Positions 1-64,000 of a DNA stretch of 64,000 nt are shown here, in pieces. Under the pieces are notes generated by a model. The model was not told the DNA's origin, made no database searches, and saw only the letters and a list, made by a program, of their open reading frames with translations. This DNA comes from Stenotrophomonas maltophilia. GTDB lineage: Bacteria; Pseudomonadota; Gammaproteobacteria; Xanthomonadales; Xanthomonadaceae. The stretch covers positions 2,334,001 to 2,398,000 of the forward strand of contig NZ_CP015612.1 of NCBI RefSeq assembly GCF_002138415.1. Reading direction: 5' to 3'. Each line of letters starts with the position of its first letter. The first letter of the stretch is position 1. Position numbers and translations under genes: made by a program.

Positions 1-674
1 AGCCGTTCGACGACGAGACCGTGGACAGTTACGAAGTCGGCAGCAAGATGGCCTTCCTCGACCAGCGCCTGTTCCTCAATCTGTCGGCCTTCTACAACAA
101 GTACAAGGACATCCAGCTGTCGGTGTTCACCGGCCTGGATACCAATGGCGATGGCATCGACGATTCGTTCTTCGGCGACTTCACCAATGCCGGCGCGGGC
201 ACGGTCAAGGGCCTGGAAGTCGAATACCAGTATCTGCCCAGCCAGCACTGGCTGATCTCCGGCAACCTGGCCTGGCTGGACACCAAGTACGACGAGTACA
301 TGGACCGTGGCGTCAATGTGGCCAAGCAGATGAAATTCACCAATGCGCCGGAATTCTCGGGTGCATTCAACGTGGAGTACCGCACCGAGCTGGCCAATGG
401 CAGCAATCTGTCGGCACGGGTGAGCTACAGCTACCAGAGCGAGGTGTGGCCGACCACCGACCTGAGCCCGGTGATCAAGCAGGATGGCTACGGCCTGGTC
501 AATGCCGGCGTCATCTGGCGCCTGGATGATGCGTGGACCTTCTCGCTGCAGGGCACCAACCTGACTGACAAGGAATACCGCACCACCGGCTACAACATTC
601 CCGCAGTCGGCACGCTGATTGGCTTCTATGGCCCGCCGCGCCAATATAGCCTCAGCGTCCGTTACGATTTCTAG
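1..674 (+). CDS. TonB-dependent receptor, C-terminal part (partial, 5' end outside window)
   Basis: The reading frame is open from base 3 and its start lies upstream of the window. About 223 residues remain. They show the alternating aromatic beta-strand pattern of an outer-membrane receptor barrel: an early YEVGSK strand, a late GTNLTDKEYRT segment, and the terminal SVRYDF ending in Phe, the usual barrel-assembly signal. Members import iron chelates or large nutrients across the outer membrane using TonB energy. The substrate cannot be told from this fragment. The hydrolase gene starts 32 bases downstream on the same strand, so the receptor, hydrolase and MaoC genes may form an operon, for example for uptake and processing of an ester or lipid-like compound; that is inference. 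Confidence 0.9.
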   Translation, partial: PFDDETVDSYEVGSKMAFLDQRLFLNLSAFYNKYKDIQLSVFTGLDTNGDGIDDSFFGDFTNAGAGTVKGLEVEYQYLPSQHWLISGNLAWLDTKYDEYMDRGVNVAKQMKFTNAPEFSGAFNVEYRTELANGSNLSARVSYSYQSEVWPTTDLSPVIKQDGYGLVNAGVIWRLDDAWTFSLQGTNLTDKEYRTTGYNIPAVGTLIGFYGPPRQYSLSVRYDF

Positions 675-706
675 CGCATCCGATTCGATTTCCAGGAAAC
701 CCCTGC

Positions 707-1585
707 ATGATGCAGTCTTACGTAGATCTGTACTGGAACAGTGACGATGGCCTGCGCCTGCACGCGCGTGACCATGCAGCGGACGTCGGGCAGGTGCCCC
801 GCGGCACCGTGGTCTGCATTCCCGGCCTGACCCGCAATGGTGCCGATTTCGATGCACTGGCCGAGACACTCACCGCCGAGGGCTGGCGCGTGATCGCGGT
901 CGATCTGCGCGGTCGCGCCGGTTCGGAGCGCGCACATGACCCGTCCAGCTACAACCCGCGCACCTATGCGGACGACATGGTCGCACTGCTGCGTTCGCAG
1001 AACATCGACAAGGCCGTGTTCGTCGGCACCTCGCTGGGCGTGCTGGTGACCATTACCCTCGCCTCCCGCGCACCTGAGCGGATTGCTGGGGCAGTGCTCA
1101 ACGATGCTGGCCCCAGGGTGCCACGCGAGGCACTGGCACGGATCGGCAAGTACGCCGGCAAGCCGGTGCCGCCGATGGATCTGGAGCAGGCCACCGCCTA
1201 TGTGGCGTCGATCGGCAAGGCCGCGTTCCCGCGTTTCGGCACCGATGACTGGCGGGCGATGGCCGTGCGCACCTTCCGCCCGCGCAGCGATGGACTGTTG
1301 GAGCTGGATTACGACCCGGCGGTGATCCGAACCACGCGCCCGTGGCTGCTGTGGCTGTTGCGTCCGGTGCTGTGGCGTGCGGTACGCGGGCTGACCGCGC
1401 GGGTGCCGGTGCTGGTGGTGCGCGGTGCGTTGTCCGATATCCTGCCGGCCGACGTTGCCCGGCAGATGGCGGCCACTTCGGAAAGTGCCCGCCTGGTGGA
1501 GGTGCCGGATGTGGGGCACGCTCCGATGCTGTCCGAGCCCGAGGCACGTGACGCGATCCTTACCTTGCTGGAGCGTGTGGCGTGA
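707..1585 (+). CDS. alpha/beta-fold hydrolase
   Basis: A 292-residue alpha/beta hydrolase. The nucleophile elbow GTSLG puts Ser at residue 109; a probable acid is Asp244 (ALSDILP) and the catalytic His is 271 (DVGHAPML), in the normal order and spacing. The oxyanion-hole region is CIPGLTRNG near residue 40. No signal peptide is visible, so it is probably cytoplasmic. Start: two ATGs in tandem at 707 and 710 follow an AGGA ribosome site. The stop overlaps the GTG start of the next gene (GTGA), indicating translational coupling to the MaoC-type hydratase. Substrate unknown; an ester or lactone is likely. Confidence 0.9.
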   Translation: MMQSYVDLYWNSDDGLRLHARDHAADVGQVPRGTVVCIPGLTRNGADFDALAETLTAEGWRVIAVDLRGRAGSERAHDPSSYNPRTYADDMVALLRSQNIDKAVFVGTSLGVLVTITLASRAPERIAGAVLNDAGPRVPREALARIGKYAGKPVPPMDLEQATAYVASIGKAAFPRFGTDDWRAMAVRTFRPRSDGLLELDYDPAVIRTTRPWLLWLLRPVLWRAVRGLTARVPVLVVRGALSDILPADVARQMAATSESARLVEVPDVGHAPMLSEPEARDAILTLLERVA

Positions 1586-2058
1586 GTGCGGACAGCAACC
1601 TGCCTCCCGCCCTGCAGGCGTTGCAGCAGTGGGCGGCCAGCGAGCGGCTGAGTGGCGTGACCTACGTGGACCAGGCGCGCATCGATGCCTTTGCCGACGC
1701 CACCGGCGACCACAACTGGATCCACGTCGATCCCGGCCGCGCGCAGGTGCAGCTGCCGGGCGGGCAGACCATCGCGCACGGTTTCCTGCTGCTCTCGCTC
1801 ACCGTGCAGGACGATGTGGCCGCGCTTGCTGGCTTCCCCGGCATCGCCCATGTGCTCAACTACGGCTTGAACAAAGTCCGCTTCCTGGCGCCGGTGCCGA
1901 GTGGGTCCGAGGTGCGGGTACGCTCGCAGCTGGTGTCGCTGGACGCGCGCCAGCCGGGCCAATGGCTGCTGACCCAGCGCAAAACCGTCGAGCGGGTTGC
2001 CGATGGCGAGCTGGCACTGGTCGCTGAGCAGCTGTCACTGATCGTGGTCGCCCGCTAG
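1582..2058 (+). CDS. MaoC family dehydratase (hotdog fold)
   Basis: A 158-residue protein of the MaoC/R-hydratase hotdog family. It carries the hydratase-2 signature GDHNWIHVDPGRA, with catalytic Asp43 and His48, followed by the long hotdog helix (IAHGFLLLSLTVQD). Such enzymes hydrate (R)-enoyl-CoA or related thioesters reversibly; some only bind acyl groups. It starts with GTG, overlapping the stop of the hydrolase gene by four bases, so the two are probably one transcript. Together they could act on a fatty acyl or polyester intermediate, but the context does not identify the substrate. Confidence 0.9.
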   Translation: MSADSNLPPALQALQQWAASERLSGVTYVDQARIDAFADATGDHNWIHVDPGRAQVQLPGGQTIAHGFLLLSLTVQDDVAALAGFPGIAHVLNYGLNKVRFLAPVPSGSEVRVRSQLVSLDARQPGQWLLTQRKTVERVADGELALVAEQLSLIVVAR

Positions 2059-2094
2059 CACCACCCTGCCCGGTTCTCTCCCTACACTGGAGCG

Positions 2095-5000
2095 ATGTTG
2101 ACGCCCTCCACCGTCCTCTTCGCCTGCATTGCATGGACCGCACTGCTGTTTGGCGTGGCGCTGTGGGGCGAGCGCAGGGGGCACCGGCTTTCGAACGTGT
2201 GGCCGCTCATCTATGCGCTGTCGCTGGCCGTGCACTGCACCGCGTGGACCTACTACGGCGCGGCGTCGCAAGGTCTGCAATGGGGTTTCCCGATTCCACC
2301 CACCCTGGCCGGCATGGCGTTGATCTTTGCCTTCGGCCTGCCGTTCCTGCTCCGCCTGGGGCGGCTGGCCAAGCAGCACAACAGTGCCACCATCGCCGAT
2401 CTGGTCGTCGCACGACTGCGCGCGGACCAGGGCCTCGGCTTCACCATCACCCTCGTGGCGCTGTTCGGCATCATTCCCTACATCGCCCTGCAGCTGAAGG
2501 CTGTCAGCCAGGGCCTGGGCGCCCTGCTGGGCGATCGTTTCGCGCCTGCTGCCGCGCAGCTGGACATGTCGTTCTGGTTCGCGTTGACGATGGCCGCGTT
2601 CACGCTGCTGTTCGGCGCCCGCAAGGCCTCGGCCACCGAGCCCAACCGCGGCATCGTGGTCGCGCTGGGCCTGGAGTCGGTGTTGAAACTGGTCGCACTG
2701 CTGGCCATTGGCCTGTATGCGGCGCTGTCCGTGCACAAGGCCGGCACACCGCTGCTGGACAAGATGGCGCAGCTGCCGCCACCGGCCATCGTGCCGGACT
2801 ATCTCACCATGGTCGCGCTGGGCGCGATCTCCGCGTTTACCCTGCCGCACCAGTTCCATGTCGGTGTGGTCGAGCTGCGCCAGACCTCGGACCTGAGGAC
2901 GGCACGCTGGATGTTCCCGGTCTACCTGCTGCTGATCGGGTTGCCGTCGGTGCCGATGGCGCTGGCTGGTGCCGCGCAGCTGCCCGCATCGGTGGCGCCC
3001 GACCTGTACGTGCTGGCGCTGCCGCAGGCCGGTGGCCACCACCTGCTGGCGCTGCTGGCCTATCTGGGCAGCCTGAGCGCGGCCACCGGCATGATGATCC
3101 TGTCCGGGCTGACCCTGTCGATCATGCTCGGCAACCATGGCTTCGGCTCACGGTTGCTGGACGGCATTGCCGGCGGTGCCGCGGCAGCCGACCTGCGTCC
3201 ACGCGTGCTGGCGTTCCGCCGTGCCGGCATCCTCGCCGTGTTCCTGATGGCGTGGCTGTACAGCCGGGCGATGAGTGACACCGAGGCACTCAGCGATTTT
3301 GGACTGATGTCCTTCACTGCCCTCTCGCAGCTGGCACCGGCGGTGCTGCTTGCGGTGTATCGCCCGCGCACGCCCTCCCCGGCCATCATCGTCGGCATCG
3401 TACTGGGGTCGCTGGCCTGGCTGTGGCTGGTACTGCTGCCGATGGTGGTCCCTTCCACGCCCCCGGCCGCGGGCGCCGATGAACTGCACTGGCTGGCCGT
3501 CGTTTCGCTGCGCGTGCAGCCGGGGCACATCGCCCTCAGCATGGGCGCAAGCCTGGCAATCAACCTGTTGGCGGTTGTCCTGGTATCGCGGGCGGTGCGC
3601 CCATCGCAGCCCCGGCGGCGCGACGCGGTGGCTGCAGCTTCGTTGCGCAGGACCGCCGGACGCTTCCTCGGCCAGGAGCGTGCGCGCCAGCTGATGGAGG
3701 GGCCCGCCGGACAGATGCTGGATGACGACCGGGTCACTGCGGTCGAACGCGAGCTGACCGCCGTGGTCGGTGCGGGCATGGCACGCTTGCTGGTGGAGGC
3801 CGCTCGCGATGGCGGCACTGCGCCACTGGATGCAGTGACCCGCGCGGTCGGCGAGGCCACCCAGGTGCTGCGCTTCAACCAGCGCCTGCTGGAGGCGGCG
3901 CTGGAGAACATGAGCCAGGGCATCAGCGTGGTCGACGCACACCTGCAGCTGGTGGCGTGGAACAGTCAGTACGCGGCATTGTTCAAGTTCCCGCCCGAGC
4001 TGCTGCAGGTCGGGCAGCCGGTGGTCAACCTGACGGCGTGGGCACTGGCCGAACTGAAGATCGGCGACGGCCCCGGTGACTCCCGCGACAAGGCCTTGCT
4101 GCGTCGCGTTGCACACATGCGGCGTGGCACACCACACCTGTCCGAGCGGATTTTTCCTGACGACACCATCGTCGAGATCCGTGGCAACCCAATGCCGGGC
4201 GGTGGCTACGTGGCCACCTTCACCGACGTCACTGCGTTCCGCCGCGCCGAGGAAGCGCTCAAGCGCAGCAATGAAACCCTGGAGCGCCGCGTGCAGGACC
4301 GTACCGCACGGCTGGAGCACGCGGTGCACGCCGCCGAGCGCGCGAACGTTGCGAAAACCCGCTTCCTGACCGCGGTCGGTCACGACCTGATCCAGCCACT
4401 GCACGCTGCTCAGCTGCTGACCGACGCAATGTCGCAGCACATCGAATCGGAGTTCCTCGACAGCTTCCTGCGCCAGATCCGTGGTGCGCTGGACTCCACC
4501 GACGACCTGCTGTCCGGGCTGCTGGATATCTCCAGGCTGGAGGCCGGCGGTCTGGTCGCCGATCCGCGTCCGTTCGCGCTTTCGACCGTGCTCGATCCGC
4601 TCGCGCAGGAGTTCGCGGTGCTGGCGGCGGCGCGCGGGCTGCAGTTCCGCTACCTGCGGACCCGTGCCTGGGTCCACAGCGATCCACTGCTGCTGCGCCG
4701 GGTGCTGCAGAACTTCCTCGCCAACGCCCTTCGCTACACCCGCCATGGCGGCGTCCTGCTGGGCGTGCGCCGCCAGGGGCACGCCCTGTCCATCGGTGTG
4801 TACGATACCGGCCCCGGCATCAGCGCCGAACAGCAGGCGGCGGTGTTCGAGGAATTCCACCGCGTCGATCGCAGCAACGGCCAGGGCCTGGGGCTTGGCC
4901 TGACCATCGCACACCGCATCGCCGACCTGCTGCATGCCCCTTTACGGTTGCACAGCACGGTGGACCGCGGCTCGGTGTTCTCCGTCGCCGTGGCACGGAT

Positions 5001-5430
5001 CGCAGCGCCAGCGACACCGCGGATCGAACCGCCTGCCAGCGGCAGCAACACGCTCAAGGGTATTCGCGTGCTGGTGGTCGACAACGATGCGGATGCGCTG
5101 GCGGCAATCCAGCAGTTGCTGCTGTCGTGGGGCTGCGACGTCATCGCGGTGCGTGATGCGGATGGCATCGGTTCGTCGGCGCGCGATGCGGCGCTGTGGC
5201 TGTTCGACTACCACCTCGATGACGGCGACACCGGTGTATTACTGTTCACACGGCTGGTTGCGGTGCACGGGCCGCGGCCTACGGTGATCCTCAGTGCGGA
5301 TACCGGCGGCGAGACCCGCGATGCCGTACGTGGCGCCGGTCTCTCGCTGTTGAACAAACCCTTCAAGCCACTGGCGCTGCGCTGGGCGATCAACCATCTG
5401 CTGACGGCCCGTTCCACAAACATGGCCTGA
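2095..5430 (+). CDS. Hybrid sensor histidine kinase with Na+/solute symporter-like sensor domain (CrbS-like)
   Basis: A 1111-residue inner-membrane hybrid kinase. Residues 1 to about 500 form a multi-helix domain resembling sodium/solute symporters (SLC5/SSS). A PAS-type domain follows around 600-715 (MSQGISVVDAHLQLVAWN), then a coiled coil (LERRVQDRTARLEHAVHAA), a dimerisation domain with phospho-acceptor His763 in GHDLIQPLHAAQLL, an ATPase domain with NFLANALRYT (N box) and DTGPGIS (G1), and a C-terminal receiver with Asp1038 in LFDYHLDDG. This is the architecture of CrbS-type kinases, which with a LuxR-type partner control acetyl-CoA synthetase and acetate use in Vibrio and Pseudomonas. 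The likely partner lies convergent, four bases beyond the stop, and an acyl-CoA synthetase gene follows, supporting the assignment. The ligand is unproven here. Confidence 0.92.
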   Translation: MLTPSTVLFACIAWTALLFGVALWGERRGHRLSNVWPLIYALSLAVHCTAWTYYGAASQGLQWGFPIPPTLAGMALIFAFGLPFLLRLGRLAKQHNSATIADLVVARLRADQGLGFTITLVALFGIIPYIALQLKAVSQGLGALLGDRFAPAAAQLDMSFWFALTMAAFTLLFGARKASATEPNRGIVVALGLESVLKLVALLAIGLYAALSVHKAGTPLLDKMAQLPPPAIVPDYLTMVALGAISAFTLPHQFHVGVVELRQTSDLRTARWMFPVYLLLIGLPSVPMALAGAAQLPASVAPDLYVLALPQAGGHHLLALLAYLGSLSAATGMMILSGLTLSIMLGNHGFGSRLLDGIAGGAAAADLRPRVLAFRRAGILAVFLMAWLYSRAMSDTEALSDFGLMSFTALSQLAPAVLLAVYRPRTPSPAIIVGIVLGSLAWLWLVLLPMVVPSTPPAAGADELHWLAVVSLRVQPGHIALSMGASLAINLLAVVLVSRAVRPSQPRRRDAVAAASLRRTAGRFLGQERARQLMEGPAGQMLDDDRVTAVERELTAVVGAGMARLLVEAARDGGTAPLDAVTRAVGEATQVLRFNQRLLEAALENMSQGISVVDAHLQLVAWNSQYAALFKFPPELLQVGQPVVNLTAWALAELKIGDGPGDSRDKALLRRVAHMRRGTPHLSERIFPDDTIVEIRGNPMPGGGYVATFTDVTAFRRAEEALKRSNETLERRVQDRTARLEHAVHAAERANVAKTRFLTAVGHDLIQPLHAAQLLTDAMSQHIESEFLDSFLRQIRGALDSTDDLLSGLLDISRLEAGGLVADPRPFALSTVLDPLAQEFAVLAAARGLQFRYLRTRAWVHSDPLLLRRVLQNFLANALRYTRHGGVLLGVRRQGHALSIGVYDTGPGISAEQQAAVFEEFHRVDRSNGQGLGLGLTIAHRIADLLHAPLRLHSTVDRGSVFSVAVARIAAPATPRIEPPASGSNTLKGIRVLVVDNDADALAAIQQLLLSWGCDVIAVRDADGIGSSARDAALWLFDYHLDDGDTGVLLFTRLVAVHGPRPTVILSADTGGETRDAVRGAGLSLLNKPFKPLALRWAINHLLTARSTNMA

Positions 5431-5434
5431 CGAT

Positions 5435-6109
5435 TCAGGGGCTGCGCGACTCTTCGATCTGGCGGGAGGGGTCGGCCAGGCCCATTTCATGCAGCACCCG
5501 GATTGCCTGCGCACGATTGCGGACCCCAAGCCGTTCCATGATGCGGGTCATGTGCGCCTTCACCGTTCGCAGTTGTACACCAAGCCGATCGGCAATCTGC
5601 TTGTTGAGCAGCCCCTCGGCCACCAGGCTCAGCACCCGGTACTGATGTGCGGACAGGCTGGCCAGCCGCGCAGCGAGGTCGGCATCCTTGCTGAAGGGCG
5701 CCACGCGCGCCACCGGCTCACGCAGCAGTGCCGGTATCCAGCGCTCGCCCTCCAGTACCGACTGCAGTGCCGCCTGCAGCTCGTTCAGGCCCGAGCTCTT
5801 GGGCAGATAGCCAGCAGCACCAAGGTCGATGGCGCGACGGATCACCTGCGGCTCTTCATTGGCCGAGACGATGATGATCGCCAGCCCTGGCTGCAGTGCG
5901 CGGATGGTGGCCAGCCCAGCCAGGCCATGATTGCCCGGCATATGCAGGTCGAGCAGCATCAGGTCGATCTGTTGGCGTTCAAGCACCTCAAGCACGCTGT
6001 CCAGCGCGTCGGCCTCGCTGATCTGCAGATCGGCAACCGCCTCTTCGGCCGCGCGATGCAGTGCGGCGCGGAACAAAGGGTGATCGTCGGCAATGAGCAG
6101 GGTTGGCAT
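5435..6109 (-). CDS. LuxR/NarL-family response regulator (CrbR-like)
   Basis: A 224-residue two-component regulator. The receiver has acidic residues 8-9 (IADDHPLF) and phospho-acceptor Asp54 in LLDLHMPGN. The C-terminal LuxR-type helix-turn-helix spans about 155-215 (VLSLVAEGLLNKQIADRLG). I chose the ATG at 6109, which begins directly with the receiver; an upstream frame would add 42 residues without family similarity and overlap the divergent gene. It is convergent with the hybrid kinase and divergent from the acyl-CoA synthetase, so it probably receives phosphate from that kinase and binds the palindrome at 6148-6163 to control the ligase gene and possibly itself. Known CrbR/ErdR relatives activate acs-type genes. 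Confidence 0.9.
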   Translation of the reverse strand: MPTLLIADDHPLFRAALHRAAEEAVADLQISEADALDSVLEVLERQQIDLMLLDLHMPGNHGLAGLATIRALQPGLAIIIVSANEEPQVIRRAIDLGAAGYLPKSSGLNELQAALQSVLEGERWIPALLREPVARVAPFSKDADLAARLASLSAHQYRVLSLVAEGLLNKQIADRLGVQLRTVKAHMTRIMERLGVRNRAQAIRVLHEMGLADPSRQIEESRSP

Positions 6110-6147
6110 GTCCAGGCGAGAGTAGCAAATCGTCCGCTTTTGGGAAG

Positions 6148-6163
6148 GCGTACCTAGGTACGC
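6148..6163. promoter_or_regulatory. Perfect 16-bp palindrome in divergent promoter region (candidate CrbR-like operator)
   Basis: The sequence GCGTACCTAGGTACGC is its own reverse complement over all 16 bases. It lies in the 129-bp gap between the divergent response-regulator (start 6109) and acyl-CoA synthetase (start 6239) genes, 38 bp from the former and 75 bp from the latter. The TACC...GGTA inverted halves are of the kind bound by NarL/LuxR-type dimers. Position and symmetry make it the best candidate binding site for the adjacent regulator; binding is inferred, not shown. Confidence 0.55.
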
Positions 6164-6238
6164 TGGCGCCAGGCGGGCGTGCAGATAGTGTGGTGGCATG
6201 AAGGGCGTCATCCGATGCACCGCCCACGAGGACACACC

Positions 6239-7885
6239 ATGTCATTCCCCCCTGCCCCCGACGCCTCCGCCTATCCACTGCTGATCAAGCAACTATTGCA
6301 CACGCCATTGGCAGCGAGCCCGGACCAGGAGATTGTCTATGGCGACTCGGTCCGCTTCGATTACCGCACGTTACAGGCGCGCATCGGGCAGCTGGCAGGC
6401 CTGTTGACTTCGCTGGGGGTCAAGCAGGGCGACACCGTGGCGGTGATGGACTGGGACAGCCATCGCTACCTGGAGGCCTACTTCGCCGTTCCGATGATCG
6501 GTGCGGTGCTGATGATGGTGAACATCCGCCTGGCACCCGAACAGATTGCCTACACGCTCAACCACAGCGGGGCGCGGGTGATCCTCGCCAATCGCGAGTT
6601 CCTGCCGATACTGCAAGCCATCGACGAACAGCTGCCGGACCTGCACGTGCGCGTCCTGCTGGATGACGCCGGCGGCCCGCTGCCAGGCGGTTTCGTGACC
6701 GAGTACGAGGCCGGTCTGCGGGCTGCCACTGCGACCACCCATTTCCCGGACTTCGACGAGAACACCCGCGCAACGGTGTTCTACACGACCGGCACCACCG
6801 GCCTGCCAAAAGGTGTCTACTTCAGCCATCGGCAGCTGGTCCTGCACTCGCTGACGGGGATGGCGGCGCTGGGCAGCGCGGCCAGCCAGGGACGCCTGCA
6901 CCGCGGCGACGTCTACATGCCGATCACCCCCATGTTCCATGTGCACGCCTGGGGCCTGCCCTACATCGCTACGCTGCTGGGCATCAAGCAGGTCTACCCC
7001 GGGCGCTACGTGCCCGCCCAGCTGCTGGCGCTGATCGCCCGCGAGAAGGTGACCTTCTCGCACTGCGTGCCAACCATCCTGCACATGCTGCTGGAGCACC
7101 CGCTTGCGGCCGACACTGACCTGGGCAACTGGAAGGTGATCATCGGCGGTGCGGCCCTGCCGAGGGCACTTGCGCAGCGGGCTCTGGCGCGGGGTATCGA
7201 CATCTTCGGTGGCTACGGCATGTCCGAGACCTGCCCGCTGCTTACCTTGGCGCAGATCGATTCGGATGCCGTAACCAATGTGGATGAGGTTCTTTCGTTT
7301 CGCACCAAGGCTGGCATACCGGTGCCGCTGGTGGACCTGCGCATCGTCGACCCGGACATGAAGGATGTCGCCCACGATGGCATCGCCACCGGCGAGGTCG
7401 TGGTACGAGCACCTTGGCTCACCCAGGGTTACCTGCACAATCCGGATGCATCGGCGGCGTTGTGGGCAGGCGGTTATCTGCATACCGGTGACATCGGCAA
7501 CATCGATGAAAGTGGCTATCTGAGGGTGACGGACCGCATCAAGGATGTGATCAAGACCGGCGGCGAATGGATCTCATCGCTCGCCCTTGAGGACATCATC
7601 GCTCTGCATCCGGCGGTCAGTGAAGTCGCGGTAATCGGCATCACCGACACGAAATGGGGCGAGCGGCCATTGCCGCTGGTGGTCAGGAAGCCGGGGAGCC
7701 ATGTGGCCGAAGCGGAGATCATCGAGCTGGTCGCCGCCCGTAGCCGCGCCGGGGATATCTCACGCTATGCGATTCCGGAGCGGGTTCGCTTCGTGGATTC
7801 GATCGAGCGCACCAGCGTGGGCAAGATCAACAAGAAGAAGCTGCGCGGGCTGCATGATCCGGCAGCCGCTCCGGGTACTACTTGA
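6239..7885 (+). CDS. Acyl-CoA synthetase (AMP-forming, AlkK-like)
   Basis: A 548-residue ANL-superfamily ligase that activates a carboxylic acid to acyl-CoA through an acyl-adenylate. The adenylate P-loop is YTTGTTGLPKG near residue 182, with GYGMSETCPL near 325 (A5), LHTGDIGNIDESGYL (A7), a hinge DRIKDVIKTGGEW (A8) and the C-terminal catalytic Lys in SVGKINKKKL. Length and the fused medium-chain-type motifs resemble AlkK-like fatty-acid CoA ligases more than acetyl-CoA synthetase, which is about 650 residues. The start at 6239 follows a GAGGA site; an earlier in-frame ATG at 6179 is less likely. Probably controlled by the divergent CrbR-like regulator. Confidence 0.92.
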   Translation: MSFPPAPDASAYPLLIKQLLHTPLAASPDQEIVYGDSVRFDYRTLQARIGQLAGLLTSLGVKQGDTVAVMDWDSHRYLEAYFAVPMIGAVLMMVNIRLAPEQIAYTLNHSGARVILANREFLPILQAIDEQLPDLHVRVLLDDAGGPLPGGFVTEYEAGLRAATATTHFPDFDENTRATVFYTTGTTGLPKGVYFSHRQLVLHSLTGMAALGSAASQGRLHRGDVYMPITPMFHVHAWGLPYIATLLGIKQVYPGRYVPAQLLALIAREKVTFSHCVPTILHMLLEHPLAADTDLGNWKVIIGGAALPRALAQRALARGIDIFGGYGMSETCPLLTLAQIDSDAVTNVDEVLSFRTKAGIPVPLVDLRIVDPDMKDVAHDGIATGEVVVRAPWLTQGYLHNPDASAALWAGGYLHTGDIGNIDESGYLRVTDRIKDVIKTGGEWISSLALEDIIALHPAVSEVAVIGITDTKWGERPLPLVVRKPGSHVAEAEIIELVAARSRAGDISRYAIPERVRFVDSIERTSVGKINKKKLRGLHDPAAAPGTT

Positions 7886-8070
7886 GGAAAGCGCATTGGT
7901 TGTAGAACGGGCGGCCACCGATACCGTTCAGCCCCGTTCAATCCTGCAAGGAGCTAGCGCACTGAATCACAGTACGACAGGTATACTCCGGACTATCGTA
8001 GCGGACGGAGCCGCCTGAAGCCGACATGGCGTCAGTCCGTTTCGAACGCACGCTTTCCAAGGGAAGGATG

Positions 8071-10263
8071 ATGCTGACGGCAGAGGAATTTGTTGCGCGA
8101 GTCATTGCAGGAGACGAGCCGGTAGCCGGAATGTCTGTATCCGGCGCGGTGAAGATCAGAAATCAGCAGCTCAAGAACACCGATTGGTCGGGCTGCCGAC
8201 TGGATGGCCCCCTGACTCTCATCGGATGTTCCTCCGGCCCTCTCACGCTGCGCGGAGCCTCTATTGATGGCCGGATCAGCATACGGGATCTGGCATTCAC
8301 CAGTGGTGGTCTGTCGATGCGTGGAGCGATCTGCCGCGGGGGTGTGGAGCTGATAGACATCAATCGGTCCTGTGCACGCTCGCATGTCTTCTTTCAGGGC
8401 GATCGGGGGCCCGACCTCACTCTGGAGTACTCCGGCCTGGATCTTATAGGCATTGAGGTGTCGGGAGGTTTGACGGTCACGCCGAAAGCAGGGGAGTTTC
8501 TCGGCAATGCGGTCTGTCTCGACTACGCAAGAATCAGCGGCCCGACCAGTATCGGAGAGGGGCATCACAACGTAGCGAATGTCTTTGTCTCTTTCGCAAA
8601 GCTGGAAGGCTCTCTGAACATCTTTCTGGCACATGAATCGAATTCAACGCAATTCGTTATTTTCGAAAGGCTTGAGTGCCTCGGAAACGTAACCGTCCAA
8701 CTTAAGGAAGGCGAGTCTTCCAAACGCATCTATGGTCGCGCCAGCGCCGTTCATGGGGATCTGAGAATTGTCGCTGCCCGCGACAACGGTACCCACGTGA
8801 TTGGAAAGTATGAATGCATCAGCATTGACGGAAGCCGTATCGACGGCACGCTGCAGATAGTCGACATGGCGCCTGCTCAGAGAAGCAATGGCGGCAGCAT
8901 AGCTGCGTCGAGCGTCCACTCCGGCTCAGTTCTTATCGACCAGGTTGAGGCGGAGAGCATCCGTTTCTATGGCTGCGTCGTCCAGCGAGATGTTGCGCTG
9001 AGCAAAGTCAAGACAGGCGACCTGGACTTCTACGGACTGACCGCGACGGACATCACCCTCCTGGGAGTTCAGCAGACTCCCGCGCGCCAACTTACAGTTG
9101 ATCTGCGCCGCGCCCGGATAGCAAATCTTGTCTGCGTCGAGGGCCTTGTCGCAAAACAGCTGTACCTTGGTTACTCGATGGTAGGTGCAACAAGGTTGAT
9201 CAGCGCGCAGCTGGAGGAATTCATCCTCAGATCCACGACTGTTGAACAGTACGTTCGAGTAATCTCCAGTGAGATACAGAGGATTGAAGCCACATCCGTG
9301 CGCGGCGCCGCGGCACTGGAGGTTTACGACGCAGCCTGCAATGGCGTTGATATCAAGGACGCCCGACTGGCAGACTTTGCGAAGAACTTGAGGTCAGATC
9401 TACGCGATTGTGATCCCTCAGAGGGTCGGCGATGCATGCGCGAGCTATGGGAACTGCGGGCGATATCAAAGATCAACTCGATCGATCTATCTGGTGGCAG
9501 TTGGTCGAGCGTCAATCTGATCCACGCCTACTTTGATTGTACCGCCTCCTCCACTGATGCATGTGTCAGTGCGAAAGGACTCAGGGTCTCAGGGGCGTTG
9601 AATGCAGTAGCCAGCCAGTTTGAGAATTCCAAGCGTACTGCACTTGACCTTGGTGACAGTGTCATTGAAGAGGTCAGCTTTGGAGGCCATCTACCGACAC
9701 CACTGAAGTTCTCTGCGGCGAGAATTGCGTCCTGGGGCATTGCCAGGGAAGATGCCGAGGGGTTCATGGGAGTTATCAACGCATCTATTGAGTTTGATCG
9801 AGCTGCCTGCATTGAATTTGAGCAGCGACTTGAGAACTCCGGGAAGCTCTCAGAAGCCGATCGTTTCCATGTCATGTGGAGGCGCAAGGAGGCCGGCATA
9901 CTGCCACTTTGGAGGCGTTCCGTTTCCTCCGCCCACTACCATCTCCTTCGTTACGGAACCCGTAGCGGACAGGTTCTCCTCTATTGGAGCACAATCGCCC
10001 TGATCGCACTTCTCGTCGTGCTGCGCTTCTACAACACAGACTTTACTCCGGTCTCGAGCCATGTATTTATAGATGCTCTTCAACATGTACTACGTAGTAG
10101 CATTCCGATGATCGATCTCGGACTCAAGCCCCTCGGTGAAGTGCGGGCAGGCACCGTCTCCTACTGGGCACTTTTAGCGGTGCGTTTGATGGGCTGGGTT
10201 TGTTGGCCTCTTTTTCTGACCAGCCTCGTGGTCAAGCTATTGCCCAAACGCCACAGGGCCTAA
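8071..10263 (+). CDS. Membrane-anchored right-handed beta-helix / pentapeptide-like protein of unknown function
   Basis: About 730 residues. Residues 1 to about 560 are many rungs of roughly 20-25 residues with short hydrophobic strands and recurring G-A/S turns (for example LTLRGASIDGRISIRDL), as expected for a right-handed beta-helix related to pentapeptide or bactofilin-like repeats. A helical linker follows (CIEFEQRLENSGKLSEADRF), then a YGTRSGQVLLYW motif leading into a membrane helix at about 635-655, a short reentrant-like segment (SSIPMIDLGL), and a second helix near 698-722. This C-terminal module is seen in membrane-bound pentapeptide-repeat proteins; no enzyme motif is visible. Base composition is clearly lower in GC than its neighbours and codon use is mixed, suggesting horizontal acquisition. 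An ATG at 8026 would add 15 residues, but AAGGGA at 8059-8064 favours 8068/8071. The 185-bp upstream gap holds a possible -10 TATACT at 7982 without a good -35. Confidence 0.75.
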   Translation: MLTAEEFVARVIAGDEPVAGMSVSGAVKIRNQQLKNTDWSGCRLDGPLTLIGCSSGPLTLRGASIDGRISIRDLAFTSGGLSMRGAICRGGVELIDINRSCARSHVFFQGDRGPDLTLEYSGLDLIGIEVSGGLTVTPKAGEFLGNAVCLDYARISGPTSIGEGHHNVANVFVSFAKLEGSLNIFLAHESNSTQFVIFERLECLGNVTVQLKEGESSKRIYGRASAVHGDLRIVAARDNGTHVIGKYECISIDGSRIDGTLQIVDMAPAQRSNGGSIAASSVHSGSVLIDQVEAESIRFYGCVVQRDVALSKVKTGDLDFYGLTATDITLLGVQQTPARQLTVDLRRARIANLVCVEGLVAKQLYLGYSMVGATRLISAQLEEFILRSTTVEQYVRVISSEIQRIEATSVRGAAALEVYDAACNGVDIKDARLADFAKNLRSDLRDCDPSEGRRCMRELWELRAISKINSIDLSGGSWSSVNLIHAYFDCTASSTDACVSAKGLRVSGALNAVASQFENSKRTALDLGDSVIEEVSFGGHLPTPLKFSAARIASWGIAREDAEGFMGVINASIEFDRAACIEFEQRLENSGKLSEADRFHVMWRRKEAGILPLWRRSVSSAHYHLLRYGTRSGQVLLYWSTIALIALLVVLRFYNTDFTPVSSHVFIDALQHVLRSSIPMIDLGLKPLGEVRAGTVSYWALLAVRLMGWVCWPLFLTSLVVKLLPKRHRA

Positions 10264-10407
10264 CAGACACGGACGCAGCGAGGCGCGTACCACTCTTCAG
10301 TGATCACCTCTCAGCGGGTCGCTAGTTCGCATGCGCAGCCAGCCAAGGCCAGAGCCCGGCACTGGCACGGCAGACGACGCGCAACAAGCTGCGCTCAGGA
10401 CGGTCGC

Positions 10408-11151
10408 TCAGATCCGCGTCGTCGCCATGAACCGCTCGCGGTCCTGCTGCGTGCGGCGGCGGATCTCCTCCAGCGCCTGGCTTTCGGTCGCTTCCAGCAT
10501 CGCTTCGAACAGGCGCTGGAAGTGATGGCGCATGGCATTGCGTGCGGCCACCGGATCACGCGCACGCAAGGCCTCGAAGATCGCCATGTGCTCGTCGGCA
10601 CGGCTGGCGCCATCGTCATGGCAGACCCGCGAATAGACCTCGGTCACGCGCGGCAGCTCGCTGCGCATGCGCCAGATCTGCTGCACGAAGTACTCCACCA
10701 CCGGATTGCCTGACAGACGGGCAATGGTCAGATGGAAACGGCGATCGTACTCGCCGGCTTCCGCGTCGCTCAGGTCGCGACGGCACAGCGCCTCCGCCAG
10801 CACCTGCAGCTCGGCGATGCCGGCATCATCCAGGTTGCTGGCGGCCAGGGCGGCAGCCTCGGCCTCGAACACCGCGCGGGCGGCGGTGAGGTCGAAGGCA
10901 CTGACATCCGGCAACCCACCCGGAGCCTGCGTCGGGCGCGGCTTCACATGCACGCCCGAGCCGATGCGGATGGCGATCCAGCCCTGTGCTTCCAGTGCGA
11001 TCTCGGCCTCGCGGATGGTCACCCGGCTGACACCGAACCGTTCGGCCAGTTCACGCTCGCCCGGCAGCCGCGAGCCCGGCGGAAATTCGCCGTCCTCGAT
11101 CAGCTTGCGGAGCTTGGCAGCGATGGTCTGGTAAAGGCGGTTGGCGGACAT
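10408..11151 (-). CDS. GntR-family (FadR/UxuR-type) transcriptional regulator of the alginate locus
   Basis: A 247-residue regulator. Residues 1-70 form the GntR winged helix (PPGSRLPGERELAERFGVSRVTIREAEIAL is split across its recognition helix), and about 95-220 the all-helical FCD ligand domain with metal-binding His residues (RFHLTIARLSGNP and the later MRHHFQRLF). FCD regulators of this kind (FadR, UxuR/ExuR, alginate regulators) usually repress sugar-acid catabolic genes until an intermediate such as a keto-deoxy acid or uronate binds. It lies 102 bp downstream of the TonB receptor gene on the same strand, opposite the lyase operon. Candidate target half-sites of the UxuR kind lie at 14224-14339. 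Ligand is inferred from context. Confidence 0.9.
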   Translation of the reverse strand: MSANRLYQTIAAKLRKLIEDGEFPPGSRLPGERELAERFGVSRVTIREAEIALEAQGWIAIRIGSGVHVKPRPTQAPGGLPDVSAFDLTAARAVFEAEAAALAASNLDDAGIAELQVLAEALCRRDLSDAEAGEYDRRFHLTIARLSGNPVVEYFVQQIWRMRSELPRVTEVYSRVCHDDGASRADEHMAIFEALRARDPVAARNAMRHHFQRLFEAMLEATESQALEEIRRRTQQDRERFMATTRI

Positions 11152-11253
11152 GCGGCTGACCCTTGGCGATTCCCTCCGGGTCCCTGCCCTGCCACCGCGG
11201 CCGGCAAGGGTCCGGTTGGAGCGACGGCGCGACCACTGGCCGCGCCGCCCTGT

Positions 11254-14145
11254 TCAGAACTTGTATCGTACACCGAAATACGCACGCCGCCCGTAGGTCA
11301 CCACTTCGCGGAAGTTCCCATAAAGCGGCTGGTAGGCCACGCGCGGCTCGTTGGTCAGGTTCATCAGTTCCAGCGACAGCGACAACTGCTTGTTCACCCG
11401 GTAGCGCAGGCGCAGGTCGACGCTGGTGTTGTCATCGTAGTAGCGGTTCTGCTGCGCGGTGTTGCCGGTGAAGTCCTGGTAGTAGTGCGAGCGGAACTTG
11501 CCGATGGCCTGGATGTTGAAGCGCCCAACGTCCCAGTAGATCGAGCCGGACAGCACGTGCCGCGAGAAACCACTGAGACCCGCCGGCGGCACGATCGCCG
11601 GAATGATCGTGCCATCACTGGCCAGCTGTTCGCCCAGTCGTGAGTCCTGGGTCTGATAGTCCGCATCGGCGTAGTTGTAGCTGACCTTGAAACCCAGCCC
11701 GTCGAACGGCTTGGGCAGGTACGACAGTCGATGCGTGGCCGTCACCTCGAAGCCGGTCAGCGTGCTGTTCTCGTCGGTGGTTACCTGCTGCCGCACCGGT
11801 ACGGTCACGCTCTGGCCGTCGATGGTGTAGGTCTCCGGCACCAGCGCAGTGGCGGTGCCGCCGTTGAACTGCTTCCAGTACACCGCGCCGGCCAGCATCG
11901 TGTCCGGGTTCGGGTACCACTCCAGTGACAGGTCGCCGTTCCAGGACATCAGCGGCTGTGCCGCTGGGTTGCCACTGGCACTGATGTCATCCAGCGCATC
12001 GGCCAGGTTGCCGTAGGTAGCGTCGCTGCTGACGTTGATGGTGCGCCCCGCTCCCAGGGCCGAAATGTCCGGACGGGACATCGCGCGGTAGGCGCCGACC
12101 CGCAGCAGGACATCCGGCCGCAGCTCGAACGCGGCGTTCAGGCTGGGCAGCAGCTTGTCGTTGCCCGCCTTGAACACCTGGGTGCTGTAGTCGCCGGTAG
12201 GCTGCAGGCGGATCGTGCCGTCGCCGTTGTCTTCAATGCGCAGGCCGGTACGCACCCCCTCGGAGCGCACATCGGTCTTCACCCAGCGCAGGCCCAGGTT
12301 ACCGGTCACCGGCAGCCCGAACAACGTGCTGCTGAACTCGCCCATCAGGTAGAGCGCGCGGGTCTTCTCGGTGATATCGACATTGTTCGGATCCTGGAAG
12401 CCCGTGTCCAATCCGCTGTCGAGGCTGCCACGGAACGACTGATACAGACAGTTCGGGTCGAAGTACGCCCAGGACGAAATCGTGTTGCCGCTTGCGGCAT
12501 CCATGAAGTCATCCTGTGGGAACGGCGCGCGGCAGGCCTGGTTGGCAGCGATGATCTTCGCCTTGTCGGCTGCCACACGCTGATCGTAGTCAGTCACCAG
12601 AGTGTTGTCGCGCAGGCGGTAGTCGGCCTGGCTGGCGCGCACGCCGCCCTTGATGCGGGTGAAGAAGCCGGACTCCGGCATGAAGCTGGCATCGAAGCGG
12701 CCGGCCTTGATCTTGTGGTCGTTCTCCGTTGCGCTGGAGGTGACGCGCGCCGCGCCGGTGTAGGCGTCCCAGTTGTTGGGGTCGAAGTTCGGCGCCAGGG
12801 CAACACTGGGTACTTCGCCATGCCAGTCCCAGTCGTAGTCCACGTACCCGGTGGCGCCACTACTGATGCCGGGGACGATGGCGTTGTTGACGTCGCGCTG
12901 GTTGGCGCGCAACCGGGTCATGCGCTCGCTGTCGAGGCGATTGGTGTGCGAGTAGGAAAGATCGGTGGACAGCTCCCACGCCGGGGTCGGGCGCAGGATC
13001 AGGTTCAGGCCGCCGCCGGTGTACTCCTCCCCACGCCAGTAGCGGTTGGAGGTGGAATCAATCGAGGTGCTGCCGTGCAGGTGGCGCACGATGCCTTCCT
13101 CGTCAACCTCGCGCTGGGTGATGCCGCGGCGAGCGTTGGACAGGCTCAGGTCACTGCGGTTCTCGTACCAGTTGCGCTGGGTATGCTCGAAATCGACATT
13201 CAGCTCGACCACGTCATTGGGCCGCCACTGCAGCGCGGCAAACTCGCTCTGGCGATCATTGCGCTCCTGCTTGAGGCGGTAGATGCGACTGCTCGGCACC
13301 AGGTAGTAAGGCGCGCCGTTGGCGATGGCCTGTGCGCTGACCTCGTTGCAGTTGGCATTGGACACGTTCTGCGTGCCGTCGCAGGCATACCAGGTGGAAC
13401 CGCTGGTGATGCTCTCTTCCGGATCGGTACCATCCAGGCGCTGGAAACCCAGCGAAATGCCCAGCTTCTGCCCATTGCCGAACTCGAACTGGTCGATGTA
13501 GCTGGCGGTGCCGCGATAGCCGATGCCATCGTCGTCGCGGTACTTCTTGTCATACTCGGCCCAGCTGCCACGTAGATCGATCTGCGCCGAGCGCTTGCCG
13601 TATTCCAATGGCCGTACCGTTTCCAGGCCAATGGTACCGGCCACGCCGCCTTCGATGATGTCGGCTCGCTGGGTCTTGTAGATGGCCACCGTGTTGATCA
13701 GCTCGGCCGGGAACATATTGAAGTTCACCGAGCGGTCGCCGCTGCCATTGGTGATTTCGCGGCCGTTGAAGTTGGTGCTGCTGAGAAAGGCGCCCAGGCC
13801 ACGGATCGAGATCTCAGAGGCACCGGTCTTGTCGCGGGTCGAGGCGGCACCGGTCAGAGTCTCGATGGCATCGGCCAGCGACGGCGCCGGCAGGTCGCCG
13901 ATGTCGTCTGCGGAGAGCACATCGGCAATGACCGTATCGTCGCGCTTCTTGTTGATCGAACTCTGCATGGACTCGCGGATGCCGGTGACCTGCACCTGGT
14001 CCAGCGTGGTGGGATCCTGCCCTGCCGCGTCCTTGCTGGATTGCGCCTGGGCCGTGGGCAGGCCCGCCAGCACGGCGAGCAGCGCCACGATCAGGGGTGT
14101 GGGGGACAACGAGATGCTGTGCACTGCTCCGGCGGGTCGCCGCAT
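11254..14145 (-). CDS. TonB-dependent receptor, probable alginate oligosaccharide importer
   Basis: A 963-residue outer-membrane receptor. The start at 14145 follows a strong GGAGGA site and begins a signal peptide (LIVALLAVLAGLPTAQAQS). Next come a plug domain (VTGIRESMQSSINKKRDDTVIADV; GAASTRDKTGASEISIRGLG) and a barrel ending FGVRYKF. The size and plug features match the large carbohydrate-type TonB receptors of Xanthomonas and Caulobacter rather than siderophore receptors. It is divergent from the PL6-PL17-transporter operon, across 241 bp that contain three UxuR-like half-sites, so it very probably imports alginate oligomers into the periplasm where the lyases act. Substrate is inferred from the neighbours. 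Confidence 0.9.
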   Translation of the reverse strand: MRRPAGAVHSISLSPTPLIVALLAVLAGLPTAQAQSSKDAAGQDPTTLDQVQVTGIRESMQSSINKKRDDTVIADVLSADDIGDLPAPSLADAIETLTGAASTRDKTGASEISIRGLGAFLSSTNFNGREITNGSGDRSVNFNMFPAELINTVAIYKTQRADIIEGGVAGTIGLETVRPLEYGKRSAQIDLRGSWAEYDKKYRDDDGIGYRGTASYIDQFEFGNGQKLGISLGFQRLDGTDPEESITSGSTWYACDGTQNVSNANCNEVSAQAIANGAPYYLVPSSRIYRLKQERNDRQSEFAALQWRPNDVVELNVDFEHTQRNWYENRSDLSLSNARRGITQREVDEEGIVRHLHGSTSIDSTSNRYWRGEEYTGGGLNLILRPTPAWELSTDLSYSHTNRLDSERMTRLRANQRDVNNAIVPGISSGATGYVDYDWDWHGEVPSVALAPNFDPNNWDAYTGAARVTSSATENDHKIKAGRFDASFMPESGFFTRIKGGVRASQADYRLRDNTLVTDYDQRVAADKAKIIAANQACRAPFPQDDFMDAASGNTISSWAYFDPNCLYQSFRGSLDSGLDTGFQDPNNVDITEKTRALYLMGEFSSTLFGLPVTGNLGLRWVKTDVRSEGVRTGLRIEDNGDGTIRLQPTGDYSTQVFKAGNDKLLPSLNAAFELRPDVLLRVGAYRAMSRPDISALGAGRTINVSSDATYGNLADALDDISASGNPAAQPLMSWNGDLSLEWYPNPDTMLAGAVYWKQFNGGTATALVPETYTIDGQSVTVPVRQQVTTDENSTLTGFEVTATHRLSYLPKPFDGLGFKVSYNYADADYQTQDSRLGEQLASDGTIIPAIVPPAGLSGFSRHVLSGSIYWDVGRFNIQAIGKFRSHYYQDFTGNTAQQNRYYDDNTSVDLRLRYRVNKQLSLSLELMNLTNEPRVAYQPLYGNFREVVTYGRRAYFGVRYKF

Positions 14146-14223
14146 GGTTTCCTCCTCCCAAAGGATCGCCTGCATGCCAGGCGTGGGACGCAGCTTCGGC
14201 ATGGCGACATGAAAATGTCAACC

Positions 14224-14339
14224 AATTGGTATGCGATTGTTCAAATGCCTTTTATCCATACCAGTTGATCGCAATTTAATGTGCTGCTGCAGCATGACTT
14301 TGCGCGAAAGCTGGCTTACAACACACCCGGAAGTGGTAT
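14224..14339. promoter_or_regulatory. Cluster of UxuR-like half-sites between receptor and alginate lyase operon
   Basis: Three related half-sites lie in the divergent gap: AATTGGTAT at 14224-14232, its inverted variant ATACCAGTT at 14258-14266, and AAGTGGTAT at 14331-14339. The known operator of the GntR-family hexuronate regulators UxuR/ExuR has the form AATTGGTATACCAATT, so each is a good half-match. A small hairpin-like inverted repeat GACAT-GAAA-ATGTC sits just beside them at 14206-14219. The region is AT-rich compared with its flanks and must hold the promoters of both transcripts. Regulation by the GntR protein at 10408-11151 is inferred. Confidence 0.5.
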
Positions 14340-14386
14340 GCAGACCCACCCTGAAACGACGGCCCGACCGTCCCTGGAAGGATTTC

Positions 14387-15826
14387 ATGCGCATTTACCC
14401 GCTGGCGCGTCACCTGCCCAACAATCCATCACTTGTTTGCCTGGCCACTGGCCTGGTCATGTGCCTGACCACTTCAGCGGCAAGTGCAGCCAGCTGGCTC
14501 GTCCACGATGTCGCTGAGTTCACTACCGCCGCATCAGCGCTGCAGCCCGGCGATGAGATCGTGCTGGCTGACGGCATCTGGAACGATGCCCGGTTGCTGC
14601 TGAAGGGCCAGGGCACGGCGGCCGCGCCGATCGTGCTGCGCGCGCAGACCGCCGGCAAGGTCGTCCTCAGCGGGCGCTCGGACCTGCGCCTGGCGGGGAG
14701 CTACCTGCAGGTATCCAACCTGGTGTTCCGCAACGGCTATACGCCGGGTGATGCGGTGGTGGCGTTCCGCGAATCCAGCAAGGCGGTGGCCCGCCACAGC
14801 CGGGTGACCGGCCTGGTGATCGATGACTACACCAACCCCGATGCCAGCGACCAGGACTACTGGGTATCGCTGTATGGCAGCAACAACCGGTTGGATCAAA
14901 GCCAGCTGCGCGGCAAGACCAATGCCGGGCCGACCGTGGTGGTGGTGCGCGATGCCACCCAGGGCCTGGACAACCAGCACCGTATCGACCACAACTGGTT
15001 CGGGCCGCGCCCGGCGCTGGGCGTCAACGGTGGCGAAACCCTCCGCGTCGGCACCAGCGACACCTCGTTGAGCGATTCCAACAGTACGGTGGAGAACAAC
15101 TGGTTCGAAGGCTGCGACGGCGAGACCGAGATCATCAGCAACAAGTCCGGCGGCAATACCTACCGCGGCAACGTGTTCTACCGCTCGGCCGGCGCGCTCA
15201 CGCTGCGCCATGGCAACGGCAACCGGGTGATCGACAACGTCTTCCTGGGTGATGACAAGGCCGGCACCGGTGGCGTGCGCATCATCAATGCCGACCAGAC
15301 CGTCAGCAACAATTACTTCGAGCGACTGGCCGGCTCCAGCAACCGTTCCGCGCTGGCGGTGATGGACGCGCAGGCCGATCCGCCGCTGTCCGGCTATGCG
15401 CCGGTGGTGAATGCCACGATCAGCCGCAATACCTTCGTGGATGTGGCGAAGATCAGTTTCGGCGTCGGCCATGACGAGGCCAAGGGCATCGTGGTCGCCG
15501 CCAGCAACAGCCACTTCAGCGCCAACCTGATCGTCAACCGCACCAGCAGGAACCCGCCCAATGCCGCCAGTTCGCTGGCCGGCATCGACTTCAGCGGCAA
15601 CGTGCAGTCACCGGCAGCCAGCAACGTATTCCCGGGAGGCGTAGAGGGCCGTGGCGTCAGCCTGCAGCAGGCTGCCAGCGGATTGTGGGTTGCCACGCCT
15701 GTCCTGCCCGCCGTGGGCGCCGAGCCTGCCCTGGCGATGACCGCGCGCGAGGCGACCGGCGTCGACTGGTATCCCAAGGTGGGCGAGGTTGCCCTGTCAC
15801 GCACCAGCACCGGAGTGGATCGATGA
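14387..15826 (+). CDS. Polysaccharide lyase family 6 (alginate lyase)
   Basis: A 479-residue exported lyase. The start at 14387 follows GGAAGG and gives a signal peptide ending TSAASAASW. The rest is a right-handed parallel beta-helix (LVHDVAEFTTAASALQPGD at the N cap, many GN/N turns). The PL6 catalytic pair is recognisable: Lys in IISNKSGGN and Arg in LTLRHGNGNRV. PL6 enzymes (alginate lyases and chondroitinase B) cleave uronate-containing chains by beta-elimination; with PL17, DEH reductase and KDG kinase genes next door, alginate is the likely substrate. Its stop overlaps the start of the PL17 gene (ATGA). It is probably endolytic or G/MG-acting, complementing PL17, but specificity cannot be read. 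Confidence 0.92.
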   Translation: MRIYPLARHLPNNPSLVCLATGLVMCLTTSAASAASWLVHDVAEFTTAASALQPGDEIVLADGIWNDARLLLKGQGTAAAPIVLRAQTAGKVVLSGRSDLRLAGSYLQVSNLVFRNGYTPGDAVVAFRESSKAVARHSRVTGLVIDDYTNPDASDQDYWVSLYGSNNRLDQSQLRGKTNAGPTVVVVRDATQGLDNQHRIDHNWFGPRPALGVNGGETLRVGTSDTSLSDSNSTVENNWFEGCDGETEIISNKSGGNTYRGNVFYRSAGALTLRHGNGNRVIDNVFLGDDKAGTGGVRIINADQTVSNNYFERLAGSSNRSALAVMDAQADPPLSGYAPVVNATISRNTFVDVAKISFGVGHDEAKGIVVAASNSHFSANLIVNRTSRNPPNAASSLAGIDFSGNVQSPAASNVFPGGVEGRGVSLQQAASGLWVATPVLPAVGAEPALAMTAREATGVDWYPKVGEVALSRTSTGVDR

Positions 15827-18057
15827 GGTTGCAACCGCTGTCCGTTTCACTGGCCCTTGCTCTGGCCATTCCGCTCTCCCTGCTTCCGGCTGTGCCGCTG
15901 CTGGCCGCTCCGGCCACTGCCGCGCGCCAGGCCGACACCGCGCCGGTGCTGGTCACCGCAGCGCAATGGCAGCAGATGGCCAGCGAAGGCGGCCGCTACC
16001 CGTGGTTCGCCAAGGAACAGGCGCGCACGGAGAAGTCGCTGAAGAAGATGATGAAAGCCGGTATCGACGTGCCGGTGCCCAAGGACAAGGGCGGTGGCCG
16101 CACCCATGAACAGCACAAGCGCAACTACCAGGCCCTGCTGGCGGCCGGCACACTGTACCGGCTGACCGGCGACAAGGCCTATGTCGATTACGCGCGCGAC
16201 ATGCTGCTGCAGTACGCGAAGCTGTACCCGACGCTCGGCCCGCACCCGGAAGGCCGCGGTCAGATTCCCGGCCGCGTGTTCTGGCAGGTGCTGAACGATT
16301 CGGTGTGGCTGGTCAACGCCATCCAGGGCTACGACGCGATCCGTGATGCGCTGTCTGCCGAGGACCGCGACACCATCGAATCGAAGGTGTTCCGGCCGAT
16401 GGCGGAGTTTCTGGCGAGCGAGCCGAAGAACTACGACCAGATCCACAACCATGCCACCTGGGCGGTGGCCGCCACCGGCATGACCGGCTATGTGCTGCGT
16501 GACCCGGAACTGGTGGAGAAATCCCTGCGCGGCAGCCAGAAGGACGATCAATTCGGCTTCCTGCGCCAGATCGACCTGCTGTTCTCGCCCGATGGCTATT
16601 ACGAGGAAGGCCCCTACTACCAGCGCTATGCACTGGCGCCGTTCCTGCTGTTCGCCAATGCCATAGAACGCAACGAACCGCAGCGGAAGATCTTCACGCG
16701 CCGCGAGGGCGTGCTGTTGAAGGCCGTGGATGTGCTGGTGCAGTCCAGCTACAACGGCTTGTTCTTCCCGATCAACGACGCCATCCTGGACAAAGGCATC
16801 GACACCGAAGAGCTGGTGGCCGGCATCGGCATCGCCTATGCGCGTACCGGTGATGACCGCCTGCTGTCCGTGGCCCAGCAGCAGAAGCGCCTGCTGCTTT
16901 CGCCCGAAGGGCTGGAGGTGGCGCAGGCGCTGGCGGCGAACAAGGCCAAGCCTTTCGACTACAGGCCGATGCTGCTGCGCGACGGCCCTGACGGCGACCG
17001 CGGCGGCTTGGCCATTCTGCGCATGAACGGCGAGCGCGGCCAGGCGCTGGTGCAGAAGGACACCATGCAGGGCATGGGCCACGGCCACTTCGACAAGCTC
17101 AACTGGCTGTTCTACGACAACGGCAATCCAGTGGTGACCGACTACGGCGCGGCCCGCTTCCTCAACGTGGAAGCCAAGCGCGGCGGCATCTACCTGGCTG
17201 AGAACCGCAGCTGGGCCAAGCAGACCGTGGCTCACAACACCCTGGTGGTGGACGAGCAAAGCCACTTCAAGGGCGACTGGAAACGCGGCGAGGAACACGC
17301 GCCGCAGGTGCGCTTCTTCCAGGCCGATGCCGATACCCAGGTCGCCTCGGCAACGATGCGCGATGCGTATCCAGGCGTGATCTTCACCCGCACCCAGGCG
17401 CTGCTGCGCCACCCCGAACTGGGCCTGCCGGTGGTGCTGGACCTGCTGCAGGTGCACGGTGACAAGGCCGCGCGCTACGACCTTCCGCTGCATTTCAACG
17501 GCCATATTGTCACCACCGGTTTCGAGGCCGAGCACTTCACCAGCCAGCGCCCGGTGCTGGGCAAGGACAACGGCTACCAGCACCTGTGGCTGGACGCGCG
17601 CAGCAAGCCCGGCAGCGAGCCGCGCACGCTGGCCTGGCTGCTGGATGGCCGCTTCTACACCTATCGCTTCGGCAGCAGTGCGCCGGCACAGGCGCTGCTG
17701 GTGGAAAGCGGCGCCAACGATCCGGAGTTCAACCTGCGCCGCGAACCGGCCCTGCTGCAGCGCGTGGAAGGCCAGAAAGACGTCACCTTCTTCAGCGTGC
17801 TTGAGCCGCATGGCGAGTACAACGGCACCGCCGAATATGTCCACGGCGCCGACAGCCGCATCAAGGACATCGTGCGCAGCCGCGGCAACGATGCCGAGGT
17901 GATCGAGCTGCGCCTGACCAGCGGTGCACGCATCGCACTGGGCGTAGCCGATGACAGCAGCGCCAAGGGCGAGCACAGCGTGACCGTCGATGGCCACGCC
18001 TACCGCTGGAGCGGCAGCCACGCGCGCATGGACCGCAGCAAGGATGACGCGAAATGA
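15823..18057 (+). CDS. Oligoalginate lyase, polysaccharide lyase family 17 (heparinase II/III-like)
   Basis: A 744-residue exported lyase with signal peptide (ALALAIPLSLLPAVPLLAAP), an alpha/alpha toroid N-terminal domain, and a heparinase II/III-like beta-sandwich. Key PL17 residues are present: Asn-His in HNHATW, the Tyr/Arg set in EGPYYQRYAL, and His in GHGHFDKLNW. PL17 enzymes are exolytic, releasing unsaturated monouronate, which opens to 4-deoxy-L-erythro-5-hexoseulose uronate (DEH). The ATG at 15823 overlaps the PL6 stop; an upstream frame extension was discarded because it lacks a signal peptide. Its stop overlaps the transporter start. S. maltophilia is known to carry a PL17 enzyme active on poly-mannuronate; this is probably that type. 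Confidence 0.93.
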   Translation: MRLQPLSVSLALALAIPLSLLPAVPLLAAPATAARQADTAPVLVTAAQWQQMASEGGRYPWFAKEQARTEKSLKKMMKAGIDVPVPKDKGGGRTHEQHKRNYQALLAAGTLYRLTGDKAYVDYARDMLLQYAKLYPTLGPHPEGRGQIPGRVFWQVLNDSVWLVNAIQGYDAIRDALSAEDRDTIESKVFRPMAEFLASEPKNYDQIHNHATWAVAATGMTGYVLRDPELVEKSLRGSQKDDQFGFLRQIDLLFSPDGYYEEGPYYQRYALAPFLLFANAIERNEPQRKIFTRREGVLLKAVDVLVQSSYNGLFFPINDAILDKGIDTEELVAGIGIAYARTGDDRLLSVAQQQKRLLLSPEGLEVAQALAANKAKPFDYRPMLLRDGPDGDRGGLAILRMNGERGQALVQKDTMQGMGHGHFDKLNWLFYDNGNPVVTDYGAARFLNVEAKRGGIYLAENRSWAKQTVAHNTLVVDEQSHFKGDWKRGEEHAPQVRFFQADADTQVASATMRDAYPGVIFTRTQALLRHPELGLPVVLDLLQVHGDKAARYDLPLHFNGHIVTTGFEAEHFTSQRPVLGKDNGYQHLWLDARSKPGSEPRTLAWLLDGRFYTYRFGSSAPAQALLVESGANDPEFNLRREPALLQRVEGQKDVTFFSVLEPHGEYNGTAEYVHGADSRIKDIVRSRGNDAEVIELRLTSGARIALGVADDSSAKGEHSVTVDGHAYRWSGSHARMDRSKDDAK

Positions 18058-19358
18058 ATGGCCCTGCGGTGGTGGACCAGCTGCGCAAGGTGCCGGTGCG
18101 CTCGGCCGTGCGCTGGCTGATCGTCGGCCTGATTGCCGTGGCCACGGTCATCAACTACATCGACCGCAATGCACTGGCGGTGATGTGGCCGGAAATCGCC
18201 AAGGAAGTGGGCGCCACCAAGGATGACTACGCGCTGCTGGTGACGGTGTTCATGCTGTTCTACGCCGCCGGCCAGTTCCTGTTCGGGCGCCTGTTCGACA
18301 TGATCGGCACGCGCCTGGGCTTCGCCCTGTCGATCAGCGTGTGGTCGATCTCCATTGCCCTGCACTCGATCACCCATTCGATGCTGTCCTTCAGCCTCGT
18401 GCGGGCCATGCTCGGCATCAGCGAGGCGGGCGCCTGGCCAGGCGCGGTCAAGGCCAATGCCGAGTGGTTCCCGGCGCGCGAGCGCGCATTGGCGCAGGGC
18501 GTGTTCAACGCGGGTGCGTCGATCGGCGCGATTGTCTCCGCACCGGCCATCGCCGGCCTGTACCTGTGGCTGGGCTGGCGCGGCACCTTTGTGCTGGTCG
18601 GTGCGATCGGCTTCCTGTGGCTGCTGCCATGGCTGTTTGTCTACCGCACCGGCCCGGACAAGCACCCGTGGGTGAGCGATGCCGAGCGCCGGCTGATCCA
18701 GGAGGACCAGGCCGGGCAACAGGCAGAGATGGCGCCGAAGGCCAGCGTTCGCGAGCTGCTGGCCCACCGGCAGAGCTGGGGCATGCTTGCCTGCCGTTTC
18801 CTGCTGGACCCGATCTGGTGGCTGTTCGTGTCCTGGCTGCCGATCTATCTCGCTGAAACCTTCGGCTTCGACATCAAGCAGATCGGCCTGTTCGCCTGGG
18901 TGCCGTTTGTCGGCGCGATGCTGGGCAGCCTGAGTGGTGGTTGGCTTTCCGGGCGGATGATCCGCGCCGGGCACAGCGTGGATCGCGCCCGCAAGCTGAT
19001 CATAACGCTGGGCTGCGTGATCATGGCCCCTGCCCTGCTGGGTGCCGTGCTGGCCAACCAACCGCTACTGGCGGTGCTGGCGATCGCTGCTGTGCTGTTC
19101 GGCTTCCAGGTGGCCATCGGCAACATCCAGACCCTCCCCGGCGACCTGTTCGATGGACGTTCGGTGGGCACGCTGGCGGGCCTGGGTGGCCTGGCGGCGG
19201 TCGCCGGCACCTTGATCACCACCTGGCTGGTGCCAGTGCTGACCCGCCACTCCTATGCCCCGATCTTCATTCTCGTCGCCGCGCTGGTGCCACTGTCACT
19301 GGTCGCGCTGTGGTGGTGGACCGGACCCATCCACAAGCTCGACCGCCGTGGCGGCTGA
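18054..19358 (+). CDS. MFS transporter (anion:cation symporter/hexuronate family), probable DEH uptake
   Basis: A 434-residue inner-membrane carrier with about 12 helices. The INYIDRNALAVMWPEIAKE motif after helix 1 and DMIGTRLGFALS in the 2-3 loop are typical of the ACS family (ExuT, GudP, phthalate carriers). The start ATG overlaps the PL17 stop by four bases (ATGA), so it is translated with the lyases. Its position between the DEH-producing lyase and the DEH-using reductase indicates import of the unsaturated uronate monomer into the cytoplasm; this is inferred, not read from binding residues. Confidence 0.92.
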   Translation: MNGPAVVDQLRKVPVRSAVRWLIVGLIAVATVINYIDRNALAVMWPEIAKEVGATKDDYALLVTVFMLFYAAGQFLFGRLFDMIGTRLGFALSISVWSISIALHSITHSMLSFSLVRAMLGISEAGAWPGAVKANAEWFPARERALAQGVFNAGASIGAIVSAPAIAGLYLWLGWRGTFVLVGAIGFLWLLPWLFVYRTGPDKHPWVSDAERRLIQEDQAGQQAEMAPKASVRELLAHRQSWGMLACRFLLDPIWWLFVSWLPIYLAETFGFDIKQIGLFAWVPFVGAMLGSLSGGWLSGRMIRAGHSVDRARKLIITLGCVIMAPALLGAVLANQPLLAVLAIAAVLFGFQVAIGNIQTLPGDLFDGRSVGTLAGLGGLAAVAGTLITTWLVPVLTRHSYAPIFILVAALVPLSLVALWWWTGPIHKLDRRGG

Positions 19359-19404
19359 GCCTGTTCTTTCCCTTCATTCCCCCGCAAACCAAGGAGTTTC
19401 CCGC

Positions 19405-20157
19405 ATGTCGTTCCAGGACAAGGTGGCCATTGTCACCGGCGGTGGCCGCGATATCGGCCGCGCCGTCTCGATCAAACTGGCTGCCGCCGGTGCACGCGTC
19501 TGTCTCAACTACGCCAATGACGAGGCCAGTGCACTGGAAACGCTGGCGATGATCCATCGGGCAGGTGGCCAGGCCATCGCCCATCGCGCCGATGTCACCG
19601 ATGTGGCGGCAGTGGACGGCCTGGTAGCCGCTACCCAGGCGGCGTTCGGCCCACGCATCGACCTGCTGGTGAATGTGGCCGGTGGCATGGTGGAACGGCG
19701 GCCATTGGCCGAGATCGATCCAGCGTTCTTTCACACGGTGATGGACCTCAACATCACCTCCACCTACCTCACCACCCGCGCGGTGGTACCGCATATGGGC
19801 GAAGGCGCGGCCATCGTCAATTTCGCCTCGCAGGCAGGTCGTGATGGCGGCGGCCCGGGCGCATCGATCTACGCCACCGCCAAGGCGGCAGTAATGACCT
19901 TCACCCGTGCCATGGCCAAGGAGCTGGGTCCGAAGGGCATCCGCGTGAATGCACTGTGCTGCGGCATGATCGCCACCCGCTTCCATGACCAGTTCACCAA
20001 GCCGGAAGTGCGTACGGCTGTTGCCGGCGCCACCCCGCTGCGCCGCCAGGGTGCGCCGGACGAAGCCGCCGACGCTGCTGTATTCCTCGCCTCGGACGCG
20101 GCAGCGTTCATCACCGGTGCGAATCTGGACGTCAACGGCGGCACCTACTTCTCCTGA
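19405..20157 (+). CDS. SDR-family oxidoreductase, probable DEH reductase
   Basis: A 250-residue short-chain dehydrogenase. The nucleotide-binding motif is TGGGRDIGRA at residues 11-20, NVAGG follows strand 4, the catalytic Ser lies in VNFASQAGRDG and the pair YATAKAA supplies Tyr and Lys. The end NGGTYFS is typical of the family. The start at 19405 follows AAGGAG. In alginate catabolism SDR enzymes reduce DEH to 2-keto-3-deoxygluconate (KDG) with NAD(P)H; placement between the uronate transporter and the KDG kinase fits exactly. Cofactor preference is not assigned. Confidence 0.9.
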   Translation: MSFQDKVAIVTGGGRDIGRAVSIKLAAAGARVCLNYANDEASALETLAMIHRAGGQAIAHRADVTDVAAVDGLVAATQAAFGPRIDLLVNVAGGMVERRPLAEIDPAFFHTVMDLNITSTYLTTRAVVPHMGEGAAIVNFASQAGRDGGGPGASIYATAKAAVMTFTRAMAKELGPKGIRVNALCCGMIATRFHDQFTKPEVRTAVAGATPLRRQGAPDEAADAAVFLASDAAAFITGANLDVNGGTYFS

Positions 20158-20178
20158 CACCTGACCGGACTCCTGCCC

Positions 20179-21366
20179 ATGCAGCGCTGGACACTTCTGT
20201 TTTCATTGACGCTCTGCTCCGCCATGACGGCGCCCGCTGTGTGGGCCGCCCCCGTGTGGGTCACTGCCTGGACGGCCGCGCCCGCGCCCGACCGCAAGGA
20301 CGGAGCGCCCGATGCGCCGGTACAGTTCGCCGCACAGACCGTGCGCCAGGACATCCGCGTCGGCAGCCGCGGGGATGCACTGCGCCTGCGTATCAGCAAC
20401 GAACTTGGCACGGCGATCTTGCGGGTCGAGGACCTGCGCGTGGGAGCAAAGAACGGCAGGGTCGCACCGCTGCCGGTAACGGTGGATGGCCGCGCGGTCA
20501 TCGAGGTCCCGGTGGGTGCAGCGCTGCTGAGCGATCCGGTGCAGATGCCGGTGACAGCGTTGCAGGACGTCAGCGTGACCGCCTACTTCCCGCAACCGAC
20601 GCGCCCGGCGGTACGTCGTACCGAGGTGCGGGTGGTGGACGGAAAGCAGGACGCTGTCGCCGACAGTGTGCGCCTGAGCTACCAGCAGAACGTGTTCTCC
20701 GCGGTGCTGGTACAGCGTGCCGAGCGCCCACAGGTGATCGTGGCGCTGGGCGATTCCATCACGGAAGGCGCCACCGCGCGCCGTGGCACCTTCAACCAGT
20801 GGCCCGAGCGCCTGGCGCAGCGCCTGCAGCAGGCCTGCCCGGACCGGTTCGTGGTACTCAACCAGGGCATCAGCGGCAACAAGCTGCTCGACCATGGCCG
20901 CAGCCACAGCGCCCTGTCACGATTGGATCGCGACGTGATCGCGGCGGCCGATGCGGACCAGGTGATCCTGTTCGAAGGCATCAACGATATCCGTCATGGT
21001 GGAGGTGCACAGCCGGTCCCCGGCCGCGCGGCGGCGGATATGTTGCTGGGTTACCAGCAGGTCGCAACACGGCTGCATGCGCACGGCATCCGCGCCTGGC
21101 TGGGCACGCTGACCCCGTTCGGCGGCTCGGAACGCTACGAGCCGGTATCGGCCGCCACCCGCACCACGATCAACCAATGGGCACGCAGCGGCCGCACCGG
21201 TTTCGACGGCCTCATCGACTTCGACGCGGCGCTGCGCGATCCGAAGGTGCCCGAGTCACTACCGGCCGATATCACCCGTGACCACCTGCATCCCAATGAC
21301 GAAGGCTACCGGCGCATGGCCGATGCCATCGATCTGGGCATGCTTGGCTGCAGCGCCACACGCTGA
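20179..21366 (+). CDS. SGNH/GDSL-family esterase, exported, in the alginate operon
   Basis: A 395-residue secreted hydrolase. The signal peptide ends AVWAAPVW. An N-terminal beta-rich part to about residue 180 is followed by an SGNH domain: block I GDSITEG with nucleophile Ser193, an Asn block in ILFEGINDIRHG, and Asp368/His371 in DHLHPNDEGY. Members remove acyl groups from polysaccharides or xenobiotics. In this operon the natural idea is a de-acetylase acting on O-acetylated mannuronate of bacterial alginate before lyase cleavage; that is inference from position only. It starts 21 bases after the reductase gene. A general esterase is the alternative. Confidence 0.85.
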   Translation: MQRWTLLFSLTLCSAMTAPAVWAAPVWVTAWTAAPAPDRKDGAPDAPVQFAAQTVRQDIRVGSRGDALRLRISNELGTAILRVEDLRVGAKNGRVAPLPVTVDGRAVIEVPVGAALLSDPVQMPVTALQDVSVTAYFPQPTRPAVRRTEVRVVDGKQDAVADSVRLSYQQNVFSAVLVQRAERPQVIVALGDSITEGATARRGTFNQWPERLAQRLQQACPDRFVVLNQGISGNKLLDHGRSHSALSRLDRDVIAAADADQVILFEGINDIRHGGGAQPVPGRAAADMLLGYQQVATRLHAHGIRAWLGTLTPFGGSERYEPVSAATRTTINQWARSGRTGFDGLIDFDAALRDPKVPESLPADITRDHLHPNDEGYRRMADAIDLGMLGCSATR

Positions 21367-21376
21367 AGGAACCCCC

Positions 21377-22396
21377 ATGAGCCGAATCGTGTGCTTCGGA
21401 GAGCTGTTGCTGCGCCTGGGCGCGCCCGGCCGCGAGCTGCTGCTGCAGACGCCGCAGCTGCAGGTCCATGTCGGCGGCGCCGAAGCCAATGTGGCCGTCT
21501 CGTTGTCGTGCCTGGGCCACGACGTGCAGATGGTCAGCACCGTACCTGGCAATGCGCTGGGGCGGCATGCGGTGGCCGAGCTGAGGCGGCATGGCGTGGG
21601 CGTGGACGCTGTGCGCGAAGTGGATCGCGACCGCATGGGGCTGTACTTCCTGGCCACCGGCGCGCTGCAGCGGTCCAGCGAAGTGGTCTATGACCGTGTG
21701 GGTTCGGCATTCGCCAACGGTACTGCAGCCGAGCACGACTGGCCGACGCTGCTGCGCGATGCGCAGTGGCTGCACGTCTCCGGCGTCAGTCCTGCCCTTG
21801 GCGTCAATGTCGCCGAATCCGTATTGGTCGCCGTACGTGCCGCGCGCAGGGCGGGCGTGCGCGTGTCCTTCGACGGCAACTATCGCCCGTCACTCTGGCA
21901 GCGGTGGGGCGGCAACGCCGCCGCCATCCTGCGGGAGCTGTTCGCCGAGGCGGATATCGTCTTTGCCGACCATCGCGACATCGAACTGGTGCTGGGGCTG
22001 TGCTTCGCCCAGGACACATCCATCGCGCGGACCGAGGCCGCTGCAGCGGCCGCGTTCGCGGCGTTTCCGCAGCTGCAGTACCTGGCCTGCACCCACCGCG
22101 AGCTGGTCAGTGCCGACCATCATGTACTGGGCGCGTTGCTGCTGGGGCGCGACGGAACCCGTGCGCAGGCCCCCTCGCGGCCACTGCCCGGCATCGTTGA
22201 CCGGATCGGCGGCGGGGATGCATTCGCCGCGGGCATCCTGCACGGCCTGGCGTCCGGGTTCGATGCGGAGAGCACCGTGCGCTTCGGTCTGGCGGCAGGT
22301 GCGCTGAAGCACTCCATTCCCGGAGACTTCAGTCCCGTGCGCGAGGCCGAGGTCTGGGCGCTGCTGGAGAGTGACCAGTTCGACGTCCGGCGCTGA
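21377..22396 (+). CDS. kdgK: PfkB-family sugar kinase, probable 2-keto-3-deoxygluconate kinase
   Basis: A 339-residue PfkB/ribokinase fold kinase. The N-terminal signature GELLLRLGAPGRELLLQ and the glycine-rich HVGGAEANVAVSL match KDG kinases; the C-terminal signature DRIGGGDAFAAGILHGL holds the catalytic base Asp281. It would phosphorylate KDG to KDPG, feeding the Entner-Doudoroff route. The start at 21377 follows GAAGGA, ten bases after the esterase stop. It is the last gene of the lyase operon; no KDPG aldolase is in the window, so that step must be encoded elsewhere. Confidence 0.9.
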   Translation: MSRIVCFGELLLRLGAPGRELLLQTPQLQVHVGGAEANVAVSLSCLGHDVQMVSTVPGNALGRHAVAELRRHGVGVDAVREVDRDRMGLYFLATGALQRSSEVVYDRVGSAFANGTAAEHDWPTLLRDAQWLHVSGVSPALGVNVAESVLVAVRAARRAGVRVSFDGNYRPSLWQRWGGNAAAILRELFAEADIVFADHRDIELVLGLCFAQDTSIARTEAAAAAAFAAFPQLQYLACTHRELVSADHHVLGALLLGRDGTRAQAPSRPLPGIVDRIGGGDAFAAGILHGLASGFDAESTVRFGLAAGALKHSIPGDFSPVREAEVWALLESDQFDVRR

Positions 22397-22408
22397 TCTC
22401 GCTCCGCC

Positions 22409-22561
22409 CTACAGGCCGCTCAGCCTGGCCAGAGGAACACGTACGCCGACCATGTACATCAGCAGCGCCACGCTGAGCAATGCACCAGGTGTCATCATCC
22501 AACGACGAAAGGCTCCTGCCCGCGATGGCGGCCTGGCAGCGCTGGGTGGCGGGATGTTCAT
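22409..22561 (-). CDS. Small single-helix membrane protein (50 residues), hypothetical
   Basis: A 50-residue frame on the minus strand with a strong AGGAGAGG ribosome site before the ATG at 22561. The Arg/Pro-rich N-terminus is followed by one membrane helix (GALLSVALLMYMVGVRVPLA). It fills the gap between convergent ends of the KDG kinase and the S41 peptidase transcripts, and starts 48 bases after the peptidase stop, so it may be transcribed with it. I do not recognise a family. The good ribosome site and helix make it likely real. Confidence 0.5.
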   Translation of the reverse strand: MNIPPPSAARPPSRAGAFRRWMMTPGALLSVALLMYMVGVRVPLARLSGL

Positions 22562-22609
22562 GTGATCCTCTCCTGCGGAATTCAGCCCTGCACGAGTTCC
22601 TGCGCGCAC

Positions 22610-24061
22610 CTACAGCGTCAGCAGCCACGCTTCCAGCGCCCGGGTGTCGCGCATGTCGCCCGTATAGCGATGATCGGGCACGTACGGTTCATTCGAACCA
22701 CGCACCCGCCCCCGGAACACCTTCATCGGCACCGAGATCCTGGCCAGCCCGCTCGGCAGCCGTTCCGGCCGCACGTCCATGTAGAGACTGTCGGCCGAGG
22801 TCTCGACGCCCACCTGTACCGCGCCCAGCCGCTTCCACAGGTCCAGCGCATCCAGGCAGGCCGACCCACAGGCGGCATCAGCCACGACCACCACCCTGCC
22901 TTTGCGCGGAGGTGCGGCCGTGCCCGCGGTTGATGCTGTATCTGCCCCGGCTTCGGATGGCTCGCGCCACAATGCCTCACCCCGGCTGCGTGCCTGCGTC
23001 ATGCCCGCCGTCACCGATTCCAGCATGCGACGCAGCTCTGGCGACGCGTCGGGCGCCTGTTCCAGCTTCTGCAGGAAGCTGCGCAACTGGGCGATGTTGG
23101 CCTCGGAGGTCCGCCACTCCACCCAGCTGTGTTCGGGCAGCGCGTCCACGGCGGCACGGCCCCAGATCAATCGCGCCAGTTCGATGCTCCAGTGCGACGC
23201 ACCGCCACTGTTGCCACGCACGTCCAGCACCACCGATGGTGCCTGCTGCAGTGCTTCGGCTTTCGGAGCGAGCTGCTCAAGCAGCGCGGTCAGTTCCTTG
23301 AAGTTCTGCTCCGTGGGGTCGGCATTGAAGCTGCTGGTGGTGATCCAGTAGCCGCCATCGGGCATGGTGTGCCAGCCATTGGCCGGGCGGAAGCTGCGTC
23401 GGGTGTCGGCCAACCGCTCCTTGCGCTGTGTCGCCTGCAGCGGCTGCCACTGCAGTGCATAGGATTTTTCGCGTCCATCCACCTGGAATACGCAGGTTCG
23501 CAATGCCGGCACGTAAGGATTGCCCTGCTCCAGCAATACTTCACCGCCGCCGTGGATGCGGCTGGCCTGCAGGTTCCAGCGCCCGTTGAAGTCCCCGATC
23601 CGGCGCGCAGCCAGCGTCTGTGCATCGGTGCCATCACACGACAGTAATCGCGCCCCCAGTGGCGGATGGCCTCGGCCACCGTCCACGGTCATGACCACCT
23701 GCGTGTCGCCGTCGAAGCCGGTCAGGAAGCCGGGCCACTGCGTTGGAAGATCGGGAGCATCGGCAAGCGCGTTGAGGCTGACATGCCCATCGTTGAAGGA
23801 GGCCGCATAGCCCTTCATGGCCCACCAGTACCCAGCGAAGCTGTCAGCCTTTCCAGCGCGTGAGCGTGCCAGAGCCAGTGCATCGGCCAGCTGCGCACCA
23901 AATCCGGGATTCTGCCGGTCAACGGCCCCTGGATGGCTGCTGCGCATCGCCGCATCGGCAGCCTCCAGATCCTTCAACAGCGTACTCGACCCGTTGGTAG
24001 ACGCGTCTTGCGTGGCAGGTGCAGCAAGCACTGCACCCAGCAGCAGCCATGCAATGGCCAT
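22610..24061 (-). CDS. S41-family (C-terminal processing/tail-specific-like) peptidase, exported
   Basis: A 483-residue protein with an N-terminal hydrophobic leader (AIAWLLLGAVLAAPATQ) after a GGGGGAT site; the start at 24061 was chosen for that leader. The C-terminal half has the S41 fold, with VVLDVRGNSGGASHW containing the nucleophile Ser near residue 285, and VVVVADAACGSACLDALDLW matching the later substrate-tunnel strand. S41 peptidases degrade or process proteins in the periplasm; no PDZ domain is obvious. A leader plus PL-less N-terminal domain suggests a standalone periplasmic or surface hydrolase. Its gene is followed by the small membrane protein and preceded by the CocE-like hydrolase gene, 87 bp away on the same strand. 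Confidence 0.82.
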   Translation of the reverse strand: MAIAWLLLGAVLAAPATQDASTNGSSTLLKDLEAADAAMRSSHPGAVDRQNPGFGAQLADALALARSRAGKADSFAGYWWAMKGYAASFNDGHVSLNALADAPDLPTQWPGFLTGFDGDTQVVMTVDGGRGHPPLGARLLSCDGTDAQTLAARRIGDFNGRWNLQASRIHGGGEVLLEQGNPYVPALRTCVFQVDGREKSYALQWQPLQATQRKERLADTRRSFRPANGWHTMPDGGYWITTSSFNADPTEQNFKELTALLEQLAPKAEALQQAPSVVLDVRGNSGGASHWSIELARLIWGRAAVDALPEHSWVEWRTSEANIAQLRSFLQKLEQAPDASPELRRMLESVTAGMTQARSRGEALWREPSEAGADTASTAGTAAPPRKGRVVVVADAACGSACLDALDLWKRLGAVQVGVETSADSLYMDVRPERLPSGLARISVPMKVFRGRVRGSNEPYVPDHRYTGDMRDTRALEAWLLTL

Positions 24062-24148
24062 GGATTCATCCCCCCACTGGATCGACCTGCAGTCTCGCAG
24101 CTTTCCGCGCCGGCGTACCGTGCCCGCCGCAACGGGCACGACACCACA

Positions 24149-25723
24149 TCAATGCAGCGGCACCTTCAACACCGAAGGCGCATTGGCCGGCGAGCTGAAG
24201 GTCACCGCCCCACCCAGCTGGCTGATGCCCGCATAGCGCAGGTCCACGGTATCAACCACCAGGGTCAGGCGGCTGCCGGCTGGAAGGTTCCAGCTGCTCG
24301 CTTCCAGCCGCAGGTCGAGCGTTTTCGCCTGGCCCGGCGTGGCACCGCGCAACGTGTACGGCTTGTGGCTGATCAACTGGCCATTGCCCAGCACATCCTC
24401 GGCGTACAGGTAGGCGTACAGCGTGGTGTTGGTGCGGCTGGGCGTGACCGTCAGGCGCACTTCCGGCGCACCGTCCAGGCGTTTGGCGCTCCACTGGATC
24501 GGCCCCTGCCAGACACCGGCGGCAATGCGGCCAACAAACGGCACGTAGGCACCCGGCGGCAGGTTGATCATCTGCAGCGCACCGGAGGCCATCGCCACGC
24601 CGGAATTGGCCGCAGTCAGCAACCCGCTGCCGATGCGGTAGTTCCAGCCGGTAGCGCCACCGTTCTCGGCCAGGCCGCCGGTCGGCAGCAGCAAACCAGA
24701 GGGTGCGGTCAGGCCGTAGCTGACGGCGCCCTTGCTGGTCGCCTGCCAGTCCGGGTAACGGCTCCAGCTGCCCTTCTGTGACTTCAGCTGCACCGCCGGC
24801 TGGCGGTCGACGCCGTTGGCCACTGCCTTCAGATAGTGATCGAACCAATCACCCACCTGGTCATAGACTTCGTTGGGAATGCCCAGTGCACCGAGCGCTT
24901 CGTTGAGCGCGTGGTCGCCGTGGCGCAGCTGCAGCTGCTTCGGGCCTTTCAGCCGGTTGAAGAAGTCAACCAGCTGGCCCGGCGGAAACAGACTGTCGTT
25001 GAAGGCGTTGGCCAGAAACACCGCCGGCTGGTTGGCGTTGATCTCGTCGATGCTGGCCGCAGGACTGCGTTGCGCCGCCACCGGCAGCAGCGAATCCACC
25101 GCGCCCTGGTAGTTGCCGACCAGCACATTGCGGTTGATCGTGGCCAGCTCCGAGCCGGCACGTCCGGTCACCAGTCCGGCCGCCACCAGCAGGGCGATGC
25201 CCTGTGCGCTGGGGGTGTCGTTGCTGTAGAGCGACGCCTGCAGATCGGCCCAGCCACTGAGCGCTGCCACGGCCTTGATGCGCGGATCGCGTGCCGCCGC
25301 CAGCAGGCTGGTGCCCGCGCCGTAGGAGATGCCCGAAACGCCGATCCGGGCCGGGTCGGCGCGGGTGTTGTCCAGCGCCCAATCGATCAGGGCGCTGACA
25401 TCTTCGACCGTGGCTGGGCCGGCGATGTCGATGCTGCCGCCGGATTCCCAGAAGCCACGCGAGCTGTAGCTGATCACCACATAGCCGCGCCGCGCCAGCG
25501 ACTGCGCCACCCCCACGTACTCCACGCTGGGCACCGCCCAGCTGCTGGGCATCACCAGCAGCGGATAGCGTCCGCCGCCCGCGTCCTGCGGTTCGATGAC
25601 GAAGGCCCCGAGAGGCGTTCCATCCCAGCTGGGAATGGTGCGATGGGTGGTCTTGACCGTGGCGGCCCAGGCGGTCGGCGCCAGCCCGGTCAGCAGGATC
25701 AACAGCAGCAATACCTTGCGCAT
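24149..25723 (-). CDS. CocE/NonD-type (X-Pro dipeptidyl-peptidase S15) exported hydrolase
   Basis: A 524-residue secreted alpha/beta hydrolase with a clear signal peptide (LLLLILLTGLAPTAWAA). The N-terminal two-thirds carry the S15/CocE fold: RRGYVVISYSSRGFWESGG, and the nucleophile in GVSGISYGAGTSLL with Ser near residue 132; HGDHALNEALG supplies the probable catalytic His. The last third is a beta jelly-roll (LDLRLEASSWNLPAGSRLTL), as in CocE and X-prolyl peptidases. These enzymes hydrolyse esters, amides or Xaa-Pro peptide bonds; the substrate here is open. The start at 25723 follows GGGGAGAG. Confidence 0.87.
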   Translation of the reverse strand: MRKVLLLLILLTGLAPTAWAATVKTTHRTIPSWDGTPLGAFVIEPQDAGGGRYPLLVMPSSWAVPSVEYVGVAQSLARRGYVVISYSSRGFWESGGSIDIAGPATVEDVSALIDWALDNTRADPARIGVSGISYGAGTSLLAAARDPRIKAVAALSGWADLQASLYSNDTPSAQGIALLVAAGLVTGRAGSELATINRNVLVGNYQGAVDSLLPVAAQRSPAASIDEINANQPAVFLANAFNDSLFPPGQLVDFFNRLKGPKQLQLRHGDHALNEALGALGIPNEVYDQVGDWFDHYLKAVANGVDRQPAVQLKSQKGSWSRYPDWQATSKGAVSYGLTAPSGLLLPTGGLAENGGATGWNYRIGSGLLTAANSGVAMASGALQMINLPPGAYVPFVGRIAAGVWQGPIQWSAKRLDGAPEVRLTVTPSRTNTTLYAYLYAEDVLGNGQLISHKPYTLRGATPGQAKTLDLRLEASSWNLPAGSRLTLVVDTVDLRYAGISQLGGAVTFSSPANAPSVLKVPLH

Positions 25724-25842
25724 CGTCGTCTCTCCCCGTCGGTGGTGGTGCAACGGGTTGGACCGTACCAGTGCGAATGGTGGGTGGCACCTTGCGACGC
25801 AGCATGACGTTTGCAGCACGTTCGCAGCGGTTGTTGGCTGAA

Positions 25843-25865
25843 CAGGGGGCGAAGGCCGCCCCCTG
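25843..25865 (-). terminator. Hairpin downstream of the YadA-type gene
   Basis: CAGGGGGC and GCCCCCTG form an 8-bp stem around a 7-base loop, 13 bases beyond the stop of the minus-strand autotransporter gene and before the next minus-strand gene. The run after the hairpin in that direction is only TTCAG, so it is a weak or Rho-assisted terminator candidate. Confidence 0.45.
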
Positions 25866-25878
25866 CCCCATCATCACG

Positions 25879-27060
25879 TCACAGATCCACGCCGAAACCC
25901 ATGCCTGCCGACTTCTCGCCATTGCTGAAGGCGCCCCCCAGTGAGAAGGAGGCGCGTTCGCCAATGCGCTTGCCGTAGCCGATCGACAGCGCCTGCTCGC
26001 CCCCCTGGAAGCCGGCACCCACGGCAATGCGACCGCGCGGGCTCTGCGAGCCGGCAGCGTTGATGGCCATGTTCAACATCGCCGAACTCATTGCGCCCAT
26101 GCGATCGATCCGCTGGTCCTGGTGGCGCAGGCGGCGCTCCATCTCCTGTTTCAACCCGTTGTTGTCCAGCGCGAACTGCGCCAGGCGCTGGTCGGTGTAG
26201 GCATTGGCCGTCGTCACCGCCTGTGCGGACTTCGTATCGGTATAGGAGTTGGCCGAAGAGAGCGTGGTTGCGCTGCTGGCATCGGTGTAGGCCTTGGAGG
26301 TCGTCACTGCCGCGGCGCTGCTCGCATCGGTGTAGGCGTTGACGGAGTTGATGGTCGCCGTGGCCCGCGCATCGGCATAGCTGTTGGCCGAGGACAGCGT
26401 ATTGGCGTTGGCGGTGTTCATCTGGTTGAGGTTCACCGCATCGGTGCCCTGTGTGGCGGCGGCCACGTTGGTCAACTGGCGTTCGTTGCCGGCGCTGCCC
26501 ACCGACACCGAGTTGGCACGGTCGGCGACGGAGCCGTTGCCCAGTGCAACACTGTCGTTCGCAGAAGCGATGGCACCATTGCCCACGGCGCTGCTGTTGT
26601 TGCCACTGGCTTCGGACAAGCTGCCGAGCGCGGTGCTGTTTTCGCCCGTGGCGTTGCTGCCAGCGCCTGAGGCGGTGGAGAACGAACCCGTTGCGGAGCT
26701 GCCCGAGCCACTGGCACTGCTGAAGTCACCACTGGCGGTGGCACTGTCGCCGATCGCCGCACTGTTGGCGCCGGAGGCCGAGGCGCCCACACCCACGGCA
26801 GCGCTCTGATCGCCGGAGGCGCTGCTGGCTGCACCGATGGCCGTACTGCCGGTGCCGCTGGCACTGGCCCCGGTGCCGACGGCCGCCGATAGATCACCGC
26901 TGGCATCGGCGCCACTGCCACAGGCCAGCGAGGCGGCACCACCGGCGCTGGCGCCACCATTGGACACGCCGCCGAAGCCATCGTCCAGCTGGCAGGTATC
27001 ACCGGCCCACGCCGGTGCGGTTGCCATGGCCAGTGCCACGGCAAGGATGTGCTTGTGCAT
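25879..27060 (-). CDS. Short YadA-type trimeric autotransporter adhesin-like protein
   Basis: A 393-residue exported protein. After a signal peptide (ILAVALAMATAPAWAGD) come about 15 head repeats of 14 residues of the YadA type (SxAxGxxSxASG, for example ASASGTGSTAIGAASSASG), then a neck-like VALGNGSVADRANSVSVG, a repetitive stalk of NAYTDxxSA units, a coiled coil (LKQEMERRLRHQDQRIDRMG) and a four-strand membrane anchor ending AGMGFGVDL. The trimer forms a surface lollipop for adhesion. It is small for the family. The start at 27060 follows two possible upstream starts (GTG 27066). It lies on the same strand as, and downstream of, the subtilase, separated by hairpins. Confidence 0.88.
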   Translation of the reverse strand: MHKHILAVALAMATAPAWAGDTCQLDDGFGGVSNGGASAGGAASLACGSGADASGDLSAAVGTGASASGTGSTAIGAASSASGDQSAAVGVGASASGANSAAIGDSATASGDFSSASGSGSSATGSFSTASGAGSNATGENSTALGSLSEASGNNSSAVGNGAIASANDSVALGNGSVADRANSVSVGSAGNERQLTNVAAATQGTDAVNLNQMNTANANTLSSANSYADARATATINSVNAYTDASSAAAVTTSKAYTDASSATTLSSANSYTDTKSAQAVTTANAYTDQRLAQFALDNNGLKQEMERRLRHQDQRIDRMGAMSSAMLNMAINAAGSQSPRGRIAVGAGFQGGEQALSIGYGKRIGERASFSLGGAFSNGEKSAGMGFGVDL

Positions 27061-27096
27061 CGTCTTCACGGTACCCCCGAGGTCCATCAGGAAGGG

Positions 27097-27116
27097 TTCC
27101 CGGCAGGCGCCGGGAA
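27097..27116 (-). repeat. Small inverted repeat before the YadA-type gene
   Basis: TTCCCGGC and GCCGGGAA pair over 8 bp around the loop AGGC. It lies between the stronger terminator at 27127-27154 and the YadA-type start, so would fall in that gene's leader. Function unknown. Confidence 0.4.
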
Positions 27117-27126
27117 CGGTGGGAAA

Positions 27127-27154
27127 CCGGCCGCCCCTGCACAGGGGCGGCCGG
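27127..27154 (-). terminator. Strong hairpin terminator after the subtilase gene
   Basis: CCGGCCGCCCCT and AGGGGCGGCCGG form a perfect 12-bp GC-rich stem around GCAC, 16 bases beyond the subtilase stop on the minus strand, followed in that direction by TTTCCC. It should end the subtilase transcript or reduce read-through into the YadA-type gene. Confidence 0.6.
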
Positions 27155-27169
27155 GATGCTGCAGGCGCC

Positions 27170-30100
27170 TTACGGCGTTACGGTCAAGGCGACACGGACA
27201 GCGGTCTTCGGCGTGCTCGGGTCATTGCTGCCGACGCAGACGAAGCCCGAATAGCTACCCGGCGCGAGGCCGCTGGCATTGATCTGCACCTGCGTGCTCT
27301 GGCTGCCGCCTGCGGAGATGCGGCCCAGGGCGCGGGTCGGTGTGCCGATCCAGCCGGCGCCGCAGGCGTTGCTTCCGCCCAACCCATAGGCCAGCCCTGG
27401 TGCGCCGGTGGTGGCGGACCAGGCACCGCTGCCATCCGGGTTGATGATCGCGCCGCGGTACACGTTGTCGCCGCTGGTCGCATTGAACCAGAACCAGCTG
27501 GTGGCCAGAGGCGCACGCACCGAGACCACCAGCCAGTAGCGGCCTGCGGGCAGGTTCACGTTCTGGCCCGCCGCGGCCATGTCCAGGTTGATCGTGGCCA
27601 GCGTGGCCGACGTTCTTACACCCGGCCCACTGACGGTGGAGGTATAGGTCCACACCGCCAACTGCGGGCTCGATTCAGGATTGCCCTCCGGATTGCCGCC
27701 GACATCACGGTAGATCGACCAGTTGATGTTGGTCGATGTCGCCAGCGTGCCACCGTTGACGAAGCCATCAGCGACGATGCGGGTGATGCCGGTGGCCTCG
27801 CCAAGGGTGAAGTCATCGGCGGCGAGCTGTGCACGCGCTCCCACCGTCGCGGCATCGGTGAAGCGCGTCGAGCGCCGTCCATTGGCGTTGTTCGCCGCCT
27901 GCGCCACCAGCGTACGGGTGCCCACTCCGGAATTGTCGATCTGCCATTCCAGCGGTGAACCGCCGGTATTGGCGATCTGCAGGTTTACCGCGCCGCTGCC
28001 ACCGGTTGGCAGGGTCAGCGTGTTCAACGGCGGCGTGGCGGCAATCTGCGGCGGCGGCACCGACACGGCGATCGGCAGGCGCAGCAGTGGCTGGCTGGTA
28101 TCACCCCCCTGCGGCGCCAGGGTCAGCCTGGCAAAGCGCCAGCTGCCATCGTTCGGTACCGAACCAGTGGTGACGATGATCCGCACCGACTTGCTTTCAC
28201 CTGGCGCCAGGGTGAACACCGATGGCGAGACGACCGCAGTCAGACCCTGCACCTTCGCGGTCCACGTCTGCCGGGTCGGCAGCACATTGCGGAACACGCG
28301 GGTGAAGCTGCAGCTGTCGGGGCAACTGCGCTTGCCCAGGCTGGCGATGTTGAGCGACGACACTTCACCACCATTGGCCGGATTGGCCCCCAGGAAGTTG
28401 GCCTTGGTCTCGTTCAGCACCAGCCCTGCCCGCAGTGCCTGGTCCACCTGGATGCGGCCCGCGCCCATCGCGAACGCGTCGGCCGGAGTGACACCATCTT
28501 CCTTCAGCACCTCCTGGCGTGCGGTCATCATCAATGCCGAGCGTGTCTCCTGCACGGTCCAGTCAGGACGCGCCTGGCGCAGCAGCGCGGCGGCACCAGC
28601 GTGATGCGGTGATGCCATCGAGGTGCCGTCCATCAGGCCGACGGCGTTCTCCGAACCGGTCACCTCATTGCCGGCGATCACGGCCAGCACGCGCACGCCC
28701 GGAGCGGTCACGTCCGGCTTGACCAGATCAAAGATTCCGGCAGGGCCGCGTGAACTGAAATCGCCCAGTACATCCGGCGTATTGCTGATCTTGCTGGCCG
28801 GATAGGCAATGCCGGCGGTGGCGTTGTTGCCAACGCTCGACGCAAAGGTCCGCAGTGCATCGGCGTCCGACTGGTCGATGGCGAAGGCGGGAATGGTCGC
28901 CCCGGCCACGTTGGGCAGGATGGGAGCCGGCTGGTTGTTTCCGATCAGCACGGCGATCGCTCCCGCCGCAGCGGCGTTGTTGACCTTGTCGCTGAAGTTG
29001 CACGAACCACGGCGGATCACCGCAACGGCGCCCTGGAAGGTGTTGGCCGGGAACGCCGCGCAGCCATCGTTGGCACTGTCGATGCCTGCACTGACACGCA
29101 GCGGCGTGGTTGCAGGAATCGGCGTTGCGAACGGCACGCCGCCCGAGCCTTCGGTCAGCAGGATGGCAGTGAGCGCCGGCGGCACGCTGCCGGGGCCGCT
29201 GACCGCAGCGAACAGCACGATGTCGCCGCGGCCATGCGTGGCCGCCGCAGTGCTGCCGGTCCAGGGTTCCAGATGGCCCATCGTGTTCGGACCCGGGCCG
29301 GAGTTGCCGGCCGAGGTGGCCACGTAGATACCGGCATCGGATGCATTGAGGAAGGCCAGCGAGACCGCCTCTCCCCACGGCGCGGTACCACCGGCAATGG
29401 AGTAATTGATGACGTCGACCACGCCATCGGCGAGAGCCTGGTTGACCGCTGCCAGCGTCGAGGTGTTGGGGCAGAAGCCGCGCCCGGTGGAGACCTCGGT
29501 GTAGCAGGCGTCGTAGGCGATGATGTTGGCGCGGGGCGCAACACCGGAAATGTGGATCTGGTTGCCACGGTAGGACGCAGTGTGCGGGTTGCCAGCGGCG
29601 GTGGAAGCGGTATGGCTGCCATGACCGTTGGTGTCACCAAAACCAGGCTCCTCGCGCACATCCGCAACGCCGCACTGGTTGCCCGGCGCACCGCAGACAA
29701 AGTCGTAGCCGCCAATCAGCTTGCTGTTGCAGCGACCTTCGTCGATGCCGCCCGGCGCGCAGGTACCGAGGTAGTTTCCTGCGCCCAGCGGATTGACGTG
29801 CTCGTAGCCATCCTCGGCACGGGCGGTGAAGGCCGGGCTGCCGAAGTTGATGCCCGAGTCGATGACGCCGACCACCACACCTTCGCCACGGAACGGCGTA
29901 GGTGTGCCGTTCCACAGCGCAGGTGCGCCGATCAACCCTGGACCGACGTCGGTGTCCTGCTCATACTCCCTGTACTCTTCGACCAGCTGCACATCGGGAA
30001 GTGCGCGCACGCGTTCTGCTTCCTGCGGGTTCATCTGCAGCACCGATGCGTTGATCGCATGCTGCATGCGCCGTTCGACCTTCACGCTGCGGCCGAGCGC

Positions 30101-30526
30101 GGCATTGATGCGGGCCTCGTGCTGTACCTGGCGGTCAGCGAGGAAGCGCACATAGTCCTGCGAGCGTGCACCCCTTACAGCGATGCGCGGTGTCGGCGCA
30201 TTGCCGGTGGCCGCCGCTGCACGCGCGGCGCTGGCGGAGGGGCGCATGCGTTCCGGTGCCGCGAGGCCCTGGATGTCGCCCTTGTAGGTGGCGAGCGGCT
30301 CCTCGCGATAGACCACGATGTAGCGGTTGGAGAGCTCGGCGAAGCCGCTGCCCGGACCGCTTGCCGCAGGCCCGGATGGATTGCCGGCGCGTGCGTCCAC
30401 GGAGGGATTGCCTGTCTTCGACTGGGCGCCGGTACTGCGTATGCCCACGGCAGCGGCGGCCAATGCGGCACCCGCCACCAGGGTCAGTGCAACCCATTTG
30501 CTTCGTTTGATCCATGCATTGCGCAT
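27170..30526 (-). CDS. Large secreted subtilisin-like serine protease (S8) with PA domain
   Basis: An 1118-residue exported protease. It begins with a signal peptide or anchor (WVALTLVAGAALAAAAVG), then an I9-like propeptide (RYIVVYREEPLATYKG ... VERRMQHAINASVLQ). The catalytic triad is Asp near 219 (VVGVIDSGINFGS), His near 301 (GHGSHTASTAAG) and Ser near 635 (DGTSMASPHHAGAAALL). A PA insert occupies about 460-560 (GAVAVIRRGSCNFSDKVNNA). After it come a Fn-like domain and C-terminal immunoglobulin-like or PPC-type beta domains ending with GYSGFVCVGSNDPSTP. The architecture is that of large extracellular subtilases of Xanthomonadaceae, which digest host or environmental protein. A long 338-bp gap upstream separates it from the divergent metallopeptidase gene. 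Confidence 0.92.
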   Translation of the reverse strand: MRNAWIKRSKWVALTLVAGAALAAAAVGIRSTGAQSKTGNPSVDARAGNPSGPAASGPGSGFAELSNRYIVVYREEPLATYKGDIQGLAAPERMRPSASAARAAAATGNAPTPRIAVRGARSQDYVRFLADRQVQHEARINAALGRSVKVERRMQHAINASVLQMNPQEAERVRALPDVQLVEEYREYEQDTDVGPGLIGAPALWNGTPTPFRGEGVVVGVIDSGINFGSPAFTARAEDGYEHVNPLGAGNYLGTCAPGGIDEGRCNSKLIGGYDFVCGAPGNQCGVADVREEPGFGDTNGHGSHTASTAAGNPHTASYRGNQIHISGVAPRANIIAYDACYTEVSTGRGFCPNTSTLAAVNQALADGVVDVINYSIAGGTAPWGEAVSLAFLNASDAGIYVATSAGNSGPGPNTMGHLEPWTGSTAAATHGRGDIVLFAAVSGPGSVPPALTAILLTEGSGGVPFATPIPATTPLRVSAGIDSANDGCAAFPANTFQGAVAVIRRGSCNFSDKVNNAAAAGAIAVLIGNNQPAPILPNVAGATIPAFAIDQSDADALRTFASSVGNNATAGIAYPASKISNTPDVLGDFSSRGPAGIFDLVKPDVTAPGVRVLAVIAGNEVTGSENAVGLMDGTSMASPHHAGAAALLRQARPDWTVQETRSALMMTARQEVLKEDGVTPADAFAMGAGRIQVDQALRAGLVLNETKANFLGANPANGGEVSSLNIASLGKRSCPDSCSFTRVFRNVLPTRQTWTAKVQGLTAVVSPSVFTLAPGESKSVRIIVTTGSVPNDGSWRFARLTLAPQGGDTSQPLLRLPIAVSVPPPQIAATPPLNTLTLPTGGSGAVNLQIANTGGSPLEWQIDNSGVGTRTLVAQAANNANGRRSTRFTDAATVGARAQLAADDFTLGEATGITRIVADGFVNGGTLATSTNINWSIYRDVGGNPEGNPESSPQLAVWTYTSTVSGPGVRTSATLATINLDMAAAGQNVNLPAGRYWLVVSVRAPLATSWFWFNATSGDNVYRGAIINPDGSGAWSATTGAPGLAYGLGGSNACGAGWIGTPTRALGRISAGGSQSTQVQINASGLAPGSYSGFVCVGSNDPSTPKTAVRVALTVTP

Positions 30527-30864
30527 CGAATACCCCTTTTCATTGAAAGCCCGAGATGCACGCCGGCGTCAGCGCCGGCGCTGTGATGTCTGGTGCTTCA
30601 ATTGCGGGTGCGGCGCGTAGTCCCCGACGCCTTGCACCCCGCTGCGCCCCGGCAGCGGAATCGACACTACCTTAAAATTTGACGTGGCGCACAGTTTTTC
30701 GTGACAACTGCAAGGCAGAGATCAGTACGCGAAAGTATGGACGCGCTTCTGCAAGGCGTAGTGATAGCCAGGGCTGCCGACGCGACAACGCGTTCGTTGC
30801 CCCTCGTTGAAGGACAACAGTGTCCAGTGCTATGACTGCCTGCGCCCATCAACGCACGGATGCC
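30527..30864. other. 338-bp divergent intergenic region
   Basis: The gap between the subtilase (minus) and the probable metallopeptidase (plus) holds the promoters of both. It includes an AT-rich patch around 30670-30682 (CTTAAAATTTG, with TTGACG at 30678 as a possible plus-strand -35 lacking a clear -10) and a T-run near 30693. I see no RNA gene, hairpin terminator or convincing regulator site. Confidence 0.4.
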
Positions 30865-32169
30865 ATGAATATTCTCCGCACCGCACTGATTGCCTGTGTT
30901 GCCTGTGCAGCAGGACCGGCATGGTCTGTTGAATCACCGATTGCCGAAGCCGACGCGAGCGGAATCTTCAGCGAAGCAAGGCGGCTGTGCCATGCCGATG
31001 GCGGCCAGCTGTGGGGACAATCCCTATGTGGGCCGATGATGCTGGTTGATCCAAAGAGCCGGCAGGTCATCGCCTCGCAGGCAGACGCACATGGTGCGCT
31101 GAAGGAGCGCGGCAACGTGTTCGGAGGCCAACTTCCGCCCGATGCGATCGTTGCCAACACCGCCGTGGACTGGTCCGGCACACGCTGGACGCAGCTGCTC
31201 TGGCCATTACCGCAGGACGCGTCCCGGCGCAGTACCCTGCTGGCTCACGAAATGTTCCATCGCCTGCAACCGGCGCTGCCCATCATCGCGCCAACCGAAG
31301 GCGGAAACGAACACCTTGACACGCTTGAAGGACGCTACTGGCTGCAGCTGGAATGGCGCGCACTGGCGGATGCGCTCGCGGCCACCGATGCAGTGGCGCA
31401 GCACACTGCGATGATGGATGCGCTTGCATTCCGCGCCGAGCGCCACCGCCAGTTCCCTGCGGCCGCGCAGGAGGAAGCAGCGCTGGAACTGAACGAAGGC
31501 CTGGCCGAGTACACCGGCGTGGTTGTCGGCAACCCATCGCCCGCGACACGCGTCCAGGCGGCGCTGCATGACCTCCGGGCGCACGTTGCTGATCGCAGCT
31601 TCGTCCGCTCTTTCGCCTACGCCACCGGCCCGGCCTATGGCCTGCTGCTGGACCAGGCGGCCCCCGGTTGGCGCAGCACTCTCGCCCACCGCGCCCGGGA
31701 CCTCGGCACGCATCTGGCCGAAGCAACCGGTGCCCCTCCGCAGACGGACGTGACCGCATTGCGGGCCGCTGCCGCGCGCTACGACGGGCCGGCATTGCGC
31801 GACGCCGAAACGCTGCGCGAACAGCAGCGCCTGGCGCAGCTGGAACACAACCGTGCGCGCTTCGTGACAGGCCCGGTCGTGCGCCTGGACCTGCGCAGCA
31901 TGCGCATCGAGTTCAACCCCAACACGATGCAGCCGTTGCCAGGCCGTGGAACGGTGTATCCAACGATGCGGCTGACCGACACCTGGGGCAGCCTGGACGT
32001 CACCGACGGAGCGTTGATGCAGAGCGACTGGAAGGCCGTGTTCGTGCAGGCGCCCACAAGTACTGACCCATCGCTACAGGGGCCGGGGTGGTCGCTGACC
32101 CTGAAACCGGGATGGTCGCTGGTGCCGGGAACGCGCAATGGCGACTACGTGTTGAAGGCGACCCCCTGA
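30865..32169 (+). CDS. Exported protein with HExxH motif, probable zinc metallopeptidase
   Basis: A 434-residue protein with a signal peptide (LIACVACAAGPAWSVES). It carries HEMFHRLQ at residues 128-135 (zinc ligands His128 and His132, catalytic Glu129) and NEGLAEYTG with Glu211, about 80 residues later, which fits the third ligand of gluzincins. I do not recognise a named family, so the peptidase role rests on these two motifs. The C-terminal part (residues 340-430) looks beta-rich. The start was taken at 30865 for its signal peptide; an in-frame ATG at 30820 is possible. It is divergent from the subtilase gene. Confidence 0.65.
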   Translation: MNILRTALIACVACAAGPAWSVESPIAEADASGIFSEARRLCHADGGQLWGQSLCGPMMLVDPKSRQVIASQADAHGALKERGNVFGGQLPPDAIVANTAVDWSGTRWTQLLWPLPQDASRRSTLLAHEMFHRLQPALPIIAPTEGGNEHLDTLEGRYWLQLEWRALADALAATDAVAQHTAMMDALAFRAERHRQFPAAAQEEAALELNEGLAEYTGVVVGNPSPATRVQAALHDLRAHVADRSFVRSFAYATGPAYGLLLDQAAPGWRSTLAHRARDLGTHLAEATGAPPQTDVTALRAAAARYDGPALRDAETLREQQRLAQLEHNRARFVTGPVVRLDLRSMRIEFNPNTMQPLPGRGTVYPTMRLTDTWGSLDVTDGALMQSDWKAVFVQAPTSTDPSLQGPGWSLTLKPGWSLVPGTRNGDYVLKATP

Positions 32170-32458
32170 CGACAGCTGCAGGCATCGCGATGCCCTAGCA
32201 CGACTGCGTTTCAGCCCCGCCCTGCTCCATCTGACACATCGCCAGTGCTTGCGCGCTGTCACAGCTTCGTCTTTTCGTCGTTGACCGAAAGACGCCAGCT
32301 TGTGACGCTTACGACACCGCACGGCCTCCACGGCCCTGTCATCGCGGTCACGTCCCACCGCAATCCGCAGCACCCGTCTCCGCAACGTCCTTCCATGACT
32401 TCGCCCCGGCCCGGTCGTGGCGGACGGCTGCGCCCTGAACTTCTGCTGGAGAACCGCA

Positions 32459-33199
32459 ATGCGCCTTGCAAGCTTCTTCTTCGCGTTCGTCCTCAGCGCC
32501 GTCGCCGGCGCTGCCCAGGCCCAGGTCGTCACCCTCAACAAGGGCGGCTTCGTGCTCACCTACGACTGCAGCATCCACAGCGCCACCCGCGACGAATACA
32601 CGCTCACCGCAGACACCGGCTCGGAAGCGCGCCCCTCCAGCTTCTACAAGGACCCGGACCTGCCCGCCGGCTGCCTGGGCCAGAACAGCACGGCCTCGTA
32701 TGCCAGCATCAAATCCGGCTATGACCGCGGACATCTGGTCACCTCCAACCACATGGACTACAACGCGACCTACATCCGTCGCGCCAACTACATGACCAAC
32801 ATCGTTCCGCAGGTGTCCAGCTTCAACCAGGGCATCTGGGTGAAGGCCGAGAATGTGGCCGAGTGCTACCGCGACATCGCGCCGGTGGATGTCTACGGCG
32901 GCGTGGTCTACGGCGATGCCTCCAACGACTACTTCCTGGCCAGCCACGGCATTCCGACCCCGGAGTTCTTCTGGAAGACGATCATCACCCGCGATCCGAA
33001 CACCGGCACCGCCAAGGCGATCAGCTGGATCATCCCGAATGAAGCGAACCTGGGCAGCCTGGACAGTTACCTGGTGACCATCGCCGACCTGGAGGAGCTG
33101 CTGGGCGCCAGCTATGTGGCGATCAACGCGCCCGCTTCGTTGAAGAACATGCTGCCGGCCACCACCTGGCCGCAGCCGGCGGGCTGTGATCTGGGCTGA
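32459..33199 (+). CDS. Secreted DNA/RNA non-specific endonuclease
   Basis: A 246-residue exported nuclease. Signal peptide SFFFAFVLSAVAGAAQAQ is followed by a beta-beta-alpha-metal domain with the DRGH signature (SGYDRGHLVTSNHMD, catalytic His92) and the metal-binding Asn helix in MTNIVPQVSSFNQGIW. Serratia-type nucleases cleave DNA and RNA outside the cell for nutrient scavenging or to dissolve extracellular DNA. The start follows GGAG at a good spacing. No immunity gene accompanies it, as expected for a secreted scavenging enzyme. A hairpin at 33218-33240 follows. Confidence 0.93.
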   Translation: MRLASFFFAFVLSAVAGAAQAQVVTLNKGGFVLTYDCSIHSATRDEYTLTADTGSEARPSSFYKDPDLPAGCLGQNSTASYASIKSGYDRGHLVTSNHMDYNATYIRRANYMTNIVPQVSSFNQGIWVKAENVAECYRDIAPVDVYGGVVYGDASNDYFLASHGIPTPEFFWKTIITRDPNTGTAKAISWIIPNEANLGSLDSYLVTIADLEELLGASYVAINAPASLKNMLPATTWPQPAGCDLG

Positions 33200-33217
33200 T
33201 CGGCCTGCCGGGAATGG

Positions 33218-33240
33218 GTGGCACCCGCTCCGGGTGCCAC
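33218..33240 (+). terminator. Hairpin after the nuclease gene
   Basis: GTGGCACCCG and CGGGTGCCAC make a perfect 10-bp stem with a CTC loop, 18 bases beyond the nuclease stop. There is no U-run, so it may be a Rho-dependent or mRNA-stabilising structure; a palindromic REP-like element is an alternative. Confidence 0.5.
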
Positions 33241-33303
33241 GCAAGGATGGCTGTGGGAAAATGGCGGGCAATTGCACCACCGCATTGCCCCTTGGAGCTG
33301 TAG

Positions 33304-33999
33304 ATGTCCCGTTTCCCCTTCGAAGCCGTGCTGTTCGACTGCGACGGCGTGCTCGTCGATTCCGAGCCACTGGTGGCCCGCGTGCTTTCGGAAATGCTGA
33401 CCGAGCGCGGCTGGCCGCTGACTCCGGCGCAGGCTGGCGAGGTGTTCCTGGGCCAGTCCGTGGCCCATCTGGCCGGCCTGATCGAAGAGCGCACCGGCAA
33501 GCCGTTCACCGAGGAATGGCTGGAAGAATTCCGCCAGCAGCGCAACCGGGCGCTGGAGCGTGACCTGGTTGCGATCCAGGGCGCACCTGAGGCTGTGCGC
33601 GCGATCAGCGCCGCCACCGGCGGGCGCATCGCCTGTGCCTCCGGCGCCGATCTGCACAAGGTGAAGCTGCAGCTGGGCAAGGTCGGCATCCTTGATGCCT
33701 TCGGAGCCCATGTGTTCAGTGGCCAGGACATGCCCAATACCAAACCGCATCCGGATGTCTATCTGGCCGCGGCCGCTGCGCTGGGCGTGGATCCGAAGCG
33801 CTGCGCGGTGATCGAGGACACCGTGACCGGCGCCACTGCGGGCGTTGCCGCAGGCGCCACCGTGTTCGGCTTCAGTGAAGGCGGTCCGCACCACAGTACG
33901 CCGGAGGCGCTGCGTGCCGCAGGTGCGCAGGCGATCTTCCAGCGCATGGACCAGCTGCCCGCCCTGCTTGCCGCCTACGCAGTGGATACCGTCGCCTGA
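33304..33999 (+). CDS. HAD-family phosphatase (HAD-IA, beta-phosphoglucomutase-like)
   Basis: A 231-residue cytoplasmic HAD hydrolase. Motif I is VLFDCDGVLVDSE with nucleophile Asp12 and acid/base Asp14; motif II is CASGADLHKVKLQL; the motif III Lys is in NTKPHPDVYLAAA and motif IV in CAVIEDTVTG. A helical cap covers about 20-85. Family members dephosphorylate sugar phosphates, phosphoglycolate or similar metabolites. Substrate is not readable. It stands alone on the plus strand; the next two genes are on the other strand. Confidence 0.9.
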   Translation: MSRFPFEAVLFDCDGVLVDSEPLVARVLSEMLTERGWPLTPAQAGEVFLGQSVAHLAGLIEERTGKPFTEEWLEEFRQQRNRALERDLVAIQGAPEAVRAISAATGGRIACASGADLHKVKLQLGKVGILDAFGAHVFSGQDMPNTKPHPDVYLAAAAALGVDPKRCAVIEDTVTGATAGVAAGATVFGFSEGGPHHSTPEALRAAGAQAIFQRMDQLPALLAAYAVDTVA

Positions 34000-34005
34000 C
34001 CCTGC

Positions 34006-34236
34006 TCAGCCCGCAGCGCCCAGTGCGGCGCTGCGGCGCTTTCCGGTGTAGTGCAACGCGAACAGGTACAGGCCGGTGAACAGTTGCAGGAACAGTGGCG
34101 GCAGCGGCGAATAGGTGATCCACGCCGCAGGCTCGCCCTGCCCCAACCCACGCGCCACGAAGTTGGCGACCACGGCCAGGGTGAACACGATCGAGGTCCA
34201 ACGATGCACGGGCCGTGCCCAGGCACCGCGGCTCAT
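34006..34236 (-). CDS. Small two-helix membrane protein, hypothetical
   Basis: A 76-residue inner-membrane protein with two helices (TSIVFTLAVVANFVARGLG and LFLQLFTGLYLFALHY) and a basic C-terminus (GKRRSAALG). Its start overlaps the VOC gene's stop by four bases (ATGA on the minus strand), so the two are translated together. No function is known to me. Confidence 0.75.
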   Translation of the reverse strand: MSRGAWARPVHRWTSIVFTLAVVANFVARGLGQGEPAAWITYSPLPPLFLQLFTGLYLFALHYTGKRRSAALGAAG

Positions 34237-34658
34237 TGCCGACGCCTCGCCTCGGAACGGGCCTCGATCATCTTCCAGCCATTGCCCGATGGGTCGCGGA
34301 ATCCGGCGTCCACGGCGCCATAGCGCTCGATCGGCTCCTGGGTGAATTCCACGCCCTGTGCCAGCCATTGCGTATAGCGCGCCTGGCAGTCATCCACGGC
34401 CAGCACCAGGGGCGGCATTGCGCCTTTGGCCACCAGCTGCCGCAACGCCTGCGCCGTGGCTGCGTCGTGGGTGGGCGGGCCTGGCACGAACAGGCCCAGC
34501 TGGAAACCGTCCTGGCCCGGGCTGCGTACCGTCAGCCAGCGGTAACTGCCGTTGCGTACATCGGTATGCACTTCGAAGCCGAGCTTGCCAACGTAGAATG
34601 CGAGTGCTTCATCCTGGTCGCGCACATATAGGCCGACCGTGTTCACAGTGTTCGTCAT
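34233..34658 (-). CDS. VOC-family (glyoxalase/bleomycin-resistance-like) protein
   Basis: A 141-residue protein with two betaalphabetabetabeta units: TVGLYVRDQDEALAFYVGKLGFEV at the N-terminus, and later DDCQARYTQWLAQGVEFTQEP and YGAVDAGFRDPSGNGWKMIEA, the last giving the conserved DPDGN-like turn and metal Glu. Proteins of this group bind small molecules or perform metal-assisted lyase, isomerase or dioxygenase chemistry; many are uncharacterised. The start at 34658 follows GGGAGG, better than upstream options. It is coupled to the small membrane protein gene. Confidence 0.87.
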   Translation of the reverse strand: MTNTVNTVGLYVRDQDEALAFYVGKLGFEVHTDVRNGSYRWLTVRSPGQDGFQLGLFVPGPPTHDAATAQALRQLVAKGAMPPLVLAVDDCQARYTQWLAQGVEFTQEPIERYGAVDAGFRDPSGNGWKMIEARSEARRRQ

Positions 34659-34766
34659 GGGACCTCCCTCTGGTGGGGTCCACGTTAGCAACCCGTTACC
34701 GGCGGCGCTTCTCCAAAACTGCGGCATCGGACGGCGACCGTCCACATGAATGCGGGAATGCGTGAT

Positions 34767-34800
34767 AGTGCGCATTTTCAAGAAATATTAAGTGCGCATT
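34767..34800. repeat. Direct repeat of AGTGCGCATT upstream of the fusion gene
   Basis: AGTGCGCATT occurs at 34767-34776 and again at 34791-34800, 24 bp apart, close to two helical turns. The intervening DNA is AT-rich (AAGAAATATTA). Position, 100-130 bp before the fusion gene, suggests an activator site or promoter architecture. Confidence 0.4.
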
Positions 34801-34801
34801 A

Positions 34802-34817
34802 TGTGATATCAATCACT
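34802..34817 (+). promoter_or_regulatory. Clp/CRP-type (or FNR-type) binding site
   Basis: TGTGA-TATCAA-TCACT at 34802-34817 matches the CRP/Clp consensus TGTGA-N6-TCACA with one mismatch. The centre also resembles an FNR box (TTGAT-N4-ATCAA) with one mismatch in each half (GTGAT ATCA ATCAC). It lies 79 bp before the fusion gene start. Clp is the global CRP homologue of Xanthomonadaceae and responds to c-di-GMP. Which regulator binds is open. Confidence 0.55.
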
Positions 34818-34895
34818 CAAAGCGTTTCAGCAGGCGTGCGATAAGGGCCGCGACTCCCCACCCCGCTGCACTTCTGCACCTCCCTGGAGCGCGCC

Positions 34896-37373
34896 ATGCA
34901 GGATGTCTCGCCACACCAATGCAAGGTGGTATCCGAACGAAACTGGTCGCTCAGCACCTTCATGGAATTCTATGAGCGCGTGCTGAGCCCACGAATATTC
35001 CGTCCCTACGGAAAACTGCTGGCGCAGGAGATCGCTGCGGATATCCGTGCAGCACCCGGTGCCACCGACATCCTGGAAGTCGCCTGTGGAACAGGGGTGA
35101 TAACGGCCAACCTGTACCAGGACCTGGCCAAGCCGCTGGGCCTCCGACTGGTCGCCACGGACCTGTCGGCGATCGCGGTGGACGTGGCCCGGAACATATT
35201 GAGCGCCGAGCTCCAACGCGACGTCCCACTGATTCCCGATGTCGACATGGCCGAGCTGCCCTTCGCGGACAACAGCTTCGACATCATCGTGTGTGGTTTC
35301 GGCTTGATGTTCCCTCCCGACAAGGCCCGGGTTGCACGCGAATTCAGGCGCGTACTTCGCCCAGGAGGCAGGGTCTACGCTACGGCGTTCCACTACAACC
35401 AGTTGTTTGAACTGGTACGCCAGCAGTCGCAGAGGCACTTCGGCATGCCATCGCGATTGATGGATGCGGCCCTGAGCCTGACCGATCCGTCCCCCATCAC
35501 GCGCGCCTTCGCGATCGAGGGGCTGGACCGCAGCGACGGTGAATGCGCCGCGCTGCGCCCGCTCGCGTTCTCGCTTGGCGAAGCTGATGCCCGCGAGTTC
35601 CTCTTCAACGCGTGCATCCTGCTGGAGGAGTTCAATCAGTGCGATACCCCCAGCCGGGAACGCTATCTCGATGCGATGATGGAGGCGATCCATGTACAGG
35701 TCCCCGACCAGTGCTATCGGGTGGAGGCCTGGCTGATACGCGGCACGGTGGGTCCGACGGGCGTGGCCCAGCCAACGGTAATTCCGCCCGCTGATTTCCG
35801 GCCCTTGCTCGAGTTCCGCAACCTCTCGCGCCTGACGACGTCGCCGTGCCCTGTGGGCTCGCAAGCTCCATCCTGCGCGCAGGCCGTGACAGCCTTCCAC
35901 GATGCCAAGGTACAGTTCCTCGCCGACCATCCCGCTTATCCCGAGCACCAGGTCGAGGCAATGCGCCAGCAGGAGTACGCGCGGCTGGATGAGCAACAAG
36001 TGACCTACCTGGATCATGTTGGCGGAACGCTGCCACCTGACAGCCTGCTTGAGCAGGACTACCAGGCGCTCAAGAAGACCATTCTCGGCAATCCGCACAG
36101 TGGATCGAAGGCGTCCCATGCTGCCTACCAGAAGGCCTGCGATGAGATCTACGCCTTCTTCGGATGCACGTCGGAGGAGTACGAGATCATCTTTACCGCC
36201 AATGCCAGCAGTGCGATCCGGCTGGTGGCCGAATCATTCCCCTTCCAGCAGGGTTCGCAGCTACTGCTGACCAAGGACAACCATACATCGGTGCATGGCT
36301 TGCGGGAGTACGCCACCTCGAAGGGGGCGATGGTGAAGTACATCCCCCTGGACGATGACCTGCTGCTGCATGACGGGCTGATGGAGCGTGCGTTGCAACG
36401 GCTCCAGCGCGGTGCGCCGCACCTGCTGGCATTCCCGGCGCAGTCCAATGCGACCGGCGTCCGCCACGATCTGGCGTGGATCGGGAAGGCCCAGCAGCAG
36501 GGCGCGTGGGTGCTGTGTGATGCGGCGGCCTGGGTTCCGCAATCACGACTGGACTGCACGATCCATCGTCCCGACTTTGTCGTAGCGTCCTTCTACAAGA
36601 TCTTCGGCTACCCCACCGGCGCAGGTTGCCTGCTCGCCCGACGGGCCGCCCTCGGCATGCTAAAGCCCCCCTCCTTCGCGGGCGGAGGCGTCTGCTACTA
36701 CTCGGGACCGTGGTCGCCCACCGACCGCCTGCTCTACCGCGACGCCGGCCAGCGTTTCGAAGTGGGCACGCCCAACTATGCGGCCTTCCCTGCGATCGCC
36801 AGAGGCTTCGAGTTCATCGCCGCGATGGGCGGCGTAGAAGCGCTGGCCAAGCGCTCAAGCGCCCTGGCGGCGTGGACAGACGCGCGATTGTCATCCCTTC
36901 GCCACCGCATCAAGGGTGATCTGCCGCTGTGCCGGATCTATGGGCCGCCTCCCGCGCTGAAGGGCGCAACACTGATGCTGAACTTCTTCGACTGCTATGG
37001 CTCGATCATGCCGCACGCACGCATCAAGCGCGCCGCAGAGCGTTTCGGCATAACCCTGCGCAACGGCTGTTTCTGCAACCTCGGTGCCGTGCAGCAGGCG
37101 ACCTACGCCACGGCAGGCGCCGAACACTGTGAACTGGACAAGACCGGGAAGATCCTCGACTGCAAGACCTTCGACGAGAAGATCCTCGAGAAGGGAGATT
37201 GTGGTGCGGTCAGGATTTCATTCGGGCTCGGATCCAATTTCGCCGACGCCTACCGCTTCTGCCTGTTCGCCAGCTGCCTGCTGGATACTGATGTTTCCGG
37301 GCTGGAGGACCCGGCAGAGGAGACGCCAGCGGAGACAGCGGACACGCTGATCGCCGGCACCGTGCCAGCCTGA
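34896..37373 (+). CDS. Fusion: SAM-dependent methyltransferase + class V PLP domain like Moco sulfurase (NifS-type)
   Basis: An 825-residue two-domain protein. Residues 1-300 are a class I methyltransferase: motif I LEVACGTGVITANL near 61-72, DLSAIAVDVAR, and the post-motif FDIIVCGFGLMFPP. Residues 365-800 are a class V aminotransferase/NifS fold close to the N-terminal domain of eukaryotic molybdenum cofactor sulfurase (MOCOS/ABA3): a TYLDHVGGTLPPDSL start, PLP-binding Lys near 567 in FVVASFYKIFGYPTGAG, and RNGCFCNLGAVQ near 721, equivalent to the persulfide Cys region RTGCFCNPGAC. The MOSC domain of MOCOS is absent. Such domains mobilise sulfur from cysteine; joined to a methyltransferase it could make an S-methylated product, but this is speculation. 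It is monocistronic and has a Clp/FNR-like site upstream; GC is somewhat lower than its neighbours. Confidence 0.85.
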   Translation: MQDVSPHQCKVVSERNWSLSTFMEFYERVLSPRIFRPYGKLLAQEIAADIRAAPGATDILEVACGTGVITANLYQDLAKPLGLRLVATDLSAIAVDVARNILSAELQRDVPLIPDVDMAELPFADNSFDIIVCGFGLMFPPDKARVAREFRRVLRPGGRVYATAFHYNQLFELVRQQSQRHFGMPSRLMDAALSLTDPSPITRAFAIEGLDRSDGECAALRPLAFSLGEADAREFLFNACILLEEFNQCDTPSRERYLDAMMEAIHVQVPDQCYRVEAWLIRGTVGPTGVAQPTVIPPADFRPLLEFRNLSRLTTSPCPVGSQAPSCAQAVTAFHDAKVQFLADHPAYPEHQVEAMRQQEYARLDEQQVTYLDHVGGTLPPDSLLEQDYQALKKTILGNPHSGSKASHAAYQKACDEIYAFFGCTSEEYEIIFTANASSAIRLVAESFPFQQGSQLLLTKDNHTSVHGLREYATSKGAMVKYIPLDDDLLLHDGLMERALQRLQRGAPHLLAFPAQSNATGVRHDLAWIGKAQQQGAWVLCDAAAWVPQSRLDCTIHRPDFVVASFYKIFGYPTGAGCLLARRAALGMLKPPSFAGGGVCYYSGPWSPTDRLLYRDAGQRFEVGTPNYAAFPAIARGFEFIAAMGGVEALAKRSSALAAWTDARLSSLRHRIKGDLPLCRIYGPPPALKGATLMLNFFDCYGSIMPHARIKRAAERFGITLRNGCFCNLGAVQQATYATAGAEHCELDKTGKILDCKTFDEKILEKGDCGAVRISFGLGSNFADAYRFCLFASCLLDTDVSGLEDPAEETPAETADTLIAGTVPA

Positions 37374-37417
37374 TGCTCTGCGAGGGCCACTCCCTCAGGC
37401 GCATCGCGGGAGGTTGC

Positions 37418-37879
37418 TTACGCGAAGCGTTCGCTGGCAACTGCGGCGCGACGGCGCTTTTCCAGCACCGCAATGTTCAAGTCCGGGCGCTGCGCGGCAC
37501 GTGCGTGGCATTCCGGCACGCTGGCCGACGCCGCCTGGCCTGCACGCTCACGCTCACGCACATTGCCCGGGCTGCCACCGGTGATGTCTCGGAAGATGCG
37601 GCCAAAGGTACCCAGGCTGCTCCACCCGGTCTGCGCGGCGATTTCGGTGACCGGCAGGTCGGTGTCACGCAACATCGCCACGGCCCGTTCGATGCGCCGG
37701 CTGAGAAGATACCGATGCGGCGGCAGGCCGAATGCCTGCTTGAAAGAGCGCGCGAAATGCGCCGGCGACACCGCACTGACCTCGGCCAGGCGCGTGACTG
37801 GCCATTCCTCATGGCTGGCCCGGTCCATCCGATCCTTGGCACGCAGCAGGCGTCGCAGCAGTTCGGGGCTCTGGTTCAC
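37418..37879 (-). CDS. AraC-family transcriptional regulator (DNA-binding domain only)
   Basis: A 153-residue protein consisting almost only of the AraC double helix-turn-helix (residues about 8-105: VTRLAEVSAVSPAHFARSF and VTEIAAQTGWSSLGTFGRIF). The usual N-terminal ligand domain is missing; instead there is a basic, Arg-rich tail to residue 153. The start overlaps the LysR stop by four bases (ATGA), so they are co-translated. It may act with the LysR protein on the divergent genes at 38894-40812. Confidence 0.85.
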   Translation of the reverse strand: MNQSPELLRRLLRAKDRMDRASHEEWPVTRLAEVSAVSPAHFARSFKQAFGLPPHRYLLSRRIERAVAMLRDTDLPVTEIAAQTGWSSLGTFGRIFRDITGGSPGNVRERERAGQAASASVPECHARAAQRPDLNIAVLEKRRRAAVASERFA

Positions 37880-38802
37880 GGCGTCACCGCTTGCGCCAGA
37901 TGATGGCGTGCTGCGTGCCGTGCCTCGGCGGCCTGTTCGACCAACCAGTCACGGAATGCGATGACCTTGGCGCTGCCACTCCGCGCTGCGGGGGCCACGA
38001 ACCAGAAGCTGCGACCGTCGCTGGCGACACCCGGATGCGCCTGCACCAGACGCCCGCTCTCCAGCTCGGCCTGGAACAGGATCGGCGAACCGATGGCGAT
38101 GCCCTGCCCTGCGATCGCGGCGCCGACATCCAGATGCTCGACGGCGAAGGGCGTGACCAGACTCCCCGGTGCCGGCGGTGGAAGGTGCCCGTGCGCGGCG
38201 AACCACAGGGCCCACCAGTCCGCCCGACCAAGCAGGGGAATCTCCAACGCGGTGCTGCCCAGCCCAAGCGCCGCCGGCAGCAGCGCCGGCGCACACAACG
38301 GCATGAAAACGCTGGGGAACAAGGGCGTGGCCTGCAGCGCAGGCCACTCGCCATGCCCGTTGCGGATGGCGGCATCGAAGTGGCCGGCGGCCAGATCCTG
38401 TGGCTCTGCCGACAGATCCAGTTCCAGCAGGAGCTGCCGATGGCGGGCGCGGAACGTACCCAGCCGCGGCGTCAACCAACTTGTGCCCAGCGTTGGCAGT
38501 ACGGACAGGCGCAGCCGCGCCGCATCCATGCCAGCGGCGCGCATGAAGCTGGCGCGTAGTGCGTCGAATGCCCGGGTGGCTTCCTGCGCGACGCTGGCAC
38601 CCACCACCGTCAGTTCCACGTGCTGTGCGTGGCGCAGGAACAGGCAGGTACCGGTCTGGGTCTCCAGCCGCCGCACGTGATAGCTCACCGATGCCGCAGT
38701 GGTGTCGAGCTCTTCGGCGGCACGGGCGAAACTGCCCAGCCGCGCCGCCGCCTCGAAGGCGCGGATGGCGGCAAGCGATGGCAGCTGTCGTTGGGTGACC
38801 AT
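37876..38802 (-). CDS. LysR-family transcriptional regulator (GcvA-like)
   Basis: A 308-residue LysR regulator with the winged-helix domain at 1-65 (PSLAAIRAFEAAARLGSFARAAEELDTTAASVSYHVRRLE, given here in its two halves around the recognition helix) and a periplasmic-binding-like effector domain from about 95 on. It is divergent from the Tat-exported gene 38894 across 91 bp and is translationally coupled to the AraC gene. By the usual LysR arrangement its likely target is the divergent pair; the ligand is unknown. Confidence 0.9.
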   Translation of the reverse strand: MVTQRQLPSLAAIRAFEAAARLGSFARAAEELDTTAASVSYHVRRLETQTGTCLFLRHAQHVELTVVGASVAQEATRAFDALRASFMRAAGMDAARLRLSVLPTLGTSWLTPRLGTFRARHRQLLLELDLSAEPQDLAAGHFDAAIRNGHGEWPALQATPLFPSVFMPLCAPALLPAALGLGSTALEIPLLGRADWWALWFAAHGHLPPPAPGSLVTPFAVEHLDVGAAIAGQGIAIGSPILFQAELESGRLVQAHPGVASDGRSFWFVAPAARSGSAKVIAFRDWLVEQAAEARHAARHHLAQAVTP

Positions 38803-38893
38803 AAGTGTGGCTTAGCCTGAGCCCCGATATCTGCGTGGTCAATCCCCTTCGTATCCGCAACGATGGAGGCACCTTCGGTAGGGGATCACGCAT

Positions 38894-39934
38894 ATGGATC
38901 GACGGCAGTTCCTGGTCACCCTGGCCGCCACGGCCGCGTCCGCCGCCCTGCCCTCCGGGTGGGCCCTGGCCAGCCACAGCGAAGACTGGAAATGGTTGCA
39001 GGGCAACTGGCAGGTCCGGCACCAACGCCTGAAGGAACGCCTGGCAGGTGATACTCGCTGGGAGTCCTTCACCGGCGCCAGTGCGGTTTGGCTGACCCTG
39101 GGCGGGCTCGGCACCATCGATGACAACATCATGGCGCTGCCTTCGGGTCCCTACAGGGGCCTGGGCGTGCGTGCATTTGATCCGGTGTCTTCCACGTGGT
39201 CGATCTGGTGGATCGATGGCCGCAATCCTGCCCATATCGAAGCGCCCGTACGCGGCGGTTTCAAGGGCGATGCCGGCAGCTTCCGCGGCACCGACCGGAT
39301 CGACGGGCGCCCCATCGACGTGTGGTTCCGGTGGCACGACATCCACGGCGAGGAGCCGTGGTGGGAACAGGCATTCTCCGACGACGCCGGTGCGCACTGG
39401 GAGGTGAACTGGCGCAACTGGTTCCGCCGCACGGCTGCGGCCCCCTCGCCGCTTCCGAAGCTGCCGGATGCACCGGGCGATTTTGATTTCCTGGTGGGCC
39501 ATTGGAACGTGCGCCATCGTCGCCTGCGCGCCCGGCTGGCAGGCAGCGATGCGTGGGACGCGTTCAACGGCACCCTGCACAACTGGCCGGTACTGGGAGG
39601 ATTCGGCAACGTAGGTGACAATCTGATGGACATGCCAGGAGCGCCGCTGCGCGGCATGGGTATCCGCGCCTGGAACGCGGCTGAGCGGCACTGGCTGAGT
39701 TGGTGGCTGGATGGCCGGGAGCCGACCCGGATCGGCAGGCCACTGCGCGGTGGTTTCGAGGCCGGTGTCGGTCGCTTCTTCGGCGAAGACCAGCACGACG
39801 GACGAGCGATCCAGACGCGGGTGATCTGGTCACGCATTACCCCGCGTTCGGCGCGCTGGGAACAGGCGGCCTCGACCGATGGTGGACGCAGCTGGGAAAC
39901 CAACTGGGTCAGCGACTTCGAGCGGCAGGCATGA
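38894..39934 (+). CDS. Tat-exported protein with two tandem copies of a DUF1579-like calycin domain
   Basis: A 346-residue protein. The leader MDRRQFLVTLAATAAS carries a twin-arginine signal (RRQFL) and a hydrophobic core, so folded export to the periplasm is likely. Two related halves follow: about 30-175 (WLQGNWQVRHQRLKERLAG, WWIDGRNPAHIEAPVRGGF, WEVNWRNWF) and about 190-340 (FLVGHWNVRHRRLRARLAG, WWLDGREPTRIGRPLRGGF, WETNWVSDF). The shared motifs show internal duplication of a calycin/beta-barrel domain that binds a ligand in relatives. No catalytic residue is known to me. Its stop overlaps the next gene's start (ATGA), and it is divergent from the LysR gene. Confidence 0.8.
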   Translation: MDRRQFLVTLAATAASAALPSGWALASHSEDWKWLQGNWQVRHQRLKERLAGDTRWESFTGASAVWLTLGGLGTIDDNIMALPSGPYRGLGVRAFDPVSSTWSIWWIDGRNPAHIEAPVRGGFKGDAGSFRGTDRIDGRPIDVWFRWHDIHGEEPWWEQAFSDDAGAHWEVNWRNWFRRTAAAPSPLPKLPDAPGDFDFLVGHWNVRHRRLRARLAGSDAWDAFNGTLHNWPVLGGFGNVGDNLMDMPGAPLRGMGIRAWNAAERHWLSWWLDGREPTRIGRPLRGGFEAGVGRFFGEDQHDGRAIQTRVIWSRITPRSARWEQAASTDGGRSWETNWVSDFERQA

Positions 39935-40812
39935 AGGCGCTGCTGGCCGTGATGCTGCTGGTGTCTGCGTCGCCTTGCGCGTCTCCAACCAGGGTGCTGC
40001 AGATCGTCGGCCCGGCCGAGCGATTTGCTCCGGGCATTGCATCCACGCAGTACGACGAGATTCGACTGACCTTGAGCCCGGACGGGAAGACCGCACTGTG
40101 GTTCAGCCGCAACCGGCCCGGCGGTCCGGGCGGGTATGACATATGGGTTTCGCGCCACGACGGGCAGCGCTGGCGGCCGGCGAGGCCGGTCTCGTTCAAC
40201 ACGCCGGGACGTGACTTCGATCCCGCCTTTTCCGCCGATGGCCGCGTGGTGTATTTCTGTTCGGATCGAGCAGGCGGTCAGGGCGGCGACGATCTGTATC
40301 GGGTCAGCGTGGAGAGCAACGGCCGATTCGGGGAGCCGGTCAATCTTGGCCGCGCAGTGAACAGCGCGGCCGATGAGTTCGCGCCGATGCTCTCGCCAGA
40401 CGCAGCCACGCTGCTGTTCTCCAGCAATCGTGCAGGCGGTGCGGGTGGCCATGACCTCTACGTCGCAGCGATGGTCCGTGGTGAGGCGCAGCCCGCGCGG
40501 CCACTGCCCGGAGACCTCAATACCCCGGCGCAGGAGTTCGATGCCACCTTCCTCGGGGATGGCCGTACTGTGGTCTTTGCCCGCGCTCTCGACTTCGGCA
40601 GCGCACCGGTGCGCCAGTTCATTGCCTACGAACGTGGAGGCCGTCATGACGCGGGCCATGCATTGCCCGCGCCCTTGAACGAGACCTCCGGCGACAGCTA
40701 CGGCGCGATGCTGGATGGCTCGCACCCCGGCACGTTGACCTATTCGGCGCGGCGTGCGGACGGTGCAGGGTTGGACCTGTACCGCATCCGCTACCGGATG
40801 AAGCGCCCTTGA
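39931..40812 (+). CDS. Exported PD40/TolB-like beta-propeller protein
   Basis: A 293-residue protein with a short signal peptide (LLAVMLLVSASPCASP). It contains PD40/WD40-like repeats: SPDGKTALWFSRNRPGGPGG, SADGRVVYFCSDRAGGQGG, SPDAATLLFSSNRAGGAGG, each of the form SPDG...FSSNRxGGxGxxDLY, typical of TolB-type and peptidoglycan-associated propellers. The start at 39931 overlaps the stop of the Tat-exported gene, so the two are one unit, possibly a periplasmic sensing or binding pair. Confidence 0.87.
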   Translation: MKALLAVMLLVSASPCASPTRVLQIVGPAERFAPGIASTQYDEIRLTLSPDGKTALWFSRNRPGGPGGYDIWVSRHDGQRWRPARPVSFNTPGRDFDPAFSADGRVVYFCSDRAGGQGGDDLYRVSVESNGRFGEPVNLGRAVNSAADEFAPMLSPDAATLLFSSNRAGGAGGHDLYVAAMVRGEAQPARPLPGDLNTPAQEFDATFLGDGRTVVFARALDFGSAPVRQFIAYERGGRHDAGHALPAPLNETSGDSYGAMLDGSHPGTLTYSARRADGAGLDLYRIRYRMKRP

Positions 40813-40874
40813 AGGCGGATGTTGTCGATTCCCGGCACCCCGGTTCGTCGAGAGGATGAGTACCCCAGGAGAAA

Positions 40875-41417
40875 ATGCAGATGCCCTCCCATCAGTCCCT
40901 TGCCTGCGTTTGCGGCCAAGTCCGCCTGACCGCCACAGGCCAACCCATTGCCACCGTCGAATGCTGCTGCGACAGCTGCCGCAAGGCCGGCGCCATGCTG
41001 CAGTCGCTGCCCGGAGCACCCGAAGTACTGGGCCCGCATGGCCAGACGCTTTTCGTAATGCACCGCAAGGATCGCGTCAGCATCGATACCGGACATTCCA
41101 TGCTGCGTGCGTTGCGCTTGTCCAGCAGGGGCGGCAGCCGCCGCGTCCTGGCGGGCTGCTGCAATACGCCGCTGTTCCTGGAGTTCAGTGGCGGCCATTG
41201 GCTGAGCCTGTATGGCCTGTTGTGGCCCGCATCGGCAAGACCCGTCGTGGAGATGCGGACGATGGTCAGTGATCTTCCTGATGCATCTGTCCTTCCGGAC
41301 GATGTGCCGAACCTGCAGACCCGGTCGCTGCGGTTCTACGCACGGTTGATGAAGGCGTGGTCCGCCATGGGCTTCCGCAGCCCGCGCATCGAGGTCGCCG
41401 GAGACAGCCATGTCTGA
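40875..41417 (+). CDS. Zinc-binding GFA-like protein (DUF6151-type)
   Basis: A 180-residue cytoplasmic protein. The N-terminal CVCGQVRL and CCCDSCRKAG and a later CCNTPLF give the cysteine pattern of the GFA (glutathione-dependent formaldehyde-activating enzyme/Mss4-like) zinc fold. The C-terminal third is a helical extension. It starts after AGGAG at 40875, and its stop overlaps the next gene start by 8 bases. Function not assigned. Confidence 0.75.
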   Translation: MQMPSHQSLACVCGQVRLTATGQPIATVECCCDSCRKAGAMLQSLPGAPEVLGPHGQTLFVMHRKDRVSIDTGHSMLRALRLSSRGGSRRVLAGCCNTPLFLEFSGGHWLSLYGLLWPASARPVVEMRTMVSDLPDASVLPDDVPNLQTRSLRFYARLMKAWSAMGFRSPRIEVAGDSHV

Positions 41418-41718
41418 GCCCGAGCGGATCGAGATCGAAAGCATCACCACGCCCGGGCACATCCAGCGCGTGGATCGCGCCAAGTATCTCGCCATGCGCC
41501 ACGCCTTGCTGCAGACCCTGCCTGCGCAACCGCCAGGCCTGACCGTTGCGCAGGCCAAGCAGGCGCTGCTGCCGCACCTGCCCGTCGCCCTGTTCCCGGC
41601 AGGCGCCACCGCCGGCTGGTGGTTGAAGGCCGTGCAGCTGGACCTGGAAGCGAAGGGCGTGATCGAGCGCGTCACGGGCAAGCCGTTGCGCCTGTTCAAG
41701 CACCTGCCGGCCGGCTGA
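41410..41718 (+). CDS. Small conserved hypothetical protein (DUF6958-like)
   Basis: A 102-residue cytoplasmic protein without signal or helices for the membrane; IDRAKYLAMRHALLQTLP-like and LLPHLPVALFPAGATAGWWLKAVQLDLEAK segments suggest a winged-helix-like fold, and the C-terminus KGVIERVTGKPLRLFKH resembles a wing. It overlaps the preceding gene. Its TGA and the TCA (antisense stop) of the sigma-54 regulator touch as TGATCA at 41716-41721. Unknown function. Confidence 0.65.
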   Translation: MSEPERIEIESITTPGHIQRVDRAKYLAMRHALLQTLPAQPPGLTVAQAKQALLPHLPVALFPAGATAGWWLKAVQLDLEAKGVIERVTGKPLRLFKHLPAG

Positions 41719-43074
41719 TCAGCGCTGCGCAGGCAGCTCCAGCCGGTGCTTGCGGCACAGCCGATACACCGTCACCCGCGAGATCTGCATCTGCCGCGCG
41801 CACTCGGAGACGTTGTAGCCGGTCTGGCGCAGGGTCTGCAGCAGCACATCGCGCTCGGCCTGGCCCCGGGCATCGTGCAGCATGGCGCTGGGCAGCGCCT
41901 GCACCGGCTCTCCCAGCTCCAGGTCGCGCTCGCTTATCAGTTCGCCTTCGGCCATGATCGCCGCCCGTTGTACCCGATTGAGCAGCTCGCGAACATTGCC
42001 GGGCCAACCGAAACGCCGCATCGCCTGCAGCGCCATTGGCGAGAAACCACGTGCACGTACGCTGTGCCGCAGCCGGAAGCAGCGCAGGAAGTGTTCGGCC
42101 AGCAGCTGCACGTCTGCACCGCGCTCGCGCAGCGGTGGCATGAGCAGGCGCAGCACGTTCAGACGGTAGTAGAGATCGCTGCGGAACCGCCCCTGCGCCA
42201 CCGCGTGCTCCAGTTCGACGTGGGTAGCAGCAAGCACCCGCACGTCTGCGCGCAGGGGCTGGCTGCTGCCCACCCGCTCGAAGGTTCCCTCCTGCAGCAC
42301 GCGCAGCAGGCTGGTCTGAGCTTCGGCCGGCAGGTCACCCACTTCATCCAGAAACACCGTGCCTCCATGCGCGGACTCGAACACGCCGATCTGCCGCTTG
42401 TCGGCGCCGGTGAACGAGCCACGTTCGTGACCGAACAGCTCCGACTGCACCAGGTTGGCCGGAATGGCCCCGCAGTTGACCGCAATGAACGGCTTGCCCG
42501 CGCGTCTCGACAGCGCGTGCAGCGCATGTGCCGCCAACTCCTTGCCTGTACCGGTCTCGCCGGTGACCAGCACCGGCAGTTCCACCGGTGCGAACTTATG
42601 CAGCACCGTGCGCACCGCATGCAGCGCAGGACTTTCTCCAATCAGGGCACGTGGTCCCTGCCCGCCACAGGCCTCATCGATCGACGGATCATCCGCATCG
42701 AACTGCTGGCGTATCGCGCAGACCAGCTCCTGCAGCCCGAACGGCAGAGTGAACCGCCCCTGGCAGCGCGCCAGCAGCGGCGACCACATCGGAGGTACAA
42801 CGGCGGCGCCGGGTGGAAGCACCGCCAACCAGGGCAGATGCAGATGCTGCTCCATCCAGGAGGTGAGCAGCTGCAAAGCCGTTGAATCCAGATGGCGAAG
42901 ATCCAGCACGGCAAGCAGGCGATCGCGCCCGCGCAGGCCAATCGCCATGGTGGGATCGGGATGGATGCTGCGCACATACCAGCCCGCAGCTGCCAGCGCG
43001 CTGCGCTCGTTCGCCAGCGGCTGGCCGAACCAGAGTACGCAACGTGATGCAGAAGCTTCCGGGACCGCTGCCAT
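41719..43074 (-). CDS. Sigma-54-dependent activator (NtrC/VpsR-like) next to the Fap operon
   Basis: A 451-residue enhancer-binding protein. Residues 1-130 form an N-terminal receiver-like domain that lacks the normal acidic pocket (CVLWFGQPLANERSAL), as in VpsR. Residues 145-375 are the AAA+ domain: Walker A GETGTGKE near 170, GSFTGADKR near 218 (sigma-54-contacting loop, a GAFTGA variant), Walker B GGTVFLDEVGD near 237, and the R-finger region. A Fis-type helix-turn-helix is at 415-445 (NVSECARQMQISRVTVYRLC). The start at 43074 follows GGGGGAA. It is divergent from the amyloid operon across 397 bp that contain a strong sigma-54 promoter, so it very likely activates the operon. VpsR-like proteins may bind c-di-GMP; that is not readable here. 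Confidence 0.9.
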   Translation of the reverse strand: MAAVPEASASRCVLWFGQPLANERSALAAAGWYVRSIHPDPTMAIGLRGRDRLLAVLDLRHLDSTALQLLTSWMEQHLHLPWLAVLPPGAAVVPPMWSPLLARCQGRFTLPFGLQELVCAIRQQFDADDPSIDEACGGQGPRALIGESPALHAVRTVLHKFAPVELPVLVTGETGTGKELAAHALHALSRRAGKPFIAVNCGAIPANLVQSELFGHERGSFTGADKRQIGVFESAHGGTVFLDEVGDLPAEAQTSLLRVLQEGTFERVGSSQPLRADVRVLAATHVELEHAVAQGRFRSDLYYRLNVLRLLMPPLRERGADVQLLAEHFLRCFRLRHSVRARGFSPMALQAMRRFGWPGNVRELLNRVQRAAIMAEGELISERDLELGEPVQALPSAMLHDARGQAERDVLLQTLRQTGYNVSECARQMQISRVTVYRLCRKHRLELPAQR

Positions 43075-43471
43075 GCTTCCCCCAGCATCCGGACACCGTC
43101 GGCGGACTGTCAGGCAATCGCCGGCGTGCCGCCCCTCCGCCGGGACCTCTACGGCCACCGGGGCGGCCTTTGTTGGGCGGATCCTAGCGCTTCCCTAAAC
43201 GGCGGCGCAATGAGCAGTGCGTCAAGAAATTCGTGGCTGAAGCGGCACCGTTGCAGACCGCGCCGCCACCTGTAACACCGATGCGACAGTTGCCCGCCGC
43301 CCTTGCCCTGCGGTGCCTGGGGCTTCGAAATCCCAACAATTCCGCGACGTGCCTGTAACAGCGTGGCAGCAGCCCGGTCAGGTACTGCACGGTCCCAACG
43401 TTGGCGGGTGGGCACTTCGAAGTTGGCACGGTTGATGCGTGGTTCCGCCGCACCCATCGCGGGAGATCGGC
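43075..43471. other. Regulatory region upstream of the Fap operon
   Basis: Besides the sigma-54 promoter, this 397-bp gap holds two copies of CCTGTAACA (43269-43277 and 43352-43360, 83 bp apart), which could be upstream activating sites for the divergent sigma-54 activator. I see no open frame with a good ribosome site and no terminator. Confidence 0.45.
43423..43439 (+). promoter_or_regulatory. Sigma-54 promoter of the Fap operon
   Basis: TTGGCACG-GTTG-ATGCG matches the -24/-12 consensus YTGGCACGRNNNTTGCW at all but two positions: TTGGCACG is exact and the TGC of the -12 element is kept, with A for T before it and G for W after. It lies 33 bp before the first gene start and on the same strand, and a sigma-54 activator gene is adjacent. 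Confidence 0.75.
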
Positions 43472-44002
43472 ATGGACGGCATCACCCTGATTCGCGGCCT
43501 GGCCGCAGCACTGGCAGTGGCCCTGCTGTCGGTTGGCGCGGGCGCATCCGCATCCGGCGCCCGCCAGGGCGTGAAGGCACAACCGGGCGAGATTGTCCTG
43601 TTGCGGGACGTATCCGCGCGGGCTGCCTATCGCATGGCACCACCGGGCATGGCGCTGATTGCCGACCCGAAGCCACAGCGCGAGATCGCTACCGCGTTGG
43701 GCGCTGGCGGCACGACGACCGGCATGGACGAGCTGAGCGATGAGGACTATGCCGGCATGGGCGCCGGCCGGGCAGCGTCCATCGCGGCGCCGCGCGGTAC
43801 CACCGTTGAACGGGTCACCCAGCAGGCCCTGGGCGGCACACTTGGCCGCAATGGTGATGGCATGGTCGGCGGCAGCCTGGGCGGTGCGATGAGTGGGCCG
43901 CTCGGTGCGGTCGGCAGCAGTACCCGCGGCATTGCCGACACGGTGCGCGGCGCACTGGCCCAGTTCCCCCTGCAGGGCACGGCCCCGGCAGGTGGAAAAT
44001 GA
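43472..44002 (+). CDS. First gene of the Fap operon, fapA-position exported protein
   Basis: A 176-residue exported protein with signal peptide (LAAALAVALLSVGAGASASG). The mature part has a central acidic stretch (TTTGMDELSDEDYAGM) and a Gly-rich tail (GGSLGGAMSGPLGAVGSS). I do not recognise its fold, but it occupies the place of fapA in Pseudomonas, whose product keeps amyloid subunits soluble during export. The start at 43472 follows GGGAGA. Its stop overlaps the start of the fapB-like gene (ATGA), so the pair is coupled. Identity as FapA is by position only. Confidence 0.6.
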   Translation: MDGITLIRGLAAALAVALLSVGAGASASGARQGVKAQPGEIVLLRDVSARAAYRMAPPGMALIADPKPQREIATALGAGGTTTGMDELSDEDYAGMGAGRAASIAAPRGTTVERVTQQALGGTLGRNGDGMVGGSLGGAMSGPLGAVGSSTRGIADTVRGALAQFPLQGTAPAGGK

Positions 44003-44616
44003 AGTCCCTGCATGGGTTGCTTCTGCTGCTCGCTGCGGCGCCCGTGGCAACCCGGGCCGATGACTACAGCGGCATGCTCGCCTATCTCGACGTGGCCCGC
44101 ATCGACGGCCACGCACTGGCCGGGGCGAATGGCGCCATCGCAGTCAACCAGGCCGCCGGTGACCTGAACCTGCAGGCCAACCTGCGGGGCATCGCCAACG
44201 GCGATCGCGCCGACGTGGCGATCAATGCTCGGCAACTGCAGCAGGGCAACCGCGTGCTGTCCGGGCCCCTGCAGGCTACTGCGTTCATCGGCGGTGACGC
44301 ACTGGCCGGCGCCAGTGGCATCGCATCCATCAACCAGGCCAGTGGCATCGCCAACACGACGCTCAACGTCGTCAGCGCGACGCTGGCCCGACAAGGCATA
44401 CGCGAAACCGACGATACGGCCTTGGCCGCCGAGGGTTCCGCGTTGGCAGGGGGGCGGGACGACACCGGTCGCGGCGTCGCGACGGGCACCCGCAGCGCCG
44501 GTGTAGCCAGCACCGCACTGCGGGGATTCGACGGGGTCCTGCAACTCAATCAGATCGCGGGCAACGGCAACGACACGGCCAACGTACTGGGCCTGGTCGT
44601 GCAGGATCGCCCGTGA
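43999..44616 (+). CDS. fapB: FapB-like minor amyloid subunit
   Basis: A 205-residue exported protein (signal peptide LLLLLAAAPVATRA). It contains imperfect amyloid repeats of the Fap type: GANGAIAVNQAAGDLNLQAN, GASGIASINQASGIANTTLN, and a last copy near DGVLQLNQIAGNGNDTANVL. FapB nucleates the FapC fibre in Pseudomonas. The order after fapA and before the larger repeat protein, and the GxxxINQxxGxxNxxxN repeats, support the call. The C-terminal CxxC seen in Pseudomonas FapB/FapC is absent. Symbol is by similarity in arrangement and repeats. Confidence 0.72.
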   Translation: MKSLHGLLLLLAAAPVATRADDYSGMLAYLDVARIDGHALAGANGAIAVNQAAGDLNLQANLRGIANGDRADVAINARQLQQGNRVLSGPLQATAFIGGDALAGASGIASINQASGIANTTLNVVSATLARQGIRETDDTALAAEGSALAGGRDDTGRGVATGTRSAGVASTALRGFDGVLQLNQIAGNGNDTANVLGLVVQDRP

Positions 44617-44659
44617 CAACCACCCAACCGATGCACCACCTGATGAGAGAGAGGGCACT

Positions 44660-45976
44660 ATGAAAGCGACCGTCAAACAGACCATGCTCGCCATGGCGAT
44701 TGCCACTGCCTCGACCGCCGCTGCGGCCAATGGCTGGGACAACCAGAACGCCAACGCGAACGTCAACCACAACCACACCGTCAGCGAAACCCGCAACGAC
44801 ACGCACAACCACACTGACAATGACGTGCGCAACCGCACCGTCAACGTCAATGTGCAGAAGCACAGCAACATCCAGGCCGACGAGCGCAAGGAAAAGAACA
44901 ACCATGGCGTCGACGTGAACCTGGAAAAGGACCTGCGGCTGAGCACCGACATCAATTTCTCCGGCGACCCGAACATCACCGGCGACATCGACCTCGACTC
45001 GGCGGCCATCGCGGTGATCGACAACCGCCAGTCGATCAGCAACAACGCCACCAGCAACAGCCTGGTCACCAACAGTGCTTCCATTGGTGACAGCGTAGGT
45101 GCCGGCGCATCGGGCAATCTCGGCTTCAACGTGGTATCCGGCGACAACAACGCCCAGGACAATGCTGCGTCGTTGTCCGCTGCCGATGCGTCCTTCAGCT
45201 TCGGCATGGCCGATGCCGAAGTGTTCGTGAACCAGGCCGGATTCGGCAACGCCACCATGAACTCCGGCGTCACCAACGCCGCAGGCCTCGGCGGCAACGC
45301 CTTCGGCGGCGCGTCCGGCAACATCGGCGTGAACATCGCCTCGGGCAACAACAACGAGCAGAAGAACGCGCTCGCTGCCTCGGTAGCGACCACGGCGGTG
45401 GCGCAGTCGAGCATCAGCTCCAACCAGGTCTCCACCGGCAACACGGTCAGCAACGCCGGCTTCGTGCAGTCGTACACCGATACCGTGCAGGTCGGCATGC
45501 ATGGTGGCGTCAGCGGCCTGACCCTGGCCTATGGCGCGGGCACCTACCGCGGCACCGGCAACGCCTACCAGATGGCCAATTACTACCTGGATACGTGGAA
45601 TGGCGAGCTGCCGCACCCGGGCGGCAACAGCACCGGCCACATCGACCTGGACAACCAGATCCAGAACGCCACGATGAACCCCAACCGGCCGGGGGTGGGC
45701 GGCCTGGGCTTCGATACGCGTGAGAGCGGCACCAGCCAGTTCGTCGAACTGGGCGTGGCTGACCTGTATGCCAGCCTCAGCGGCACGGTCAGCACCACGC
45801 GCTGGGTGAACGTCAACGCGACCAACACCTCGGCGTTGTCCGGCAGTGCCTTCTCGGGCGCCTCCGGCAACATCGGCGTGAACGTGGCGGCGGGCACCGG
45901 CAACCTGCAGGCCAACAGCCTGGCCTTGGCAGTCGCCCAGCCCAGCACCGGCGGCGGTGGCGGCAGCGGCGAGTAA
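44660..45976 (+). CDS. fapC: FapC-like major amyloid subunit
   Basis: A 438-residue exported, Asn/Gly-rich protein. After the signal (AIATASTAAAANG) comes an Asn/His-rich section (NVNHNHTVSETRNDTHNHTD), then three amyloid-type repeats separated by long linkers: near 150-175 (GNLGFNVVSGDNNAQDNA), near 220-245 (GNIGVNIASGNNNEQKNA) and near 405-430 (GNIGVNVAAGTGNLQANS). Three repeats with spacers is the FapC design, where they stack into the fibre core. No Cys is present, so the Pseudomonas CxxC is lacking. A ribosome site GAGAGAGGG precedes 44660. It is the largest repeat protein of the operon, and a stem-loop follows, as expected for the major subunit. Confidence 0.78.
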   Translation: MKATVKQTMLAMAIATASTAAAANGWDNQNANANVNHNHTVSETRNDTHNHTDNDVRNRTVNVNVQKHSNIQADERKEKNNHGVDVNLEKDLRLSTDINFSGDPNITGDIDLDSAAIAVIDNRQSISNNATSNSLVTNSASIGDSVGAGASGNLGFNVVSGDNNAQDNAASLSAADASFSFGMADAEVFVNQAGFGNATMNSGVTNAAGLGGNAFGGASGNIGVNIASGNNNEQKNALAASVATTAVAQSSISSNQVSTGNTVSNAGFVQSYTDTVQVGMHGGVSGLTLAYGAGTYRGTGNAYQMANYYLDTWNGELPHPGGNSTGHIDLDNQIQNATMNPNRPGVGGLGFDTRESGTSQFVELGVADLYASLSGTVSTTRWVNVNATNTSALSGSAFSGASGNIGVNVAAGTGNLQANSLALAVAQPSTGGGGGSGE

Positions 45977-45985
45977 GCGCAACAC

Positions 45986-46009
45986 CCCGGCCGTCCGCCA
46001 ATGGCCGGG
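45986..46009 (+). terminator. Upstream hairpin after fapC
   Basis: CCCGGCC and GGCCGGG pair over 7 bp around a 10-base loop, directly after the fapC stop and before the larger hairpin at 46015-46055. Together they form a structured 3' end for the fapC message. Confidence 0.45.
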
Positions 46010-46014
46010 TTCCC

Positions 46015-46055
46015 GGGAGCCCCTGTTCCTCCTCCCCCTTGGGACAGGGGCTCCC
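46015..46055 (+). terminator. Strong stem-loop between fapC and fapD (processing/attenuation)
   Basis: GGGAGCCCCTGT and ACAGGGGCTCCC form a perfect 12-bp stem around a 17-base loop, 38 bases after the fapC stop and 20 before fapD. There is no U-run. Such intra-operon stem-loops after a major subunit gene commonly protect the upstream mRNA or cause partial termination, so fapABC would be made in excess over fapDEF. Confidence 0.6.
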
Positions 46056-46075
46056 CCCTGCTGCTGGAGATCACG

Positions 46076-46780
46076 ATGAGCCGCTACGGCCTCTCGATAT
46101 GCCTGCTGGCCTGCCTGCTGTTGCTGGCCACTGTTTCTGCGTGGGCGGGCGACGTGCGCTTCAGTGGCGTACTGCCCAATGGCGCGCTGCTGCAGCAGAA
46201 GGTGGAGAGCATGCAGGAGCGGCGCTACCGCAACGTGGTGCGCCAGCACACCGACTACAGCTGCGGGGCGGCCGCATTGGCGACCATCCTGCGCCATGCC
46301 TATCACCTGCAGACCGACGAAGCGACGGTGATCGAAGGAATGATGGGGGTCTCCGATCCAGCACTGGTGGCCGAGCGCGGTTTTTCGCTGCTCGACATCA
46401 AGCGCTATGTGGAATCGCTGGGCATGCGTGGGCGTGGCTATCGCATCGATGAGGCACGCCTGCGCACGCTTCGCGTTCCTGGCCTTGTCCTGATGGACGT
46501 GCGCGGCTTTCGCCATTTCGTGGTGCTCAAGCAGGTGCGCGACGGTGTGGTCGAGGTGGCTGATCCCATCCTTGGCAACCGCAGCCTGGCACTGCCTGAA
46601 TTCCTCGCTGCGTGGCCATCGCGTGCGGTCTTCGTAGTGATCGGCAGCGACTTCGATCGCAATACCGTTCTTCTGCAACCCAGCGAACGGCCCAGTGCCC
46701 GCGCGCTCTACGCGCGGCAAGGGCCGATCACCGATGCCGAACTGGTCGACTTCGGCTTCAGCCACGCCGACCTGTTCTGA
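46076..46780 (+). CDS. fapD: FapD-like C39-family cysteine peptidase
   Basis: A 234-residue exported or membrane-anchored protein (leader LSICLLACLLLLATVSAWAG). It has the C39 peptidase set: catalytic Cys in YSCGAAALATIL, His in RGFRHFVVLKQV and Asp in VADPILGNR. C39 peptidases cleave leader peptides after double-Gly; in Fap systems FapD is essential for fibre assembly, presumably by processing. The start at 46076 was chosen for its leader; upstream bases belong to the stem-loop. Proper order after fapC supports the name. Confidence 0.82.
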   Translation: MSRYGLSICLLACLLLLATVSAWAGDVRFSGVLPNGALLQQKVESMQERRYRNVVRQHTDYSCGAAALATILRHAYHLQTDEATVIEGMMGVSDPALVAERGFSLLDIKRYVESLGMRGRGYRIDEARLRTLRVPGLVLMDVRGFRHFVVLKQVRDGVVEVADPILGNRSLALPEFLAAWPSRAVFVVIGSDFDRNTVLLQPSERPSARALYARQGPITDAELVDFGFSHADLF

Positions 46781-46792
46781 GGAGGTACGACC

Positions 46793-47542
46793 ATGTTCCG
46801 TCAACACGTATGGATGGCGCTGCTGTTGATGGCCCCTGCCCTGCCCCTGCAGGCCGCCGACGGCAGGACCGGGCGTGGACTCACGGAAATCCCCGACCCG
46901 GAACTGAGCCTGATGCGAGGTCGCTACACCGTGGGTGGCAACAACGTGGCCTGGTTCGGGGTGACCATGGTTTCGCAGTGGCAGGCCGGCAACGGCGCCA
47001 CCCTGCAGGGCGCATTGACCCTGGCCATGGACTTCCGCGGCGGCGGTGCGCCGAAGCTGAGCTTCCAGCCCAGCGTGCATGTCACCGCTGCTGATGCGCC
47101 ACTGCCGGACACACACGGGCGCAGCATCGACAGCAGCGGCCTGGCCAACGCCAGCGGCCTGGTGCAGAGCGTACAAGTGGCTGGCGATGGCAACGTCGCC
47201 CGCAACGTCACCACGCTGACCGTCCGCGAGGGTGGCGTGCCGGCTGTTCTCTCTGATGGCGCAGGCAACGTCACCGCGCAGCAGGCCGGCGCCAGCGCGA
47301 CAGCCGTGCTGGAAGGCAACCAGGCCCGCCTGCAGCTGCAGGTGGATGGCCAGGGCCTGGTGCAGCAGTGGATCCGCAATGGCAGCGTCGGCCAGGGCAT
47401 TGCCCTGGCCGGTGACGGCCAGATCGCCAGCAACCAGTTGCGGCTGGAGCTGGTGCGCAACACCGTGGGCGGCAACCTGCCGTTGAGCCAGAACGTGGCC
47501 CAGGCAATTGCGTTGAACCGCGGCATGGGGCCGGGCCAGTAG
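46793..47542 (+). CDS. fapE: FapE-like amyloid accessory protein
   Basis: A 249-residue exported protein (signal LLLMAPALPLQAAD) with a GAGGAGG ribosome site. Residues 30-60 (LSLMRGRYTVGGNNVAWFGVTMVSQWQ) resemble the conserved FapE N-terminal motif (RGR...FGVxMxxxW). The rest is beta-strand-rich with GNxxxxxxxxxxQ patterns. FapE is secreted with the fibres in Pseudomonas and is required for their formation. The gene is 12 bases after fapD. Identity is by motif plus order. Confidence 0.72.
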   Translation: MFRQHVWMALLLMAPALPLQAADGRTGRGLTEIPDPELSLMRGRYTVGGNNVAWFGVTMVSQWQAGNGATLQGALTLAMDFRGGGAPKLSFQPSVHVTAADAPLPDTHGRSIDSSGLANASGLVQSVQVAGDGNVARNVTTLTVREGGVPAVLSDGAGNVTAQQAGASATAVLEGNQARLQLQVDGQGLVQQWIRNGSVGQGIALAGDGQIASNQLRLELVRNTVGGNLPLSQNVAQAIALNRGMGPGQ

Positions 47543-47588
47543 CAGGGCCCGGCATTGGGGGAAACGCTCCACAACGCAGGACACGAAC

Positions 47589-48905
47589 ATGCACACCCTG
47601 ATGAGGATCACCCCGTTGGCGCTGGCGGCGCTGGCGGGCACTGCCCTTGCCGCTCCGCCGACGCCTGACGATGGCGCCGACGTGCAGGCACTGGCCAACC
47701 AGCTGGAGCAGCTGAAATCCAACTACGCACAGGAAGTGCGGCGGCTGCGCGAACTGGACATGCAAGTGCAGGCCATGCAGGCGCGGCTGAGCGGGAAGGT
47801 TGGCCCGATGGCCCCGTCTACGGCTACGGCTACGGCTACGGCAGTCGAGCGTGGCTCGACTCTACAGAGTGGTGCGGCCGTTCCGCCGAGCAGCGAGGGC
47901 TACGCCAGTACCGCCGCCGAGGCGCAACAGGCCAAGCAGGAGTCGCGGCGCAGCGTGGACGACGTGAAGCAACAGCAATCGGCCCTGTTCTCACGTCGCT
48001 TCACCATCGAGAACAGCCTCACCTACGCCCGCTACGACCGCAAGCAGCTCACCCTCAACGGCTTCCTCGCGTTGGACGCCATCTTCCTCGGCAACATCGC
48101 CATCGAGAACGTGGAGTCCGACTCGCTGACCTACAACGTTGCGGCCCGCTGGGGCGTCAGCCCCAACCTGACGCTCAACCTGGATGTGCCTTACCTGGCG
48201 CGGCGTACCGTGTACCAGAAAGGCGGCGCCGGCGGTGCGGCCGCGGCCATCGCGCAGGAGCAGACCAACGGCAACGGCCTGGGCGACATTGGCCTGAGCG
48301 CGAACTACCGCCTGTTCGGCGAACGCGGCTGGCGCCCGGAGACCGTGCTCACGGCCGGTGTCACCGCCCCCACCGGGCGCGCCCCCTACGGCCTGGACTG
48401 GAAGGTGATCGAGCGCGATGACGATGACTACATCCGTTTCGCCGTGCCACGCGAGCAGCCCACCGGCAATGGCGTGTGGCAGGCCAATGTCGGCCTGTCG
48501 ATGGTGAAGACCGCTGACCCGGCCATCCTGTTCGCCAACATCGGTTACGTGCACTCCATCCCGCGCGGGTTCAACGACATCGACAGCAATCCGGACACGG
48601 TCAACCCGGGCGACGTGAAGCTCGGCGGCTCGGTGTACTTCGGCGCCGGCGTGGCGTTCGCGTTCAACGAACGCACCAGCCTGAGCCTGTCCTTCAGCGA
48701 CCGCACCAGCGCCCGCGCCTCCACCCGTTTCCAGGGCGGCAAGTGGATGAAGGTGATCGGCAGTGACGCCAATGCGGCGTCACTGAACCTGGGCGTGACC
48801 TATGCGTTGAACCAGCACACCACGCTGGTGACGCTGCTGGGCATCGGGCTGACCCCGGACGCGCCGGACTTCACGCTGGCGTTCAAGATTCCGTACATGC
48901 TCTAG
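47589..48905 (+). CDS. fapF: FapF-like outer-membrane pore, with embedded SMAG repeat
   Basis: A 438-residue outer-membrane protein. Signal peptide ALAALAGTALAAPP; residues 35-75 a coiled coil (LANQLEQLKSNYAQEVRRL); a low-complexity linker at 76-130; then a 12-strand-type barrel from about 135 on. FapF secretes Fap amyloid through a trimeric barrel gated by its N-terminal coiled coil. The linker contains a SMAG palindrome (47843-47865) in frame and a 6-bp tandem repeat of four copies (47818-47841), giving the unusual residues TATATATAVERGSTLQ. This part of the protein differs from a normal FapF linker and may vary between strains. Confidence 0.78.
   Translation: MHTLMRITPLALAALAGTALAAPPTPDDGADVQALANQLEQLKSNYAQEVRRLRELDMQVQAMQARLSGKVGPMAPSTATATATAVERGSTLQSGAAVPPSSEGYASTAAEAQQAKQESRRSVDDVKQQQSALFSRRFTIENSLTYARYDRKQLTLNGFLALDAIFLGNIAIENVESDSLTYNVAARWGVSPNLTLNLDVPYLARRTVYQKGGAGGAAAAIAQEQTNGNGLGDIGLSANYRLFGERGWRPETVLTAGVTAPTGRAPYGLDWKVIERDDDDYIRFAVPREQPTGNGVWQANVGLSMVKTADPAILFANIGYVHSIPRGFNDIDSNPDTVNPGDVKLGGSVYFGAGVAFAFNERTSLSLSFSDRTSARASTRFQGGKWMKVIGSDANAASLNLGVTYALNQHTTLVTLLGIGLTPDAPDFTLAFKIPYML
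47818..47841 (+). repeat. Simple sequence repeat, CTACGG x4, in fapF
   Basis: Four tandem copies of CTACGG encode alternating Thr-Ala. Because the unit is 6 bp, changes in copy number keep the frame and would alter only linker length. It borders the SMAG element. Confidence 0.7.
47843..47865 (-). repeat. SMAG (GTAG) palindromic repeat inside fapF
   Basis: On the minus strand it reads GTAG-A-GTCGAGC-CAC-GCTCGAC-T, i.e. the GTAG head followed by a 7-bp stem with a 3-base loop, the form of the S. maltophilia SMAG family. It lies wholly within the fapF reading frame without causing a stop. Such elements are normally intergenic, so an in-frame copy is unusual. Confidence 0.75.
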
Positions 48906-49013
48906 AAATGAGCTGAACGGTATCAATGGCCATGCTTCACACGCCCCCCGCGCACTGAATCCGGCGCGGTTCTGGGTCATGATGGTCTTCCTTCCTGTCG
49001 CGCGGGTCGCACC

Positions 49014-49898
49014 ATGTACATCGGATTCATCGGTCTGGGCGTGATGGGTACGCCCATGGCCGTCAACCTGGCCCGCGCCGGGAACCGCGTACTGGCATGG
49101 TCACGCTCCAGCCGCAACGACGAGGCAGCTCGCTCAGCGGGCATCGAGCGCGCCGGATCCGTGCAGGAGGTATTCAACGCCTGCCACACGGTCATCATGA
49201 TGCTGGCCAACGATGAAGCCATCGACGCCGTGCTGCTGCGCGGCTCCGGTGACTTCGACACGCGCGTGCAAGGGCGTCTGCTCATCAACATGGGCACAAG
49301 CTCCGCCGCCTATTCAAGTGCGCTGGCCGATCAGGCCCGTCGCGCGGGCGGACGCTATGTCGAAGCGCCGGTCTCAGGGTCACGCCTGCAGGCCGAGGCG
49401 GCACAGCTGGTGGTCATGCTGGCAGGCAACGAAGCAGATCTGGCCGAGGCAGAGCCCTTGCTGGCCTCATTGGGGCGGCAGATTGTCGCCTGTGGCGAGG
49501 TTCCGGCAGGTCTGCAGATGAAGCTTGCGGTGAACCTGTTCCTGATCACCCTGGTCACCGGCCTGGCCGAAGCCGTGCACTTCGCCGAGGTCCACGGCAT
49601 TGCCCTGGAGCGCTTCGCCGAAGTACTCAACGCCGGGCCGATGGCCAGCGAGGTATCGCGGATCAAGCTGGACAAGATGATCCGCGGGGACTTCGCGGTC
49701 CAGGCCTCGATCAACGATGTTCTGAAGAACAGCGGCCTGGTGGCCGGTGCCGCGCACGAGGCGGGCATGCAGGCGCCCCTGATCGACGCCAGCGATGCAC
49801 TGTTCGCGCGGGCGCAGCGGATGGGGCTGGGAGGGCTGGACATGGCGGCGGTACTCCAGGCGATCCGGGGCGGCCGAGAGGCCACCAGCGGAGCCTGA
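49014..49898 (+). CDS. NAD(P)-binding beta-hydroxyacid dehydrogenase
   Basis: A 294-residue dehydrogenase of the 6-phosphogluconate/3-hydroxyisobutyrate type. Rossmann motif GFIGLGVMGTPMAVNLARAG at residues 4-23, the substrate signature VEAPVSGSRLQAEAAQ near 120, and the catalytic Lys region GLQMKLAVNLFLIT near 170. Members oxidise beta-hydroxyacids such as 3-hydroxyisobutyrate, tartronate semialdehyde or glyoxylate/succinic semialdehyde in reverse. The substrate is not readable. It starts at ATG 49014, 108 bp after fapF; no shared context with either neighbour. Confidence 0.9.
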   Translation: MYIGFIGLGVMGTPMAVNLARAGNRVLAWSRSSRNDEAARSAGIERAGSVQEVFNACHTVIMMLANDEAIDAVLLRGSGDFDTRVQGRLLINMGTSSAAYSSALADQARRAGGRYVEAPVSGSRLQAEAAQLVVMLAGNEADLAEAEPLLASLGRQIVACGEVPAGLQMKLAVNLFLITLVTGLAEAVHFAEVHGIALERFAEVLNAGPMASEVSRIKLDKMIRGDFAVQASINDVLKNSGLVAGAAHEAGMQAPLIDASDALFARAQRMGLGGLDMAAVLQAIRGGREATSGA

Positions 49899-49941
49899 TC
49901 CGGATTCATCTTCCGGCACCACAGCGGTCCCTGCCCGCTGC

Positions 49942-49977
49942 TATATTCAGTCCAGCTCGGCAGGCATGGTGCCTGCC
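49942..49977 (+). promoter_or_regulatory. Possible promoter -10 and leader hairpin before the SPFH gene
   Basis: TATATT at 49942-49947 could be a -10 element, without a clear -35. GGCAGGCA (49959-49966) and TGCCTGCC (49970-49977) form an 8-bp stem with a TGG loop, which would lie near the 5' end of the transcript, 22 bp before the start codon. It could protect the mRNA or tune expression. Confidence 0.35.
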
Positions 49978-49999
49978 CTCGAATCACAGGGAGTTGGTC

Positions 50000-51139
50000 A
50001 TGGGTCTGGTACAGGCGGTGAAGGGTGCGGTTGGCGGTGTGCTGGCCGACCAGTGGAAGGACTTCTACACCGTGCCGGCGGGCCTGCCGTCCACGGCGGC
50101 GCTGTTCGCGGCGGTGCCGCAGGGCACCAATGCCGGCCGCGGCTCCAACACCAGCGGCTCGTCGAACATCATCACCAACGGCTCGAAGATCGTCGTACCG
50201 GAGGGCTACGGCCTGCTGCTGTTCCAGGACGGCGCGATCACTGCGTTCGTCGCCGAGCCGGGTGGCTACGAGTGGCGTTCGGACGATCTGAACTCGCAGT
50301 CGATCTTCGCCGGTGACGGCCTGGTCAGCACCTTCATCAAGCAGAGCTGGGAGCGCTTCAAGTTCGGTGGTCAGCCGGGCTCGCAGCAGGCGGCTTACTT
50401 CGTCTCGCTGAAGGAGCTGCCGGACAACCGCTTCGGTACCCAGTCGGAAATCTACTGGGACGACGGCTTCCTCAATACCCAGGTCGGTGCGGTCACCCGT
50501 GGCTCGTACACGCTGAAGATCGTCGACCCGATCCTGTTCGTGAAGAACTTCGTGCCGGCCAGCTACCTGCAGCCGGGCCAGGTGTTCGACTTCACCGACC
50601 TGGACAACGCCGCCGCCAGCCAGCTGTTCAATGAAGTGGTCGGCTCGCTGGCACCAGCCTTCAGCCTGTATACGAACGATCCGGGCAAGGGCAACCGCAT
50701 CACCAAGCTGCAGCAGGACTCGCTGGGCTTCGCGCAGAGCCTGTCGGCCGCCGTTGAACAGGGTTACCAGTGGAAGTCCGACCGCGGCCTGGCGATCGTC
50801 AAGACCGCCATCGTCTCGATCGAGTACGACGCCAACACCCGCGAGCTGCTGAAGACCGTGCAGCGCGCCGACGCGCTGTCCGGTTCGCGCGGCAATTCCA
50901 ACCTGCAGGCCAGCGTCGCCCAGGGCATCCAGTCGGCCGGCGAAAACGGCGGCGCGGCAGGTCTGGTCGGTGTCGGCATGGCCTCGGGCATGTTCGGTGT
51001 CGGCGGCATGCAGCAGCCGGCCACCCCGGCTGCGGACGATCCGGTGGCCAAGCTGAAGAAGGCCAAGGAAATGCTGGACCTGGGCCTGATCACGCAGGGC
51101 GACTATGACGCCCTGAAAGCCAAGGCACTGGGCCTGTAA
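50000..51139 (+). CDS. SPFH-domain protein with C-terminal SHOCT motif
   Basis: A 379-residue protein. An SPFH/Band-7-type domain (the virion-core-protein group, YdjI-like) covers about 50-260 (IVVPEGYGLLLFQDGAITAFV at the N-terminus). A Gly-rich stretch follows, then the short C-terminal SHOCT helix pair VAKLKKAKEMLDLGLITQGDYDALKAKAL, which often mediates oligomerisation. Family members scaffold membranes or stress complexes. AGGGAG precedes ATG 50000. It is the first of three linked genes and shares their direction. Confidence 0.85.
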   Translation: MGLVQAVKGAVGGVLADQWKDFYTVPAGLPSTAALFAAVPQGTNAGRGSNTSGSSNIITNGSKIVVPEGYGLLLFQDGAITAFVAEPGGYEWRSDDLNSQSIFAGDGLVSTFIKQSWERFKFGGQPGSQQAAYFVSLKELPDNRFGTQSEIYWDDGFLNTQVGAVTRGSYTLKIVDPILFVKNFVPASYLQPGQVFDFTDLDNAAASQLFNEVVGSLAPAFSLYTNDPGKGNRITKLQQDSLGFAQSLSAAVEQGYQWKSDRGLAIVKTAIVSIEYDANTRELLKTVQRADALSGSRGNSNLQASVAQGIQSAGENGGAAGLVGVGMASGMFGVGGMQQPATPAADDPVAKLKKAKEMLDLGLITQGDYDALKAKALGL

Positions 51140-51159
51140 CGGCAGGACGCACAACCAAC

Positions 51160-52512
51160 ATGTCCGATCCCCGAAACGGCCCACCGCCGCTGCCTGGATC
51201 CGCGCCCGCGACGCCGCCGCCCTTGCCGGCGGCGTCGTTGGATGGGCCCGGTTCGCCGCAGGACGTCCCTCCCCTGCCCGGCAGCTTTCCGCTGGACACC
51301 TCGAAGCTGCCGCAGGCCATCCGCGATGAAGTGGAAGCGCCCGATCCTGTAGCCATCGATACCTCGGCCAGCGAGCTGAAGGACGGCCTCAACCGCTGCC
51401 CGAAGTGCGGCGCCACCGACATCCGGCCCAAGGCCGGGACCGATATCCTGGTCTGCCTGTATTGCCGTCACGAATGGCATGGCGCACGCGTCGAGGAGGA
51501 ATTCGGGCTGGGCGAGGCCATCGACCAGCTGCGCGGTACCGTCATTGCCTCCGGTGCGCGTGACATCGATGCCGACACCACGGCACTGATGACGTTCAAA
51601 TGCACTGGGTGCGGTGCCGAAGTCACGGTCAATACCGAAAGTACGATGACAGCGCGCTGCCACTGGTGCCGCCATGTATTCGGCGTCAACGAGCAGATCG
51701 CAAACGGCGCGGTGCCCGATGCAGTACTGCCGTTCCATATCAAGAAGGACGATGCGGTCGCGCGCATCCGCCAGTTCGTCGACAAGCGCCGCATGTTCGC
51801 GCTGAAGGCGTTCAAGGACCAGTTCACCCCGGAAAACGTGGTGGGCGTGTTCCTGCCCTACATGATCGTCGACAGCAATGTCAGCGCTGCGGTGGCCGGC
51901 AAAGGCGAGATCAAGACCCGTGAGTACACGGTCGGCAGCGAGAAAAACAAGCGCACCCTCTACGACGCCGATGTCTACCAGGTCGAACGCCAGGTCGATT
52001 TCACCGTCGATGACCTGCCGCTGGAATCCTCGGCCGAGCGCGGCAATCTGGATGTCCGTGCCAACACCAACAACATCATCAACACCATCCTGCCGTTCGA
52101 TACCAAGAACGCGGTGAAGTGGAACGCCTCGTACCTCGCCGGCTTCACCTCTGAAAAGCGCAACCTCGACGTGGAAAAACTGCGGCCGCGGCTGGAAGAC
52201 CAGCTGCTGTCGATCGCCCGCTCGCAGGTGGAGGGCTCGGTAAAGCGTTACAACCGTGGCGTGCGCTGGGAGCAGGAACAACTGGAGGTGCATGGCACCC
52301 GCTGGGTGTCGATGTATCTGCCGGTGTGGTTGTACTCGTACCACCAGCCCGGCAGGAACGGCGGCATGCTGCACTACATCGCGGTGAACGGCCGAACCGG
52401 CGAAACCATGGGCAGCGTGCCCGTGCAGCAATGGAAGATGCTGCTGGCGGCTCTGGCTACCGGCACCGTCATTGAAGCCCTCGCAATTGCCTTCCTGGTG
52501 GCATCGACATGA
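51160..52512 (+). CDS. Membrane-anchored double zinc-ribbon protein
   Basis: A 450-residue protein. The N-terminal 75 residues are Pro-rich. Two Cys4 zinc ribbons follow: CPKCGATDI...CLYCRHEW at about 83-107 and CTGCGAEV...CHWCRHVF at about 148-172, TFIIB-like. The remaining 260 residues are beta-rich (DAVLPFHIKKDDAVARIRQF), and the extreme C-terminus has one helix (LLAALATGTVIEALAIAFLV) that anchors it. Linked zinc-ribbon/SPFH genes occur widely but the role is not known to me. It starts 20 bases after the SPFH stop and overlaps the next gene by four bases (ATGA). Confidence 0.8.
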   Translation: MSDPRNGPPPLPGSAPATPPPLPAASLDGPGSPQDVPPLPGSFPLDTSKLPQAIRDEVEAPDPVAIDTSASELKDGLNRCPKCGATDIRPKAGTDILVCLYCRHEWHGARVEEEFGLGEAIDQLRGTVIASGARDIDADTTALMTFKCTGCGAEVTVNTESTMTARCHWCRHVFGVNEQIANGAVPDAVLPFHIKKDDAVARIRQFVDKRRMFALKAFKDQFTPENVVGVFLPYMIVDSNVSAAVAGKGEIKTREYTVGSEKNKRTLYDADVYQVERQVDFTVDDLPLESSAERGNLDVRANTNNIINTILPFDTKNAVKWNASYLAGFTSEKRNLDVEKLRPRLEDQLLSIARSQVEGSVKRYNRGVRWEQEQLEVHGTRWVSMYLPVWLYSYHQPGRNGGMLHYIAVNGRTGETMGSVPVQQWKMLLAALATGTVIEALAIAFLVAST

Positions 52513-52766
52513 GCGACGACAGTGGCCTCTGGCTGTTGGCGGCAGGTCCAGCCGGCGCAACCGCGCTGTACTGGGCGTTGTACCGCTATTACCGCAACAC
52601 CGACAAATCGCATTCCTTCGAGCACGAGACCGAGATCGAGGCCAAGCCGGTCACCGGCTCGGACCAGCAGGTGGGCCGGGTCACCGGCACCGAGGAAAAG
52701 CGTATCCGCGGTGACAATGTGTACGAGTACCGGAAACGGGTGGTAAGGGTGAAGCCCGACCAGTAG
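52509..52766 (+). CDS. Small membrane protein of the SPFH/zinc-ribbon trio
   Basis: An 85-residue protein with one N-terminal helix (GLWLLAAGPAGATALYWALY) and a hydrophilic, charged C-terminal tail (KRIRGDNVYEYRKRVVRV). It overlaps the zinc-ribbon gene (ATGA), so it is coupled and probably a partner of that protein. No known family. SMAG repeats follow the stop. Confidence 0.75.
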   Translation: MSDDSGLWLLAAGPAGATALYWALYRYYRNTDKSHSFEHETEIEAKPVTGSDQQVGRVTGTEEKRIRGDNVYEYRKRVVRVKPDQ

Positions 52767-52794
52767 CGCCAGGCCACGCCTGGATGCGGGGAGC

Positions 52795-52816
52795 GCCGGC
52801 CGCCGGCCGGCATTCC
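52795..52816 (-). repeat. Degenerate SMAG-like palindrome
   Basis: GCCGGCC-GCC-GGCCGGC forms a 7-bp stem; on the minus strand the head reads GGAA instead of GTAG. It is paired with the intact copy at 52842-52863, making a tandem palindrome between convergent genes. Confidence 0.6.
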
Positions 52817-52841
52817 CTCGGTCTCTGGACATCAAAGGGGA

Positions 52842-52863
52842 GCCGGCCAGCGGCCGGCACTAC
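52842..52863 (-). repeat. SMAG (GTAG) palindromic repeat
   Basis: On the minus strand GTAGT-GCCGGCC-GCT-GGCCGGC: GTAG head, 7-bp stem and 3-base loop, a typical SMAG element. It lies four bases before the end of the phosphatase gene and, with the degenerate copy, between convergent genes, so it may act as a terminator or RNA-stability element for both. Confidence 0.75.
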
Positions 52864-52866
52864 CTG

Positions 52867-53763
52867 TCAACCGGCCTGCCCCAGCCGCACCTTCAACTGC
52901 TGGATCTCCTGCTCGCTCACCCCGATCGACTTCAGGTAACCCTCGGCACCACCGTACTGGCTGTGCAGCGCGGCCAGGAACTGTTCCATGTTGTCCGGTG
53001 CGGTACCGGACATGCCAGCCATCTTGCGTGCGATCTCGGGGTTCTGCTTGATCAGCGCCATGATCTGCGCGTTCATCACGCTGTCCTTCGGCTGCCCTTC
53101 CAGGTAGTGCGCGGAGATCGCGTAGTTGTGCACGATCTCGGCCTTCGGCACGCCCGCCAGGTCCAGCAACAGGCCGGCGATGATGCCGGTGCGGTCCTTG
53201 CCGGCCGTGCAATGGAACAGCACGGCACCGTCCTGCTGCGCGGCAATGCGCTGGAACACCTGCTTGAACTGCGGCTGGCTGTGGCCCAGCCACTGCACAT
53301 AGGCTTCGCCCAGCGAATCGGGGAAGCTGCTCATCATCTTCTGCAGGTCCATCTTCTCCGTGCCCATCAGCGAGATGCGCTGGTAGGCGAAGCGATCATC
53401 CCCGGCCAGCAGGTCCGGCGACTGCGCTTCCTCATCGGCGGTGCGCAGGTCGATGTCCAGCTTCACGCCGGCCGCGGCCAGGGCGTCGCGGTCAGCATCG
53501 GTCAAGCGACCGAGATCGGCCGTGCGCACGAACGCATCAGCCGGAATCGGGCCGTGGCGGCCTTGGAGGCCGGCGAACGTACGCACGTTCCAGGCGCCCT
53601 GCAGGGCGATCACACGCTGTGCATCGGCAGCGACGGGCTTCACATTGGCGGCGGCCGTCGCCTTCGTGGAAACGGCCTGCGGCGCATCGGCGGCAACAGC
53701 CGTCGCCGCCAGCGGCAGGCTCAGCATCAGGGCCAGGGCGAGTTCGGTATGGCGGGTCTTCAT
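52867..53763 (-). CDS. Secreted tyrosine-type protein phosphatase
   Basis: A 298-residue exported phosphatase. Signal peptide LALALMLSLPLAATAVAA; the phosphatase loop FHCTAGKDRTG holds the catalytic Cys near residue 184, with the Arg of HCxxGxxR and the acid Asp earlier in the DLRTADEEAQSPD region. This is the Y-phosphatase 2/3-like group that removes phosphate from phosphotyrosine or phosphoinositides. The gene starts 17 bp after the TonB receptor stop, on the same strand, so they share a transcript regulated with the receptor. A periplasmic partner substrate is not clear; a nutrient phosphoester imported by the receptor is possible. Confidence 0.88.
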   Translation of the reverse strand: MKTRHTELALALMLSLPLAATAVAADAPQAVSTKATAAANVKPVAADAQRVIALQGAWNVRTFAGLQGRHGPIPADAFVRTADLGRLTDADRDALAAAGVKLDIDLRTADEEAQSPDLLAGDDRFAYQRISLMGTEKMDLQKMMSSFPDSLGEAYVQWLGHSQPQFKQVFQRIAAQQDGAVLFHCTAGKDRTGIIAGLLLDLAGVPKAEIVHNYAISAHYLEGQPKDSVMNAQIMALIKQNPEIARKMAGMSGTAPDNMEQFLAALHSQYGGAEGYLKSIGVSEQEIQQLKVRLGQAG

Positions 53764-53780
53764 GGGGTTCTCCGTTCGAA

Positions 53781-56078
53781 TCAGAAATTGACGGCCACGT
53801 CCAGGCCGAAAGTGCGCGGGTCGTTGAAGATGCCGCTCTGGCCCAGCGCCGCGCTGTTGATCTTGTAGAACAGGTGCTGCTCATCCAGCAGGTTGCGCGC
53901 CCACAGCGAGAACGACATCGTGGTGCCGGTGCTGTTGACTGGAACGTCCACCAGCGCCACCCGCGCGTTCACCACGAACGAGCTGTCGGTCAGCATCTGG
54001 TCGTACTCGCTGGTGTAGTAGCCATCAGACCAGTTGCCATCCACATGGAACTTCAGCGCCGAGAAGTTGGCGAAAGGCACCAGGTAGTCCAGCGACAGGC
54101 TGCCCGCGTTCTTCGGTGCCAGCAGCGGCTGCACGGTCACCTGCACCCCTGCACCGAACGGGTCGGTCGCGGTCTGCGCATCGATCTTCGTGTAGGCGTA
54201 GTTGAGGCCGAGGGTGAGGTTGTCGATCGGCATCACGTTGAACTCCAGCTCCGCGCCACGCGACTTGCCATCGCTCAATGCGTTGGTGGTGACCATGGTG
54301 GTGCGGGTTTCGCCGCTGTTCGGATCGAACGGCAGCGAGAAATCCATCTGCTTGTGCGCGATGGTCGAATCGAACACGGCCAGGTTCAGGCGGGCGCGGT
54401 TGTCCCAGAACTGCGATTTGAAGCCCAGTTCATAGGCCGTCACTTCTTCCGGACCGAACGCGGTGTAGTTGGTCGAGCGCGAATTGGCACCGCCGGCCTT
54501 GAAGCCGGTGCTGTACCTGGCATAGACCATCGCGTGCTCGCCGAGGTCGTAGGCGATGTTGACCATCGGGTCGAAGCGGCTCCAGCGGTCCTTGAAGGCG
54601 AGATTCGTCGCCGCGCCGTTGACGATGTACAGGCTGCCCTTCTTGTCATCGCGCGTGTAGCGGCCGCCGGCAGTCAGGTGCAGGCGCTGCAGTGCTTCCG
54701 GCGTCCACGTGGCCTGGCCGAATACACCCAGGCTGTCGGTCCATGCCTTGCTGGCGCGGTCGATACGCACGCGGGAAAGATCCAGCGGATTGGTCGCCGG
54801 GTTCACCGTATAGCTGTTGCCGCCCGGCCCCCACACCAGCATGTTCGGGGTCTGCGCATTGTCACCGGCGGTTTCGTGGTAGTAGAACGCACCGCCGAGG
54901 AATTGCACCTGCGAGGTGTTGCCGATCAGCTGGAACTCCTGGCTGTACTGGTGCTGGTAGACCTGCGCCAGGCTGTAACGACCGAACGGCGTCCCTGCCC
55001 CACCATAGGCGGAAATCGCATCGACCAGGCCCATGTCGAACTGGCCCTGGGTGAGTTCGCGGTAGGAACTGATCGATTTCAGTTCAAGGTTGTCATTCAA
55101 CACCCACGACAGGTTCAACAGATGGCCACTGGTGCGGCCGATGTTGTCTTCCTGCGGTCCACCGAGGATGGCGCTGTCGCGGCGATCCTGGCTGGCGCCG
55201 GCCTTCTGCAGGGGGCTGAGGTAGGCGCCTGGCACCAGCACCTGGGTGTGATATGGCGTGGTGGCGTCATAGGAGCGATCGAACGCGTACAACAAAGAGA
55301 AGTCATCGCTCGGCTGCCACAGCGCGCTCAGGCGGGCGCCGCGCTTGTCGTAACTGTTGAAGTCGCGCTCGCCGCGCATCGGGTTGTCGGTGGTGCCGCC
55401 ACGCTTGGCCTGCACGGCGTCGATCTTGAAGCTGACATCGCCCACCTTGGGCAGATCCAGGTGCAGCGCACTGTTGTAGCCGCTGAACTTGGACACGCCC
55501 GCGCTGACGCTGCCGCCAAACTCGCCGGTCGGCACCTTGGTCACGATGCTCACCGCGCCGCCTTCGGTATTGCGGCCGAACAGCGTGCCCTGCGGCCCCT
55601 TCAGCACTTCGATGCGCTCCACGTCGTAGAGCATGCTGCCCAGGCCCTGCGCGCGGCCCATGAACACGCCGTCGACGTAGATGCCGACGCCGGCATCGCG
55701 GGCCGGTTGGTTGGCGTCGCCGGAGGCACCGATGCCACGGATGCCGATGTTCAGCGCAGAACTGCGGGTAGCGAACGGCGTGACCCGCAGTGATGGGATG
55801 GAGCCATCGGACAGGCTGCCCAGCGAAATCGCGCTGCGGTCCTTCAGCGCTTCGGCATCGACCACCGATACCGAGATCGGGGTCTCCTGCAGGTTGGTGG
55901 CGCGTTTCTGCGCAGTCACCATCACCTGGTCAAGGGCGACCACGGTGCGCGCGGCATCGGCGGATGCCTCGGCGTCGGCGCTGGGACTGTCTTCGGCATG
56001 GGCCAGCGCCGGCAGTGCGGCAGCAATGGCGAGGGTGAGCAGCGGGCGGTGCAACAGGGCGTGGCGCATCGGACTCAT
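53781..56078 (-). CDS. TonB-dependent receptor
   Basis: A 765-residue receptor. Leader LLTLAIAAALPALAHAED, a TonB box/plug start (VVALDQVMVTAQKRATNLQETPISVSV), plug motifs IEVLKGPQGTLFGRNTEGGAVSIV, and a C-terminal barrel ending DVAVNF. This type resembles receptors of xenobiotic or siderophore uptake in sphingomonads and xanthomonads. The 5' start was taken at 56078; 56069 is possible, and neither has a clear ribosome site. The phosphatase gene follows. A TetR gene lies opposite, with a palindromic operator between them, so the receptor-phosphatase operon is probably ligand-controlled through TetR. Confidence 0.9.
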   Translation of the reverse strand: MSPMRHALLHRPLLTLAIAAALPALAHAEDSPSADAEASADAARTVVALDQVMVTAQKRATNLQETPISVSVVDAEALKDRSAISLGSLSDGSIPSLRVTPFATRSSALNIGIRGIGASGDANQPARDAGVGIYVDGVFMGRAQGLGSMLYDVERIEVLKGPQGTLFGRNTEGGAVSIVTKVPTGEFGGSVSAGVSKFSGYNSALHLDLPKVGDVSFKIDAVQAKRGGTTDNPMRGERDFNSYDKRGARLSALWQPSDDFSLLYAFDRSYDATTPYHTQVLVPGAYLSPLQKAGASQDRRDSAILGGPQEDNIGRTSGHLLNLSWVLNDNLELKSISSYRELTQGQFDMGLVDAISAYGGAGTPFGRYSLAQVYQHQYSQEFQLIGNTSQVQFLGGAFYYHETAGDNAQTPNMLVWGPGGNSYTVNPATNPLDLSRVRIDRASKAWTDSLGVFGQATWTPEALQRLHLTAGGRYTRDDKKGSLYIVNGAATNLAFKDRWSRFDPMVNIAYDLGEHAMVYARYSTGFKAGGANSRSTNYTAFGPEEVTAYELGFKSQFWDNRARLNLAVFDSTIAHKQMDFSLPFDPNSGETRTTMVTTNALSDGKSRGAELEFNVMPIDNLTLGLNYAYTKIDAQTATDPFGAGVQVTVQPLLAPKNAGSLSLDYLVPFANFSALKFHVDGNWSDGYYTSEYDQMLTDSSFVVNARVALVDVPVNSTGTTMSFSLWARNLLDEQHLFYKINSAALGQSGIFNDPRTFGLDVAVNF

Positions 56079-56125
56079 TCGCGGAAGGAGAAGGCCGGCG
56101 CAGTCTGGGAGGCGGGAATTACAAA

Positions 56126-56143
56126 TGAATGACCGTTCATTCA
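56126..56143. promoter_or_regulatory. TetR-type operator (perfect 7-4-7 palindrome)
   Basis: TGAATGA-CCGT-TCATTCA is a perfect inverted repeat of 7-bp arms with a 4-bp spacer. It resembles AcrR/TetR-family operators (AATGA-x-TCATT) and lies in the 96-bp gap between the divergent TonB receptor and TetR genes, so it should control both. Confidence 0.7.
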
Positions 56144-56174
56144 CACCTTTTGTGACGTACTATCCCGCCACTGA

Positions 56175-56837
56175 ATGCCCCGACCTCACGCAATGACGCC
56201 GAAAACCGCCGTAGCACCAACTTCCGAAGATCCCGCCGCCGCCCATGCCGAAGCCCAGCGCCGCCGCATCCTCGACGCTGCCCAGAAGTGCTTCATCACC
56301 CGCGGATTCCATGCCGGTTCGATCGGCGACATCGCCGCCGAAGCCGAGATCAGCCAGGGGCTGATGTATCGCTATTTCGCCAACAAGCGCGCCCTGATCC
56401 TGGCCCTGATCGAGCGCCAGCTGCTCCACGACCAGGCCTCGATCAGCGAGATGCCGGCGGCGTCGGATCTGATTGATGGGCTGCTGGAGTGCTACCAGCA
56501 ATGGGCACGCGGCGAGGTGCTGCCGATCCACGGCAATGCCATTGCCAGCGTGGCCCTGTATGCAGAGATCAATGCCGAGGCGCATCGCGATCCGGTGCTG
56601 GCGGGGGTGCTGCGTACCCATGACAAGCAGACCAGTGCCGCGATCCATGCCTGGCTGCGCCAGCGTGATGTCGATCAGGGCCGGATCGTGGATGAAGAGC
56701 AGATTGCCGGCAGGACCCTGCTGCTGCGGCTGCTGGTGGAGGGCCTGGCGATGCGTGCGGTACGCGATCCGGACCTGCCGCCGGCGCGGGTGCGCGCCCT
56801 GCTGGCCGATGCCATTGGGCGGGTCATGGCCAATTGA
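56175..56837 (+). CDS. TetR/AcrR-family transcriptional regulator
   Basis: A 220-residue repressor. The N-terminal helix-turn-helix is at about 27-70 (RRRILDAAQKCFITRGFH and IGDIAAEAEISQGLMYRYFANK). The C-terminal helical domain forms the ligand pocket. It is divergent from the receptor-phosphatase operon and next to its palindromic operator; it probably represses both directions until a compound binds. The start at 56175 or 56193 is uncertain. The ligand is unknown and likely the receptor substrate. Confidence 0.9.
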   Translation: MPRPHAMTPKTAVAPTSEDPAAAHAEAQRRRILDAAQKCFITRGFHAGSIGDIAAEAEISQGLMYRYFANKRALILALIERQLLHDQASISEMPAASDLIDGLLECYQQWARGEVLPIHGNAIASVALYAEINAEAHRDPVLAGVLRTHDKQTSAAIHAWLRQRDVDQGRIVDEEQIAGRTLLLRLLVEGLAMRAVRDPDLPPARVRALLADAIGRVMAN

Positions 56838-56919
56838 GGGGCGTTGAGGCGCGCCATCACACCGCCTCCCGCCCTACCGGTTCGATACTCGCGCCATCCA
56901 ACCTGCCGAGGATGCTGCA

Positions 56920-57504
56920 ATGGCCGCCGTGCTCGCCCGTACCTGCCTGCTCGCGCTGTGCTGCCTGGTCCTGCCCGCCCTCGCCCAGGACGCCTCGTCC
57001 GGCTTCGGCCAGCAGACCACCCGCACCGACCAATCCACCCATTCGAGCAGCACCGAGATCCAGAACAATGGCTCGATGACCACGCAGACCACCACCAGTG
57101 GCAGCTCGCAGTCCGAGTCGCGCAGCGAAAGCAAAGGCATCGACGTAGGCTTCGGCTTCCACGACAACAACGACGACTGGGGCCATGACCGCCGCCGCGA
57201 TGACCGCGATGTACGCGACGCCGATCTGTTCGGCAGTTGGACGCTGGGCCAGGAAAACGGCAGCTACTGCACCATCGAACTGAAGAACAACCAGTGGTTC
57301 GGTGGCTACAGTGCGTACGTACCTGCCGGCTGCCCTGATGGCTTCTTCTCGGCCAACCGGTGGGTGCTGTCCGGAAACCAACTGCTGCTCACCGATTCCA
57401 GCAACACTGTATTCGGACGGTTTCGCGCGTCGGGCGGAGGGCGCTGGTCAGGCTATCGTGAGTCGGACGGGGCGCGACTGTATCTGAACCCCAAGGGGCG
57501 CTGA
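56920..57504 (+). CDS. Exported AprI/Inh (Omp19-like) metalloprotease-inhibitor-domain protein
   Basis: A 194-residue secreted protein. Signal peptide LLALCCLVLPALAQD, a Ser/Thr-rich linker (SSTEIQNNGSMTTQTTTSGS), and a C-terminal domain of about 95 residues with FGSWTLGQENGSYCTIELKNNQ...VPAGCPDGFFSANRWVLSGNQLLL. Two Cys residues and the SWxL...C.I.L pattern match the Inh/AprI/Omp19 eight-strand barrel, which inhibits zinc metalloproteases in the periplasm. The linker is longer than usual. The target is unknown; its proteases are not in the immediate neighbourhood. Confidence 0.7.
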   Translation: MAAVLARTCLLALCCLVLPALAQDASSGFGQQTTRTDQSTHSSSTEIQNNGSMTTQTTTSGSSQSESRSESKGIDVGFGFHDNNDDWGHDRRRDDRDVRDADLFGSWTLGQENGSYCTIELKNNQWFGGYSAYVPAGCPDGFFSANRWVLSGNQLLLTDSSNTVFGRFRASGGGRWSGYRESDGARLYLNPKGR

Positions 57505-57571
57505 CCTTACGTGCACACAGCGGGCACGCATTGATCGGGAAGATCAGGCATTCTCCCTGCGCCAGATCCGA

Positions 57572-58531
57572 ATGTCCGCCTCCACCGGCTCCCGCCTCGT
57601 CATCTACGCCGCCCTCGCGGGCAACCTGGCCATTGCCATCGCAAAGTTCATTGCTGCCGGCATCTCCGGCAGCTCGGCCATGCTCAGTGAGGGCGTGCAT
57701 TCGCTGGTCGACACGTTGAATGAACTCCTGCTGCTGTACGGTCTGCGCCGCGCCGGCAAGGCGCCAGACCCCGTGCATCCGTTCGGCTACGGCCGCGAGC
57801 TGTACTTCTGGAGCTTCATCGTCGCACTGCTGGTGTTCGCTGCCGGCGCCGGTGTTTCGGCCTACGAGGGCATCCAGCACATCCGTCGGCCAGAGCCGGC
57901 TACCAACCACGCGTTGAGCTACAGCGTGCTGGGCATCTCCATCCTGTTCGAGGGGGCGTCATGGTGGGTGGCGCTACGGGAGTTCCGGCGTACCAAGGGC
58001 AAACTGGGCTACTTCGAAGCCTTCCGTCGCAGCAAGGACCCGTCCACCTTCACCGTGCTGCTGGAGGATAGCGCCGCCCTGCTGGGCCTGGGTTTCGCAC
58101 TGATCGGGCTCGTAGCCGCCCAGATGCTGGACATGCCGGTGCTTGATGGTGTGGCGTCACTGTGCATTGCTGGCGTACTGGCCGCAACCGCCTTCCTTCT
58201 GGCCCGTGAGACCAAGGGTCTGCTGGTCGGGGAGCCGGCCCACCCGGCCGTAGCCGAGCGGATCATGGCGGTGGCCGAAACGGACCCGGACCTGCGCCGC
58301 GCCAATGGGGTGACCACCATGCAGATGGGACCACAGCAGGTCGTGGCCATGCTCAGCGCCGAGTTCGAGGACGATCGGCAGACGCCGCAGATTGAAGCCT
58401 GCATCACCCGCATCGAAACCGCAGTAAAACGCGAGTATCCGGAACTGGTGGCACTGTTCATCAAGCCGCAGACGCCCGAGGTCTATGCCTCCCGCCGCGC
58501 GGCACTGGCCGCTCCGCCTGCGCAGGAATGA
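57572..58531 (+). CDS. Cation diffusion facilitator (CDF) family metal exporter
   Basis: A 319-residue inner-membrane transporter with six helices and a cytoplasmic domain. Helix 2 has SEGVHSLVDTLNE, giving the HxxxD metal site, and helix 5 contributes a second pair (LEDSAALLGL). CDF proteins export Zn, Co, Fe or Mn in exchange for protons. Metal preference is not assigned. The C-terminal ferredoxin-like domain follows (MQMGPQQVVAMLSAEF). It starts at 57572 and no regulator is adjacent. Confidence 0.92.
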   Translation: MSASTGSRLVIYAALAGNLAIAIAKFIAAGISGSSAMLSEGVHSLVDTLNELLLLYGLRRAGKAPDPVHPFGYGRELYFWSFIVALLVFAAGAGVSAYEGIQHIRRPEPATNHALSYSVLGISILFEGASWWVALREFRRTKGKLGYFEAFRRSKDPSTFTVLLEDSAALLGLGFALIGLVAAQMLDMPVLDGVASLCIAGVLAATAFLLARETKGLLVGEPAHPAVAERIMAVAETDPDLRRANGVTTMQMGPQQVVAMLSAEFEDDRQTPQIEACITRIETAVKREYPELVALFIKPQTPEVYASRRAALAAPPAQE

Positions 58532-58561
58532 CATTGCGTCTGCGCCCGTTTCACCTGTTTG

Positions 58562-59239
58562 ATGTCACAGTTCCATCACCGTTTGCCCGAGCCTGCCTCT
58601 ACCGTGCCGGACTGGTTGCCCGCCTCTCTTCAGATCCTCCCGCGCAGCTTCTACCGGCGCCCGCCCGTCGAAGTCGCGCCCGAGCTGCTCAACACCCTGC
58701 TGGTCCGTGACGATGGCCGAGCCGGTCGCATCGTTGAAGTCGAAGCCTACGCAGGCAGTGTTGATCCTGCCGCCCACTCCTATCGCGGGCAGACCCCGCG
58801 CACGGCCAGCATGTTCGGCGAGGCCGGGCATCTGTATGTCTACTTCACTTATGGAATGCACTGGGGCAGCAACGTTGTCTGCGGCGAAGTGGGTGAAGGC
58901 GTGGCGGTACTGCTGCGGGCCATCGAGCCGCTGGTGGGCCTGGAGCGCATGCGCGAACTGCGTCCCGCCGCGCGCCGCGACCACGATCTGGCCAGCGGAC
59001 CCGGCAAGCTCTCGCAGGCCTTCGGGCTGGACCGCAGTTTCGACGGCGCTGATCTGGTAACCGGCAACCACGGGATTGTCATCGCCAGCGACGGCGTGCC
59101 GCCGCCGGAGGATCCAGTGGTCGGGCCCCGCATCGGCATCAGCCGCGCTGTTGATTTCCCCTGGCGTTGGCACATCCGTGATCACCGTCACGTATCGATC
59201 CAGCCACGTCGCGCTTCCGCCCCAGCAAGGAAACGATGA
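58562..59239 (+). CDS. 3-methyladenine DNA glycosylase (AAG/MPG type)
   Basis: A 225-residue glycosylase of the AAG family, distinct from E. coli AlkA and Tag. The motifs LPRSFYRRPPVEVAPELL, IVEVEAYAGSVDPAAHSYRG (with the catalytic Glu), YVYFTYGMHWGSNVVC and GPGKLSQAFGL are conserved. It removes alkylated purines from DNA to start base-excision repair. The next gene starts within its stop (ATGA). The ATG at 58562 was taken; it lies 30 bases after the CDF stop. Confidence 0.93.
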   Translation: MSQFHHRLPEPASTVPDWLPASLQILPRSFYRRPPVEVAPELLNTLLVRDDGRAGRIVEVEAYAGSVDPAAHSYRGQTPRTASMFGEAGHLYVYFTYGMHWGSNVVCGEVGEGVAVLLRAIEPLVGLERMRELRPAARRDHDLASGPGKLSQAFGLDRSFDGADLVTGNHGIVIASDGVPPPEDPVVGPRIGISRAVDFPWRWHIRDHRHVSIQPRRASAPARKR

Positions 59240-59433
59240 TGACCCCGCTCGACAAACCACTGCGCCGCGAGCTGCACATCGGCGGCCAACCCTACACTCT
59301 CACTGTGGCCCCTGAGGGCCTCAGGCTGGTTGAGAAGGGGCGGCGCAAGGGCATCACACTGCGCTGGCAGGACCTGGTATCCGGAGACGCCGCTCTGGCC
59401 ACCGCCTTGCAGGCATCGCTGCAACAGCACTGA
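59236..59433 (+). CDS. Small hypothetical protein coupled to the glycosylase
   Basis: A 65-residue protein (LRRELHIGGQPYTLTVAPEGLRLVEKGRRK is its beta-rich core; the last part is helical, AALATALQASLQQ). It overlaps the glycosylase stop by four bases and starts with ATGATG, so it is translated with it. No known domain; a DNA-repair link is possible only by position. Confidence 0.65.
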   Translation: MMTPLDKPLRRELHIGGQPYTLTVAPEGLRLVEKGRRKGITLRWQDLVSGDAALATALQASLQQH

Positions 59434-59553
59434 GCCGGCGCGCCCACCTCACATCGGCATCACCCCGCCGTGGCGATACATAACGGCGCGTGCACTAGCT
59501 TGGCGCCAGACAGCCGCCGCAACCGCCCTCGCCACCCAGCCCTGAAAAGCGCC

Positions 59554-61272
59554 ATGGACGAAGCCGAACGACTGCTCGAAATCGAACGACTGCACCTGTT
59601 GGATACGCCCCCGGAGCCGGTGTTCGACGCCATCGTCGCCGCCGCCCGCGCCGCAACCGGCATGACCATGGGCCTGATCAGCGTGGTGGCCGAAGACCGC
59701 CAGTGGTTCAAGGCCAACATCGGGCTTGAGGGCGTCAGCGAAACGGCCCGCGAAATTTCCTTCTGTACCCATGCCATACGCCAGGACGAGTTGTTCGAGA
59801 TACCCGATGCGCGCCAGGACCCACGTTTCTCCACCAATCCGCTGGTGACGGGCGGGCCGCGCATCCGCCACTACGCTGGCATCTCACTCGGCTCGGCGCA
59901 TGGCGCTCGCATAGGAACGCTGTGCCTGCTCGACCCGATGCCCGGCGTCCTGTCTCCTTCGCAACGCGAACTGATGGTGCATCTGGCGCGGGTCACCACC
60001 CAGGTACTGGAGCAGCGCAGCACGCTGATGGCGCAGGTGGGCCAGGCCAAGGCCCTGCATCGCGAACTGAAGCGCAGCGAGGACTTCCTGGAGCGCACCA
60101 ACCGCGCCGCCCGGGTGGGAGGCTGGGAGATGGACCTGGTCACCAACGAAGTGCGCTGGACTCGCGAGACCAAGCAGTTGCACGGCGTGCGCAGCAACTT
60201 TGAACCGACGCTTGACACCGCGCTGTCGTTCTATCGCGAAGACAGCCGCAATATCATCCGGGCAGCAGTGCAGCGTTGCATCGACGAAGGCACGTCCTGG
60301 GAGGTGCAGCTGCCAATGACCACCGCCGACGGGCGCGCGATCTGGACCCGGGTGGTCGGCAGCCGGCAACAGATCGACGGACATCCGCGCCTGGTCGGGG
60401 CGATCCAGGACATCACTGACGAACGAGCCGCGCTGGACGCGCTGGAAGCGAGCGAAACCCGCTACCGGCGGCTGTTCCACTACAGCCTGGGCCTGATCTG
60501 CACCCACACGCTGGACGGCACATTGACCTCGGTGAATCCGGCGGCCGTGCAATCGCTGGGTTTCGAGGAAAGCCAGATGATCGGGCGCAGCCTGTGTGAC
60601 CTGATGCCGCCGGAAAAACGCGAGGGCTTCAAGGCCTACCTCGCTCGGATCCAGGCAAACCACACCGACGCTGGCGTGATCGAGCTGATCGCCGCGGACG
60701 GAACGCGCCACTACTGGGCGTATCACAACGTGCTCGACAACGAAGCCAGCCCGCCCTACGTGCTGGGGCATGCTCAGGACGTCACCGCGCTGCGGACGCA
60801 GGAGCAGCAGCTGCGCGAAATGTCCTTCAAGGATCCGCTCACGCAGTGCTACAACCGGCGTTACCTGCACCGGCTGGATGAACTGATTGACGAGCGCTGG
60901 GCCTGCGTGATGTTCGATCTTGACCATTTCAAGCACATCAACGACACCCATGGCCACCGCCGTGGCGATGCCGTGCTGGTCGAGTTCGCCACCTTCCTGC
61001 GCTCGCCGCTGGACAAGGACGAGACCGTGGTACGGCTGGGTGGCGACGAGTTCATGGTAGTGCTGGTCGCGCCAGCGAATGGCCGCCTGAGCGAACTCGA
61101 GCACTGGTACCAGGACCACGCCGCGCTTTCGCCCAGCGCGTTCTCGATGGGCGCGGCCATCAACACGGCCGGTGAGCCCGTGGCCGACACCATCCAGAAG
61201 GCGGACAGCCGCCTCTACCGGACCCGCGCGCGCGTGCGCCGGGAGCGACGCGAAGACCCTGCCGCGCGTTGA
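59554..61272 (+). CDS. GAF-PAS-GGDEF diguanylate cyclase
   Basis: A 572-residue cytoplasmic signalling enzyme. An N-terminal GAF domain (LLDTPPEPVFDAIVAAARA; FCTHAIRQDELFEIPDA) to about 165, then two PAS domains (about 185-305 and 310-430), and a C-terminal GGDEF domain with FDLDHFKHINDTHGH and the active RLGGDEF at about 495. It should make c-di-GMP. The inhibitory RxxD site upstream of GGDEF is absent (DKDE instead), so product feedback is probably lost. The start at 59554 is the first Met of the GAF domain. Confidence 0.92.
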   Translation: MDEAERLLEIERLHLLDTPPEPVFDAIVAAARAATGMTMGLISVVAEDRQWFKANIGLEGVSETAREISFCTHAIRQDELFEIPDARQDPRFSTNPLVTGGPRIRHYAGISLGSAHGARIGTLCLLDPMPGVLSPSQRELMVHLARVTTQVLEQRSTLMAQVGQAKALHRELKRSEDFLERTNRAARVGGWEMDLVTNEVRWTRETKQLHGVRSNFEPTLDTALSFYREDSRNIIRAAVQRCIDEGTSWEVQLPMTTADGRAIWTRVVGSRQQIDGHPRLVGAIQDITDERAALDALEASETRYRRLFHYSLGLICTHTLDGTLTSVNPAAVQSLGFEESQMIGRSLCDLMPPEKREGFKAYLARIQANHTDAGVIELIAADGTRHYWAYHNVLDNEASPPYVLGHAQDVTALRTQEQQLREMSFKDPLTQCYNRRYLHRLDELIDERWACVMFDLDHFKHINDTHGHRRGDAVLVEFATFLRSPLDKDETVVRLGGDEFMVVLVAPANGRLSELEHWYQDHAALSPSAFSMGAAINTAGEPVADTIQKADSRLYRTRARVRRERREDPAAR

Positions 61273-62064
61273 TCACGCACGCACCGTCACCCATGTCGGC
61301 GCGTGGTCGCTGGCCTTTTCCTGCAGCCGCACCCAACGGTCGACGCCAGCATCCTTCAGTCGTTCCGCCAGTACGGGATTCAACAGCAGATGATCGATGC
61401 GCAGCCCACGGTCGCGCTCGGCATGCTGGCGGAAATAGTCCCAGAAGGTATAGATCGTGGCGTCGCCGTGCACCTTCCGCACCGCATCGGTCCAGCCCTG
61501 CGCCAGCAGTCGTTCAAAGGCTTCGCGCACCTCTGGCTGGAACAGTGCATCGCGCCGCCACGCCTTGGGATCATAGACATCGGCTTCTGTGGGAATCACG
61601 TTGAAATCACCCAGCAGCAGCGCCGGGTGCGGCAGCTCGACCAGGCTGCGTGCATGCCGGATCAGGCGTTCCATCCAGCGCAGCTTGTAGTCGAACTTCG
61701 GCCCGGGCTGCGGGTTGCCGTTGGGCAGGTAGAGGGCACCCACGATGACGCCGTGCACCGCCGCCTCCAGGTAGCGACTCTGCGTATCCTTGGGTTCGCC
61801 CGGCAATCGGCGGCGGCTCTCGACGGGCATGGCCCCCCGGGCCAGCAGCGCCACGCCGTTCCAGCGCGCCTCACCCTTCCAGAGTGCACCGTAGCCGGCC
61901 TCTTCCAATGCCGCAGCGGGAAACGCGGCGTCGGTGGCCTTCAGTTCCTGCAGGGCAACCACGTCCGGCGATTCCCTGTGCAGCCAGTCCAGCAGCTGTG
62001 GCAGACGCGTGCCGATACCGTTGACGTTGAACGTTGCAATTCGAAGCGTTTTGCGGCGGGGCAT
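61273..62064 (-). CDS. xth: Exodeoxyribonuclease III
   Basis: A 263-residue apurinic/apyrimidinic endonuclease/exonuclease III. Motifs: RIATFNVNGIGTRLPQLLDWL (N-terminal Asn), VVALQELKATD (catalytic Glu), LLGDFNVIPTEADVYDP (Asp-Asn), RGLRIDHLLL and the terminal SDHAPTWVTV (Asp-His). It cleaves DNA at abasic sites in base-excision repair. The start at 62064 matches the conserved beginning. The stop is immediately after that of the convergent cyclase gene. Confidence 0.93.
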   Translation of the reverse strand: MPRRKTLRIATFNVNGIGTRLPQLLDWLHRESPDVVALQELKATDAAFPAAALEEAGYGALWKGEARWNGVALLARGAMPVESRRRLPGEPKDTQSRYLEAAVHGVIVGALYLPNGNPQPGPKFDYKLRWMERLIRHARSLVELPHPALLLGDFNVIPTEADVYDPKAWRRDALFQPEVREAFERLLAQGWTDAVRKVHGDATIYTFWDYFRQHAERDRGLRIDHLLLNPVLAERLKDAGVDRWVRLQEKASDHAPTWVTVRA

Positions 62065-62098
62065 GGACAAATGACTCCTCGGCGCAGCGGGGGTGAGC

Positions 62099-62121
62099 AT
62101 TCACTCTGAGTATTCACTCTG
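62099..62121. repeat. Direct repeat ATTCACTCTG x2 in the xth/GH13 divergent gap
   Basis: ATTCACTCTG occurs at 62099-62108 and 62112-62121, 13 bp apart. It lies in the 176-bp gap between divergent genes and may be a regulator site or a minor duplication. Confidence 0.4.
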
Positions 62122-62240
62122 CGCGCCTTGGCATGCACGGGCCGTGGATACCACGTCATGATGCGATGCCATTCGGTTCACGAACCGCTGCCACGGCGCG
62201 CAGCAGGCTGGTCACCCGTGAACGGTGCCGGAGAAGCCCC

Positions 62241-63827
62241 ATGGCGGTGCGTCCGCTGCGCGCGATCTACCAGGTCGACCCGTATCTGTTCCGCGACAGC
62301 CAAGGCCGCGGCTGGGGCACCCTGGATGGCATCACCGAAAAGCTGGACTACCTGCAGTGGCTCGGCATCAGCCATGTGTGGCTGCTGCCGTTCTACTGCA
62401 ACGCCGGCCGTGATGGCGGCTACGATGTCACCGATCACTACCGCATCGATCCACGCCTGGGCGACGAGACCGCCTTTCAGCGCCTGGTCGATGCGGCCGA
62501 CGCGCGCGGCATCGGCATCATCGTCGAACTGGTGATGCAGCACACCGCCAGCGCGCACCCGTGGTTCGTCGCCGCGCAGCAGGGTGACCCGGCCTGGCGC
62601 CGCTGGTACCTGTGGAGCGACCACATGCCTGACGACGGCCTGCAGCCGATGTTCCCGCCGATCGAGGCCTCGGCCTGGACATGGGATGCCGAGGCCGGCG
62701 CGTTCAACCGGCACATGTTCTACCGGCACGAGCCAGACCTCGACCTGGCCCATGCGCCGGTACGCGAGGAACTGCTGCGGGTAATGACCTTCTGGCTGCA
62801 GCGCGGCGTGGCCGGCTTCCGCGTGGACGCCGTTCCGTACATGGTCGAGCGTGCTCGCCACGCCGACCCGCGCGACGACGGGCTGTGGCTGCTGGAGGCG
62901 ATGCGCGCCACGGCAGACGCGCAGCAACGAGGGCTGCCACTGATCGGCGAAGCGGATGTCCGCGCGTCCCATTACGGTGACTTCCTGTGCCACGGGCGGC
63001 GGCTTTCGCACCTGCTCGATTTCCACCTCAACAATCACTTCTTCCTGGCACTGGCATGCGGCGATGCCAGCGAAGTGGCCCGGGTCATGGCCGAGTACGG
63101 CCCGCACGCGTCGCCGGACACACGCATTGCCTGGCTGCGCAACAATGATGAACTGGACCTTGAGCAGTTGGAGCCGGAGGAGCGCGAAGCGGTGATGGAA
63201 CGCTTCGCCCCTGAGCGTGGCATGCGCATCTATGGCCGTGGCATCCGCCGCCGGCTGGCACCGATGCTGGAGGGGGACATCGCATGGCAGGCCATGGCCT
63301 GGGCGGCGCTGCTGTCGCTGGGCCAGGTGCCAGTGATCCGCTATGGCGAAGAGATCGGCCTCGGTGATTGCCTGGAGCTGCCCGAACGCAATGCCGTGCG
63401 GATGCCGATGCACTGGCATGACGGCCCAGGGGCTGGGTTCACCGATCAACCGCGGCATGCCTGGCGCGCGCCACCGGCAGACGGCCCCTACGGTTACCGG
63501 ATGGTGAATGTCGAGGCGCAACGCGCGACGCCAGGTTCACTACTGCTGCGCGTGCGCGAGCTGCTGCAGCAGCGCAATGCACATCCCGTACTGCAGCAGG
63601 GCCCTCACACGCTCGACCCACCCTCACCTGCGCTGCTGATGCTCCGCTACGGCGAGGCACCCGATCAGGCGCTGGCACTGATCAACTTCGGCGACGAGCC
63701 GGTCGAGGTGGACGTGCCCCTGCGCGGTCCGCTGAACACGCTGGTGGGCCACGGCGCCGAGCTGCAGGGTCACCGCTGTTACCTGCAGGGCCACGGCTAT
63801 ACGTGGCTGGCTGCCGAAGGTGCCTGA
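62241..63827 (+). CDS. Glycoside hydrolase family 13 enzyme (alpha-amylase/trehalose-synthase-like)
   Basis: A 528-residue cytoplasmic GH13 protein: a (beta/alpha)8 barrel with region I DVTDHYRID, region II GFRVDAVPYM (nucleophile Asp196), region III LIGEADV (acid/base Glu237) and region IV NNDELD (Asp303), then a C-terminal beta domain. It lacks a signal peptide. Trehalose synthase and related maltose-acting enzymes have this early MAVRPLRAIYQVDPYLF-like start. Specificity is not proven. The start at 62241 follows GGAG, better than 62133. Confidence 0.9.
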   Translation: MAVRPLRAIYQVDPYLFRDSQGRGWGTLDGITEKLDYLQWLGISHVWLLPFYCNAGRDGGYDVTDHYRIDPRLGDETAFQRLVDAADARGIGIIVELVMQHTASAHPWFVAAQQGDPAWRRWYLWSDHMPDDGLQPMFPPIEASAWTWDAEAGAFNRHMFYRHEPDLDLAHAPVREELLRVMTFWLQRGVAGFRVDAVPYMVERARHADPRDDGLWLLEAMRATADAQQRGLPLIGEADVRASHYGDFLCHGRRLSHLLDFHLNNHFFLALACGDASEVARVMAEYGPHASPDTRIAWLRNNDELDLEQLEPEEREAVMERFAPERGMRIYGRGIRRRLAPMLEGDIAWQAMAWAALLSLGQVPVIRYGEEIGLGDCLELPERNAVRMPMHWHDGPGAGFTDQPRHAWRAPPADGPYGYRMVNVEAQRATPGSLLLRVRELLQQRNAHPVLQQGPHTLDPPSPALLMLRYGEAPDQALALINFGDEPVEVDVPLRGPLNTLVGHGAELQGHRCYLQGHGYTWLAAEGA

Positions 63828-64000
63828 GTGCGCAGCGCGGGCAGCACGTGTTCGGCGAAGTCGTCGATGAAACGTTCCTGCTCGCGGTTCACGTTGTGCA
63901 GGTAGATGCGATCGAACCCCAGTCCCTGCAGCTCCTGCAGCCAGGCCCGATGCTGGCCCAGGTCTGCCGAGACATGCACGTGCTCGCGCACCACCTCGGC
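63797..64000 (-). CDS. Luciferase-like (LLM class) flavin oxidoreductase, C-terminal part (partial)
   Basis: The last 67 or so residues of a gene that continues past the window. The segment LQGLGFDRIYLHNVNREQERFIDDFAEHVLPAL is the typical end of non-F420 LLM oxidoreductases (TIGR03885-like), which in Xanthomonadaceae sit beside a trehalose-type GH13 gene. Its stop overlaps the GH13 stop region by 31 bp convergently. Start and most of the domain lie outside. Confidence 0.75.
   Translation of the reverse strand, partial: AEVVREHVHVSADLGQHRAWLQELQGLGFDRIYLHNVNREQERFIDDFAEHVLPALRTQAPSAASHV

Follow-up and report, generated by a model that had tools for sequence, protein, structure and literature searches.

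What might a single bacterial protein do with a methyltransferase at one end and a NifS-like domain at the other? The locus that raises this question lies in the window, by which we mean the whole 64-kb stretch of Stenotrophomonas maltophilia DNA that was analysed, and consists of a single ATG-to-stop frame preceded by a GGAG at 34886-34889 (Table 1). An earlier note on this DNA had read the frame as a SAM methyltransferase joined to a class V PLP domain, and both the frame and the Pfam matches bear this out: Methyltransf_25 at residues 59-158 (E 8.6e-17) and UbiE at 49-169 (2.3e-16) mark the N-terminal half and Aminotran_5 at 371-731 (1.5e-38) the C-terminal one. The MOSC domain, which had been described as missing, gives no Pfam match at E ≤ 1, and the frame stops at residue 825, just past the NifS fold. 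The motifs also lie where they had been placed, with EVACGTG, the SAM motif, to which D89 is assigned as well, at E61-G67, the PLP lysine at K568, and RNGCFCN containing C725 (codon 37068-37070) and C727 (codon 37074-37076). In the predicted structure, pLDDT falls below 50 at residues 313-322 of the linker and at residues 593-625. An origin of the fusion by frameshift or mis-assembly is ruled out by 50 further aligned proteins with the same architecture, and the gene is intact in 10 of 11 loci from other carriers, the eleventh copy (L143) being cut by a contig end. Since both flanking genes, a glyoxalase gene (34233-34694) and an AraC-type regulator gene (37418-37879), are on the minus strand, the gene is monocistronic here, as had been claimed. 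A large subtilisin-like serine protease frame of 1118 residues, named by eye, also lies on the minus strand of the window (27170-30526).

Table 1. Features of the fusion locus, in positions of the window
Feature	Position	Strand	Basis
Insertion boundary, left copy of a direct repeat (imperfect, up to 36 bp)	34688..34723	.	blastn against empty sites
Inserted segment, gene with its own upstream region	34724..37436	.	blastn: missing at the same site in relatives
CRP/Clp-like palindrome TGTGATATCAATCACT	34802..34817	.	94 bp before the ATG
Fusion gene, methyltransferase - linker - NifS-like PLP domain, 825 aa	34896..37373	+	frame, Pfam, 50 aligned homologues
Class I SAM methyltransferase domain with C-terminal cap, residues 18-286	34947..35753	+	Pfam, model, fold matches
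Variable linker, residues 290-345	35763..35930	+	low pLDDT, raised dN
NifS-like fold-type-I PLP domain, residues 347-803	35934..37304	+	
K568 codon, PLP Schiff-base lysine in SFYKIFGYPTG	36597..36599	+	invariant 51/51
C725-F726-C727 codons, presumed persulfide site (GCFCN)	37068..37076	+	both Cys invariant 51/51
Insertion boundary, right copy of the repeat, at the 3' end of the AraC-type gene	37437..37472	.	blastn against empty sites

How widely is this architecture shared? A search of about 5.8 billion proteins, in which 7992 candidates were scored, returned 80 matches: 55 fusions or fusion fragments (P0001-P0055), 9 solo NifS-like proteins, 2 eukaryotic MOCOS proteins and 14 further, mostly single-domain sequences. 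Precomputed Pfam assignments place both domain families in 54 of the 55, P0050 having the PLP domain alone; P0049, P0050, P0053 and P0055 are incomplete. The named carriers belong to Stenotrophomonas, Luteimonas, Lysobacter, Myxococcus, Corallococcus, Pyxidicoccus and Paraburkholderia, and further to Serratia, Rahnella, Pectobacterium, Kosakonia, Enterobacter and Entomohabitans. Given the long N-termini or inserts of some, their low identity to other fusions, and the way in which P0055 and P0086 break off mid-domain where their relatives run on, the fusions P0047, P0051, P0052, P0054, P0055 and P0086 look eukaryotic. The source names given to the fusions are generic, such as 'aminotransferase class V-fold PLP-dependent enzyme', 'molybdenum cofactor sulfurtransferase' or 'selenocysteine lyase/cysteine desulfurase/ubiquinone/menaquinone biosynthesis C-methylase UbiE'. 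The shortened copies from Klebsiella aerogenes (P0050) and Lysobacter enzymogenes (P0053) lie on long contigs and may be decayed copies or annotation errors.

In an alignment of the window protein with 50 of the 55 fusions (44-93% identical; omitted were P0001, at 97% identity, and the four incomplete sequences), all 51 rows agree in K568, C578, C600, C725, C727, C745, C756 and C769 of the PLP half and in E61, A63, G65-G67, D89 and D117 of the methyltransferase half; C133 is kept in 50 rows and C240 in 49. The invariant set includes the PLP lysine and the two GCFCN cysteines that the earlier note had singled out as MOCOS/ABA3 signatures, and both MOCOS sequences have these residues too, whereas C600 and C769 are confined to the fusions when set against seven solo and the two MOCOS sequences. 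Both halves are under purifying selection: dN/dS, calculated for nine carrier pairs, ranges from 0.10 to 0.26 over residues 12-290 and from 0.08 to 0.21 over residues 345-800, and both therefore seem to have been kept functional. The dN of the linker (291-344) exceeds that of either domain in all nine pairs. A maximum-likelihood tree was calculated from 84 NifS domains, comprising 51 fusions, 31 solo proteins (24 of 71 extracted loci and 7 database proteins) and 2 MOCOS; for the solo and MOCOS rows the program warns of long branches. As a branch with 100/100 support sets the NifS halves of the fusions apart from solo and MOCOS domains, the fusion probably arose once. A search with the methyltransferase half yielded 2723 proteins, and the relatives among the 120 listed, leaving aside fusion pieces and the perhaps eukaryotic P0086 and P0088, cover 39-78% of the query, mainly its Rossmann core. 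The cap stretch bearing C240 is, judged by eye in 33 aligned rows, particular to the fusions.

Nearest to the NifS half are solo bacterial MOCOS-like NifS proteins of about 470 residues (459-487), which are 39-44% identical to it. The seven that were aligned carry SFYKxFGYPTG-type and GCFCN motifs as in the fusions but not C600 and C769; the solo proteins are without the methyltransferase half and fall outside the fusion clade. The two MOCOS/ABA3 sequences have the NifS-like domain, the PLP lysine and both GCFCN cysteines in common with the fusion, and we take C725 and C727 to correspond to the persulfide cysteines of ABA3/MOCOS. At 30-31% identity, however, these proteins have MOSC domains (PF03473, PF03476) and no methyltransferase; because it is devoid of MOSC, the fusion protein is not a Moco sulfurase by structure. 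Towards SufS/CsdB-type cysteine desulfurases identity is 18-25%. Membership in SufS (TIGR01979) was rejected at 114.7 bits against a cut-off of 475.1, and NCBIfam matches of the fusion protein, among the 25 of 50 listed, all lie below their cut-offs. PADLOC matches to DndA (52.6 bits) and SspA (55.9) extend over residues 371-598 only. Cysteine desulfurases normally hand their sulfur to separate carrier proteins. In metallopterin-dependent ergothioneine synthase (MES) of Caldithrix abyssi (PMC9516567), a C-terminal cysteine desulfurase, termed NifS/IscS-like, is likewise fused to a sulfur-using N-terminal domain; that partner is a metallopterin module, where Pfam finds a SAM methyltransferase in the fusion instead.

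For the methyltransferase half, a model of residues 1-320 (pLDDT 88.5) has its best VIA-align matches in the fungal thiol S-methyltransferases TmtA/GtmA, at 14% identity and ahead of OxaG by 0.5 and of RoqN by 1.7 Z units, a difference below 1 being a tie. Foldseek puts OxaG first, and the sequence profile puts phosphoethanolamine N-methyltransferases first (E 9e-24 and 6e-22), with matches that are largely small-molecule methyltransferases. Unlike the fusion, GtmA and TmtA of Aspergillus fumigatus stand alone, and GtmA acts on the dithiol gliotoxin; its Cys55-Cys80 pair (PMC5356443) seems not to be conserved, with C64 of the fusion fitting Cys55 and A87 fitting Cys80 by eye. Membership in the UbiE/COQ5 quinone methyltransferases (TIGR01934) was rejected at 58.2 bits against a cut-off of 158.35; the looser cut-off of Pfam PF01209 is cleared (60.3 against 20.1). 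Methyltransf_33 of EgtD (PF10017) is not among the 12 Pfam matches of the fusion protein, and PADLOC reports a mad2 match (43.3 bits) over this half.

The fusion has moved horizontally, as a single-gene insertion. Within Stenotrophomonas it occurs in 6 of 91 genomes, that of the window included, and in a family-level sample in 6 of 345 genomes and 2 of 54 genera; in a class-level sample of 369 genomes the fusion was confined to the genome of the window, beside a single NifS-only match. In the family of Entomohabitans (295 genomes) only the centre genome has the fusion, and in that of Myxococcus 5 of 96 do, counting the centre with its tandem pair and one copy cut by a contig end; these samples were drawn automatically and overlap. 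An AraC neighbour like that of the window was surveyed in Stenotrophomonas and found in 11 of 31 genomes, two of them with the fusion. Seven of the remaining nine loci were fetched: five span the site without the inserted segment, and in the other two the flanks have diverged and the gene is missing (blastn). The left and right repeat copies match the same 24-36 bases in each of the five empty sites. Against the same-site carriers L116 and L023, the dS of the fusion gene is 1.07 and 1.29, with lower values for the six flanking genes (0.22-0.83), and against L021 it is 0.24, below all six (0.34-0.66); being out of line with its flanks, the fusion gene therefore has a history that differs from that of its neighbourhood. 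Its GC content is ordinary (63.3%, window 65.6%). The copy in genome G105 (L115) sits at a different genomic place and is flanked by an 11-bp repeat that may be due to chance; the direct repeat of the window has no counterpart there, the best match showing 10 mismatches in 23. A scan of viral contigs gave 12 stretches, one of them a 35% match to the methyltransferase core, and plasmids gave two NifS-only matches at about 40%. The tandem copies in Myxococcus (L144, on G817:C66, the contig of L026; 7695-10127 and 10493-12925) are 89% identical. In L114 the fusion has a recombinase of integrase/DNA-invertase type (7092-8453; phrog_95, phrog_125) at a distance of about 1.2 kb.

Within Stenotrophomonas the cassette seems to bring its own putative control site, since the palindrome upstream of the gene is kept, also ahead of the relocated L115 copy. 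It is the only match with at most one mismatch to TGTGA-N6-TCACA in the window, and GTGAT-N4-ATCAC recurs at -85 to -94 in all five Stenotrophomonas upstream regions scanned, from five of the six carriers (G059 was left out), with varying central bases. All 10 other upstream regions have at least three mismatches to the CRP consensus. The FNR consensus fits the five Stenotrophomonas regions worse, at two mismatches in each. The Clp/FNR-like site formerly assigned to the gene is thus real, and it is CRP-like.

Does the gene keep constant company? Among 11 loci from other carriers, compared by blastp between predicted genes (E ≤ 1e-15), no common operon partner was found: seven have only the fusion in common with others, L024 and L114 have an A-T-R enzyme in common, and a sigma-54 response regulator located several genes off links L028 with L112. 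The A-T-R enzyme, a single-module NRPS-like protein with amino-acid adenylation, carrier and thioester reductase domains, adjoins the fusion in three of four Lysobacter-genus carriers, the fourth being G421 (L112). In L. antibioticus HS124 (L025) and in G338 (L114) its gene immediately precedes the fusion in the same orientation; in L. enzymogenes ATCC 29487 (L024) the two are divergent. HS124 also has a gene for an FAD oxidase, for which BagK/FevA1 is the best model though far below its cut-off, and this gene, the A-T-R gene and the fusion occupy the same strand within 7 kb. These stretches (L025 5477-12439, L114 9654-15247, L024 3025-9194) possibly represent a small biosynthetic cluster, with the oxidase as a further member in L025. 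The Entomohabitans copy (L027 13112-17843) adjoins VgrG-like, VRR-NUC and TsiV-type immunity proteins, probably incidentally.

What reaction, then, could the two halves carry out together? The NifS half probably extracts sulfur from cysteine and the methyltransferase half probably adds a methyl group. Tentatively, and rating it somewhat below an even chance, we favour a reading in which cysteine would be desulfurated to a persulfide and that very sulfur then S-methylated by the same protein. The NifS-like domain would bind PLP on K568, take the sulfur from L-cysteine (or the selenium from selenocysteine), let alanine leave and hold the sulfur as a persulfide on C725/C727, a step suggested by the invariant residues together with the fold. 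The fused methyltransferase would then use SAM to methylate this sulfur, which could stay bound to the protein or be taken over, as hydropersulfide or sulfide, by a small carrier, and the product would be a methylthio compound such as methanethiol or methyl persulfide; this second step we propose less firmly than the first. As the fusion gene usually travels alone, the substrates are probably common metabolites, namely cysteine, SAM and perhaps a thiol, and the A-T-R enzyme beside it in three of the four Lysobacter-genus carriers suggests a larger, less general acceptor there. Persulfide S-methylation is chemically credible, for another enzyme, TPMT, is reported to methylate persulfides as well as hydrosulfide and polysulfides (PMC13089183). 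What would speak against the two-step sulfur reading, besides the A-T-R enzyme in Lysobacter and the low pLDDT at residues 593-625, is that a fold in common shows no function, and that the lead of TmtA/GtmA in the model comparison is slim, with Foldseek and profile rankings that differ. Stenotrophomonas rhizophila Ep2.2 reportedly emits methanethiol, DMS and DMDS (PMC10577304), which is no evidence on the fusion.

The earlier note had left the choice between a thiomethyl product and the thiolation and methylation of a metabolite, and is in this respect partly supported. In its second form, the NifS half would supply sulfur for a C-S bond on a specific small molecule, be it an amino acid, an aldehyde or a thioester, and the methyltransferase would act on S, N or O; we regard this as unlikely, if deserving attention. 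The patchy distribution resembles secondary metabolism, and the A-T-R adjacency in Lysobacter, the FAD oxidase in HS124 and the small-molecule methyltransferases in the profile agree with it, but the other loci compared are without an A-T-R neighbour, and direct C-S bond formation normally needs an oxidising or activating partner, of which none is fused here. The fusion of a desulfurase in MES (PMC9516567) would be a precedent. Were the NifS half a selenocysteine lyase, the methyltransferase could volatilise or detoxify selenide as methylselenol; this is improbable, as plain cysteine desulfurases score in the same range and, by eye only, no selenium gene was noticed beside the fusion.

EgtE and OvoB are C-S lyases in ergothioneine and ovothiol synthesis, and a PLP half of their kind, with the methyltransferase completing the pathway, would be in keeping with EgtD (PF10017) in 11 of 17 carriers and with FGE-sulfatase domains, which EgtB-type enzymes contain, in all 17. 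Yet 6 of the 17 have no EgtD match, in G000 a separate EgtD lies at 4.61 Mb and the fusion at 2.37 Mb, and the invariant GCFCN cysteines fit persulfide chemistry, so that such a lyase would be quite improbable. A role like that of MOCOS/ABA3, by which the molybdenum cofactor would be sulfurated for xanthine-oxidase-type enzymes, is highly improbable for the fusion despite the MOCOS-type motifs and the xanthine-oxidase Moco domain MoCoBD_1 (PF02738) in 15 of 17 carriers, since the protein has no MOSC domain, G053 (100% complete) and G816 give no MoCoBD_1 match, and the gene is missing from 85 of 91 Stenotrophomonas genomes. With these counts, neither pathway is a constant companion of the fusion, though MoCoBD_1 is present in most carriers.

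Beyond the two-step sulfur reading itself, it is conceivable, if doubtful, that the fusion represents a new enzyme class, in which one polypeptide, with cysteine and SAM as its substrates, directly forms S-methylated sulfane sulfur as methyl persulfide or methanethiol, and whose single gene is a mobile cassette found in proteobacteria and myxobacteria, with microbial eukaryotes as probable further carriers. Both kinds of domain are known; for their combination, its distribution and its cassette-like mobility we found no prior description in the open-licence PMC literature among the matches listed. The permanent linkage of a desulfurase to a methyltransferase points to a single defined product, a methylated sulfur compound, which can be tested for directly with one purified protein. 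If true, biology would have a source of methylated sulfur (or selenium) that has so far gone unrecognised; some Stenotrophomonas, Lysobacter, myxobacterial and enterobacterial strains possess it while others do not, and in Stenotrophomonas its control may be CRP-like.

The solo bacterial MOCOS-like proteins thereby gain a fused functional partner from which to reason about their own role. We collected 72 loci of these relatives, mostly from Chloroflexota among those fetched, and extracted a NifS frame from 71. Across the 72, blastp turned up a single weak methyltransferase neighbour, in L082 (E 2.7e-4). It showed no MOSC neighbour up to 3.5 kb away, a weak test because the probe was a single insect sequence. 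In Chloroflexota locus L051 a PIG-L deacetylase gene with a cNMP-binding domain (1854-3050) ends about 50 bp before the solo NifS match, and in L045, L054 and L068 genes related to it (by blastp only) likewise end about 50 bp before NifS. In L059, on a contig titled as a Bordetella parapertussis MAG, the solo NifS groups with that of a betaproteobacterial MAG among Chloroflexota proteins, and the title may be mislabelled.
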